NCBI RefSeq assembly: GCF_008831285.2
Contig: NC_045145.1
Coordinates: 13,202,802 to 13,266,801 of the forward strand
Direction of reading: 5' to 3'
Length of the DNA: 64,000 nt
Origin: Nymphaea colorata
Lineage: Eukaryota > Streptophyta > Magnoliopsida > Nymphaeales > Nymphaeaceae
Below, piece after piece: positions 1 to 64,000 of the stretch. Positions within the stretch are counted from its first letter, which is position 1; the number at the start of each line of letters is the position of its first letter. The translations under genes were made by a program, and so were the position numbers. Below the pieces are notes generated by a model that made no database searches, was not told the origin of the DNA, and worked only from the letters and a program-made list of their open reading frames with translations.

Positions 1-226
1 GATGGAGAACTCTGGATATTTATTGCTATTATTTCCCTAGCCAGAAGTTCTAATCAGACCATAAAAGTTGATGCATCTTAAAGAAGTTTTCCAGTTTCTT
101 TCTTGTTTTATTTTGTTTCGTTTCTTTATGCTGGCATTCTCTTTTAGTGCTTGGTCCTTTTCTTTTTTCTTTTTCTTTTTTGGGTAAAGTTCCTCTTACT
201 TGGTTCTGGATTGGATTGTTTTACAG

Positions 227-3180
227 TACGCAGAGTGAAGATGGTGCTTGACGTGACAACAGGCTGCAGTTTTTCTTCTATGAAACCTTCTGCTGTAAAC
301 TTGCAGGCACTACGTTCTCGTGTTTCCAACTTACGATCAACCTTTTCAGCTGGATGGGAAGCACTGAGCAAAGTTCGTGTTTTGCCACGTATTTCTGCCA
401 ATGCAAGCTTCTCTCGCAACAGTTTGGCATATATGCAAGCTAGTACACAGTATATCAAACAGGTTTCTTCACTTCTGAAAGTTGGTGTGACAACTCTCCG
501 TAGCAATTCATCATATGATTTAGTGCAAGGTACTTGATTTATGAACCATCTTGTTCTTGTCTTTTTGCCACTCTCTGACATTATCAGTTCCATGTTCGTG
601 CAGAATCATACTCCTGTTCACTTAGACTAAAAAGTTCAACTGAAGATGAAACTGTGCGGATGCAACCTGGATCCAATGAGAAACATGTCTTGTATAACTT
701 TGATCTCTATGGATGTTTTTTTCATACTCTCTAGCTCAAAGTTGCATCTGGGATCACTTATATTCTTAGTGCAGAAAATGTTTTCTTTTACTTATGATGT
801 TAGTAAACCACTGTATTGTGTATCCAGCTTTCCAGACAGTCCAGGTGATGATCTCATTGTTGAAGTTTGGGATTCTAAGGGTATTCTCCATGGGCGTGTC
901 CTTGCTCAATTGGCAACCATTATCGAAAATCCGGTGGGGCATTATCTTTTCCTCATTCTATAAGATTGAGATGGTTCTTGCATGCTGATGTTCATATCTG
1001 GTTATTTCAGAATGACAAACTTCGTTGGTGGTCAATTTATCATGAACCTGAGCATGAACTTGTAGGCAGATTGCAGCTATACATAAACTATACAACTACA
1101 GATGAAAATAGTTCTTTAAAGGTACACATTTACTTAATAATGCCTATTAAACTGTGTTGAAGCTGGTGTTCTTTTAACATTGTGGTCAAGTCCTGAAAGT
1201 CTTAAATTAAGGTTATGTTATTTCTTCTGTTGACCAATTTGAGGACTGCTGGTCAACTTGTACAATATTTTCGGGCAAACAAGTTCAGTAGTTTTTTGTT
1301 TCATAGTTTGAAGCAAGTTAATGTTGTGTGTCATTGCTAGCATTTTATTTTGTGTGACATTTATGTCTCAAGGGTCTGGATTCTTCAGTAACTTTACACA
1401 AAATTTGGCTATATATTGGATTGAGTTGCACAGTTGGAAGGAAAGCTGGTCTTGAATTTAAGCAGTAATGAGCTCTATCCATGTGGTACAGCTTCTTTTC
1501 TTATGTTCCTGTAAACATGTGTTACATGAATCAATCTCCATGGTAGCCTTCTATGTGGCGTTTTTGTATCAGCTAATATGAGCTGTAAAATGCTGTTTGG
1601 CATCCTTATGAAAGAGAGACTAAATTTGCAGCTGCTATTTTGCAATCTAAAAGTTCTAGAAGTAGAACTACTATTTCCCATGGAGTCATCTCATGTGTCT
1701 TATTACTGCATATCCTCTTTGGTTTGAATACAAGGACATTCATGCAATGTATATGTACACACGTGCTTGAGTGTTCTAACTAAATAAATCTTATGTGTTT
1801 TTGTGTTCCAGTGTGGTCCTGTTGCGGAAACTGTGGCATATGACTTGGTTTTGGAAGTTGCTATGAAGATTCAACATTTCCGACAAAGGAATTTGCTACT
1901 GAACGGGTCATGGAAGTGGCTTCTGTTAGAGTTTGCATCTTATTATGGAGTTTCAGATGCTTACTGCAGATTAAGGTGGCATTAGTTTAATTTTCAGTAC
2001 AAACTTCGGTAGCTGACTGTACTAGCATATTAAGTGGAAAATATGATTTTTCCTGTTTTTATTTCTAAGGATGATTGCTCCAACTATTCTTTTATGAATA
2101 TTTTATTCTAGTGATCCAGTGCTAACTCCATAACCCATGTACTTTAGGTATCTTTCTTATGTTATGGATGTTGCTACACCAACTGAAGATTGCTTGGTTT
2201 TAGTACATGATCTACTGCTGCCTGTCGTGAAAAGTCGCAATGAGAACAAACTAAGCCGTCAAGAGGTGGGTTGAAGCATTGTGCTTGTGGCTTCCACCTG
2301 TCACAGTTGATCTTAAGACGTTGAATGTCATTTTCTTTTATCTTTCTCTCGTTGGCACTGAACTAGGGGAACTTTAAGCACATAATAGTATGGTAACATA
2401 AATGTTATCTGGACCAGAAGCGCATCCTGGGGGAGACTGAAGAGCAAATTGAGCAGATCCTAGCACTTCTTTTTGAGAACTACAAATCATTGGATGAATC
2501 ATCAACATCTGGTTTACTGGATGTCATAAGGCCACCTGCTGGTGCACCGGCACCAGCCTTGGTTCCTGCTGTGAAGCTGTACACGCTTCTTCATGATATA
2601 CTATTACCAGAAACACAGTTGGCATTTTGTAGTCATTTCCAGGTACTAGCAAATCTCTCTTTCTGATTTATAAGTGTTTCATTGGGAAAGAAAAGACAGA
2701 ATTTTAAGTGCTTACGATGTGTTTGTCTGTTTGTCTATTTAAAGGTTGCCACCAAGAAAAGATCAAGAAGGCACATGGCAGACACAGACGAATATGTGGC
2801 AAGCAATACTGAAGGAACTTTGACGGATGTTGTGGCCCTTTCCACAGCGTATTCCAAAATGAAAGCACTTTGTATGAATATTAGGAATGAAATTTTCACA
2901 GACATCGAGATCCATAATCAGCATGTTCTTCCCAGGTAGCTCTCTTTATATGTTGTTCACTGATTGGCCTTTTGTTTGACTTGTTTTTTAGCTCATCTAG
3001 ATATATTGTGATTGTTTGAACAAATGCAAGCTACTTTTTTTTTTACTTAAGCTGATGATAGTGATTTAATTGCCTTGCCAAATTAACATGGTTTTTTCTG
3101 GAAGTGGAAAAACCTATGTCACATAGGTACAGGTACAGCAATTTTAGAAAATTTTGGTACAAAGGTACAGAAAAAAAAGA

Positions 3181-3233
<53 letters not shown>

Positions 3234-3839
3234 ACACATTATTAAGACAATTTTTAACAATTTCTTTTATAACTTCTACGTATAATCTCATAAAACATAA
3301 ATAAACTAACAAAAATATGGTTAAAATGTAAGGAAAAATGAGTTTGGATCAGTTCTGACTGGAAACGGATCCAAACGTACCACTTCCATACCACCGTGCC
3401 AGTATTGGCATACCGCCAGACTGGTACAATGCCCACGTACCACTGTGACATGGGGAAAAACTAAGTTGCAACCAAAACTTTCTCTGAACCAATGTTTGCT
3501 TTCATAGTTTTGTTCTAAGCAAAGATTATTACTGATCTTAGTCGTCAACCTCAGGACTGATAGATCTAACTAGTCGCCTAAGCACTAGTCAACTGACTAG
3601 TCCCTAGGTATTAGTCAGTTGGGCCCACAACGAGAACCTGTCAACTGGCTTGGTCATTGACTAACTGGTTCTCAGAGTAGGGTTTTCGAGAAAAAACTTG
3701 TAGAACCATCCAATGTAAAATTTTACTGATTACTAAGTTTAAATTTCCTTTTAATAGCTCTCCTTTACCCTGCTTTCAGCCTTTGTTTTTTAATTAGCTT
3801 TCCTTTGATCTGCATCCAGCCACTATTTTAAATTACACA

Positions 3840-3871
<32 letters not shown>

Positions 3872-3961
3872 ATACACACACACACACACACACACACAGC
3901 AAGCTTATATTGCTAATTGCATATTCTATTCTATGTTTTGTGTATATGTATGCTTGTAGTT

Positions 3962-4036
<75 letters not shown>

Positions 4037-7000
4037 CTTTCTTATTTTTGTTAGACTAGTGATTTTATATGTGACCTCTGAGGAACCTTGATGGTAAATA
4101 GTTAAATTTCGATTTAACATCGAATAGTGCTATATGTAATAAGTGAATTGTGTGGTTGATGTGATTCATATTTCATAATAACGTTTATGCCTTCTATTTG
4201 TTTTTTCACATCAATTCTTGTGTCTATGTGCCTTCTTATTAATATCATTTTAGGCAACGCTCGAACCGACAAGTCCTAACTAGTTCTTTATTACTTTGAC
4301 CAACCTGAGTCCGACTTCTGATTTTGACAACTAAGATACTGATGCAGTTTCTACTAAGTTCTAGGGTCGCCCAAGTGTTGGCTTATTGTTCCTTGTCAGA
4401 ATAGGTCCTGAAGATGCTTCTGAATCCAAAAATCTCCTCAGCTTGTTATCATTTGGTTTTCTCTCAAACAAACATGGTCAGTTTTGCATCTTGAATCATC
4501 AATTTAGTTGACTAGCTGACTGACATTCTTATGCCATCAACTTGTCTAAATTTTCTTGAGTAGCGAGCCTATTTGTAATAACATGCATTTCTTTTCTGAA
4601 AAATTTCTGCATGGTTTCCACCCATTGTATTGACGCTTGTTTGAAATTTTACTTATTTATTTATTGGTTACAACTTACAATTGGACTTGTCTGCTGTTTA
4701 TAGCTTTGTAGACCTTCCAAACATCTCTGCATCAATATACAGTGTGGAACTTTGTAGTAGATTGCGTGCATTCTTAGTTGCATGTCCTCCATCGGGGCCT
4801 TCGCCATATGTCACAGATCTTGTGATTGCAACTGCAGACTTTCAGAGGGATCTTTCCAACTGGAATATCAGGTAACAGTTTCTTCAGCTTAACTAAAACA
4901 CTGCTGACTGGTAACAATTTACGCAAACATACAAATGTTATCTATTTGTGATCTTTCTGCTTTCTTTCTGATCTGCCAGTCCTATCAAAGGTGGTGTTGA
5001 TGCAAAAGAGTTATTTCACTTGTACATTGTCCTGTGGATAGAAGACAAGCGGCATGTACTTCTCGAAACATGCAAGCTTGATAAGGCAAGAATTGTTTTC
5101 ATTTTTTTCTCTGCAAAAACTTTTCATTTTTTCTTTGGGAAATCGTCAAGTCTCTCTCTCTCTCTCTCCCCCTCACTCTCACACCACATGCACATATATA
5201 CGATTGATATTATACGTATAGAAAAGACTGGTAATAGCAAATTGCTGATAAAAACGTCTAGATCAATGGTTTGGCATGGATTGTGGATTGCCCAACTATG
5301 ATGTGATTTAGTTATTGATATAACAACCCAGCTCACTACCACACTAAACTCGGACTCCTAGCTTGGTGGATCCCAACTAGGCCCTTGGCAGTTTCAATTT
5401 CTGTCTTAAAAGGGCTAGGAACTAGGACAACAAGTCATTTCTTAACAATGGCTAAGAACTAGGACAACAAGTCATTTAGAAACCATTTACAAAGACTCAA
5501 AAATTTTCAAGAATCTTCTATACGAGACTAAACTTTCTTACTATGGGGTATTATAATTTATCCCCCTTAAGGCACATACCTTAGCACCTGTAGGACCCTA
5601 AGTCCAAGTATTGAACTTGACTCTAATACCAACTGTAACTCTGGTCTACTCCCACACTGATCTCAGACTCCTAGCTTGGTGAATCTCAATTGCCTCTTGG
5701 TAGTTTTGATTCCAGCCCCAAAAGGCGCTAGGAAGAAGAAGAACAAATAATTTAGCCAACCTCTTATAGACCCGCGAAGATTCCAATAACCTTTTGTACG
5801 GGACATGGGGGGCATTACATCAACTTTTTTTTTTCAGTTTCTAGTTTGGATGTGAAATCATATAAAAATGATTTTCTGCACTATGTGGATCAATAGTAGT
5901 AGGCCTAAAGTTAGATACCATCCTTGCATTCTGCTAATAAAAGAAATTGCAGCATGTAGGTGGCAATACTAGGTGTGATAGATAGTATGAATGAATGGAT
6001 GCGACTCTCTCTGCAATTTTATAAAAAGGAGAGAAAAAAGCACATTGAGCTATGGTTGAAAAGAAAGGGTGATTTTTAAGCTCCATTATTTAGACCTCCT
6101 TTAGTTGGTGCTATAAAACTTAATTCTGTGTTAGTTTCTAACTGAACTTACATAAATTTTTTTTACTCAGGTAAAATGGTCTGGGGTGAAGACCCAGCAC
6201 CTGACTACTCCTTTTGTGGATGAGATGTATGATCGTCTAAAGGAGACACTGAATGAATATGAGATTATTATTTGCCGTTGGCCAGAATATACATTTGTTC
6301 TTGAAAATGTGAGACTCATGTATTATATTAAAAAATTGTATTTGAACCAGTTTATTTGTTAGGTTGAACTCACTCAATAGTTATCTGATTTCACAAGGCT
6401 ATTGCTGATGTGGAGAAGTCGCTTATAGAAGCATTAGAAAAACAGTATGCAGATGTCTTAGCGCCACTAAAGGAGAGTCTGACTCCAAAAAAGTTTGGAC
6501 TCAAATATGTTCAGAAGCTTGCAAAGCGACACTCTCTATCTCCTTACTCTGTTCCAGAAGAGGTGAGTTCCTTTCTTTATCCTGGTTCTTTAGGGGGGAC
6601 TTTCGGTTGCTCTGAAAAGGAATTTCAGGATGAACTGGATGGGTGAATTTCACCTGCTTGTACATCCTGAAACAAACATGGGTGAATCTTTTACAGCCTA
6701 ACTCAAATCTTCTGGAAAGTGGTTGGTCCTCAGGAGGATGTCCAACTACTTTTTCTGAATCACTTTACCCTCCATACAGCTTTTCCTGCTCTTTTATTTA
6801 ATTTGACAGTTGGTAACTTCTGTGCCCTACAGCTCGCAATTTTCCTGAACACTATAAAAAGATGGCTTGATGTTCTGCAGCCCAAGATTGAAGCACAATT
6901 AAAATCTTGGGTTGCCTGCATTCCTGATGGTGGAAGCGTATCTGCTGGTGAACGGCTTAGTGAAATCACAGTGATGCTGAGGTCAAAGTTCCGCAATTAC

Positions 7001-8694
7001 CTTCAAGCAGTTGTGGAGAAACTCTGTGACAATGTAAGGTTTTTTACCAATGTTGTAAAAAGTGTCCCGTAGCCTGTATCGGTCAGCCTAATAGATATGT
7101 TGTGTTGTAAAGTATCGCATTGTATCGTAAAATTATCTTTTAATTCAAAGAAATCAGAAAATAGAGAAAAATCAATTAAAAAATTTGTGACTCATCCCAT
7201 GCAAGAAAATTAGAGCTTTCATGGTTTTTTATGACCATTCAGTTATTTCAAGACCTCAAGGAGTACAAGTCATGCATGAAACTTATTTATTTTGATACCC
7301 ATTTACTATCTTTTAAAGAATTCAAATAACCATTCATATATTGCCAAAAAGAAACTTATAGTCCACGTTTATTCTATAATTTAATCATTTATTAAAACCA
7401 ACATAGCCAATAATGTTTATATTAAGTTTAAAGCATGTTACATTTTACACTACTTTGTAGGTGCTTAGAGTTGCTTGGCACATAAACTGTGTAGTGGCTA
7501 CTAGTTACTCCATACATGCTCACTGATTGCATATGACTAGTAAAACTCATGAAATATGAGACCCATTATGCATTGCTCAATCCTATAGATTGGGTGATAC
7601 ATGTTATCTTCTCCGAAACTTTTAAAAGTCAAATTGAGCCATTGACAGCTCGAGGTCACATTCTTTAAATGAAAATAATCAGAAAAAATAGGAAAAATCA
7701 ACAAAAAAAAGTATTGCTGATTCCATGCAACGAAATTAAAGTTTTCATAATTTTGATCTGCATCATATGATACTGGAATTTGTATCATACGATACATATA
7801 CAATACACTATGTATTTGTGATATGGGTGGTGTACCATATCGTAAAATAAAAAGAGATGATACGTATCCATATTGTACGATATGTACAACACTGGTTTTT
7901 ACTGAAATTTGTTTCACTTTTACTGATTTTCAATGTCCTGCATGCCACAATAATTAACTAAAACTTTACAAGATGTTTTCTGGTCATATTTACCTATTTG
8001 CAGACTCGAGTTCAAAGTGCAACAAAACTGAAAAAAATTATACAAGATACCAAGGAAGCGGTGGGAGAATCTGAGATCAGAGAGAGAATGCAGCCTCTTA
8101 AAGCTCAACTAGTAGACACTATTGACCACCTTCATGGTGTCTTTGAGAGCCATGTCTTCTTGGCAATATGCCGTGGTTACTGGGACAGAATGGGGCAGGT
8201 ATGTTTCGGCTATAATATTTCAGAAACATTATATGTTCTCCAGGAGATTTTTTTTTTTATTTCTTTCACATTACAGGATGTGCTTAGCTTTCTTGAAAAC
8301 AGAAAAGAGAACAGGTCATGGTATAAGGCTTCACGGGTTACCGTTGCTGTGAGTATTGCTACTTAATTTCTTGTCTTGAGACATTTTTTTGGCCTCGTGT
8401 TCTTAATGAACATAGATTCTAGCACTGGGGCTGTTCCAAGGAAGTGATGTATGGCTGTTGGTATCTTTCATTGATTCTCATGTGTTTGTTGGATGAGTAG
8501 TCTGTCTGGTATCTTACTGTGTCTGATCCTGCATGCAGATTCTGGATGATACTTTTGCTTCTCAGATGCAGAGATTGCAGGGTAATGCTATGCAAGAAAA
8601 AGACCTAGAACCACCTAGATCTGTCATGGAAGTGAGATCGATACTCTGTAAAGATGCACCGAACCATAAGGACTCAAATTACTTCTACTACTAA
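227..8694 (+). CDS. C2/MUN-like (UNC13-related) plant protein, 3' part of gene
   Basis: Sixteen exons join in one frame to 834 codons ending in TAA at 8692-8694: 227-529, 604-691, 828-933, 1011-1121, 1812-1975, 2148-2265, 2418-2642, 2745-2935, 4704-4871, 4980-5085, 6171-6308, 6398-6562, 6833-7033, 8004-8198, 8277-8348, 8539-8694. Every junction restores the codon phase. Visible residues about 131-205 form a C2-like segment (DDLIVEVWDSKG, then KLRWWSIYHEPEHELVG). The rest is a long helical region with conserved blocks such as YYGVSDAYCRLRYLSYVMDV, SLDESSTSGL, GYWDRMGQ and the C-terminal EKDLEPPRSVMEVRS. I recognise the family of Arabidopsis At4g24610/At5g65440 (old database name 'pesticidal crystal cry8Ba protein', misleading). 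Family proteins are about 1,100 residues, so roughly 300 N-terminal residues lie left of the window. A membrane-traffic role like that of UNC13/PATROL1 proteins is inference only. No stop or frameshift interrupts the exons. Confidence 0.9.
3114..3453. mobile_element. hAT-type MITE, CTATGTCAC family
   Basis: A 340-bp element in the intron 2936-4703. Its ends are CTATGTCACATAGGTAC and, on the other strand, CCATGTCACAGTGGTAC. It is flanked by a perfect 8-bp duplication GGAAAAAC at 3106-3113 and 3454-3461. The interior carries a (GT)11 run followed by (AT)n at 3181-3231. There is no ORF of note. The 8-bp duplication points to the hAT superfamily. Confidence 0.85.
3537..4335. mobile_element. hAT-type non-autonomous element, CTTAGTYGTCAA termini
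   Basis: A 799-bp element in the same intron as the previous MITE, 83 bp away. The ends are CTTAGTCGTCAA and inverted CTTAGTTGTCAA. The flanks TTACTGAT (3529-3536) and ATACTGAT (4336-4343) match at 7 of 8 bases. Subterminal sequence is rich in ACTAGTC/GACTAGT motifs near the left end. The interior holds (TC)n, (AC)n and a 72-bp (TA)n tract at 3963-4034. No coding capacity is visible. Confidence 0.7.
3963..4034. repeat. (TA)n microsatellite
   Basis: An uninterrupted TA dinucleotide run of about 36 units inside the element at 3537-4335. Confidence 0.97.
5086..6170 (+). other. GC-AG intron of the C2/MUN-like gene
   Basis: The upstream exon must end at codon AAG (5083-5085) to continue in frame with GTAAAATGG at 6171, which rebuilds the family motif KLDK-VKWSG. 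The donor is therefore AAG|GCAAGA and no GT lies at a usable position. AAG|GCAAG is the standard consensus of the rare GC-AG class. The intron also holds a TRIM copy (5319-5819). Confidence 0.8.
5319..5819 (-). mobile_element. TRIM-type retrotransposon, copy 1
   Basis: Two related LTR-like blocks (about 5319-5550 and 5634-5819) flank a short interior with the primer-site-like TTGGTATTAGAG (minus strand) and a TTAAGGGGG purine tract. The LTRs share the family text seen at 16599-17047. It lies inside the GC-AG intron of the C2/MUN-like gene. No coding capacity is present. Confidence 0.75.
7048..7894. mobile_element. hAT-type element, CAATGTTGTA termini, GTATCG arrays
   Basis: An 847-bp element in the intron 7034-8003. 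It begins CAATGTTGTAAAAAG, 14 bases after the splice donor, and ends in inverted form with TACAACACTG. Flanks TTTTTTAC (7040-7047) and GTTTTTAC (7895-7902) match at 7 of 8 bases. Subterminal zones are rich in GTATCG/CGATAC words, best preserved on the right (ATACGATACATA). Related to the elements at 27686-28370 and 52944-53618. Confidence 0.75.
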
Positions 8695-9012
8695 ATCCTT
8701 CTTGTATATATGTTCAGGCTGAGGGGGAGAGCGTCAGCTTTTGGCTGAAAGTTTGATTTATGATAATTTACTGAAGCCCTACATGAAAGAAATCTCTCCA
8801 ATTGTTTGGTCCTCCTTGACCCATTGACCGTGTAGAATACTATTATTACAATGTTACGGTTGCTGCAGCATTTCTGCACAGGTAGAGGTTTAGTAAGTTG
8901 AAGGCAAACACGATTGCCAATAAGCAGGAAAACTTGACCGACAAAAAGAGAAACTGAACTTGTGTATCCGTTACGAAAAAAAGCTGCATATTTTTGTTGT
9001 GTCCATTGTTTC

Positions 9013-9018
9013 AATAAA
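9013..9018 (+). terminator. AATAAA polyadenylation signal of the C2/MUN-like gene
   Basis: The only AATAAA in the first 330 bases after the stop codon at 8694, a normal distance for a plant 3' UTR. Cleavage would be expected around 9030-9050. Confidence 0.5.
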
Positions 9019-9049
9019 AGCAACTATTTTATATGTATGTTTATTAGCA

Positions 9050-11690
9050 CTTATGTGCATGGCGGAGCTCTAGGTCTCTGAGTCACAGGATTATGATTCG
9101 ATTTGAAAGAACACTTCAAGGGTTCCATTACGATTGACCTTTGTGAAATATAAGAATTTTTTGCCTTCAGTAAATGGCGAATCCCTCTCCTTTCAGTAGA
9201 CGTTGTTGGAGCGTCATATGCACTGAACCGAGTAAAATTATTCGACCTACTCAAACCTTGACGGCAACTTCTTCACACGCAAAATTTTGATATGTAGACA
9301 TGAAACTCCTGCAGAGACAGGGCTTGTCGGCGGGACAAGGCAACCGAGGGCTCAGGGGTTATATCCTAGTCATCCTATCAAATTCAGTGGGCGTCCAAGG
9401 ACCTTTGGCAGTAAAGTGTTAGTATGTTCAGAACCCGTTATGGCATGGTTAGGTTCGTATTAAGAAAGTGATTTAGAAATCGAAGTGGTTGTTTGTGAAG
9501 GTGGCCTGATTTTAACGACAGATGGAGAGTTTTGCCAGGGGGGATGCCAAAATTCATCGTCCGAACGTCAGAAAGCATATAGAGCAAGATCTGAGCATGT
9601 TGAGAAAGGCCAAACACATTAACTGCTTGGGAAGCTTTTCGAATTAATACTTACATGTCTAGTAAAGTGCTGAACATTGTAAATCAGTGCTACTGAATCA
9701 GTGTTGAACCTTGTAATGCAGGACAACTATTACACATGAATCATGATGTTTCAGGTGTCGGTAGTGCCAATATAATTCTGACTCCAAAATAAGTAGAAAT
9801 GAAGAGTGGAAACTTCAGACCCATTGCCTTGTGCGAGAGGAAGAGAGAGATGCAAAGATGTAAAAGGTACAAAAAAAAAAAGTAAAAGGAAAATACATAA
9901 CATAAAAATAGGGAGAGGGGGCTAGTCCATAACAATAGACTAGTTGATGGACGTTAGCCTACACCCTAAAGGAGATGGAAGCACTTGAGCTCAATGAATC
10001 CCGAAAGACTCGACCTTTACATTCCTCTCAGATCCACCGCCAACAACAATTGAACTAAAAGTCATCATAAGTTAAGAGTGGTGAGGCAGCAGGGGAAAGG
10101 AGCAAAAGAGCAGCGAATAGGGTGTGTGTGGGGGGAATGCCATAATAGACAAAGATCATGATTTAATAAGCGAGACGCAAAAGAAAGGATAGGAGACAAA
10201 CCAGATGAACAAAAATGGTAGCAATTGGCTAGAAGTAAGTAAATGCATTAAAGGTGGTCAAAGGTTTTGATGTGACGATAGTTGTACCAAAAAAAGAAAG
10301 AAAGTCATGGGGGTCACCAAGCAACATGAGAGGAGTTGTGACAAGTCATACATCGAGGTTGATCATAAGTGAAAGTAAGAGAGGGACACAAAAAGAGGAA
10401 GTAATGTAGAGAAGAAAAACAAAGATAAGGCAAATAAATGGAAGGATTAATGAAGGCAAATGCATCCTTTGTATAACATGCTTCTTTCCATTCCAATATT
10501 TTATTTCCATCTCAATCTTTTCGTTTTTATTTGTGGAAGGAGTGACAATACACACTTCTTTTCTTTCTTTACGTTTTTCTTGTTTTCTTTCGTTCCATTC
10601 AAACATATTTTTCATATGATCCTTTATTTTTTTCTATTTGTAAATTTGACACAATTTACTATTTCTTTTCCTTTCATTTTGTTCTACTTCCCTCCACCTG
10701 TACATATTGCAATTATCAACCAATATCGCTTTATCTTTTGATTTTATAAACATTGTACGGAGTTCAAAAGATAGTTCAAATTAAATTTAAAAATAACAAA
10801 TAAACTTATATTATCAATGATACAATACTTATCAATTGATATGTACAGTCATATTGATCACACTAATTGCCAACTTGGCACAAGAAGTTGACCTCCTTCT
10901 CCTCACCTTTGAGATTTACAATTGCTTACGGGCCTAGGCAGGAGATAATACACTATTCAACTTGAGTATTACACTTTACACTGTTTGCATCCCAGGAGAT
11001 AGCAGCCAAGTGAATTGAACCAATGACACGAAGCTACCAAGCTTCAATAATGCCAGCGCAACCAACTACACCATGTCGTTTGCGACTCCTAACAAAAATG
11101 TTTAAAAAAGATAATGTATCCAACTAGCAAATCATATTCAGAATCCTAGTTTTGGGGCTGACTTTAGATATTCGATTCTTAAAGGCTGTGGTTTTAAAGA
11201 TACCCTTTGATGGCAGCAACTATAGCTTCTTATTTTTTCCCATCTTTCTCTTTCTATTCGTTCACTCTTCCAGGTCCTTTTGGTCAATCTCTTTCTGTTT
11301 TTCCTTTTTTCTGTGTTATTTTTTTGTTCTCTCTCTGCCCTCTTCATCAATGAGCCTTCTTACGGTTGAAGATTTGAAACCCTCAAGTTAGGTTTCTCCT
11401 TGTTGTGAAAACCTTCCATGACATTAAGGGTTTCTGCTGATCTTTCCGTTATTTTTGCTTGCATGCTCAGGCCAATGGATGGTTACTGCAGCTGTTGTTG
11501 CTTTTCGCCAGGATTTCTCCTACATATCTCAAATTAGGGCAAGAAATTTTATCCTCAATCTGAAAACAATGATTTTGTCCATTTCCTATGCAGGATTGAA
11601 CTCCAAGGCTCGCTAAAAGCTGAATTTATCGCCAGATCCGACAGTAGGGCAAGGACCATCAAACCCCACATGACCGAGCGAGTAAAAGAG
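9050..11690. other. Intergenic region, nothing recognised
   Basis: Between the first gene's 3' UTR and the RhoGAP promoter. ORFs here are short and unconserved in look. The stretch 10380-10740 is purine-rich then pyrimidine-rich, which explains its low-complexity ORFs. I see no transposon with recognisable ends. Confidence 0.5.
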
Positions 11691-11899
11691 ATGGGAGGGA
11701 CGGGAAGGAAAAAGAAATGTCCCCTCCTATCTCATGCCACAAGAGGGCGCCCGCGGGAGCCGCGCCCCATCTGACGCCCCCTGCCCAACCAGTTACTCCG
11801 TGCCATGCCCCCCACACCTCAAACCGGACCAACCCATCGTGTACGGTGCAGCAGTACTACGAAACGGGCCACTCCAAAAACAGTCACCTTAACCTCCGG

Positions 11900-12450
11900 G
11901 TTTCTGTTTCGCCATTGGACAGAGTTCCCTCACCCTCACCCTCCTCACCTTCCTCACCCCCCTTCTCTCGCTCTCTCTCTCTCTCTCCCTCCCCTTTTTT
12001 CATCCTCCTCCCCCTCCTGACTCGTCGCCCTACTCACGCCTTTGGTTTCTTGTTTCGGTATGCATCAAGTGCACGCGTCTATCCTGTTGTTTCTTTTCCT
12101 TCATTTTTTCCCCTTTCTCTTTCACCTCCTCATCCGCCAGCGGATCCCTTATATGTACGTTCCAATTCTTTCGTCGTTCGGGTGGTGTTGTGCTCTGCCG
12201 GAGGCTAATCAACTTTGAACGCAAATTGCAGGCTTTCGTTGATGGTTCTGATTAACATTGGGTATGGTTTCACTCAGTACGGACGTGTCTCAGGTATTAC
12301 GCGGCGGCCAATATACGTCTGTTTTTTTGGCTTTCGTTTTCTTCTTGATTGCTGCCTCTGAATTTTAAAGATCTAAGTGAAGGGGATGACTGCGCGTGCA
12401 TCCATGCTGACACGTGTGTTTCATGTGATGCGCAGGGAGACAGCTGCTCG
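11900..12450 (+). promoter_or_regulatory. Probable promoter and leader of the PH-RhoGAP gene
   Basis: A pyrimidine-rich tract at 11930-12010 ((CT)n and CCTC runs) is typical of plant leaders. A possible 5' UTR intron runs from 12294 (CTCAG|GTATTA) to 12435 (GATGCGCAG), which would bring the start codon 15 bases into the second leader exon. The transcription start cannot be fixed from sequence. Confidence 0.4.
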
Positions 12451-14597
12451 ATGTTTGCACCAACTGCGCCAGTGCCATTTGATCGCTCACAAGCGCGGAT
12501 TACGAACACAGTACGCGAGAATTGCAATCCTTCCCCCAATTCGCTTTCCTTTTCCATTTATTTATTTATTTTGAGAAATTGTCGCGTCATCTTTCCCTTA
12601 TTTCGTCTTCTCCATACTTTTTTTGACGTTTGCCTGATGTAGGCGTTCCATGAAATTTTCAAGTCATCATAATGTCATTTTTATTTGTTTAAATGAAACT
12701 TTTGATGGGCTGGTGAGGGCGCCCTATGTAGCTCCGCCACTGTTCGTGCCACATTTTTGAATAAATCTCCTCGTGCGGTAGGTACGAACCATTTGCGACC
12801 GTCTTGCAAGGAATAGAGTGAGACTTTGGAGTATAATTCACTTTTGCAAATCTATTTTGTCAGCCGTTCTATTGTCATTTGTTCTACTTGCTAATTCTTA
12901 ATATGGGTACAATGTGTGCAACGTTCCATACATTCTGGCCAGAGAATTCTGCTGTCCTTCAGTACTAGCACCTATCGTGTCCGGTGATTGTTTACTTTAT
13001 TATTTGTAGGTTTTCAAGAGTGGACCACTTTTCATATCCTCCAAAGGTGTGTATTTGTTTGAATTGTTTCATTTGCTTGGCTGCATTCTGGATTCATCCT
13101 ATGGACGCCTTCTCAATGTTTTTCTCATTTGAGGCCACGATTTTTTATTCAAAATCATATACGTGGTCACTATCAAGCATAAGTTGGATTTTCACGTAGT
13201 TGCTAGATGTTAGACTAGACATTAGACATCCGTTTCTCAACTGCTTCCAAATAAAAACATTGTGATTGTGCTTTTTTTGGCGTGATCTATATCTTTGATC
13301 ACCATAACAAAATTGTACAATTATGAACTTGATACAGGTAAAAACCTCCCAACTATGGAAATAAGTTGTTCATTGCTGTGGTGTGCATCTGTTTAAAGTG
13401 TTCATACATTCTTTTAGGATAAAGGCAAGACATGATACTGACATACAACTTTTCATGATTATTTATCACTTCTCAGCTTTCTGAAAAACACGGACATAGA
13501 ACACCTCATTACAATTATTTGTAATTTTTTTGTTTCCAAAACTGAATGGGGCTAGAGTGTTACATCACTGCTTTTCTTTATGCATCACAAATTTACTTAT
13601 ATCTAAAAACGTAATGGCAATTAAAATTCCATGCACTCCTTTGTGCTACACCATGCCAATATCTGAAGCCATTTAAGTTTTGGTATACAATTCATCGATA
13701 TGGATGGGGAATAAAAATTACATAGTAAATATGAAGGGGACAAAATGGTGCTTAGTGTTCTCATATGTCTCACTCCCAGATGGTTGAACACAAAGTACTT
13801 TTTTCTTTTTCCTCGTAGTGACATTTTGTACTAGAATTCATTTTAGCTGGTTGTCTTTGCATTTCTAACACTAAAAGTGAAGTTCAATTTAAGTATCTTT
13901 CTTTTTTACTTTCTTAAATTTCTACCTAATATTGAACTTATTAAGATTCATTCGACAAGTCAAAAGGATAAGACTGCACATAATCTCAACTATAGGGATT
14001 GTTGAACTGGACTGCTTCTGTGATTTACCCTCTCATACTTCTTCCACATTTAACAGGGATAGGGTGGACTTCTTGGAAGAAACGCTGGTTTATCTTGACA
14101 CGCACATCACTAGTGTTCTTTCGAAGTGATCCAGTAAGAACTATTGATTTCAAATTATAGATAGAACAAGAGATGGTAGCTTAGGTGTAGCCATTTGGCT
14201 GTGGGTGTGAACATGGACATGCATGTGGCTCTCTCTTTCTGTCTCATCACACACACACACAATTATACTTTGGCTGTGCAGTTCTTTCTTTTCCTTTAAT
14301 ATAAGTCTAAATGCAGATATATAGTACAATATGGATATAAGATGGGTAATGCTCAGATGTGCCATGTACGCTTAGCCACTTATCTTTATGGAAGTATCCT
14401 TGTGATGTAGAGTCTCAGGCTTTTGTATAATATTGACTAGTGCGACTAGTTGGTTGAGTCACTTACAGACTGACTTGTGTCTCCAATCAGCAATTAGTTG
14501 GTCAGGTTAGTCAATTAGTCAATCTAGTTTTTGGTCAATTGACTAATCTCTGACCTATATATTTATGTGTATGTATATATACATCTATACAAAGAAT

Positions 14598-14634
<37 letters not shown>

Positions 14635-16352
14635 CATATATGTCTTCTTTGTACAAATATATATTTTTTGACTTATTTTTTACATAAATTTGTTTATGTT
14701 TTATTTATTTATTTATTTATAGCTAGTTAACTTGGACTGTGTCCAATTGACTAGTAGGTACCCACTAATCCCAATTAGTCTTTTAAGGTTTTTGAATGAC
14801 CTGTGTAGACTTTAGGTTTTGACAACTTAGGTGCCAGGTATGCACCAATTTCTTGCCGAGAGCTCTTAATATTCTTTGTTTATGTTTTACTGGTCATCTT
14901 TCTTTATTACATGTAAAGTTGGCAAGTATTGTATATGTAACTGATAATGAACGAATGTTATAAAGTATATACCATGTTGTGTATCAGTGAGACAAAGAGT
15001 TAGATACACATCCTAACTTATGGTAATGTATTATAAGTTTTGCAAATTTATTTTTTAATGTTAAAAATTCAAAGAAAATAAAAGAAAGAAAAATTATAGA
15101 AAAAGCCCAAAAAGCATGTTTTCTATAAAAACATGTTACACATAAATATACCAATAGATGTTCATCAATTCAGCATAACATAATGTCATAACACAACAAG
15201 AATTGAGCTTAAATTCTTATGAATTTTGATCATCTTCATCTTCTTCATTCTCATTGTCATTTCAACCATCCTTTTCTAATTCGATATCCTCCTCAATAGG
15301 TATGGATTCCTCAGCATCAGCATCCTTAGCTCCTTCAACATTAAACCCCTCAAGATTTTCCTTTAAATTTGGTATCTGGTTCTTCATCAGCACATGAATT
15401 CTACACATCAAAGTTCTCCAAACTGATGAGATCAACTTGAATTCTATGCTTTCTTATTGAAGTTCTTTCGAATTGCCCTCATTGCCTTTGTCTCAATCAC
15501 GTTATGTCAAATGAAATAAGGTTACTCAACCTTTTCTGTTCTAGCTTATTTATTTGTTTATGAGAAAAGCTCCAATTTCCTTCACATCCACTTGCATTGC
15601 ACATCTGACTGAGGATTTTGATGGCAAAAATATAAGTTTGGGCAGTCACTCCTAGGCATATTCCACCATATCTAAATGCAAACGAAAAATTATGAGAAAT
15701 AAACAAAGAAAAATTGAATTTTGTAGTTTAGTGTTAATACCAAGACACATTGATGTTCTACTCTAAATTGATGCATTTCTTCCCATGTATCTGCAACTCA
15801 TTTGCAGACTTCTTAGGATTGCATATTCCATAAAATAAAGTCCTTTATGCCTTGATAATTATCATATATTGCTACCTCATAATGAATGACTTCTTCTACA
15901 GGAAGGTCAATTACTAATGTCTTAGTGCAGTTGAATAAACCCTTATTCACTCTTCTGTCCCTTTTAAAAATTGTAGAATACCTTAAGACATGATTTAAAT
16001 GATATGTTGCTACGTGCAGGGCATGATGAAGTTTCCCGTTCACCTCTTATACATCATATTCAAAATTGTGCTAAACCACATATAGCCTGCACCTGTTCTT
16101 TGTTTGAATGCTCGAAGCTTATCAGGCTTCATCAGTATGCTTATTTGATCCGAACAAGTGTTGAGTCTGTCTCAAACTCGCAAACTCGAGTTGAGTTTGT
16201 GGGATTGAATTTGACTTGATAGAGATTCGCAAAGCTTGACCTTAACTTTGGTTAAGCTCGAAGTAAGCCATGATCCGAGCCAAATAAAAAGGTTCTAAAC
16301 TATTTTTTATCCCATGAAACTTGAATAAGGATTCTTGACCATCAAACCAACA

Positions 16353-16418
<66 letters not shown>

Positions 16419-19400
16419 CTTTTTAGAGTCACTCAACCATCTAACCAGGGTTGTCCATTTGAAGCAGATGAAAGACTGAGAGAGAAACAGTGAGAAAAAG
16501 GTGTGAACTAATATTAGATGATGAAAATACCCATCACCTTTTTCTCATTGTTTTTCTCTTAAGTGTCTATCATGTTGGTTTAGATGGATCTGTTTAGATG
16601 TAACGCCCCAAAAATTTAGTCTCATATTAAAAATTGTGAGAGATCTTCAAGGGCTTATAAATTAAAGTGATTGGTTGTCCTAATTCTTAGCCTTTTTTGG
16701 GTGGAACCAAAATTGCTAGGGATGGGTTGGGATTCACTAGACCAGGGGCTCGAGCCCAGGAGTGGGTCGGGTCGTCACAATGGTATCAGAGCACGGTTCA
16801 ACACTCGGACCTGGGGTCCCACATGCATGGACGCGTGTGCCTTAAGGGAGTGAACTGTAACACATCAAAAATTTAGTTCTGTATTGAAGATTGTAAGAGA
16901 TTTTCAAGGGCTTATAAAGGGGGTTGTTAAAGTGATTGGTCATTTCGGTTCTTAGTCTTTTTTTCGGTTGGAACCAAAACTATTAGGTGGTGGGTTGGGA
17001 TCCGCCAGACTAGGGGCCCGAGCCTGGGAGTGGGTCAAGTCGTTACATTAGTTGGCTCGGTGACTTTGAAAAGACTGAGTCATCATTAGTTGTCCAGCCA
17101 TCCAAATGCTCTAACCCTCTCATACATGCAAGCTGATGCATTTCGTAGGGCTGCATGTGTGAGAGACTGGAACGTCGAGATGGCCAGAGAAAAAAAAAAG
17201 GAAAAAGTTCACGATATTTTGAAAAAAAAATGAAAAATAAATTTCTCTTTTTTGGATTTTGTTGTGTTTTTTCCCCATTTTTTCATCTTTATCTTTTTTT
17301 AACATTAATATCATCATGGATTCATTCTTTGAATATTTTAATAGCTGTTTTGGATTTTAAACATTGTTTTTGTAAGAAATTTGGCAGAAAATTAAAATCT
17401 TCATAAATTTTCTATTACTTTTTAGTTTTACATTTAAAATTTTTAACTTCTCAAAATTTCCTGAGAAAAACAATTCTCTCTGCCCGAGGGAAACTTCGCC
17501 AATAAGAAGTCAAGACTAATATTTGTGATAATGATTATACGAGCCTACTCAAGCTATTCAGGTAAAATTCGTGCAACTCAAACTTGACTCTTTTCACTTG
17601 TACAGGCCCAGTTTTGATCCACTTCACCCGAATAAAAGGTCATTTTTTGGCATTATTTGATATATGTGAGCTTAATAGAATGTTGAGTATTGCTATTAGA
17701 ACTTCCAATTGAACTTTACTGTGTTGTAGAGGAGAATATGTTTCATGTCACACAGGTGATATCTCATTGGCACATGTAAGTGCTTACTATCCTTGGCTTC
17801 CACTCTGATTTCAAAGAAATAATTAAGTTTCGTAACTCCAGTTCCATCAGTAACCTATATAGTCAAAATTGTGTGTCAATGGCAGGTTCATTGAGCCCCT
17901 AAAATGAATACTTGGGACTAGTTGCTAAGTCGATCTCCAAAAGCAAATCAATAAGAAAACATGGAAACCTGACAGTTAATTTGTCAAAGCAATAGAAACA
18001 TATAATGTCACTGTAAATCAAGTAAAACACATAGTTCATCCATTGCATGTAATGTCCAATGATGATAAACTGTAAGTATGCAATGTTATTTAACAGTCTA
18101 TATATGAAGCCATTAATTTAACAAAAAAAAAAGAGAACAAAAGATTGCTGTACACTGGCTAGGCAATCAAAGGACTAGTCATAAGACTAGTTTAGCCAAG
18201 CAAAGATTAGTCTGAATTTTTGGGGTCACAATGATTTTTGGCTGAAAGGCTATCCAGTTGACAGCTGATTAGACCAACTAGTTGACTAGTCGACTACTGA
18301 CTGGCTAGCAGTAATCCTTGACTGCAAAGTCAATAACGAAGGATGATTCAGACTTACTGCATAAAAGTAATAAATTAGTTATTCTGGACAAGGCTTACTG
18401 AAAAATGCGTGCCTCTTTGTGTCAAGGCTTCTGCAGTACCACTGAAACTTGAACTTCCAGATTTGCTTTTCCTATTTATATGGCTGATTGTACCAATGAA
18501 TTCTTCAAAGTTACAGAAATGATAATAAAAAAACATTTCCTTGGTGCTATTTGTTTCTTTCCTATGTAGAAATGCCTTCACAAGTCTATAAGATCTCCAT
18601 TTGCTTTTTTAATGATCAGTTTTTCCCATTCATAATCATGATTTTTTCCCTTTTTTATTATGGGACTTTCAGAATGCACTTCCTCATAAGGCTGGGGAAG
18701 TAAATCTTACCCTGGGTGGGATTGACCTTAATAATTCTGCAAGGTACTTTTCTCTTATTTGATCAAAAGTATTCAAGGTTACCTATCTATGGCCATTGCT
18801 TTACTTGAAGAACACCAATTGAACAGTGTGGTTGTCAAGGCTGATAAGAAGTTGTTGACAGTTCTGTTTCCTAATGGAGGTGATGGACGAGGTTTTACAC
18901 TCAAGGCATGTCTTCTTCTTTAACTTCTGCTTGATACTCCGAGAACTCATCCTTGTTTTCCGCTTCCTTTTGATAACTGTTTTTCCTTAAAACATGCAGG
19001 CAGAGACATCTGAAGATATGTATGAGTGGAAGGCGGCACTTGAGAATGCTTTGGCTCAAGCACCTAGTGCAAACCTTGCAATGGGGCAAAGTGGAATTTT
19101 TCAGAATGATGCAAGTGTCACTGACACTATTGGAAGCTCTGTCGAACAATGTATTGCTTTTCTTCTGATTAAATTTTTCTATATTCATTCTTTAGTCAAT
19201 CTCATAGCCCTTCTGAGGGGCTTATATATCTCCACTAAAAGAGTTGGACAAATTATTATCACCAAGAAAACAATAGAGAAACACAATTTGTAGGATTTGG
19301 ATGGTGTTAGCCTCAAAACTCATAAATTTGTTTGCTGGGGCCTATCCATCACATATCTTATACTTTTTACTTTTGCAAGTAGGTTGTCCGCAAATGCATT

Positions 19401-22400
19401 ATTTTGTTTAGTAACCGTGGTATATTACTTTAAGCTTTCTTTTGCTAATCCAGATACATCCTCAAATTTACTTTTGCACTGCCTATGCATGGCAAGGTGG
19501 ATATAAATGAATTGATTTGCCAGCAATTAGTTTCCGAATCTGTCCTTGCAAAACACAAGAGCTCAGGGAAGAAACTTTGTATCAATAACAAGTGACATTT
19601 ATCATTGGTTTGGTGCATATAAAATTAGCCTGCCATGTGGAGGCTGTGATCTTTGGAGGAAGTTTATGTTGGCACCCATGCAAGTTAAATTGATATTTTG
19701 GTGTAGCTATAAAATAGTCAATTTGCAGTAAAGTTGCCTTCACCAGTTTAAATAGGGAGTAGCGGAAGATCCAATTGAGGGAAACCTATCCGTCTGCGAC
19801 TCTGCTCCTTCATACAATGCTCCTAACTGAAGTGGTTGGCTTCTATTTGATAGCTGCTTGTTCAGTTGTCAGCCTATGCAGATTTATGTGCATGTGGGTA
19901 TTCATCATCTTTGAAAATAGTTAATGGGAACGTACTTGGGATTTGACACTTTGTATTTTGGAATCGCTCTCAGATTTACAATTGGAAACATTATTTTTTT
20001 TATTACCAATCAAAACTGTGTTTCTGTTATGACTCAGTTACTGCATTAACTTTTTGGGGTAAAATATACTTCAGCATATGTCATATATGACATTAATGTC
20101 TGGGAAATCCCTGGCTTGGTGTTTATTCTTAACTGATACTTAAAAACATTTTGTTATATCAAGTTATCTAGATTTTATTGTCCCCTTTTGACATGCTATT
20201 GCTTGTTCCCATTATGTGTTGATTCTATGTGATGTTCCAGGGAGAGAGAGGCGCCCTGTGCAGTCATTGGTTGTTGGTAGGCCTATACTGCTTGCACTGG
20301 AAGACATGGATGGAAGCCCTTCCTTTTTGGAAAAGGCTCTGAGGTTCATTGAACAACATGGTATTATTTTTTCCTTCCCATGACTTCTATCATCATGTGT
20401 CCAGTATAGCATAAATTCTGTGTTTATCGTGCAATAATTCTTCATTCAGATCATACAATGGTTCACAATTCGTTTAAGACATTAGATATACACCCAGCTG
20501 ACTGTTTCTCCTTTCCTCCAGATTTTCGCCCATGTAACAAACCTTTTCTCTGTGGATTTTGGCTAAGTCATATCTGTGCACATACTGTCTTCCCATCCCT
20601 CTCCTCCATTCTGAGAAATAAGCTTACTGAACATGGTCTGGATGCTCGATTACTTCTATCTTTTTTGAAATCTATCTTCTCTGTGGTAAAAAATGTTACA
20701 TGCTTCTTCTGGCTGAAGCATGTCTCCAGAACATGTGGTGTTTGAAGCAGTCACATTTCGTGCTCTTATGTTTTATTCCAAACGATACTGCATCCTAGTC
20801 AGTTTGCCTTGTTGTAAATGATGTTGAACTGACAAAATGAAGTTCATCTAGATGCTTGAATATTGTTCTAATGTCTGTCCTGTCCTTAGTTGACTTGCAT
20901 GTCATCTGGATTTTAAACTCTGGCAAAATTGGATTGCTCTTACATTATATTCCGTTTTTGGTAGATACCCTGTTGTATGGCGTCACAAATTAAAAAGACT
21001 AAAGCTTCCCTGCTGTAGCATTTGTACCTGCTGCTGAAATATCAGGAGCACACTGCATTACATTCTTGGTTTTGCCAATGGTGAACTGCATATAGAGCTA
21101 TCAATATTGCTTGACTCAAAGCTTTCTGTACATGAATGATTTTCTATCTCTAAACAAATAGAATGGGTATCAACCCAATGGATGATGGTTGTGTATAAGA
21201 TAATAAATATGCACGAATTGTACCTCATTCATGCATTAGAATGATAAGAGGCTAAAAGGATAGACACCAGTAATGCTGAAACTCTGCATGTTCTACACAG
21301 CCTTCTTCAACAGTGGGCAACACTTAAGTGGTAAAGTTGGCGAGGAACTACCATGTGTTGTGGAAAGTGGCAAATATGATGTTCCCTTCTCCTGTTTCAT
21401 TGTGATCCCCCATAGATTTTTGATATCTTCTTAACAGGAGTAAAAGTAGAAGGCATCCTAAGACAGTCTGCAGACGTTGAAGAGGTTAAGCAGCGTATTG
21501 AAGAGTATGAACAAGGTTTGCCTTGCGTACTTATTTTTGTCATCTTGATCTTAATTACCTGTTTGATTACTAGATAATGTTCCTGTGTCTCATGGAGTTG
21601 TAATTGATGTGTGGTTATCTCTAGAGTGTACATGTCTCAGGCATTTGTCATGGTATAATTTCAGGGAAGACTGAATTTTCTCCTGATGAGGATGCACATG
21701 TTGTGAGTGACTGTGTTAAGGTACTTTTCTCTTGTATCTTGAAATCCCTTGAAGTATTTTCTTCTCTTTATTCCAAGTTCACATGTGAAGTCAGTTAATC
21801 TGAACATTTCTGCACATGTTCAGTATATTCTTCGGGAGTTGCCGTCATCGCCAGTGCCTGCTTCTTGTTGCACAGCACTGCTGGAGTCTTTCAGTGAGGA
21901 ACTCTTATCACTGTTACATTTACTTCATATTGAGTTTTGAATTCTTCAGTGCATAAGTTTCAGAAGTGGATTGGTTGGACATGTTAATTTTGGTTAAATA
22001 ATTTTGAAGCTGGTGGCCAATTGGTTGCTCAGAATCTTTTGGGTATTGTTAAGAACCATGTTCATTGCCTCTTTTATTTTAAACTTTTGGGTTCTAATTT
22101 CTCCAAGTGTTATTATTTCTCAAATCATGCACTTTTGTATCATAAAGGAGCATTCGACAGCTGAGTGAAATTTTGGGTCTACTGTTTGGACAAATTTTTT
22201 CACTCCTTGTAGGTGACAATAAAGAAAGGTTAAAGTTCTTCTTTCTGTAAAAGGATTTGTATGGCATTTCCAAATTTCAGCCAGAGGTATGAGGTTTGAT
22301 TTTTTCCCTTGAAGGTGAAACATTTCAGACTATCAAAGGCCCGGAGGAGAGAGATAAATGTTAATAGATTAAAATACTAAAAGAAAATAACATGCAAATA

Positions 22401-23799
22401 CTAGAAAATTATATTGGATGACACAATTAATGAGGAGAAACTTCTCTCAGTTCCATTTATTTGGCTTGTATAATGATGGAATACCTGTTCCATGGAATAC
22501 TTGTTCCTTAGTGCAACCTCTCCTCTCTGGGACACACTGGAAAAAAAAAAGTGCAACATTTAGTACCACTGAGAATATACTTGTGAGTTACAACTGGAAA
22601 ATTGTTGTTTTGTGATTTGTAGGTCATTGTCTGTGAACTGTCTTAAACAGGAGCCTGAAAGAAGAAACAAGTTCATCCTTCATCTGTTGAATTTGTCATC
22701 ATCCTTATGAGAAATAATGCATCTTCATGGCAGCATATCATTTCACACTATTCCTTAAATACTTGTACTTTAACTGTTTATGTTTTTTATATTTCAAAGC
22801 TAGTCTGTGTTTATTTAATTTAAGTTCTGAACTATGGTATTATTACAGTTTTGAGTTGTTACACAAATGGCTCATTAAATTGGTCACTGATTTTTTCCAT
22901 GAAGGATCTAGTTCCGATTTTTCTTTGGTGCCTTTTGGAGTTATCTTCTGCCTTCTCTCCCACATTCAACAATTATCCACACCCCATTTAAACAAGGGAC
23001 CGACAGTCACAAGGTCATCATTGTGTTTGTAGACTTGTTTTTTCCTATTTTATCACACAGATGCTAAGTGACATGGGTACAGGTATGATTTGTGTGTGGC
23101 TACGGAGATACAGGTATAGACACGGCAACTTTATAAACGAGGGTACTGGGGTACGACAAGATTTATATATGTATATATCCAAAATAAAACAAAAAAGTAA
23201 AATGAAAGCAAGATTTAAATGAACAAGTGATATAAATAAAAATATACATGTTAATGAACAATAACTCTAAAAACAGAATGAAAACTGAGTTGGAAAAAAA
23301 TAAATCCAGCAAAATTAAATAGTATGGATCAGTTTTGATGTATAAGTACTCCACGGTGTCCAAGTGCTCACTTTTGGTACACGAATGGGGATACAAGTAC
23401 GTGGACCTTATTAAAGTGCCCATGTCACTTAGCATGGATGTGAGGCTTAGGTTGTCGCAACCATGTCTATGTGTCATGGGTGCAGATACTGGTGCTTTTG
23501 TGGCTTGGGTGCAGCAAAGTCATGGAAAAGGAGGAGGTGGGGGAGGAAGTGGAAAAGGGAGGAGAAGGAAGAAGGAGAGGAAAGAACATGGCTGTGAATG
23601 AAGTGATGACAAAAATTGCAAATCAACACCTATCCAGAAGGGTGAGTGGATTTACATAAACCTGGAAACAACACTCAAGATTCTTGAGACTTGTTCCTCC
23701 ATGGGCACAGCCAAGTCACAAAAATTGAAGGAAACAAATTTGATTCAATGACTAAAGAAGGGCTACAAGAGCCCGCCGATTATGGGAGGAGGTAATGCT

Positions 23800-23846
<47 letters not shown>

Positions 23847-26800
23847 AGGAAGACGAGGAGCTAGAAGTCTAGCCATTGGGTTAGCTTACTTAGCCAATAA
23901 GTGGCTGAAACAAAAAGAAAAAATACAAGGAAAAAAAAGTACTATATATAGTACACAATGTATACCCTTCTCAAACTTCTGGTGTAACCACTAGAAATTT
24001 ACTCAAAAAAAAAAAAGGAAAAACAAGGAGTATCTAAGGCTTTTACAAAGAAGTCTCTAATTGATATTCTGATGAAACAAAACAAAGACTAATAGTTCTT
24101 ACTTTTGTCACATGGGTTTGAGTATGGGTGCCAGTGGAAGTACTGGTGTGGGTACAAGTGCAAAACAATAACTTGGGTACGGGGACATGGCTGTACATAT
24201 ATATTTATACGTATATGTATATTAATAATTTTTTTAGCTAAATAAACACATAAATTTATTGCATATATTGATAAAAAATATATTACTGAACAAAAGTTGC
24301 TAAAATATACCCAAAAGATACAAAAAGTACTAAAATATACCAAAAAAATACAAAAGGCTGCTGTGTGCAAGCCCACACCTGCACCAGTATCGGCACGGGT
24401 ACGTGGCCTTTTTGGGCTCACCCATGTTTCATAAGTTCTTGTAAGGACTCTTCATACATGTATGACAACGTAACACCCCATTGAAAAGTTGCATAATGTA
24501 TCTAAGATCGTGACGAGTCTTGGGCAACTTGTAAGGGGCTAGCCAAATGGTTAAGTGACCTAGTACGTAAGCCCTTTTAGGGCTGAAACAGAAGCTGTTA
24601 AAATGCGGATTGGGATCCAGCAAACTAGGAGCCTGACCCTGTTGTAAGAGTGGGTCATGTTGTTATTGTGGTATTAGAGCCTATTCAATACTCAGACTTT
24701 TGGCCCTACATGCACAGAGTTGTGCCTTAGAGGAGTGGATTGTAATGCCTCATTTAAAAGTAGTCATAGATAACAACATTTTCGAAATATTGTGATATTA
24801 ACCACAAAAATTAGAAAAATGAAAAGAAAAAGGAAAAAGTTCATGATATTTTGAAAAAAAATGAAAAATAAATTTGTCTCTTCATCTTTATCTTTTTTAA
24901 CATTAATATCATCATGGATTCAATTTTAAACTTAAACTAAATTATTTTTCATTATTTTTATTATCTTTAAAACTTTTTTTTATTACTTTCATCTAGTTTT
25001 ATTTATGTCTTCTTATTAAATTCTCATTTATTTTATTTTTACCTAATGTTTAGAAATTTTTTAATTTTTAAAGTTTGCTGCAATTTTCCTGAGATATTTC
25101 AGAGAAAAATAACTTTGCCGAAAAATATCCAAGAAAAAGCTTGCTGTGAAAACATGGGAACAATATTTTTGACAATGTTTTAAAGTTTAGTCTTGTATCT
25201 AAGATTGTGAGAAATCTTGTGGCTTCCTTCTCACTATCATGTACAATCATGTCAACAATGTACAATATAAAAATGACAATCCCTTCATGGGTTTTTCTTG
25301 GATCAACTATAATTGAGGGAACGAAGGACCTAATCCCACTCGTAGCATTTTGTGCTTGTGACTATTATCATTTAGATGAATCTTTATAAATGTAATTGCC
25401 AGTTAAACTCTTTGGATGAAATATATTTGTACAATGATGTACTTAAATCTAGTTTGTATCATTACGTACTTGTGATTACAATCTTTTAAATGAATCTCTG
25501 TGACATAGCAATGACAGAAGGACAAAATTTAAAACCGAAATCAATCATAACTTTACTAAGCTCATCATACTAATCTTTTGGGGCTTGTTGAAGACCATAC
25601 AAAGCTAAGCTCCTTTCTCTCGGAAATGTTTTGAAGGAGATTCCATATAAGTATCTTAATTTAACTTCTCATCTAGAAAACATTTTTGACATCCACTTCA
25701 TACTCTTCTTTATGAAAGCAACAATGAACAAAGTTCTAATAGAAGTTATTTGGCAATCAACAATTTTTTTTTTTTTTATAATTTATACCATATTCTTGAG
25801 AGTATTCTTTAGCAACCAACCTAACTTTCTATCAATACTCTTCGTTTTTACTTTAAACATCATCCTATTGGCTACAATCAATGGTCTTATTTCCTTGAGG
25901 AATATGCTGAGTTATTGATATTTTTGTCTGTTCAAGAGAAGTTCAAGCATCATTGGCCTTGATGTTTTTTGTTGTTTGGCTTTATGTTATCTTGTAGGTT
26001 CATGATGTGAATGAATCAAAATTGCTAAGGTGTAGGTTACGATCAATCAAACAAAGGACCCAATCCACTCTGGGAGTGGGATGGGTCATTATAATGTTAC
26101 AAAGCCGATTCAACACTCAGAACTAGCATCCCATACTCGCAGACGTGTGCATTGAGGAAGGTGGATTGTAACGTTCCACTTCAGAGTTTAGTCCTGCATT
26201 GAAGATTGTGAGGAATTTTTAAGGGCTTATAAAGTGGGTTGTTAAGTGATTGGTTGTCCTGGTTCTTAGCTTTTTAAGGCTGGAACTGAAACTGTTGGGA
26301 GGTGGGTTGGGATCCATCACACCAGGAGCCCGAGGCAGGAAAAATTGGTTAGGTTGTTGTCTATCTATGGCAATCAATCTACATTTTTTCATAGACCTGA
26401 GCCTATGGCCCAATTCCTACATGAGGATGTCATCATCCAGGCTCTGCAGAAACCATGTACCGTAAAGGAGATTTTTCTCACACACACTAGAGGGTGCATG
26501 TAAACCCAGTGTTTCATAAGCCTACTTTGGACATGCAGATAAATGCACAAGCGGGTGCATGTACTTGTGAATCGAAGCACAGATAAACCCAAACATATTG
26601 AACCTTAATGTTTGGGTATATATATAACTGAACAACTGTTGATATATTTGTAAACTGTATCAGTACCATATCTAAACTAACATGTATTATAGCTTACAAG
26701 TGGAACAAAAGGAAAAATTAGATAGGTAGTTGTCTATCTAAGGCAATCAATTTACATTTTTACATAGACCTGAGCCTATGTCCCAATTCCTACATGAGGA

Positions 26801-29800
26801 TGTCATCATCCAGGCTTTGCAGAAACCATGTACCGTAAATGAGACTTTTCTCACACACAGAAAGATGCACAAATTTACCTTCCCATCCTCGTGGCATACC
26901 TTATAAGATCAGAGTCATGCAAACACCTTTAAATTAATCTTCTATCTTCAGACTTTTCAGGTATACCTTTTAAGATATCTGATGGGACTTATCAAAACAA
27001 TGTTTATCTTAGCTTTGGTGTTTGGGCTTCAAAACTAGCACATTTTTTAGGCTGAATGTTATCACAAGAAATATACAATCTGAAGTTTTCTTTTCTTTGT
27101 TTGTTCCTGTTCCTGGTCTATCATTTTTCTTGCACAGAGATACAATTTTCTTTTAGTAACATGTCTACAAACATTTCTAATTCTGTGTAGGAACTGACCA
27201 TGAATTTCGGGTTGATGCCATGCATGATGCTATTTCTGAAACACTTCCGGAGCCTAATCGCCGGCTACTGCAGAGGTACACAAGTTCTTTTCTTGGATGA
27301 CATTGCTAGGCTAGAGGAAGCATTTTTTTTAATGGGCTAAAAGCGTTTTTCTTCTTTATGATTGTGAATTGGCTGTTAATTCTTTTATCTTAGTCACTTT
27401 CAGTATATTAGATTGTGTATTTGTTACTTTCTGCTAATTGAGTTGCTATGTGGTTTTTCAACTAATCAAACCTTGAACAATGAAAGCCTATGAGGTAACT
27501 TTTGTTTGCACAGATGTAGGCATCAATTTCAGTAGATTTAGTTGTCCAATTTATTTAGTATTATTCCATTACGTAAGACTATGCAAGTAAGTCTGACTAC
27601 CTTTATTGCATAATATGCTTCCAATTTTGAATTGGCGAAAGGTTATCAACTCAAGAATATGAGAGTGCTTCAAGAATAGCTTGAGCAATGTTATAAAAGG
27701 CGTAGCGTATCGCGTATCCGTCAGGCCGACCTATACGTCGTATCGTAACGTATCGCAAACGTAGCGTAGCGTATCATAAAATTAATTTTTTAATTGAAAA
27801 AAATATTAAAAAAACGAAAAAAATATAGAAAAATCATTCAAAATCTGAAAAATAAACGAAAAATCAGAAATCAAGAAAAATGTTTTCAAATATAAAAAAG
27901 ATCATATACGTAAGGAACATTCATGTGTATGACAACTCATTCAAAAATAATAAATCAGAGATTCAAAATAACATAATAAACATCCATCACAATCTTAAAC
28001 TTGAAAATTTTATAGAAACTTAGGACTTAGTGTCTTAGGACTTGGAGTCTTAGGACTTAGATTACATCACAATTTCATAAGTTCAAAACATATAGTTATC
28101 ATCTTTCATGATTCAACGATAATATCTCCCCAAATCGATGAATCCTCCATTATTTTTTATGAAAATGGACAAAATCTCTCCTTCCCACGTCTCTTGGAGT
28201 CTTTAAATACAAGAAGAAAGAGAGGGAGGAGTTTTTAAATTTTAAAAATTAAAGAATTTTGTGTTTTTCCCTGTATCATACGATACAGGGGTGTACCGTC
28301 CTTATCGTACGATACGGCCGATACGCTTACGATACATGTACATACGTATCGTACGATACGGATAACATTGAGCTTGAGTATTCATGTTGAACTTAACACA
28401 TCGAAACAAGTAAGTCCTATTAAAATGTTTTGTGCAATATGCCAGACTCTTTTGGATGAAGAAAGTAGTTTGTTGGATATTCAGGTATATGATTGACAGC
28501 CACACTTTTTTCGTAATATCTAATTGTGAAGCATGTGCCCTGCCAGGAACTGACAACCGCATTCAAGTTTATGCATTTGAAGTTGTAGACTTGTACAACA
28601 AGCACATGCACTCACACACAGAGATTTACACATGCACAACTTTGGTGTGTTGTCACTAAAGTTGTAGTTGCAGCTCATTACTGACGTGCACTTCCACGTA
28701 TTTGCCTATGGTCAATACAGTTCTTAGGTACAGTTGGAGTCCATTGTTTGCATTTACCATCAGTGGGCATGTAAATAGTGCAGATATGATTTTGGCGTTT
28801 GTTTTGCTATGTAATCCATTTGCTTGTGTATTTTGATAAATCTAAATGCCTTCACATCTCTGATTGTTGCACCTGCTGGCGCATATGTCTTGTTGCTTAC
28901 AAATGATTGTTCTATTTTTTTGTTAGATATATTCTACTTTATACTGTTGTCTTCATTTTAGGGTCCTCAAGATGATGATTGCTGTTGCTTCTCATAAATC
29001 TGAGAATCGGATGTCTGCACCAGCTGTTGCTGCATGCATGGCACCTCTACTTCTTCGTCCCCTTTTGGCAGGTGACTGTGAACTGGAGGATGCTTTTGAC
29101 ATTGGTCATGGTGGTTCTGCTCAACTTATGGCTGCAGCTGCAGCTGCTAACCATGCTCATGCTATCATTGCAACATTGCTGGATGAGTATGATGGCATAT
29201 TTGAAGTAAGATACATGCATTTTTTTCACCATTGACCTGAAAGTTTTAGACAATTTCTTTTCTGTTGTTTTCTGTGAATTCCTGCTTCGTTAGAAAAAAA
29301 CACATATTAAAGATATATTCTTTTGGTTTGAAGTTTGCTATCAAAGCAGTTGGTAATGAAAAAGTACACGGACCTCAATGTTACATTTCACTCTGAAAGA
29401 GCAAGCTGGTCTTGGAGGTTCACATTTTTATGAATTCTTCCTATAAGAAGATTTTTTTTGTTAGATTGACATTAAATACAGGAATTCAAAATATGGTTTT
29501 CGATTGAGTTACCAGAGAGTGCAAATTAGCTCACTTGGTCTCAACATGACGCACCATTTCGACACACACTTGAATTTGTGTGCCATCATTAGTACATCAA
29601 CAGGCTTGCTAGTGAAAAAGACGTCTTGATGATATGGATTCAGTGTTGGGTCTGTATATTGTCTAATGATCCAGGTGTGTACGTTTGTGAGGGTCCATAG
29701 CATACTTGTAATTCTGTATAAGTTATTGGTTGTATTAGTCTCATGTGTAATGTTATAATATAATGAAGGCTAGGGCACACCTAACCTTAAGGAGGCTGCT

Positions 29801-30406
29801 GTTTTCTGCTTAAGTTCTGGTCTACAATTTCTCATCATCTTCTTCAGTCATGACTCTGGAAATCGAAAAAGTATCAAAGTGGTCTTGGTTCTAGGGACAG
29901 CATGAATTCCTAAAGTTTTCTTCTCCGGTTAAACGTTATTGATTTCTCTGTTCTTTCCTCATATTCTGCCTTCTTTGTCTGAATCTGAACTTCATCTCTT
30001 GAAACATCTCTGTTCTCCTTAAATCTGAAAACTCTACCCTTTATTCTGAGTGTCATCTGCATCTTTGGAAATCTGCTCTATCTTTCACATTGTCAACCTA
30101 ATCCTGCACATCTGGTTTGTTTGTCTAATCTGTCCCACATATGTACGCTCAGCTCAGTATGCATCATAGGTGGATCTGGACCGAATCCAGATCTGACAAG
30201 GCAGATCTAACCCTTCTTACCAATACCAGGTGACTTATGTCAATTCATCTCTTGCCAGCAAATACTTTAAAAGTTTTCTGTTTACTTTGTGTTTGTATGC
30301 TCCTCTTAATTTTTATCCATAAGACTTAAATGCTATGTCACACGGGTACGGGTACGGACCATTTTCAAAAAACTTGGGTACGGGGTACGGCCGTATACAC
30401 ATGGAC

Positions 30407-30476
<70 letters not shown>

Positions 30477-32479
30477 CAAACAGAATAACATATTCACATT
30501 TCACACATATATATCAAAAAAATGCAAACAGAATAACACACAAACATAAATCATGGTCCAAAACACATAAATCATGGTCGAAAACACATAAATCATGGTT
30601 CAAAACACATAAATCATGGTCCAAAACACATAAATCATGGTCGAAAACAAACATCGGCATGAGTGCAGTACTCATTCGATGCCCTGCCGGCAAATGCAAT
30701 CCAGAATCGACATTCAACAATACCTTGCCGGCAAATGCAATCCACATTCAACAATATTCTACGACAGTGAAGAATGAAAAGGCCTCATATTCTAAGACAG
30801 TGAAGATTGAAGAATGAAAAGGAGGCATCTATTATATTTGAAAGGGATTTGAAGCCCTCTCGGATTGGTGGTTGGTCATCAAAGATTTAGGGACGTCGAG
30901 GCCTACGATTCAACATCTTGGTTCGTATTCATAGATTTGAAACACAGAGAGAGAGAGATTTGAAACCGTAGAGAAAGGGCGAGCCAGAGGGAGGGGTGAT
31001 GGGTTTTCACTTTCAGGCGAACAACACACAAAACCCGTCGCCGGTCGTTGTCGGCGGCGAAGGCAGGGGCCGATTAAAATGAAAACAAAAAATGTAAAAA
31101 ACTTCAGTCACCTCCTGTCTTCGCCGCTGCCGAAGCCGCAGTCGTCGTCGCTGTCGTCGCCGCTGCCGAAGACGCAGTCGTCGCTGCTGCTTCGTTGCCG
31201 GAGAGGTAAATGTTGCCGGAGAGAGACGAGAGGTAAGGAGTCGAAGGTTTCAATTTCGTTTTACCTTTTTCTTTTAACGTCAAAATATTTTTTAACGTTA
31301 AAATCAGTTAAACGTTTAAAAAAAATGGACAAAATTGGACCCGGTCAATGTTGACCGTGTCCAATTTTGGACGGATACGGTCCCGGGGCCGTACCTAGGC
31401 CCGTACCGGTACCGGACGTACCCGTGTTACATAGCTTAAATGTGATGTCCTCTTCTTTCCCATATGCAGCACAGAAGAGACTGTTAAGTGATGGTTATCT
31501 ACCTAAATCCACAAGCTTCTGTGTGAAACTTCTGTATGATATTATTGATTTGTTTCTTTTTAATTATTTCTCAAAAAATGACAGATTATTTATCTTAAGA
31601 GTGGGGTTTTAACTTTCGGAGGATGCTGGCATTTATGACAGATGCAATCCATTTATGATATGGGCAAACGGCCCTCTCTTAGATCTTGCTAGGCAAAATC
31701 ATCTGTCATATATCTATGAATCTGATCTGACCGTGTGTCTACGTTTTTTTTTTTATATATATATATATCTATACCTTATTCGATTTCAGCTAGCATCATA
31801 GTTTTATTCACATTTGCTCATTGTCACAGATAACTGCTTGCTTTTTATGTTTTAGCTTTCTAAATGCTGACTACAATTGCAGGATGATTGCTTGCAAAGG
31901 GAATCTCATTCGACTGATATGTATTCTGATTCAGAAAGTAATGGCAGCGAGGATTCAATGGAGGATGAGATTCTGGAAACTGTTGATGATGGATATCATG
32001 ATGTAGAGAATGACCTTGACCCAGACGATGATCCTGAACAATCATTTTGTGGAACACTTAGTGAAAGTAGCGACCATGCAGAAAGTGATGTATATGACTA
32101 TAAGGTTTGTTTTAGTAATCATTATTGTAGTTTTTAAGGCTGTTCTTGTTGGTGGCTGCTGTTCTGTGAACCCTGCAGCTGAAGTATTATGATGGTTTCC
32201 TTTGTTTTGCGTAAAACCCTGCATGTTTTTACTTTAAAATGCAATTGCAAATTTCTAGCTAGGTTATATTAACATCTATATGTTTCAAGGATTTTTCAAC
32301 ATTTTTGAGGTTTTCATTTTCAGCCTGACAAACAGCTCTTACAATATCTTTCATTACCAAAGTTTCGTATTTCATTCTCATGGGAAGTTTTTGCTCAAGT
32401 ATGAATTCTTCTTGTGAAAATTCTTAAAAAAATGCCTGACTTTTTTATGATATAAAACCATGCTCAAGTTTGAAATGGT

Positions 32480-32529
<50 letters not shown>

Positions 32530-35500
32530 TTTCTTCCTTTTCTAGTGCAAGTGGCTGAATGCAAAACATTCAAACATAGATGTGTTTTCTTTTATTTGTT
32601 CAAAATTGATTTCGTTCTTATTCAAATATGGAAGCACATTTTTGTGAGGGGAAATATATTTATTCCATCACTTTCATGAAAAATTTCACACCATCCTATA
32701 TGTGAAATTCAGAGTTTCTGACCATGGCTATATTGTCTTGTTTTTTTCATTATACATTGCTTCTGGTGGTGTTTGATTTCAAAGGTTTACAGATTATGAC
32801 TGTGTTCTCTGTCCTGCTTCTTCTTCTGGTAATTGTAGGTCTATGCTGGTGCTGATTCAGATGCTGATGCTCAAAATGATGGTAGCATGTGCAGATCTGA
32901 TCAGAAATCAACAACCGAAGTCCTTCCTTCATTAAAGGAATTAGTTATGGAAAATTTGACTGAAAATCACACTTCATCAGGTGTTTTTGCAAGTGAATGT
33001 CAGGATTCATTGGGAGATGATTCTGCTTTGGGAAGTCCAAAACAAGATGTATCTTCTTTAAGTTCATCATCATGCCTCACAAATACTTGTGACAAATTAA
33101 ATGCAGCTGTGCTCACTGCGAAAAGGCAATCAATCTGGGGACGAACTGCTGTAAGTGCATGATCCAGGCATATGAATATGAAGTTTTAGCACAAAAATGT
33201 TTTGCTTCAGTTCTTCATATTTTGGTTTTTCTAAGCCGTAGTTGGTGCTTTCTCTAAAGCTAGGAAACAAAAACATGCACATTTTAATAAATGTGCATTT
33301 TAAATTCTTAATCTGGAGTAGTAAAAAACAGTGTTATTAGATGCACACACATCACCGAGTGATGCATGTGCACGCGTTGCCGAGTGATGCATGTGCACGC
33401 ATCGCCGAGTGATGCATGCGCATCAGTCCAAATAACACACCACAAAATGAGATGATGCGTTATTGGCTTGATGCGTGCGCATCAAGCTTGTGATGCACAC
33501 TCATCAGCAGAAGCGTGGTTTGTGTGCATCAGGCACAAATGATTTTTTTTAGTTTTCGACATTTTTTTTAATATTTGACATTTTATTAATTTTTCACTTT
33601 CTCTCATTCATACCTTTTATCGTTTTTCTTTATGCTTGAGTGATGAGTTTTCTCAGTTCTCTCAATTTCCCCAGTTCCCCTTTTCTCTATCTTTTTCCCC
33701 TTTCACCATTTCACTATTCCACTGTTGGCTGTGAGAAGTCTCAGCCATCTCCGTGAGGGCTCCCAGCTTCAACTGAAACATTATTTTCTTGCTTCTCCCT
33801 TTTTCTGCTCCTCCACTCTCACAAGAAATGCAAGAGAAGCTTCAGAATTGCCGTGAGGGCTCTTTCTCTCTTATGGTCCAAAAATGCTACTCCTATTTCA
33901 ACCAGAACTCTTGGCTTCTCCTTTAGGCATTTGTCTCAAAAAACAGGCATTTAAAGCTGCAGATGGTAAAGCTTTAAGGTTTGTCTCCTAAAAGAGAAGA
34001 CCACTAATTCCTAATTTCCAATGAGAGGAACAACCCGTATGAGAAACCCATGTTCACTATCAAGTATGTCCTTGTTCAGTATCAAATGAAAGAACCCTAT
34101 GTATATGTGTGATTGTTTTTGTGTACCTAGTATGTGCGTATGGTAAGAGAGCAATGTTCTCCGCAAAATGTACTTTTGCTAGGTCCCTCATTTGTACCTA
34201 GTTGCTGGCATCTTGTTGTGTAGTTGTTGACTTGACACAGTATAACTTTATGGGAACGCCTTTTTTTTTTCTCATGATCATGTGCTTGGGTTGGACAAAT
34301 TAGCAATGTCTTAGTAATCAAGATTTCTTCTTTTGTATTTCTATAAGCTCATTTTTGACTACCTGTTGTTGTCAGGCAAGAAAGAATCTGGCCATGGATT
34401 CGATTGATTCTCACAGTGATGACGAGTAACCACCTTGAGCTCTTAATTCCTTATGAATAGTTTTGAGTATGCCTTGGTTATGTTTGTTGAGAAAAAAGAA
34501 AGCTGTCTGGTGGTGTCACATTGCTTGCATGTGTGTTTCTCTTTCTCTTTTCTTTTTCTCATTCAGCTTCTTTATGAAAGTATCATCCTAATCAATTGGT
34601 TTTTTTTTTTGGTGCATCAACCATATAAAGTTGATAATGCTGTTGAAATTGTAAACCCAAATGTACATTAATTTTAAACTATAAATGCTTGATCATGTGC
34701 TCATTTGAAGATGGGAATATGTAATCAAGCTATAATTTATTAGGTTGAAGTCTTGAAAATCATATTTGTGGCTTTGGCATGTGGGCACGCAATTTGGGTG
34801 GGGTAAACAGGATGCCCTACGTCCAATGGCGAAGTTCAGAGTATGGGACATTTTAGAAAATACTGCTCAACTTTTGAACAGTTTATTTCTTGATTACTGA
34901 AGCAATCCATTGATAACTTCCTAAGTCATTCGAGCAACAAATTTGTTATGACAAAGAAAAAAACTTCTATTCATATATCTGATATTTTGAAGCATGCTTC
35001 AAAGCATAATTTAGTTCTCTGACCTCTCCATGCAAATAAAAAAATTCAAGGTCATATCCATAATCTCTTCTGGGGATTTTTAATTTGTTTTATATATGAA
35101 TTGCTCAATTTATGAAGGAACGAATTCATTTAAGCTTGGCCATGAGCATAGCAAGAGATCTTTTTCCTAGATAGAGAAGGTACATGGATCTACCATCATG
35201 TTCCTTTCACTAGGGCAGCTATTTTCAATATATTTGATAAATTACGATCACATTATCTCTTACCAATAAACAGTTTTGTCATTCTAGACCATGCCAACTT
35301 AGTGAAAAGGGCTTACTCGTTTTGTCGTTCTCGACCACGCCAAATTAGCGAAGAATGGAAGGGCATTCTGATGGGTAAATCCTATAGTTCATCAAAACAA
35401 GACCAAGCATAATAGGCATTGAACTACACCAGAACATCTGGGTGGCTGACATTGTCAGCATGTTGGTTATTGAAGTTTTGAGTTTTTTTAATGTTCTACA

Positions 35501-38500
35501 TATGCATGGTTGGATGATTTGCCTTCAGGTTTATTTCACAATGAGAACCAACTAACTCTTTGCCTTCCATATAAAAGATGCAAAATGAGCAAGCCACTTT
35601 GAAAAGAGCCGACCCACACCAGGCTTGGGCCTATGGTCTAGCGGATCCCAACTTGCCCCCTAGCAACTTCGGCTCCAATCCTTAAAAAGATAGGAACCAA
35701 TCACTTAACAGTTCCCTTTATAAGTTTTCCAAGATTCTCCACAATTTTAGATACATGACTAAACTTTTCGGGTATTACAATCCACCCTCTTAAGGCACAC
35801 ACATCCGTGCGTGTGGGACCCCAGGTTTGAGGGTTGAACTTATCACTAATACCACTGAACCAAATGTTTGATTTGTGCATGTCATCCATGCATAGGGGCC
35901 ATGCTAATCTTCTTGTATCATTCCAATTTTAGTGGATGTCTCCAAAGAGTTTAATATTGTATCTAATAACCTAATATTGTATGGAATCTTGAGAAACTTA
36001 TAAGGGAGATTGTTAAGTGGTTGGTTGTCCTACTTCCTAATCTTTTTTAAGGCTGAAAGTGAAGTTGTTAGAGGCCGTGTTGAGATCCATCAAACCGAGA
36101 GCCTGAGTCCGGTTTGGGAGTGGGCCAAGTTATTACACTGGTATCAGAACTAGTTAAACATTTGAATTTGAGGTCCCACATGCATGGATGTGTGTGCCTT
36201 AAGGGACTAGATTGTAACACACCAAAATTTAGTCTCGTATCTAAGATTGTGAAGACTCTTGGGAGACTTATAAATGAGGTTCTTAAGTGATTGGTTATCT
36301 TGGGTTCTTAGCCTTTTTTGTGGCTGAAACCAAAGCTGCTAGGGAGTAAGTTGAGATCCGCCAAAATAGGTCGTGACACTTTTATTTAGTACATATTTTA
36401 TGAATGCAAACAATGAATTTATGTGTTTATTTGTCTAAAATATTGTTAGTTTATATACATGCATGTATGTATGTATATATGGCCATTTCACCGCATCCAA
36501 GTTTTTTAGAAATTATCTCGTGCCAATGTTCATACCAATGCCCATGTTGGCACCTGTACCCATGTGACATATTAAAATATATGCCTCGCGATATGGTTCT
36601 TTGAGGGTCAAGAAGACACCAACAGATGGTTGAAAGGGATGTCAAGTGTCAATAGATAGACTCACTTAACTCAAAAATTATCTGTTTCTTCAATTTCTGT
36701 AATGATACAGAATATTTAACTCCTATTAGGTCTGTAGCTTATACCCTTATACATTTTCTTTAGCATTCTCCCTTCTGGTGACCTATACAGTGAACCAAGA
36801 ATACGTCACCGTTAGCAGCAGATATATTGTTCTCATGGTGACTATGGTTTTAGTTTAGTCAACCCTATCAATGTTGAACAAACCACACAAGCTGTATCTC
36901 TCTCTCTCTCTCTCTCTCTTTGTGTGTGTGTGTGTGTATGTGTTTGTGGGACTCATTTCAATGGCAACAAATTGCTTCAAAATTTCTCAAAGGTAACAAA
37001 GTACAGTTGCACATTATTAATAGACATATATCCATTTCATTGAAAGGCATGTATTTTTATATAGTAAAAATATCCAAATGTTGAACCATTACCTAAGGCC
37101 TTCATGCTGAGATAGTTGTTTTCAGAAATTCATTACATGTTGGTTTTCAGGGCTTATATTATATTACACACTTAATGAATTGTGCTCATTTTCAGGATTA
37201 TGATTCAAAGGCTTGAGATCACTAAAAATGATCTTCAAAACAAAATTGCAAAGGAGGTGAACATTAAACACATGTTCTTCCTATTGGTAGCAAACTGTTG
37301 CTTCAGTTATCTTGAGTGACCAAGTTGTCTTCATCTGTAGGCAAAGGGGAATGCAATCTTGCAAGCAAGCTTGGAGAGGAGGAAGCAAGCTTTACATGAG
37401 CGTCGATTAGCACTTGAGCAAGATGTAAGTGTATGCATGCATGTGTGGGACAGAAAGGGAGGGGTGTTAGGGTTTTGCAGGGTGGGGTGTGGCAGAGGAG
37501 GGAAGGAAGTGTTTGTTACGTTATGAATAACAATTTCACCACTGCCTATTGTTCCTCTAATTTGTGTTATGTGGACACGCCAAAGAAAGTGGCTACACCT
37601 TTTTTCACACAACCAATGTATGTCACTCCACATGGCTTAAACATGTTTAAAATTATGAAGGTTGAGGAGGATGAATCATTATTCAAAATATTCCAAAGTT
37701 GTACTAAGCCTGATCAAGTCCAATTATTTTTTTCCCCATCCACTTCTTTGACTTGCTCCATTGTTACAGTTTCCAGATGTTCTTAGTTTACTCATGGCTT
37801 GTTATATACTTATATTTAGGGCTGCACAACGAGTCGAGCCAACTCGGGCTCGACTCGAACTCGCTCGAAAAAACTCGACTCGAGCTCGACTCGTTTATAA
37901 ACGAGTCGAGTTCGAGCTGAAAGTTAAACTCGAGTACGTTAATGAGTCGAGTTCGAGTTAGTCAAGCTCGACTCGATTAAACTCGACTCGACTCAATTTT
38001 AATTTTTTTTAAGTTTTCTTCTTTCTTCATTTTGTTTCCCTCTCGTTTTTTTCGTTTTTTTCCCTCTCATTTTTCTTCCCTCCTCTTCTTCTCTTTTCTC
38101 TCCCATACCTTTTCTCTTCTCCCGCCGCACACCGCATTTAATGCCAATGCCATTATCTCTCTTCCCTTTTTCTCTTTTCTCTCCCACGCCCTTTCTCCCT
38201 TCTCCCGCCGCATTTAATGCAATGCCATTATCGATGACACTGGGTGTTGTAAAACGAGCCATGGCATTTATGGCAGGTGTTGAAGGAATCGCGTGTGGAG
38301 AAAGAAATAAATGAGTCGAGCCGTTCGAGTCGAGCTCGAGCTTGGAAACAATTTATCGAGTCGAGTTCAAGTTAAAGTCATCAAGCTCGTGTCGAGCTCG
38401 AGTCGAGCTCGAGCTGACTAAATATAAGTCGAGCCGAGCTCGAGCTGGCTGAACTCGAGCTCGACTCGGCTCGTGTGCAGCCCTACTTATATTCTAGACT

Positions 38501-41000
38501 TGCTCTCATATTTTACTCGTCTTACTTTTCATTGACTTCTTTATCAATTGGCAGGACGGAAGAAGCTACTTTAGATTCTGTTACTCATAACAAATTACTA
38601 AATTAGCTATTCTTACTTTTAACACAAATGTACTTATTGACTATTCTTTTATACATAAAGGAGGGAGGTGCATTTCTTATGTACTTGTTCCATAACTTTA
38701 TTTTTTCAATGATAAAACACAAATTTGTTTTTTATAATTCATTTAATGGATACAATGTGCACAAGTTTTTTAGTTCTTGAAAAGTCATTGACCCCTAATG
38801 CATTTAAAAATGTTACAACATATTCCTATGTAAAAAATGCTTCCCTGGTGAAGCATTCTTGGTTGTAAAACCAAATAAAGGAATTGATGAACTTGTTAAT
38901 GTCTTGTCATGTAAATTTTAACTAATGAATTGAGAGATATTTTCGGATTAATTAGGTGGAAATGATAAAGTGTATCAAAGTAATTAAAGTCATTAGTTTT
39001 TCTCTTTAATCCTCAATGTTTGATGGTTCTAAGTAATAATGGTAATCACAGGTGGCTAGATTGCAAGAACAGTTGCAAAGAGAGAAGGACCTTAGGGCTA
39101 CTATAGAGGCTGGATTAAACATGCCTCCACAGAATTACTTGGCCTCTTCTAGTATGGATATTAAGGTTGGTTTTTTATCTCCACTGTTTGTTCATTTTAT
39201 AAATGACTTGCGTACTAATATTTTCTCCCTGTAGCAGATACGAGCAGAACTTGAGGAAATTGCTCTTGCTGAAGCAGATGTAGTAAACTTGAAACAGAAG
39301 GCTGCTGATCTTCATTTGCAGCTCAACCAACAGCATCGGCATATTCATAGTTCGTTCTGCAAGTCTTGTGGCCATGATTTGCATGCTCAAAAGCATGAAA
39401 TCACACAGTATGACTTGTGTTCTTCCAGCCCTGAGTTTATGTTACACATTTTTGCTTAGGTGGCTAGAATTTTTTTCCTGCTACACTCCAAGGTGCTGAA
39501 ATGAGATGGAAGTGCACGTTTTGATATCTATTACATGATATTATTTGGCATGAAGCTTTGTCCAAATTTTTGTTCTGACTTTAATTATTAGATGGATTAG
39601 AAGCATAACGATTGTGTTATTTTTTTGTATGTTGCTTGATGTCAGGAAGGTTCAGCAACAAATTTTAGGGACTGGTAATGATGTACTGCTTCACGAAGGG
39701 ACTAAAAAAAAAAATGAAGTAAAGGTATTGGCTTACTAGTGTAGCTATAGCAGGGGCCAGCTTAAAGTGGCCATCATGCCTCATTTCTGCTGAAACGCAA
39801 CTGTAAATATCTTGACTTCCTGTTTCTGGCCTTGTAAAACTTGCCTCATTTCTGCTGAAACACAACTATAAATATCTTGACTTCCTGTTTCTGGCCTTGT
39901 AAAACTGAACAAAGTCTGCCTATCTTGCGCAAAACTGTGACAATTGAAACATATGGAATCCTGAAGCATCTAGGTGATAAGATGTTGGATCTAATCTGAT
40001 CCAGATCCAACACGTCTACTGATTCAGATCCAACACGTCTTACCATGTCTGAACGCATTTATCTAGGCAGAGTTATGATTGTAATTTTTGTAATTATTTC
40101 TTTCTAGACTCTAGGTTATTGTGTTGCTTGAGTCTAGGCTCTAGGTTATTGTGATAATTGTTTTATTCTAGACTCTAGGTTATTGTGTTGATTCACTCTA
40201 GGCTCTAGATTATTGTGATTGTTTCATTCTAGATTCTTGTAAAATGTGTAGAGGGATCACTATATAAATGGGTTGTGTGAGGATGTAAAATCTCACCTCT
40301 TCCTCATTTCTCTTTTCCTTTCTCTCTCTTACCATTTCCTTGTTGGCAGCAGGATGTCTTCCTCAGTTGTGACTCCAGAGCTGTGAAAACGCAATTAATA
40401 CCTTCTGTTCAGAGCAGACAACCCCACCGGAAACAACAAGATTTGACAAGTAGATCCATGTTTAGTTCTGATTTGGTGAAGGAGCCCTTTGCAAAAAATC
40501 AAGTATGTTTCTTTCTTTGCATATTTGCATCAACCTTACGTTTAATCTATTTTCTGCAAGATTTCGGAGGATGGATTTGGTAAAATGCTTGGGAAGATAA
40601 AGTACCTGATGGTCTGCTGTGCTTGGGTCCAGCCTTTTAGCATTAAGTGCTTACTTAACATACCTTTTCTTTTTATCGGAAGCTATCTTGTTGTCTTATC
40701 CTCCATATGACCTTTTTCACCAAGTTTTTACATCTTTAGATTGCTTAATGCCTGTTGCTTTCCATATCTAGCTTTAGACGGGAGAGTGTAAAGTTTTCAA
40801 TAGTTTTAATTTTCTTTTATCTGAAACAAAAGAGTGAGCTTTAACACTGCATCCTACGGCTACTCCAGGAACAAGCTTTCATATCTTCTGTACTGGTAGA
40901 ATTGACAACTAGACTTGATTTTTTGAAGGAACGGCGATATCAGCTTTTAAATGAGCTTCACAACCTTGATGGGAAAGATGGGACAAGTTCACACAAATAG
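12451..41000 (+). CDS. REN1: ROP GTPase-activating protein with PH, RhoGAP and coiled-coil regions (REN1/PHGAP class)
   Basis: Twenty-two exons join in one frame to 833 residues: 12451-12510, 13010-13046, 14057-14133, 18673-18743, 18827-18905, 19000-19150, 20241-20360, 21438-21515, 21665-21720, 21824-21893, 27191-27275, 28962-29205, 31883-32104, 32839-33150, 34376-34425, 37196-37256, 37341-37424, 39052-39165, 39238-39407, 39646-39724, 40353-40502, 40869-41000. The PH domain is residues 21-127 (VFKSGPLFISSKG, GWTSWKKRWFILT, EWKAALENAL). RhoGAP is about 165-360, with the catalytic arginine finger predicted at Arg207 in GILRQSADVEEV. An acidic Ser/Asp/Glu linker (377-450) precedes a coiled coil of about 572-700 (ILQASLERRKQALHERR). 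The C-terminus is VELTTRLDFLKERR. Such proteins stimulate GTP hydrolysis by plant ROP GTPases at the cell cortex; REN1 limits ROP1 at the pollen-tube tip. The start is the ATG giving MFAPTAPVPF; an in-frame ATG at 12349 would be removed if the leader intron is real. REN1 versus PHGAP1/2 orthology is not settled. Confidence 0.93.
14430..14830. mobile_element. Probable truncated relative of the CTTAGTYGTCAA element
   Basis: The right end TTTTGACAACTTAG matches the terminus of the element at 3537-4335, and the block is filled with GACTAGT, CAATTGACTA and similar motifs plus an (AC)n(AT)n tract at 14598-14634. No matching left end or duplication was found. It lies in the 4.5-kb intron 14134-18672. 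Confidence 0.45.
16355..16416. repeat. (TA)n microsatellite
   Basis: About 31 TA units in the intron 14134-18672. Confidence 0.97.
16599..17047 (+). mobile_element. TRIM retrotransposon, best-preserved copy (copy 2)
   Basis: A 449-bp element: LTR 16599-16779 (TGTAACGCC to GTCACA), a primer site TGGTATCAGAGCAC at 16781 complementary to the 3' end of initiator tRNA-Met, an interior of only 76 bases, a purine tract TTAAGGGAGTGAAC, then LTR 16856-17047 (TGTAACACATC to GTTACA). Flanks TTAGA and TTAGT match at 4 of 5 bases. With no gag or pol it fits the TRIM class. The LTR shows no 5S rRNA-like block, so it is not Cassandra. Confidence 0.85.
18155..18330. repeat. GACTAGTC-rich block
   Basis: Dense ACTAGTC, GACTAGT and TAGTCGACTA words, like the subterminal zone of the element at 3537-4335. 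No ends were found. Probably an element fragment. Confidence 0.35.
18906..18999 (+). other. GC-AG intron in the PH-domain part of the RhoGAP gene
   Basis: The exon ends ...TTTACACTCAAG|GCATGT at 18905 and the next begins GCAGAGACATCT at 19000, giving FTLK-AETSED as in the family. A GT lies 4 bases further on (18910) but using it would shift the frame. The intron is only 94 bp. Confidence 0.7.
23064..23432. mobile_element. hAT-type MITE, CTATGTCAC family
   Basis: A 369-bp element with ends CTAAGTGACATGGGTAC and inverted CTAAGTGACATGGGCAC. Flanks CACAGATG and CATGGATG match at 6 of 8 bases, both changes being transitions. The interior is clearly related to the copy at 47964-48324 (shared AACAATAACTCTAAAAACAG and following text). 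It lies in the 5.3-kb intron 21894-27190. Confidence 0.75.
23802..23844. repeat. (TA)n microsatellite
   Basis: About 21 TA units in the intron 21894-27190. Confidence 0.97.
24102..24433. mobile_element. hAT-type MITE, diverged CTATGTCAC family member
   Basis: A 332-bp element starting CTTTTGTCACATGGG and ending, inverted, TATGAAACATGGGTG. Flanks AGTTCTTA (24094-24101) and AGTTCTTG (24434-24441) match at 7 of 8 bases. Subterminal GGTAC and GGGTACGG words are present on both sides. Confidence 0.65.
24469..24765 (+). mobile_element. TRIM-type element, copy 3 (truncated)
   Basis: A diverged first LTR (about 24469-24666), a primer-site-like TGGTATTAGAGCC at 24668, the short interior with GCCTTAGAGGAGTGGATTG, and only the first 20 bases of the second LTR. 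Confidence 0.7.
26024..26345 (+). mobile_element. TRIM-type element, copy 4 (truncated)
   Basis: The end of a first LTR, the family interior (GATTCAACACTC, GACGTGTGC, GGTGGATTGTAACG) and most of a second LTR from about 26168. The second LTR stops short and runs into the duplicated block at 26338. Confidence 0.7.
26338..26500 (+). repeat. Direct duplication of about 160 bp, copy A
   Basis: Nearly identical to 26711-26870. Shared text includes CCAATTCCTACATGAGGATG and GCAGAAACCATGTACCGTAAA. The two copies differ at roughly one base in ten. Confidence 0.9.
26711..26870 (+). repeat. Direct duplication of about 160 bp, copy B
   Basis: Second copy of 26338-26500, same orientation, 373 bp downstream, in the same intron. 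Confidence 0.9.
27686..28370. mobile_element. hAT-type element, CAATGTTATA termini, GTATCG/CGTAGC arrays
   Basis: A 685-bp element with ends CAATGTTATAAAAGGCG and inverted CAATGTTATCCGTATCG. It has a perfect 8-bp duplication AGCTTGAG at 27678-27685 and 28371-28378. Subterminal zones are packed with CGTATCG, GTAGCGTATC and palindromic GTATCGTACGATAC words. The core is AT-rich with no transposase. It lies in the intron 27276-28961. Confidence 0.9.
30333..31434. mobile_element. hAT-type element, CTATGTCAC family, with gene-like GC-rich core
   Basis: An 1,102-bp element with ends CTATGTCACACGGGTACGGG and inverted CTATGTAACACGGGTACGTC. It has a perfect 8-bp duplication CTTAAATG at 30325-30332 and 31435-31442. 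Inside are (TA)n at 30413-30474, five copies of a 20-bp unit at about 30545-30648, and a GC-rich stretch (about 30890-31240) with GCCGCTGCCGAAG and GTCGTCG runs unlike the AT-rich surroundings. It lies in the RhoGAP intron 29206-31882. Confidence 0.88.
30545..30648 (+). repeat. Tandem 20-bp repeat, five units
   Basis: The unit is AAACACATAAATCATGGTCC with single-base variants (C, G or T near the end). It lies inside the element at 30333-31434 and produces the repeated KTHKSWS reading frame. Confidence 0.95.
32482..32525. repeat. (TA)n microsatellite
   Basis: About 22 TA units in the intron 32105-32838. Confidence 0.97.
33350..33500 (+). repeat. GATGCATGTGCACGC-type short repeats
   Basis: Three near-identical units of about 26 bp built on GCCGAGTGATGCATGTGCAC, followed by scattered GATGCG/CGCATC palindromic words to 33500. 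This resembles the subterminal zone of a hAT-type element, but no matching right end was found. It lies in the intron 33151-34375. Confidence 0.6.
35606..35860 (-). mobile_element. TRIM-type element, copy 5 (one LTR plus interior)
   Basis: Read on the minus strand: TGGTATTAGTG primer-site-like sequence, interior, the purine tract CCTTAAGAGGGTGG, then one LTR with the family text. The other LTR is missing. It faces copy 6 head-on, 90 bp away. Confidence 0.7.
35950..36378 (+). mobile_element. TRIM-type element, copy 6
   Basis: A first LTR with a damaged start ends at about 36137 (TTATTACA), then CTGGTATCAGAAC, the interior, TTAAGGGACTAGATTG, and a second LTR 36213-36378 with an internal deletion before its GTGACA end. 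Confidence 0.75.
36385..36575. mobile_element. Possible one-ended fragment of the CTATGTCAC family
   Basis: Ends with GGCACCTGTACCCATGTGAC, the family's right terminus, after a short (TA)-rich core and AAGTTTTTTAGAAATT as seen near other copies. The left end overlaps the TRIM end and is unclear. Confidence 0.4.
37817..38485. mobile_element. hAT-type non-autonomous element, TAGGGCTGCAC termini
   Basis: A 669-bp element in the intron 37425-39051. Perfect 11-bp inverted ends TAGGGCTGCAC/GTGCAGCCCTA and a perfect 8-bp duplication CTTATATT at 37809-37816 and 38486-38493. Both subterminal zones are arrays of GAGCTCGAG, GAGTCGAG and CTCGACTCG words. The core is pyrimidine-rich. No ORF for a transposase. 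Confidence 0.93.
39777..39906 (+). repeat. Tandem duplication of a 65-bp unit
   Basis: Units 39777-39841 and 39842-39906 (start TGCCTCATTTCTGCTGAAAC) differ at two positions. They lie in the RhoGAP intron 39725-40352. Confidence 0.95.
40103..40240 (+). repeat. Imperfect tandem repeat, CTCTAGGTTATTGTG unit
   Basis: Four to five units of about 30-37 bp built on TCTAGACTCTAGGTTATTGT, in the same intron as the 65-bp duplication, upstream of exon 40353-40502. Confidence 0.85.
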
Positions 41001-41655
41001 ATATATTTCTGTTCAGGATAAGCAAGCCACGTATCCTTGTAGCAGTTAAAGCTTCTATCACCTTCTTCAGTGGCCGGGAGTAAAAACGTCTGCTGCTTTT
41101 TGCCGCTTTTCAGTCTCAGCTTCTCGGTTCAACATTGCATCCAGCCGATTGTAACTATTTACAAGTACCCGTCAAAGACTAACTGGATTATCTACTAGCG
41201 GCTATGGGCCCACAGGGTTTGTATTTCTTGCCCTTCGGATTGTACAAGCTTTCTTCTAGTTTGCAAGAGAAAGGGGAGCTTATGGGCGTAAGCAAAATGA
41301 AGCAACGTCCACAGAAAAAAGGTTTCTGCCTTGGTGACACAATGTTTCGCTGACGTGAAGAAGCTGGAAAAAAGATCCACTGGCTATTTTGTCTCAAAAT
41401 TTGTCCCTTTTCCGACGCGTTCTAAGCGCGCATATTACGATGATATGCATGGTCATAATGTATATTATTGATATTGTACGCTCAGCAAGACTGGAATGCT
41501 TATCAGAAAAATTTCTGGACAATTCTGGCCACAGTGGATGGACGATCGCCGGTCTGAAGATGAATAGAGAGATCAGGATGGATGGAAAATTTTGGGGTTC
41601 TTTCTCCGCCTGTGATATCCCAGGCGACAGGAACGTAATTTAGATGATTCAAGAA
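41001..41655 (+). other. Probable 3' UTR of the RhoGAP gene and flank
   Basis: No repeat or coding exon seen. No AATAAA lies close to the stop codon, so the polyadenylation site is not assigned. Confidence 0.4.
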
Positions 41656-41893
41656 AATATGGGATTTTGGGAAGCTAAAAACCTGATGGGTACAGAGCTG
41701 CCATCTGAGCTTTTTCCATTTTTTGGGGGTATTTATTCTCTCCAACGCGAATAGATCACGTTAGATGTTTAGACACTTAGAACGTATTGACTGTAATATT
41801 TGCATATTAGATTTCGTTCAAACTCCAGAAATATTTAGGTTTGATGTTGATTTTGGATTTAATAATGTACGGCCCCTAACGTTGTGAGATGGA
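41656..41893 (+). repeat. Diverged direct duplication, copy A
   Basis: Shares order and text with 42238-42455: ATGGGATTTTGG, TTTAGACAC, a run to TTGATGTTGATTTTGGATTT, and CCTAACGTTG. There are many small differences and indels. Confidence 0.75.
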
Positions 41894-42237
41894 AAAAGGA
41901 AATCCGATTTCTTTTGGGAGAGTTTGGTTAGTGGGTAAAACTTTTTAAGTTTCTGGGTGTAAAATTTAATTCGCCATACGAATTATTTCAGGGTAAATTT
42001 CTCCTTTCTATGAGGAGGTTATAGATCTGTACGATTTCTTTTCAAATCCTTAACGACTTTGTCTTGAAATCTATCTACCGCCCTTTTCTAGGCCTTCGGA
42101 TGTTCTTTCCTCCTAAAAGTATCGTACGAAGTGTCATGTTCAGCCCGAAATATTCCATGTGAATGTTTTGCCTTGTTCCAATGAAGGATAGTTTTGCCTT
42201 GTTATAAGTAGAAATTTTCTTTAGAAGATTCAATAAA

Positions 42238-42455
42238 TGATGGGATTTTGGAATGATAAAAACCCACGGATTCCTTTTTCCCTTTTTCTTTGGGGGAGTT
42301 TACTCTACCCCAAACGCTGATAGATGGCATCAATATTTAGACACCACGGAATGTGTTAACCTTAATAGTTGCATAGTACATTTAATTCCAGCTCTGGAAA
42401 TATTTTAGATCTGATGTTGATTTTGGATTTAGTAACAGTGCACCTAACGTTGCGA
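42238..42455 (+). repeat. Diverged direct duplication, copy B
   Basis: Second copy of 41656-41893, same orientation, about 580 bp downstream. Confidence 0.75.
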
Positions 42456-42996
42456 TTAGCAAAACTATATGCCACCTTTTTTTGGTCTTCGAAAGTCCTT
42501 TCGGCATTCTGCAACCCATCTGTACAATTTTTGTACGGAATATAAACAGTTTAGTTTTAAATGAAGGCCTCATACCCACCGCCAGTTGACTGGGTCATAT
42601 CTATGGTTCGGGCCAGATCAAAATAACAGAAAGTTGAATCTGGTCAGTTGTATGTCCAGCTTCTAACCAGTATATGAGAAAATCCTCAGTGACCCAGTTA
42701 GAGAATGGCTTGTTTTACCATGCTCGCCAAAGCAACAGTTTACAGCATGTCATAAATGCTTAACAGCCCGATCCTCTTTATTCATTTTAGCATCGATATA
42801 AGATCAGTGCAGATCACAGAACTAGATCCACTTCTCATTGTTGAAAGAAGTAAGCCTAAACAGCTATTCGACATGTAAAGTGAGAATACGTCTACAAATT
42901 GATAGTGCATTATAAGTCAGGAATTATGATCAACTGACAGTACAAAGCCGTAAACAACACACTTTCTTAGTACAACTCATATTGAAGACCCGACAG

Positions 42997-43571
42997 CAGA
43001 GTCACCTGGGTGCGTTTGATTTGAGCTCGCACCCGCACGGACGCGTTGCGAGTGCGGGTGCGCTCCAGGTGCGCACCCAATCAGCACCCGCTGATGAGCT
43101 CGCACCCAAACCGCACCCGGGGGTTGGATCTAGTTTCGAGTCGAAACCAAATCCAAACCAAGTGTATGGTTTGAATCTAAATCTGATTTCGAGAAAAAAC
43201 CAGATCCAAAATCCATAGATATCAAATCCACAATTCTCACCCGTCGGCCATTACATCTAAGTTAGATACATCTATAGATATATTATATGTTCTCTTTTCT
43301 TTAAAAAAAAAAAACGATACAGAACTAAAGAATGGTGGCTTTCATAAAACAATCTGTTTGCATTTTTTTACAAACATTTCTTTTTTGATTTTTTTCCACT
43401 ACCATAAAATAAAATATATAATTTTAATTGTGTTATTTAATTTCTACAAAAAATTAATAATAATAATAATATTATTATTAATATTAATAAAATATCTTCA
43501 CCGCACCGCCGCACCTAATTTTTTTGAGATGTGCCGCACCGGCATCCGCACCCCGCACACAGGTGACATAG
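42997..43571. mobile_element. hAT-type element, CTATGTCAC terminus with GGGTGCG arrays
   Basis: A 575-bp element with left end CAGAGTCACCTGGGTGCG and inverted right end CTATGTCACCTGTGTGCG. Flanks CCCGACAG (42989-42996) and CCCAACAA (43572-43579) match at 6 of 8, both changes being G/A. The subterminal arrays are GGTGCGG/CCGCACC words instead of the GGGTACGG words of the other members. Confidence 0.7.
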
Positions 43572-44349
43572 CCCAACAACTGGTCAGGGTGACAGACAAA
43601 GGGTAGACGAGAAAATGCTGTTCCTGCCCGGTCTCGGGATTCGCTGCCTCCTATCGAGTGACGGCCTCCCCGGACAGCACGTCTTTTAGCCATTTATGAT
43701 ATTCTTTTGGCTACTTTAAAGGGCAATTTCAAAGAATTTGCAACTCTAATTTAAGATTTTTCCTTCTGAAAGAGATGATTAAATCATGAGGAAAAAAATG
43801 AGCACAAGTGGCCATTTGTTATTAGCTCAAAATTTGGATGACATTTGATCCTAATGCCCAATATGAAAACCTAAATGTTTCCGTTTTATATAAAAAATCA
43901 TTTTACAATATTTAGATGACATTTGATCTCAATGCCTAATAAAAAAAACGAAGCCCGCAAAACTTTCCCATCTTCAAAACGTATGGACATGTTTTCAATA
44001 TCACAGCTTTATTATGCTCTAACTAATATACCAGTGACCTCTCTAAGAGTTAATGTTTCAACAGCTCGAAATAGCTCCAAATAAAAACTGACAGCTTTGG
44101 AAACTAAGGCTCAGAATGATGACCTCCCTAACAAAAAAGTCAAAGCAGAAAATACAATAAGGTGAAGTAATGGTCAACCGTGAGGGCTCGAGCTCTTCGG
44201 ACAAAGCGGAGCAAGCATCTAAGCCAGGGGCACAGGCAGAACCCTGCGTATTCGGCAAGCGATTGACACCCTGAGGTAGTTAAAACCGGGAATGTTGGCA
44301 AACCGAGCTATGTTACCTGAAAGGGGCTGATTATACAAAAAAAAATGAC

Positions 44350-44728
44350 GCTAGCTCTACGAACAACAGGTTTTCATAATCTACTTTTTCCACTCCAACG
44401 ACCCTTTCTAGTTACTCATGCCCTTGGGACGTCGAAGGTACCACCAGCATCCACAAGTCCAGACTCCCATCTCAGACATTCCACGCAGCCGTATCCACCC
44501 ACCGTTTCCACCCTAAAATGGTGCTAGAAGAAACTAGTGGCGAATAAATGTCATACTAATAAGCTACTTTTTCTATACCGAACGACCTTTTTTTGGTTGC
44601 TTTACGCCCTTGGGACCTCGATAGCACCCACACCACCGTCAACGGGACCAAACCCACCATCTATGCAGCCGTATTCACCCACTATCTCCATACTAAGATG
44701 ATGTCTAAAAGAAACTGCAATGAATAGC
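44350..44728 (+). repeat. Two tandem, diverged copies of a block of about 190 bp
   Basis: 44350-44547 and 44548-44728 share CTACTTTTTC, CCCTTGGGAC, GCAGCCGTAT-CACCCAC and AGAAACT in the same order. No function is apparent. Confidence 0.7.
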
Positions 44729-45118
44729 AAGAATACTAGCAAATAGAAGGTATTGATTCAGGAGCAGTGTTTTGCGATAAGATGGTTGCAGAACCATAAG
44801 GTAAACGAATGTGATGGACTGGAGGTAGGTGGTGGTGGCAGAGGATAAAACAGCTAGCTTTGCCCTTATAAGAATCAAGAGACGTTCGTTTCAATGCGCA
44901 ACCAATCACCTAGGAAGGCATAGGCAATCCTGTAGGTACAAGCAACTACTATGAATTCTAAAGATGCATAACAAGGGGAGAGCTCCTTTTTAAAAGGAAA
45001 AAAACAGTTTCCTAGGACTGCTAATGTTCAAAAACTTTCAAAGCATATAAATTTAAGAACATGAGATCCATCGTAACAGAGAACTTAATCGGTTTACAAA
45101 CTTACACGAACTCAACTG

Positions 45119-48100
45119 TCAGCTCACGCTTAGAACTTCAATCTCAAAAATCAAGACTGAGTTTGGTTGTATACCCCATGCAGGAAATCCACTTGCTCCA
45201 TACGCATAATCTGGAGAGCACTGAAACAGCAAAAATGTATAATAATTCGCAATCATGCCACACATGGGATGCTTTTTTCCTTTTACTAAAATATTGGCAT
45301 CCTTACATTTTTAATATACAACAAAATGTCTGTAAGATGCTCTTTTACCTATTAGTTTCATACAGTTGCCAGTTTAGGTTTCTGCAGTCATTATATGTTA
45401 TTTGCTATGACATTGCCACTTCTAACTATGGTCCTCAGTGGCACAAGATTTCAAGCTCCCATTTGATCTAGAAAATATCTACTGTTCATGATCTGACAAG
45501 AGAGTGGTCTAAAAAATATTGCTAAAATTGGTTTACAAACCATAGTTACGAAAATATTAAGAAATTAGCTGAATCAAATTAGAATAGTTTGCAAAGTGGA
45601 TCAAGTTAAAATTTAAATAAAGGGACACAATAAAAAATAAGACTAAATAAATAAAAAATGTCACATGCCACCATGAAAACCGACCCCGTATAAATAAAAA
45701 AGGATACAATCTGATCCGTAACACATATAGCTTCTAAAACATATGGCATATCACAGTGTTTTCATGGTAGAAAAGGTACGTCGTACCTCAGCTAGCTGAC
45801 ATTCATATTTGGTTTAGTTAATCCACGCATATCCATTATCCAGTTACCATCATATCTATTACATGCATTGATACTTATCCCTCTACGTATAGGGCAAATT
45901 AGATCATGAATTTCACCAGTCCCAACAACCTAGATTTGTAAGTTTACCTTTCTCATCAAAAGTTTATTGTTAAGCATTAAAATGAAGAGATATAGACAAA
46001 ATTGTCAGGGAGTCGTTTTGTAGAGATGACGATCTGAGTTCCCCACGTATATGTTTGTGTTTATCTATAGAAGTATATTCCAGAGAATTTAGATCCTTGC
46101 CCCTCTCCCCACCCCCCACACAAAAAAAAAAGCATCATTCACTTGCCCTGAAAACTCAAAGGCCCAAATTGCACGAGAATTAGTAGATCAGAAATCCAAG
46201 TTTCCTGCTACAGATTATTTGATCCGGTACACATTTATAAGTATATAGACAGCTAGAAATGCATAAATAATTGTGTAAAGAACCAGGTACCTCTTCAAGT
46301 ACATAGAGGTCAACAACTCAACAATGCTTTTCAAATATTTAGCACTATTTAGTATTTTGTGCTAAACACACTCACTAAAGTCCATTTAGGGGGATCCCAG
46401 AAAACCGGGAAGCTATTTAATTAGTTAAAAACATGAAGACATTGAACTGGCTATCCATATGATTAAATACTTCGTATGTCAAATATGTTCATGTCTTAAG
46501 TTTAGAGCACTTACTGTTTCTTGAGAAAGTTAAAAAAAAGTACTTGCGTGCATCTGATCGTTAGACTAGTAAATTTGGAAATGAAACTTTTTTTTTAAGA
46601 GGCATTAGGACAAGCTTGAGCACATAGCTTTTGAAGAAAGGAAAACAAACTAAAGGAAATATTACCTGAAGACGAGCAACTTCTCCCACTTGCATACCCA
46701 TTACACCTTCATCCCAACCTAGGCATAAATAGATAGGGAACCTTCAGGACAAAGAAATGTATGGCTAAGAATGAAGAGTTACCCATTACTTGCAGAATCA
46801 ACTAAAAAGTATCACATTTTCAATTCTTTATTTCATCAAAATGGGTGCTCAATTTTAGCAATATGATGCAGGAGCGGATGCAAAAGAGATCCAGTTCTCA
46901 TAGTTTAAGTTTGTTTATTGTCTTCTTTTATTTGGATCCAGATCCAGGGATCCGCTTTTAGTCTATATAACCACCTGTGCCTGTCATCGTGAACTAATTT
47001 CTTTTATTATATATTATTGCTTTAATACATGAAAAGGACAATAATGCCCTGCTAGAGAGAGAAGAAAAACAAGACTAGGTAACCATGCCTTACACAAAAG
47101 AGCACGACTCTCCAGACCTGGGTCCCGATCTGATGTCTTAAAAGCCTCCTCAAGTTACACATGGTTTTGAATGACAAAAAACTTGCCTTTGGGGAACCAA
47201 AACCTGTGCTTTATCAATTTTTTTTCTAAGGGATCAGTCAATGGTTTTCAAATGTGAACTTAAAGGGGCTCAATTTCTTTGTCTAATCTACTAACCAATG
47301 AGATTTTGATATCTTAATATGGTTCATCCGATTGTGACAAACGCGTTTGTAAGAGATACACTTTGATTGTCTCCAAGTAAAGATGATCTCGACATAGGCT
47401 CTCACAATATGGTCAACAAATGTCTAATTCACGTGACATTTGTGGACAAAAAATTTATAGCTAAAAACGTGATGTGGACAGAAACAAAAGCAGAAAATGC
47501 AGAAATTAAAGAAAGATTTGTTTAGTATATGAACAGCGACAAACAAGATGATTTGAAGCTGAAAGAATGCGAAGCGAGAGTAAAGAAGTAGGGTTTTACC
47601 AATACAAAGAATTATGGTTAGAAGAAGCTAGGTTTATGTATAAACTATAAACCTACGAAGTGAGTAATCAACAAGAGACACGATAGCTTGGAGACAAAAC
47701 AGATTTTGTTTGGGTATAAAAAAAGGGAATAGTATAAGAAGGATTTTACCGAAAGAACATAGAATCTCAACTTGAAGTAGATATGGATCTTTGGAGACAC
47801 ACAATTTGGAAGCAATCACAGGTGACGGATATAACATTGCTCCATTTTCATGTTAGAATTTCAAGAAATATCACATAATCAATTAACAGAAAGGAAAAAG
47901 AAAGTGGCACAAGGAACAAGAAAGAGGTTAAGAAAGTGGCGCACATTAGTCATGGGTCACAATCTAAGTCACAGGGCTATGAGTACGGTTCAGGTATGGA
48001 TACGGAAACATTAGAAAATGTGGGTACAGGGGCACAACATGATATGCATACGTGTATATGCAAAGTAAGAGAAAAGGTCAACACGAAATCAACATCTAAG

Positions 48101-51100
48101 TAAACAAGTGAAATAAATAAGAAAACATTACATGTTAATATGTTAATAAACAATAACTCTAAAAACAGGATGAAAACTAAATTGGAAGAATTTAAATCAA
48201 GTAAAATAAGTAGTTGGGATCAGTTTTGATACAAGAAATACCCAAGTGTGTCCAAGTACCCACTTTGGGTATGGGTACGGCGACATGGGTACGTGGATCT
48301 TATTGAAGTACCCATGTGACTTAAGTCACAATATGAGTAATGACCTAATCTCTTATGTTATATGTTGCAGCCTTGAGACGTGGAGAGAGAGAGAAAGAGT
48401 TGAAGACGCGAGAGTTGGGAAGAGAAAACGTGGTCTATTCACTAACCCTAATCTCTATTATAAAGAGATTAGGGTAGAAAGGAGATTTACAGAGTACATC
48501 AATCTAAAATAAAGAAAATATTAAAGAGATCTTATAACTCTTTAATATTACAAAGACCCACCTAGAAACATAAACTCCTCTAATTTCAACACTCTCCCCC
48601 TCAAGCTGGAGCATACATATTAAACATGCTCAGCTTGCCACACCATTTAGAGAAATCACCAACAGGGAGAGCTTTGGTGAAGACATCCGCAGCTTGATCT
48701 TCTGAATGAACATGAATAGTGGCAATGGTTCCTGCTTGAACGAGATCCCGAATGTAATGGCAGTCAACTTCAATATGTTTGGTTCTCTCGTGGAAAACTG
48801 CATTGTTTGCAATATATGTGGCTGCTCGATTGTCACAATACATCTTCATAGGAAGTGGAATCGACTCACTTAGGCTAGATAGCATGGATCTAGCCCAAGT
48901 CATTTCTGCAGCAGTTTGAGCCATAAACAGAGAATGATCAAGAGGAGATCTCGCAAAGCCACACTTTGAAACTACCTCAGAGAACTTGTGAAACCACGCA
49001 CGAGGACTCTGCTTGAGTCCATAAATAGCTTTCTTCAGCTTGCACACTTTGCCACACTCCTCCTGTCGTTCAAACCCTGGTGGTTGTTGCATATAGACAG
49101 TCATCACCATACAAAAAGGCATTTTTGACATCAAGCTGATACATGTGCCAGTCATGGTGTACAACCACAAAAATGATAAGACAAATGATTCCCAACCAAG
49201 CAACCGGAGAGAAGGTCTCAAAGAAATCCACACCGTAGGTCTGCGTGTAGCCCTTAGCAACCAACAGAGCTTTGTATCGTTCCATAGAACTATCAGAATT
49301 ATATTTCACTATGAATACCCACTTAGAACCAACAATGTCACAATGAGAAGGAGGAACAAGTTCCCAAGTGTCTCGCTGAACTAAAGCATTCATCTCATCT
49401 TGCATAGCCTGTCTCCATTGGGTATCTAATAAAGTCTGCTGGTGACATGTAGGAATTGTATGAGTAGTCAGAGCTTGAATAAACTGTTGTATACTTTTGC
49501 CAACACCGTCAGTAGACACAAAATGAGATATAAGATGCAAAGTACATTATCGCCTACCTTTGCGAAGAGCGATGGGTAAGTCTTCACAGGGATCAGATGG
49601 ACTAGGGATACTCACTTCAGATGAACTTACCTCCTGAGAAGCGGTTGGCGAAGGATCATGAGAAGGGTCCCGTCGACGTGTGTAGACCAGTGGAGGATCA
49701 CGAAACTTGAACACTACAACCGAAGAGTCTTTAGAAGAAGATTCAAACGAGAATGACTCCAAAGGAATATGAGGAATAGGTAGTGGGTCTGGTGATTGTG
49801 GCATCACAGTAAGAATGGGAGAGGAGCTATAATAAGGTTGAGACTCGAAGAATGTGACATCCGCATTGATATACTCATTTTGAGTCAATGAATCAAAGCA
49901 TTTGTAGCCTTTATGGTTTCTGGAGTAGCCTATAAAGATACACTTAATGGCTTGGGCATCCAATTTATCACATGTGGGTCCAAGTATGTGAACAAAGCAT
50001 GTGCAACCAAATACTTTGGGAGCTACTGGAAATAAGGGTCGTTGAGGATGCACAAGTTTAATGGGAACCTTGTGGTCAATGGAGGATGAGGGTAAACAGT
50101 TGGTTAAATAACAGACAATGAGGATGGCATCTCCCCAAAGGTATGCAGGTAAATTAGTATGAAGACGTGAGAGTTGGGAAGAGAAAACGTGGTCTATTCA
50201 CTAACCCTAATCTCTATTATAAAGAGATTAGGGTAGAAAGGAGATTTACAGAGTACATCAATCTAAAATAAAGAAAATGTTAAAGAGATCTTATAACTCT
50301 TTAATATTACAAAGAACCACCTAGAAACATAAACTCCTCTAATTTCAACATTATATTTATATACCAATGCTTTAGTACATTCAAGAGGATAATAACATCC
50401 TACTACGCATCTTTATTTTCCATGTGTCCATTTCGGCCTGTTTGATGGCCACAAAATTACTGTAGAAGCCAGAAGGGGAGAAAAAAACTTTTTTTTTTTA
50501 AATTTCCCCCAAACCACCAAACACAAAAAAAATCTGCAAAAACGAGCTTGAAATGAAGATTTTTTTTCACAAAGAAAAGTCAGCCCTTGAGAGGACTGAC
50601 CTTTTTTTCGTGAAAAAGTATCTCCCATTCATTCCACTCTCCACCCGTTCTTCTTCTATATGTACTGAACTTCGTGCATGCGTCTCTATTTTCATTCTTC
50701 TCTTTATATCTGCTGAAAATCGCCCCCGCCTCTCTTTTCACCTCTCTCTCTCTCTCACCAGTAGGAGAGGCAAGCAGTTAAGAACTGTCCAATTCTTTGG
50801 AATCAGATACATCGACAATATCTAACTCACAATGGTTTATTCTCAGAGTCGCTAGAGTTCTCTTTTAATCAGCTATATCTATATGCTGGGGAAAAAAAAA
50901 AGGGTTTACCACCCTCCCAAAAAAACATTCGAGAAACCCCTTTGCAGTGCTGTCGATGGAGGACAGTGACAAGGAGATGGTGATTTCCTCTCTGCAGCAA
51001 CGCTGTCAAGTGTCAACTCAAGTGTTCAATAAGGAAATCACAATGAACACAATCGTAATGTGAAAAAACCTCAACACGAGGAAAAAACCACGATTAGAGA

Positions 51101-51981
51101 AGGATTCCAGTGCTCACTAGCTGTGGGTCCCTCTCTCACTTAATTCTCATTCACACACCGAAAATAGGGTTACAAATGCTCAAATAGAGCTCAACATGAA
51201 CAATGGGTCAAACAGGGTCCAGACCCAGACCCAAACATACAAACACGTCAACATGAAGAAAGTGGTCAAGTCCCAAATTTCAAGCCCCCATTGTGATGCT
51301 GACAGCATAGGATTGGTTCATGAATTTTTCTTATTTATCAAATATGGAAAGGTTTTTCAGGAGTATTATTTCATGCTTGTCAAACACAAGTTTAAAAAGA
51401 AAGGCTGGAATTTTATTTCTTGCAAGAAGAATCTGAAACTTTGTTTCATGATTTGCTTCTCAGAAATCTATTTTTTGTGGCCATCAAACGGGCCCTTTAT
51501 CTTGAAAAACTTGCAGTCACTGAATGGATTCAGCATGGTGTTTCAGCAAGGACCATAGATACATGAAGAATAAACAACCATACCAACTTTGAGTCTCCAA
51601 AGCAAACATAAGGAGGGGCAAAATTAACTGAAGAAACAAAATTACCTTTTATAACTGAACCTTGCCCAAGCTTAAAAGTGAAAGGTCTCTGGCCTGGATC
51701 TTTAGTGCTGAGTTTCCATTAAACAAACGTTTAATAAGGAAAATATGCATAATCTGAACTGGAAGTGCTACCAATACAGCTTTTTGGACAAGAAGAAAAC
51801 AGAAGGTGCAGTTCAAGGATCACCTCCAGAACTTCTGAGACAGGTCACCATTTTTGCCTGCTCAAAAAAGAACACCAAAATATAAAAAGGACATCTAGAG
51901 AAACAAAAAAAGACCATCTGAAAAACAATGCAAGTGATAGATTTAGTTTTCAAAAAATAAGAAAGAAAAATAAAGGCTGAC

Positions 51982-52043
<62 letters not shown>

Positions 52044-53736
52044 AGAAGAAGAAGAGAAATTTATGGTTTGGCCTCTTCTCTTTTCTTAAACTATTGATGA
52101 TTCTTATGGATTTTTAGTGATTTCGGTTTTAGTTTGGGAATTATCTACAGGAAAAGTTGAGAATAAATATAAAATATGCAGTGTGGTAATTAACTTAAAT
52201 CTGAACAGATTCGTTTTAGTTAGTTTCACAGATTTCATAAAAAAAAAAAATACAGTAAGGTGATCATCTACAAAACTCGGTCATGTATAAAGACTATGCA
52301 AGGAGCAGAACTGAACAGGACTTTTCCTCTGCTTATGAGCAGATGGCGGTTAATTGTTTTGCTAGTACAGTATGCATTGATTGATTGCTCCTTCTAAATA
52401 TTAGAATTTGCGATGAAACGTCTGCATATTCGTCTCTATGTAACGACCTTCAGTCTGCATGTGCTGATTTAAAAGAAAGAAAACTATGTTGCATGGACAC
52501 TTCAAAAAAGATGAAGTGTCGGATCCAGTCGCATCCGACACTGACACGCCTTGACACGGCTGGGACATACCATTTTTTGAACATGAAGTGTCCAAAAAAT
52601 GGACATGCGTGTCCCCTTTCCTTTCTCTTTTTTCCTTTGCTTTTCTTGACACCTCTCTTTTTTTTCTTTTCTCTCTCTCTCTCTCCCCCTTTTTAGAAGG
52701 ACATCCTTTTCTTTCTTCTTAGAAAAGGAAAAGTCCTTCTTCCAGCTTTAAAAGGACAACCTCCTAAAAGAAAGACAAGATCTATTCTTCAACTTATAAA
52801 AAAGACTTTATTTTATTCAACTACATTTTAAATTAACTCATATAAAATATATATACAAACACAAAGCAATAAAGTTATGAAACAATAATTGATTATATAA
52901 CAGATTTTAGATTAACTTTTCTTATACAAGTTGTTATTTGTCCCAATGTTGTAAAAGGTGTACATGCTTCATGCTCTGAAACATACGCCTCGAGGCATTT
53001 TTAAAAAAACATGCCTCAAAGCAAGGTGGAGAGGCGCACGCAACCTGAAGCGGGCGCCTCACCTATATTTACGTCTCATGACTGAAGCTTATGCTTCAGG
53101 CATATTGTATTTTATTCAAAACAATTAAAATTTCATTTAAAAATCATTTAAAGGAAATGAAAAAGGAACCCAAAGGAAAAACTGATCGGGCTTCATTGTT
53201 CAGGCAAAGAGGGAGAAAGCGGGAAAAAGAAGGAAAGGGAGACACTGAAGGTTTGCTACCAATGTTGTAAATGGTGTACGCTTCAGATAAATCATGCTAT
53301 GTGTCAATTATGCAAGCACTCTATATACTGCTCACGTTAGGATAGGTCAAGCCGTACGCAAATTACGTAGGCCAACATTGTATCCATTTGGATTACATGT
53401 GGCTATGGTGTGTGTATGTGTGTAAGAGAAGATTAATATAAGGTATTCGTTCAATATGTACATAATCTTAATTGCTTTTTCAATTTTTTATTATCATATA
53501 TGTATATATTATAATTCACAACTTTGTCCGTGAAGCTTACACTTCAACTAACGCCTCACTTCACCTCGCCACATGAGGAGCTCAACGCTCGCTTCACTTC
53601 TTGCCTTTTACAACATTGATTTCTCCTATCTCTTTACATATATATATGGTCTAGGACGTAGCTTTAGCCTCTTATTTGTCTTTTTCTATGTTTCATGGAC
53701 ACAAATATAGGTGTCGGTGTCAAACACAAATGCGGG

Positions 53737-53769
<33 letters not shown>

Positions 53770-56214
53770 TTGACATTGACACTTGTATTTGTGTCCATGC
53801 AATATACAAAGAGACAAATAAGAAGCTAAAGTTACGTCCTAGCCTAAGAGGTCAAGAATTTTTTAGTTCAGTTAAGGTTGCCATGAAACTCAACTCGTGC
53901 CCATGGAGGAAAAAGATTAGAAAAGTATTTTGGGGGTTAATGATAGATGAATTCTTATATAGATTATCAAATGAATTAGACCTGTTGAGATATTGGTTAA
54001 TCTAAAGCAATTCCATATTTCAACCATGTTTGAGAGATTTAAATACATGTAAAAAGCTTTGGGAGTAAGAAAAAGAAAATGCAAACCAACAATGATGAAG
54101 CAAGTCTATGTCAGGACTGGCCGCAAGGGCTGCCATGGGGTGGTGACCAAAAGAAAAGAATCTTTGGAAAGGGCAGGCCTGCAATGACTATGAGTGAGGA
54201 GCAAGTCCTCTACAAAATCTCCCTGCTTAATTAGACAGTTGTCAATATTGGGTGCTTGAGTGCTCCTTATGGGATAACATTTTTAACACTTTACAAACTG
54301 TAATGACCCGGCCCACTCCTCGGCTTGGGCCCCTGGTCTGGCGGATCCCAAACCGCCCCCTAGCAGTTTTCATTCCAGCTTCAAAAAGACTATGAACCAA
54401 ACAACTAACACCTTACAACCCCTTTTATAAGTCTTTGCACATCTCTCACAATCTTCAATACAGAACTAAACTTTTGGAGTGTCACAATCCACCCCTCTTA
54501 GGCATACGCATCCACACGTGTGGGACCTCAGGACTGACAGATCTCAATCTATCCTCTAGCAGTTTCGGTTTCAATCTCAAAAAGACTAAGAACCAGGACA
54601 ACTAACAACTTAATAACCCCCTTTATAAGTTCTTGAAGATCTCTCACAATCTTCAATACGAGACTAAGCTTTTGGAGTATTACACAAACACTCCCTCATC
54701 AATTAGATTGTTGTCAATCTTGCATGTTCAAGAGGTCCTTGTAAGGCAGAGACCAAAACAAAATTACACAGTTACCAGTCACAAGATTCCAGCGAGGGGG
54801 AGCGAGTCCTCCACTAGTTGAACCCCAAGCAAGAAAAGCAAGCTTTCCGTATGGAGGCAATAGCGAAAAAAGTAAACAATGTGGACACATGGCTGAAGAA
54901 AAAACATGAAAAGAACATTAAATCTCAAACAGAAGGGTAAAAACACATATTGAAGAGCCATCTGATGCTGTTTTCGGTTAATTGTATTATAAATCGCATG
55001 CTAAGTTATTTTCTTTCTTGTAGTTGCCCATTGAGTCACTAGAAGTCTGGAACGCAATTCAATTTATTTGTCTACGACTTCGGCTAATCATGCGATCGAG
55101 GGGCAAAGCAGCTGATATGCAACAGTCTTCTCAGCGTAATCCAAGTTTTGATTGTAACTATTATGTAATTGGTTAACCAGATTCGGACATAGATGGTTTT
55201 GAGAAGATGAGGAGGAAAAAAAAACTAGTCGTGAATCCTAATGGTAGGAACATTTCAAGTTGCATATGCGCTTTTGGTAATTTAATTTTCCGTTAGTTGA
55301 AAACGTTATAACTTTAACTAAGTGTTTGAAGTTGTTGGTTTCACCTCATCTGTTCAAATGACGGTTCTTCTCCTCTACAGTGCGAGCAGTTCGAAGAACT
55401 CCAAGAGGTTGCATGGTTTCATGACCTGCACCTCAATGCTGATTTCTTCCTTCAGACTACCTACAAAGGTCCCAATTAGCGCTTTCAGAGGCCAGCTTCT
55501 TACCATGTTATTGATTGTTTCAAACTATTCTTGGTATTTCGTAACGGTTCGAATCTGCCAAATCATACAGAGCTCGATGTTGTAATCAAGGTAGGCAGAC
55601 AAACCGAAGCTTTGCGTAATTGCTCCCACTAGAGATTCCCATTTGGGTTTCCCTGATGCACCACCATCCAATGGTACCACCGAATGGCCGATCCTCTGAG
55701 ACGGACTGTCGGGTGCTTCACCTTGTTACCACCGACTATCCCCTGGCAGTCAAAATATTGTTCCGCCTTGAAGATCCAACTTATCACATACTCATTCTTA
55801 AGCGTAGCTTTCGGTAGTTCAAACAAAAAATAGAGGTGAGAGAGGCATTCGTCCATGTACACATACATTATCACAATTTTGACGGCACTAGTCGTAGTGA
55901 AACTCTCGTAACATGGCGCGAAATCAACGAGAGTAGGAGTCCAACGGGGGAGATGGAAGAAAAAAAAATCCTCTTGATAAAAAAGCACATGCATCGATCG
56001 CCCAAAACTGTTTCCGTGTTAAACAGCAGATAAAGAAGAAACCAATTCATGAAAAGCACCCGTAAGAAACAACCTAACGGGAAATCCGATACGAGAGAAA
56101 GAGGAAAAGGGCGATAGCCAACAAACCGTATCCAGTGCAATGGACTGTAACACTTTGACCAGCGGTCGGTTTGGGGCCGTTTCCTGGTCGCAGCACTTGC
56201 TTCTCGACGCCCAT
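45119..56214 (-). CDS. FKBP12: FKBP12-type peptidyl-prolyl cis-trans isomerase
   Basis: Five short exons on the minus strand join to 112 residues with every phase matching: 56127-56214 (ATG at 56214), 51824-51857, 51646-51707, 46666-46718, 45119-45220 (TGA at 45119-45121). The protein begins MGVEKQVLRPGNGPKP and contains the family blocks VTVHCTGYG, GDLSQKFWSTKDPGQ, GSVIKGWDEGVMGMQVGEVA, SPDYAYGASGFPAWGIQPNS and FEIEVL. Length equals the usual plant FKBP12. The enzyme isomerises X-Pro peptide bonds and in most organisms is the cytosolic FK506/rapamycin receptor. Pocket residues Val59, Ile60, Trp63, Tyr86 and Phe104 are present, as are Cys26 and Cys80, which form the disulfide known from plant FKBP12. 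Intron 1 (4.3 kb) and intron 3 (4.9 kb) hold Gypsy, TRIM, hAT-type and Copia insertions, yet all splice sites and the frame are intact, so the gene is probably active. Confidence 0.95.
45221..46665 (-). other. FKBP12 intron 4, no element recognised
   Basis: AT-rich sequence between the last two FKBP12 exons. The donor is CAG|GTAATA and the acceptor TTTCAG. Nothing else was recognised. Confidence 0.7.
47964..48324. mobile_element. hAT-type MITE, CTATGTCAC family
   Basis: A 361-bp element with ends CTAAGTCACAGGGC and inverted TTAAGTCACATGGGTAC. It has a perfect 8-bp duplication GTCACAAT at 47956-47963 and 48325-48332. The interior aligns with the copy at 23064-23432. It lies in FKBP12 intron 3, about 75 bp from the Copia element. 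Confidence 0.85.
48401..48591 (-). repeat. 3' LTR of the Copia element
   Basis: 191 bp, 98.4% identical to 50160-50350. Confidence 0.92.
48601..50155 (-). pseudogene. Copia pol remnant: integrase C-term, reverse transcriptase, RNase H
   Basis: On the minus strand: LPAYLWGDAI and VFGCTCFVHILGPTCDKLDA (integrase C-terminal part), then GSKWVFIVKYNSD and YQLDVKNAFLYGD (reverse transcriptase), KLKKAIYGLKQSPRAW, and the RNase H part MKMYCDNRAATYIANN...RTKHIEVDCHYIRD, stopping next to the 3' LTR. Frame changes at about 49545 and 49080-49260. The catalytic YVDD region between the YGLKQSPRAW block and RNase H is deleted, so no active polymerase can be made. Confidence 0.9.
50160..50350 (-). repeat. 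5' LTR of the Copia element
   Basis: 191 bp. Its inner edge meets integrase-coding sequence with no primer binding site, marking the deletion junction. Confidence 0.92.
51986..52054. repeat. (TA)n(GA)n(GAA)n microsatellite
   Basis: A compound simple repeat in FKBP12 intron 1, about 130 bp upstream (minus-strand sense) of the 34-bp exon 2. Confidence 0.95.
52484..52612. mobile_element. Terminal block with CTATGTTGCATGGACAC end and GTGTC/GACAC words
   Basis: Starts CTATGTTGCATGGACACTTC and continues with GTGTCGGATCC, GACACTGACACG and GGACATGCGTGTCC. The same kind of end occurs at 53686 and, inverted, near 53791-53807. The whole 52484-53807 may be one larger element with the 52944-53618 element nested inside. 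Flanks AAAGAAAA and AAAGAGAC agree at 6 of 8 but are low complexity. Confidence 0.45.
52944..53618. mobile_element. hAT-type element, CAATGTTGTA termini, CGCCTC/GCTTCA arrays
   Basis: A 675-bp element with ends CAATGTTGTAAAAGGTG and inverted CAATGTTGTAAAAGGCA. Flanks ATTTGTCC (52936-52943) and ATTTCTCC (53619-53626) match at 7 of 8. Subterminal words are CGCCTC, GAGGCG, GCTTCA and TGAAGC. A second left-end copy (CAATGTTGTAAATGGTG) starts at about 53262, which suggests nesting or internal duplication. Confidence 0.8.
53651..53842. repeat. 192-bp near-palindrome (fold-back element)
   Basis: Left arm from CTAGGACGTAGCTTTAGC through CATGGACACAAATATAGGTG, and right arm its inverted copy ending AAAGTTACGTCCTAG. 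The arms are about 80 bp, with some substitutions. The loop is (TA)n then (TG)n at 53738-53770. A transcript would form a long hairpin. No flanking duplication was found. Confidence 0.85.
54299..54684 (-). mobile_element. TRIM-type element, copy 7
   Basis: Minus-strand element. One LTR at about 54299-54484 with the family text (GGCGGATCCCAAACCGCCCC, CTTTTATAAG, CTCACAATCTTCAATAC), a shortened interior, then a second LTR to 54684. It lies in FKBP12 intron 1. Confidence 0.75.
55322..55820 (-). pseudogene. Ty3/Gypsy gag remnant
   Basis: On the minus strand, WIFKAEQYFDCQGI...VRLRGSAIRWYHWMV (about 55640-55800) is the classic retrotransposon gag signature. It is followed in another frame by KALIGTFVGSLKEEISIEVQ and LLEFFELLAL (about 55380-55500). 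Frames are broken and no protease or polymerase follows. A relic in FKBP12 intron 1. Confidence 0.75.
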
Positions 56215-59069
56215 CGCTGCTGGTCTCCTCCGCCACTTCTTCAGCCAACACCAGATGTCGACGAAGAGCCCAACCCTAATACCGAAGACTCGCGGTGTCG
56301 GTAGGGGCTCAAATGGATCGGATTTGGATCGAATTTAATAAATTCAGCGAATGTTTAATTCCTGGAGATGTTACCCGCACGAGACGGACGTTCAATGACG
56401 ACGGGCTCGCCTCAAAATTGCTCGATTAAACTCAGGCTCTCTATCCATTTAATAAATGAGCGTAAGTTTAAATTGAAAAATAGACTCCGCTAAGTAAACG
56501 AGTTGGGTTCAAGCTGGTCGAGCCATAAGCTCGAACAAAACTTGTGAAGGTTTTGTTAATAATTGCTCTCCCCGCCAACTGGAGCCAAGTTCACACCCTC
56601 GAGCTCGGCCTTTGGAGATTCGAAGTCGCTGCCTTTGAAGACTTAAGTCTTAAACTGCGTTCGAGCTAGGTCAAGTCAGTTTGTGCAACCTCTATAATAC
56701 CCAACTAAGGTTGTGAGGTCGGGCCTCTCGTTATAATAATTAATAATCAATGACGACGATGATGATAGTATAGGACTGACCAACGGCCTGTTTTGTTGCC
56801 CTTGAGTTATAATTCCAGACCGATCGTCCGAGCATTATAATTCAGAGATAGCTGGAAGATGAAAATGGAAATTTCCAGATTGGGCTTGTCTTTGGTGGCC
56901 CAACTATTAACTCCGGCAAGGCCGTTCTATCTTCCTTTTCTTCCATCATTCGCTGATTCAAGTCTACATTTACACATCACTGTTGTTTGTTTCATTAATG
57001 GTTTCTTACAAGGAAAATTAATATGTTGTGAGGTTGAAGGATTTGTCCGTCCAAATGTCTCCTATTTGCATATGTTTATAAATTTTCCATTCATGCCATT
57101 TATTGCTTTGGATTCACAAGTTCACGAGGTTGTTTAAAATTTAATAGGAGACAAATTGACTGGAATAATACCTTAAATGTCAAAGAGTAATTTGTTAGTA
57201 GGCGCCATGTAGCTCGAACACAATATTAGGCTTCACTCATATATGTAGACAGACGTATATTTGTCGTAGTGCACAATTTACAGTTAGTATGATTTATAAT
57301 TCTCAGGAGCTGTTTCAATGAAATTGGAAGTTGAGCCTTAAAAGTGTCGTATGTTTTTTTTTTTTTTTTTCTATTTTAGTGCATTTTTAAAATAGACGAG
57401 TCTTCTTGGCAACTCGATCTCTTATTTTGCCAACATAAAACGATGTACTTGTCTGGTCTGAAAAGACCTTTTCTTGTCATGTTTATTTTCTGTAGTTAAA
57501 ATATTTATATAAATCATTCAACTAACTTATCCGATGGTTCATTTGGACTTTCGCCTTTATATGTGACATTCTGTCAAACCATAGTCTAGTTTTCATGAAG
57601 TATTGAAACGTATGCTTAACTGAAACCAGTCTGAAGTATGCATGAAACTTGTTTGAATCATATCTAGCTGATTAGTGAAGATTGGGGACTCTTGTCCAAT
57701 TACGGTTGTAGCTTGATCAAGTTTCCTTATGTTTGTAACTCCAAAAAAAAAAGGAACCTAAAGAAAAATTGACCAAAATATTTTGGATTTGTTTATCAGC
57801 AAAGGTGCATGTGCACAATGGACTTCAATAAAATACAATCTCTTATTTAGGAGGGATGAATAGAACATTATCTCAGTCCATGTCCTCTATAAGTGCATGC
57901 ATCAAAAATTCACAAATGGTGATGTTGTCAGCAGCATATAGAAGCAAAATAAGCACTTGATTTCATAACCAATCCAATTCCTCGTTATGCCAACTCGTTC
58001 TAACAGGAAATTTCTCCCAGATATAGGCAACCATCAAGCCAGCAGCGCTGCTGGGGGAGGCAGCACCATTGAGGAGGGCCACATGCGGGAGTAAGAGAAT
58101 AAGAAGGCGACGACCATGGTCATGGCGAGGAATCTGAGACAGAAGGGTCATGATTGTCTAATAAGCTGTGGGAACATACGCTGGAGGTGGAGCCATTCCT
58201 CTTATAACACGTTATCGACGGTGGTGCAGGGAATACACAAAGATCACTGATGGCTTTTATTTTCTCATCATCTTGGTTTGGTGTCTTCGTGGAATCATTT
58301 GAAAGCATTTAAGCGAGACAAGGACCAAGGTCGACGATCGGCTCTCCCTGTCGCCCGTCGCCATCCTCCACGCTGCCGAAGCTACGGGTCCTTTTTAATT
58401 TTTAACGGGGCATTTAGCTTATTAAATAATATGTTTTTTGTTCAAGTTGAGAGCAACAGTCAAAAGTTGAGCGGCCATTCATGCGAACAGCCCCTTTCAC
58501 CTGTTACGGCCCCTTTCTTACTTACCTCAGGTGATTGGCCCATTTCACCGTCACGTTGAGAGGCCGTAACACCCAAGTCCTTCTTCTCATTCATTTGTTG
58601 TTTAAGACAATCGTTATCGAGCCACTAGTTAGGCGATCAACTGTGATTTTTTCAAAATAATTTAAATTTTGGGGATCCCTACATCACAGCTCAAACACAG
58701 TGGTCGGAAGATGAACACAGAGACATACGAGATGAAAAGAGCGAAAAGCGTCCCGGACATTAGTTTGTCACACCAAGCCATCTTACGGCACACATTCGCA
58801 ACGCAAAAACAACTAAAGTCTGGTAGAGGAAATAACGAAAACACGACTATCATCCGTCTAAGATACGCACATATATATATATATATATTGACAGAACAGA
58901 GAGACGACACTATTCATAACAGGACGTCGCAGTGATTGCGTGGTAGTCACATTATTATTCTTTTATCACCACGCAATAATATTATTCATAGTTGCGGTTC
59001 TGTTGAAGAAAGTGGCGCCGTCTCTTCCGTCCCATCTCATTTAGAAGACAACCAGTCGGGTAAAATCAA
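56215..59069. other. Intergenic region between two minus-strand genes
   Basis: 56215-56300 is the probable FKBP12 leader and promoter edge. 56300-56680 has GCTCGA-type words and AATTTAATAAATTC text like a degraded repeat. 57355-57372 is a T run and 58869-58890 is (TA)n. No exon was recognised. Confidence 0.5.
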
Positions 59070-60386
59070 TCAACCCCACCATTGATGGACAGCAACTCCT
59101 TCCTCCCTAAGCATCCCATAGAGGGCCAGACACTCCCAATAGGCCATGCTTCTGCTCCCCCTCCGGTTCCCATTCCCCTCGTCCTCGTGGTCGCAAACCA
59201 GGAAGAGCTCGTCTATCAGGCACACTGCCTTGCTCCTCACCATCTCCCTCACCACCTCGAACTCGCCACCGCCACCCCAGCGGTCTCCCTTTCCCACCTC
59301 CATCTTCACCACAACATACTCTTCTTCCCGGATGTTGCGCTTCAGCCAATTCGAGAAACTCGTGGCCACCATCCCAGTTGCTCCGCCTTTTCTAGCCCAT
59401 GTCACTGCCGGCTCGTACCTGCCCCCATCGAAGTCGCCCTCCAGCACGTAGATGTCGAAATCCCGGCCTCTTGCTGGATAGTTCTCCATGAACCACTCTC
59501 CGACGCCATCCGCGCGACGGCTGACCTCCACGTACACGTGCCGAGCAAAGGATGCGAGGTCCTCCCCCATAAGATCGGGAAGATACTTCACTCGTTTCAG
59601 ATAGCCTCGTGAATCCACCCACGATTCCCTGGGCGGCTCCAAAAGGACGTCTTCCAGATCTCGGATCGCCCTCCGTTTCGCGTCCGACGTGGGGCATAGG
59701 CCATTACCGGACTCGGCCATCCCTGCTTCTCGGCCACCGTCGCCCCCTTCGTTCATTTTACGAATCGCGATTACCGTGTTGGACGTGGGGGCGTGGAAGT
59801 GGCGGAGGTACACGATCTTGAAGTTTGGCGGCACGCTGACCGAATCAGTGGCAGATGAGAAGCGGAGGGCAGCGACACCCCCCACCCGGAGAACGGGTCC
59901 GATCAGCAGCACCGAATTGAAGCCGTTAGCGGTGAAGGCGAAGTCGACGGTACCGTCAACGATGAAGCCGCGGCCCTTTCCGTTCACGTCGACGAATTCA
60001 AGGGGCGGAACGGCGCCACCATCGATGAACATGCGGATCTCGGCTGCCTCCGAAGACCCGCCGATGAAGACCGCCTTTTCGCCCACCTTGAATAGCCCCT
60101 GGTCGAGGAGGTCCTGAAATACGGCCGGAATTAGCTGCTCCGGAGAGGCTTTTTCGGTGGCGACAGCGGCTACGCCGGAGTTCTGTCCGGAGGGGAAGAT
60201 AGCGGGGACAGTGCGAAGATATTGGAAATGGCCAAGCCAAGGCAGCGCGAGCATAGCGAAAGTCAAAAAGAGGGATCTGGCAAAGAGCCTCAGAACTCTG
60301 AAATCAGGAAAGATGATGACGAGTTGATTATCGCAGGAGTTCGCTCGACCTGTGGTCTTCCGAAAGACAGCACTGTTTCCATCCAT
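59070..60386 (-). CDS. DUF7870 / methyltransferase-like membrane-anchored protein
   Basis: A single intronless ORF of 438 residues on the minus strand (ATG at 60386, TGA at 59070-59072), GC-rich. The open frame extends 48 bases upstream but begins there with GTG, so the first ATG (MDGNSAVFRKTTG) is taken as the start. A hydrophobic segment at about residues 31-51 (LFARSLFLTFAMLALPWL) looks like a signal anchor. The C-terminal half carries conserved blocks: WVDSRGYLKRVKYLPDLMG, WFMENYPARGRDFDIYVLEG, ATSFSNWLKRNIREEEYVVV, and the terminal YWECLALYGMLREEGVAVHQ ending WWG. I recognise the plant family of Arabidopsis At3g53400/At5g03190, often labelled S-adenosylmethionine-dependent methyltransferase-like. 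No clear SAM-binding glycine motif is evident, so enzyme activity is unproven. It is preceded by a 40-codon uORF at 60536-60658 that probably controls its translation. Confidence 0.9.
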   Translation of the reverse strand: MDGNSAVFRKTTGRANSCDNQLVIIFPDFRVLRLFARSLFLTFAMLALPWLGHFQYLRTVPAIFPSGQNSGVAAVATEKASPEQLIPAVFQDLLDQGLFKVGEKAVFIGGSSEAAEIRMFIDGGAVPPLEFVDVNGKGRGFIVDGTVDFAFTANGFNSVLLIGPVLRVGGVAALRFSSATDSVSVPPNFKIVYLRHFHAPTSNTVIAIRKMNEGGDGGREAGMAESGNGLCPTSDAKRRAIRDLEDVLLEPPRESWVDSRGYLKRVKYLPDLMGEDLASFARHVYVEVSRRADGVGEWFMENYPARGRDFDIYVLEGDFDGGRYEPAVTWARKGGATGMVATSFSNWLKRNIREEEYVVVKMEVGKGDRWGGGGEFEVVREMVRSKAVCLIDELFLVCDHEDEGNGNRRGSRSMAYWECLALYGMLREEGVAVHQWWG

Positions 60387-60535
60387 GGCCGATCGACTAA
60401 GGGAGCGACGGCAGCAGAAGCTCGTAAAACCCACTTCTCGAGGATCTCGCGGTCAAACGATCGGAGAAGGAGATCGGAGGGAAACACTGAAAAAGTTGCG
60501 GGGATAAGGCCAGGAAAACAAGAGGAGAGGACGGA

Positions 60536-60658
60536 TTAGCGAGTGCAGAAGCGGGCGGCAGTGTGATTCCCACCCACAAGTGCCACACGGGTCGACATTG
60601 TTCGGAGGTAGAGGAGCATCAGTTGCTTCATCCGCAGCGCCTCCATGGTGAAAACCAT
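60536..60658 (-). CDS. Upstream ORF, probable conserved-peptide uORF of the DUF7870 gene
   Basis: A 40-codon ORF on the minus strand, ATG at 60658, TAA at 60536-60538, 149 bases before the main ATG and closed before it. A second in-frame ATG at 60646 begins MEALRMKQLMLLYLRTMSTR; the peptide ends GGNHTAARFCTR. The main-gene family (At3g53400, At5g03190) is among those I recall as carrying conserved peptide uORFs in Arabidopsis, with a similar MEALxxKQ...LYLRTMSTR core. Such peptides repress main-ORF translation, often by stalling ribosomes in response to a metabolite. Both the family match and the function rest on memory; the ORF itself is certain. Confidence 0.72.
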   Translation of the reverse strand: MVFTMEALRMKQLMLLYLRTMSTRVALVGGNHTAARFCTR

Positions 60659-60900
60659 GCACTCGCCTCTCTCTCCCTCTTTCTTGCTCTTTCAGCTCAG
60701 ACACCGCCCATCAAAATCTTCGTCTCCTCTTCTTCCCTCTCCTGAAAAGATGTTCTGGAGCCGAAGGAGGAGGAAGGAGAGAAGGAGGCAAGGCGAGAGA
60801 GTTAACCACAGCCCCTCCGGCCCTCTTTTTATCTATTTGCTTCCTACCTATATGAAATATGTACAGACGCGTTTGTTTCGTGGACGAGTGAAGTCGACAA
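60659..60900 (-). promoter_or_regulatory. Leader and core promoter of the DUF7870 gene
   Basis: Read on the minus strand: a TATA-like AGATAAAAAGAGG (about 60823-60835), then a pyrimidine-rich stretch (CTTCTCTCCTTCCTCCTCC, near 60756-60790) of the kind common at plant transcription starts, then a purine-rich leader with the uORFs. Confidence 0.4.
60697..60711 (-). CDS. Minimal upstream ORF (four codons)
   Basis: ATG-GGC-GGT-GTC-TGA in the leader, 39 bases before the 40-codon uORF. It may reduce or time initiation at the longer uORF. Short and possibly incidental. Confidence 0.3.
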   Translation of the reverse strand: MGGV

Positions 60901-60929
60901 AGAGAGGAGGAGAATAATTAATACCGGCG

Positions 60930-62270
60930 GGCCAAGGGAAGAGACGGGAGGGTGGTTAATTTTAGAATGGAGGAGGAAGAGGAGAAGGCTTTCCATTCGT
61001 GAGGGCAACAGCGCTAATTAAGTGGGATGCCGTTGGGCGCTTTCCTCTTTCTTAGGAGATAAAAAAGGAAAGAAGAATTTCTTTTTTTTTTTGAAACTTA
61101 AGCGTTGCACCTTTTGGCCATAAGTTTGAATATCCACTTCACCTCTTTAATCTTTTATGTGGGCCTCAATGTGTGTTTGGCTGGTAGCTGTTGAATAGAT
61201 ACCAACTTTTATTATTGCTATATAACTTTAATTAAAGCATTAGAGGAAGAAAACGGTAATATATATATATATATTCTTCACGAAACATAAAGTACAGATT
61301 TCAATTAAGAAAGACAATGTTGAAAAACATAGATTTTCATGTCTTCCAACATTTCACGATTTAATTGGAACATATGTTTAGCAGACCCATATTTGAAAAA
61401 TATTATAACTAAAATTATTCTTTTTTTTTTACGATTCTCATGCTCTCTCTCTCTATCTCTCTCAGTAGATATATCTCTCTTACTTATTGGAATGACAGTT
61501 ATGGAATCACTCACATCAACGATCGAGGAAAATGGAGTTTGTTACCTCAAAGATTGGTTAATTCATATCGGAGAACCAACGTCGAATGTCGTTCAACAGC
61601 TCGATTTTGCAACTAGATGTATCTGATGTGGTCAGGGAAAGATGGAACAAAAATGAAAGATTGAAAGGGCAAATAACGGCTAGTTGGCGCTTGATACCCA
61701 TGCGGGTTGCTGGTCAGACTGAGTTGCTCGTCCGTTGATTCACAAGGCATAGTGGCAGTGGCAGATGACTGCGAGGCTGCGAAATTATCAGCGACAATTT
61801 GAAGGTGTTTGGTGGCAGATTTATGGAACGCTAACATAGTTTTCATTCTACTTAACACCGTTTTCACAATACAACTGAAATGGTATTTTAATGAAAATGA
61901 CGATTGTCATGTCCCCCATTGTTTTGATGTCTTGTTTGAAGGAAAGAAAAGATGATAAAGAAGGTGGTAGGGAAAAAAAAAGAGAAGCAGAAAACCTCAC
62001 GTGTCCTCGGTTATGCATCGTTTGTTTTATTGTAAAGCTTTGTTGCTACAACTATGGAGGTTGGTTGCTTTAGGGTGTAACACAATTGGGCTGCCAAATG
62101 GTTCACTTAAAATGGGGGTCTTTGTTACCAAACCTATGGTCTCTATCATCAATTAGTAGGTTATCCATTTGAATCACAAAAGGTTGTAATGCAAGTTCTC
62201 TGAATCTCGGGGATGAGGGACACGGGGGAGGCTATGACCTCTCTTCCAAGTAAAGAAAAAGTAACTACTC
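60930..62270. other. Intergenic, nothing recognised
   Basis: AT-rich with a short (TA)n at 61257-61274 and (CT)n near 61443-61464. No element ends or exons found. Confidence 0.5.
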
Positions 62271-62275
62271 ACCCA

Positions 62276-64000
62276 TAAAGAGAGAGAGAGAGAGAAACTG
62301 TTAGGCACGTCACCGGTTGGGCTAGAAAGTCCGAACCAAGTACGTCCTAAGTTCCCAAGACCTTCTTGATGGTTAGTCTAAAAACCGAAAATCCTATACA
62401 AATTATTACAAGAGAGCTACCCGGCCGGACAACCCCCGGCGCAAAATCCCATAGGACAGGAATACAAGTGCGGGTTACCCTTTCTAGAGCCTACCTACGG
62501 TTAATCCTACTACAACCAACTAATAAGGACCAAGGCTGTACAAGGCGCGAGCGATACAAGGTATTGAAACACTCTCAACTCACTCACAAACCAAGCACAC
62601 CACGCTATCGATCAAACCACGCCCAACCAAAGCAAATGGGTGGTCGGCTCCTTGTGATCGTGTCTCGGACAATAGGGCCCTCGAGGTACCACAGTGAGGA
62701 GCTAGGCCGAAGCCTGGGGCTAAAACAATAAAAGAAGTAAACTAGATGCGACCTAGAACTGAAAGCAAAGAACACCCTCCCCGAATTTACAGGGGGACAA
62801 AAGGAGGTTACCGGCCAAAGGAGTGCCTTGGCTGCACCGGATAGGGCCACGGGGTGAAGACCGATCCCCGGGCAATGCAGCTACGGATCAAGAATTCCGC
62901 TTGAGGAGAGCCTCCACGGAGATCGCTGTACGGACGGACGGGCCGGTGGGAACGGGCAGCCTGGACAGTCGCCTGCTGTCGGGTGGAAGGGTCGGCGAGA
63001 AGCGCACGACTTGGGCAGCCCCCTGCTGCCGGGCGTCGAGAGGAAGGGGGTGACCGCCTGTCGCCGATAGCGCGGGCTGGACGCCGCGGTAGTGCCGAGG
63101 GGGGCGAGTGCCGAGTAGCGGCAGCGCCTACCTGCCTTGCTCCGGAAGTGGCTCGACCACGGATGTCGGCAGAGGAGGGCCGACGGCGACGGAGATGGCC
63201 GAGGTGCTCGCGCTAGCCGACATCGTCTGTGCCTGGTCCCTAGCTAAGGTCGGGTTGGCTTGGACTGGCAGGGCTCTATGGGTAGGCCGGTCAGGTCACG
63301 TTGAGCTGAGGGCTAGGGTAGGCCGAGGGGTCTTGTAGCTTAGGTGCGGAAGTGGGGAGCCTAACTAATAGGTGGGCTTAGTCGGGTGGCTTATGAGGTT
63401 GCACCTAGGCTCGGGTCAAAGGGGCCTCCGTTGACCGAATGGAGGTAGAGGTTAGACTAAGTAGATGGCTACCACTGGACCAAGTTGAGTGGGTTCGGGT
63501 GAGCTAGGTTAAGTGAATCACTCGAGGTAGGCTCGAGTCAACTAGGCTAGGGTGAGAAGGGCTCGGGTTTGACCAAATGCCTATTGAGCTAAGAGAGGTT
63601 AAGTCAAGGCGGCTTAGGTCAAGGCCGAAATAAGGGGTTGACTAAGGAAGAGGTCAGCGTCGAGGGTGCCTAGCTGGGTTAGGGTGAGACTTGGCTGGTT
63701 GAGCCAAGGGAGAGATTCTTGCCACATGGCAAGATCTACGGACAAGACAGAGCACGCTAGAAAAATCCCTAGCGATAAGGAGAAGAGGTCAACTTTCCTA
63801 AAGCTAAGGAGAGTGGGCCGGTGAGGAGTTTGCGAGAGAGGGGAACGTGGTGACTAGTGGATCTCGTTATTTACTCTCAAGAGGGGAGATGAGGACACGT
63901 GTGAGGATCAAGGGCTAGGAAGAGCTGCGGTTAAATGAGGTGAGGGTGAGGTAGCCAAGGAGTAGGCGAGACTTGAGGGACGTGAGCTAAAAGGTAGGAG
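62276..64000. other. GC-rich block of unknown nature, possibly LTR of a large retrotransposon
   Basis: After a (GA)n tract (62281-62296) the sequence turns GC-rich and, from about 62930, strongly G-rich on the plus strand, with repeated GGGCTCGGGT, GGTTAAGT and GGCTAGG-type words. ORFs of 70-120 codons overlap in several frames, as expected from composition, and none resembles a known protein. A TGTTAGGCACG start just after the purine tract would fit an LTR, but the end lies outside the window. Confidence 0.3.

Follow-up and report, generated by a model that had tools for sequence, protein, structure and literature searches.

The leader of a DUF7870 gene in the water lily Nymphaea colorata carries an upstream open reading frame (uORF) whose peptide is under purifying selection and recurs, with the same C-terminal end and stop, in the leaders of two paralogs. 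We consider this uORF, with a probability of about 0.9, to be a conserved-peptide uORF of the HG17 type. This assignment is based on the gene family, the length of the uORF, its class I pattern, its fixed stop, and the selection acting on it, and not on a match of residues. The gene lies in a stretch of 64,000 nucleotides that was analysed as a whole, hereafter the window (contig C8, positions 13202802-13266801). HG17 is already known, and the identification of the window copy as an additional member in an early-diverging angiosperm is well supported.

Leader layout and main gene

With regard to the layout of the leader, the original prediction of an ATG-initiated uORF of 40 codons was exact in its coordinates and in its distance from the main ATG, and the four-codon uORF that was placed ahead of it is present as well (Table 1). 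The 40-codon uORF contains a second in-frame ATG at 60646, which gives 36 codons. This second ATG aligns with the start of both paralog uORFs, and its context (accATGg) is better than that of the first ATG at 60658 (tgcATGg) and that of the four-codon uORF (ttgATGg). Because of this alignment and this better context, we infer that translation of the uORF usually begins at 60646; ribosomes would mostly bypass the four-codon uORF. The latter has no evident counterpart among the ORFs of at least 4 aa in the C10 leader and of at least 2 aa in the C5 leader, and is probably incidental.

Table 1. Features of the window gene and uORFs of its two paralogs. Positions without a prefix refer to the window.
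Feature	Position	Strand	Description
Conserved-peptide uORF	60658..60536	-	40 codons + TAA; peptide MVFTMEALRMKQLMLLYLRTMSTRVALVGGNHTAARFCTR-stop
Conserved C-terminal tail of the uORF	60536..60580	-	14 codons + stop, LVGGNHTAARFCTR-stop; putative segment of ribosome arrest by the nascent peptide
Four-codon uORF	60711..60697	-	MGGV-stop; weak start context
Spacer, uORF stop to main ATG	60387..60535	-	149 bases
Main ORF, DUF7870 gene	60386..59070	-	438 aa; single open frame in DNA
uORF of the C5 paralog	L006:570-683		37 codons, MEVFCLQTLLWNRVASAAHLPSSLIGANHTAARFCSR-stop; 217 bases before main ATG
uORF of the C10 paralog	L005	reverse	37 codons, MDPFSLAVVLWNRIASPSLLPPSLVGANHTSARFCSR-stop; 172 bases before main ATG

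The length of the uORF is ordinary, since 31.6% of 4000 leaders obtained by dinucleotide shuffling of the 325-base original contain an ATG-initiated ORF of at least 40 aa, and length was dropped as evidence for this reason. The composition of the peptide had been described as non-random, with a core rich in Met and Leu and a basic end. In tests that were picked after the sequence was seen, the Met fraction (5/40; P 0.0008) and the Met plus Leu content (P 0.016) proved to be rare among 3653 shuffled ORFs of at least 30 aa, and this part of the description holds. In contrast, the Lys plus Arg content is ordinary on the same scale (P 0.30), which led us to drop the basic content as evidence.

The main protein of the window matches DUF7870 (PF25276) over residues 242-437 with an E-value of 1.7e-56, and exhibits no FkbM or Methyltransf_11 match in Pfam at E up to 1. 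Both paralog proteins match DUF7870 above the cut-off, and each of them matches FkbM and Methyltransf_11, one above and one below the cut-off (FkbM, E 0.0035, below, and 2.1e-5, above; Methyltransf_11, E 1.3e-6, above, and 0.0026, below). The window protein is 86-88 residues shorter than its paralogs, and a portion of its methyltransferase region may have been lost. When the main proteins were compared with solved structures, nothing close was observed beyond weak matches to SAM-dependent methyltransferases, with four different sequences at E-values of at most 0.1, the best at E 1.4e-6 over profile positions 164-223. A literature search for DUF7870 returned no paper.

Elsewhere in the window, a match to the full Rfam model of U6 spliceosomal RNA is observed at 35851..35951 (-) with 60.5 bits, and a degenerate tandem array with periods of 30 and 64 is present at 40084..40252, around TCATTCTAGACTCTAGGTTA. 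The last kilobase, 63001..64000, has a GC content of 0.58 and the highest GC skew (+0.33) of the 64 one-kilobase bins.

Conservation of the uORF peptide among paralogs

The N. colorata genome (407,766,735 bases in 783 contigs) was searched by protein and by Pfam, and at least three DUF7870 genes were found among the best candidates scored, namely the window gene and one gene each on C5 and C10. As regards the identity of the genome, one marker was examined: the 22-base forward primer of Ny-2.1, assigned to chromosome 2 of N. colorata in PMC9601493, matches exactly once, on C2, and its reversed control does not match. The reverse primer is located at this locus too, and the resulting amplicon of 189 bases includes a 13-base run of T or A, in line with the (T)13 motif of the marker. 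All three exhibit a leader uORF of 37-40 codons with a common tail, L[VI]G[GA]NHT[AS]ARFC[ST]R-stop. The suggestion that DUF7870 genes keep this uORF at the peptide level is thus supported by the three genes found in the genome. When used as query in the genome search, the window uORF matched itself only, and the C5 uORF retrieved all three copies, the window copy with an E-value of 0.66, which is weak alone. With these two queries, no uORF copy was found away from DUF7870 genes. Relatives were also sought in viral contigs and in a collection of genome contigs, where none of the 79 and 117 pattern stretches, respectively, was confirmed, as is expected for a plant family.

The C5 and C10 genes may constitute a whole-genome-duplication pair. 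Their main ORFs differ by a Ks of 1.24 according to Nei-Gojobori, a simpler method than that of the published N. colorata paralogue peak, which is near Ks 0.9 (PMC7015852). The DNA of both also contains other ATG-initiated ORFs upstream, and in each case one of them overlaps the uORF in a different frame (for C5, L006 331-705; for C10, L005 542-784 on the reverse strand). These ORFs may belong to the transcripts and are a point against a tidy picture.

When the peptides are anchored at their stops, 11 of the last 14 residues are identical between the window uORF and each paralog uORF. The best tail match reached by shuffled leaders, in 5000 shuffles each, is 5 residues for C5 and 6 for C10, and among the 906 ORFs in the window with 14 aa or more, the next-best tail matches at 4 residues. 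The C-terminal match to both paralog leaders far exceeds chance. As the window main protein shares 31% and 29% identity with the other two, conservation of the 14-residue tail greatly exceeds that of the protein encoded behind it. The N-terminal halves are divergent, that of the window uORF being rich in Met and Leu with two in-frame starts, whereas those of both paralogs contain Trp. The Met/Leu-rich stretch that the original prediction had quoted as the core lies in this divergent half. It is the last 14 codons that are conserved, and they presumably form the functional part.

Most nucleotide differences in the last 45 bases fall on third codon positions. At codon positions 1/2/3, the differences amount to 2/1/11 between the window and C5, 2/1/12 between the window and C10, and 2/0/6 between C5 and C10. 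The corresponding third-position shares, 11/14, 12/15, and 6/8, have binomial chances of 0.0007, 0.0003, and 0.02, respectively, although each sequence enters two of the three pairwise comparisons, which are thus not independent. Between C5 and C10, the whole uORF exhibits an omega of 0.39 (Ka 0.24, Ks 0.61; Nei-Gojobori). By the same method, omega is 0.11 in the tail, 0.60 in the remainder, and 0.13 in the main ORF; shifting the uORF alignment into the two alternative frames gives 0.78 and 1.96. With counts rounded, Fisher tests yielded P-values of 0.031 for the uORF, 0.014 for the tail, and 0.20, which is not significant, for the remainder.

Omega is undefined for comparisons with the window copy, because the synonymous sites are saturated. 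In these pairs, the tail has a proportion of nonsynonymous differences of 0.10-0.12, compared with 0.51-0.54 for the remainder. Synonymous differences are in strong excess over nonsynonymous ones in the tail (P 3e-5 and 4e-8), and in weaker excess in the remainder (P 0.014 and 0.024). A blastn comparison of the 700-base leaders of C5 and C10 gave one strong alignment, of 85 bases (E 7e-20), located inside the uORF. Matches of the window leader to the others are all short and no stronger than E 0.001; one of them, with C5 (E 0.059), overlaps the uORF tail in part. These comparisons indicate stronger conservation of the peptide than of the DNA. The uORF peptide is under purifying selection.

Alternative explanations and proposed mode of action

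Several explanations other than a regulatory peptide were considered. Such lengths being common in shuffled leaders, the uORF could be a chance ORF, or the conservation could be that of a DNA or RNA element without a coding role. However, the differences concentrate at third codon positions, the low omega between C5 and C10 is specific to the reading frame, and the tail match beats every shuffle, and this explanation appears hardly conceivable. A uORF could also act passively, its translation costing reinitiation at the main ORF regardless of the peptide. The good start context at 60646 and the unremarkable length of the ORF are compatible with such a role, but neither the conservation of the tail as a peptide in three copies, with changes at third positions, nor the weaker repression of published CPuORF47 tail mutants in vitro (PMC9305500) would be expected, and we regard a purely passive uORF as highly improbable.

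The uORF could finally be an alternative N-terminus, spliced onto the main ORF in the major transcript, in which case its conservation would reflect that of a protein terminus. An EST of At5g03190 indeed fuses the uORF and the main ORF, with the last four uORF residues dropped (PMC2075485), and Jorgensen and Dorantes-Acosta moved HG17 to the alternative-N-terminus family aNT25 because of this EST (PMC3426882). Among the N. colorata copies, C5 exhibits a GT whose first base is the final base of the Arg codon that immediately precedes the last four codons. In contrast, no GT is present in the last 36 bases of the window and C10 uORFs, and the published donor position, as observed in At5g03190, is thus absent in two of the three copies. 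Furthermore, all three copies retain the stop and the residues past the donor point, with one S/T difference, whereas a spliced-out segment needs neither. PMC9305500 also argues against an alternative N-terminus for HG17. Fusion splicing was rejected as the main explanation on the donor position, which is the splicing feature that was surveyed, and it seems very unlikely. Some copies may undergo fusion, but this does not account for the conservation.

We retain an HG17-type uORF that would act through its peptide, for which the following mode of action can be proposed. Scanning ribosomes would initiate mostly at the second ATG (60646) and make the 36-codon peptide. With its C-terminal LVGGNHTAARFCTR remaining inside the exit tunnel as the stop codon reaches the A site, this peptide would stall termination. 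The stalled ribosome would block those that follow, which would result in less DUF7870 (methyltransferase-like) protein, and the stall may also make the mRNA vulnerable to decay. The block would be lifted by a stress signal, which is drought or heat in the case of the Arabidopsis relatives. Arrest at the stop codon is probably the working step in the window copy. Repression, signs of stalling at the stop, and a stress response are known from published relatives, and by analogy the window gene would behave in the same way.

Comparison with HG17 and other arrest peptides

The main genes of HG17 are methyltransferase-like (DUF7870 / FkbM-type 11), as are the window gene, which falls in this family through its DUF7870 domain, and its paralogs; the Arabidopsis HG17 proteins we take to be DUF7870 proteins. 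HG17 also has a rice member, OsCPuORF38. The original statement that this gene family has conserved peptide uORFs was correct, HG17 having been published with the same architecture and, for an Arabidopsis member, an experimentally observed peptide-dependent repression (PMC9305500). The group comprises At1g58120, At3g53400, At5g03190, and At5g01710 (PMC2075485, Hayden and Jorgensen 2007), the last of which is described as a methyltransferase of type 11/FkbM (PMC3426882), and corresponds to CPuORF45-48 in Arabidopsis, with 14 conserved C-terminal residues (PMC9305500, Causier and colleagues 2022).

The uORFs of HG17 are 36-45 aa long with a conserved C-terminus (PMC2075485 Table 6), and the N. 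colorata copies, with 40 residues in the window (36 from the second ATG) and 37 in both paralogs, are within this range. They share the class I pattern of HG17, namely about 14 conserved C-terminal residues, a fixed stop, and a divergent N-terminal half. Purifying selection, with a Ka/Ks of 0.28 and 0.24 by two methods in HG17 (PMC2075485 Table 5), is also observed between C5 and C10. The last four residues, which are reported to be perfectly conserved across monocots and dicots in HG17, are FCTR in the window and FCSR in both paralogs, three of the four being invariant. The window uORF differs from HG17 by its extra upstream in-frame ATG and its Met/Leu-rich N-terminal half. A text search of the literature with the tail peptide gave nothing on uORFs among the matches listed, and no paper on conserved-peptide uORFs of Nymphaea was found, as judged from titles and the starts of abstracts.

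With regard to function, PMC9305500 reports that loss of the HG17 start codon results in higher reporter activity, and that mutations in the tail of CPuORF47 weaken repression in vitro, with the same trend, which is not significant, in planta. PARE peaks are reported there at -16/-46 for CPuORF46 and CPuORF47. According to the same paper, mannitol raises the reporter about 10-fold with CPuORF47 and about 1.7-fold with CPuORF46, heat raises it about 8.85-fold with CPuORF46 and not with CPuORF47, and OsCPuORF38 placed in Arabidopsis responds to neither mannitol nor heat (PMC9305500). Different sensors were suggested there for CPuORF46 and CPuORF47 (PMC9305500). The three N. colorata copies could likewise form a set of related switches that share one brake but respond through different sensors, the window copy answering a signal that is still undescribed and being tuned by the choice between the starts at 60658 and 60646, but this extension is doubtful.

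The window copy leaves knowledge of the mechanism unchanged. It places an HG17-type peptide switch in a lineage branching near the base of the flowering plants, with the switch on all three family genes found in the N. colorata genome. This placement agrees with the fern sequences that carry HG17 uORFs, from which HG17 is reported to be older than the angiosperms (PMC9305500). The conservation across flowering plants that the original prediction suggested is based on the published papers. Comparison of the three diverged copies also reduces the conserved tail to GxNHTxARFCxR-stop, a useful guide for studying nascent-peptide arrest by mutation.

The proposed working is similar to that of the AdoMetDC1 and bZIP11 uORFs, in which an interaction between the nascent peptide and the exit tunnel arrests the ribosome. 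In the case of bZIP11, this arrest occurs at the stop codon. The peptides of uORFs of this type are not known to be related to those of HG17, and we know of no metabolite effector for HG17. In contrast, metabolite effectors are known for the AdoMetDC1/bZIP11 type, whose main genes are unrelated to those of HG17, and arrest by the AdoMetDC1 uORF is the subject of a title cited in PMC11062462.
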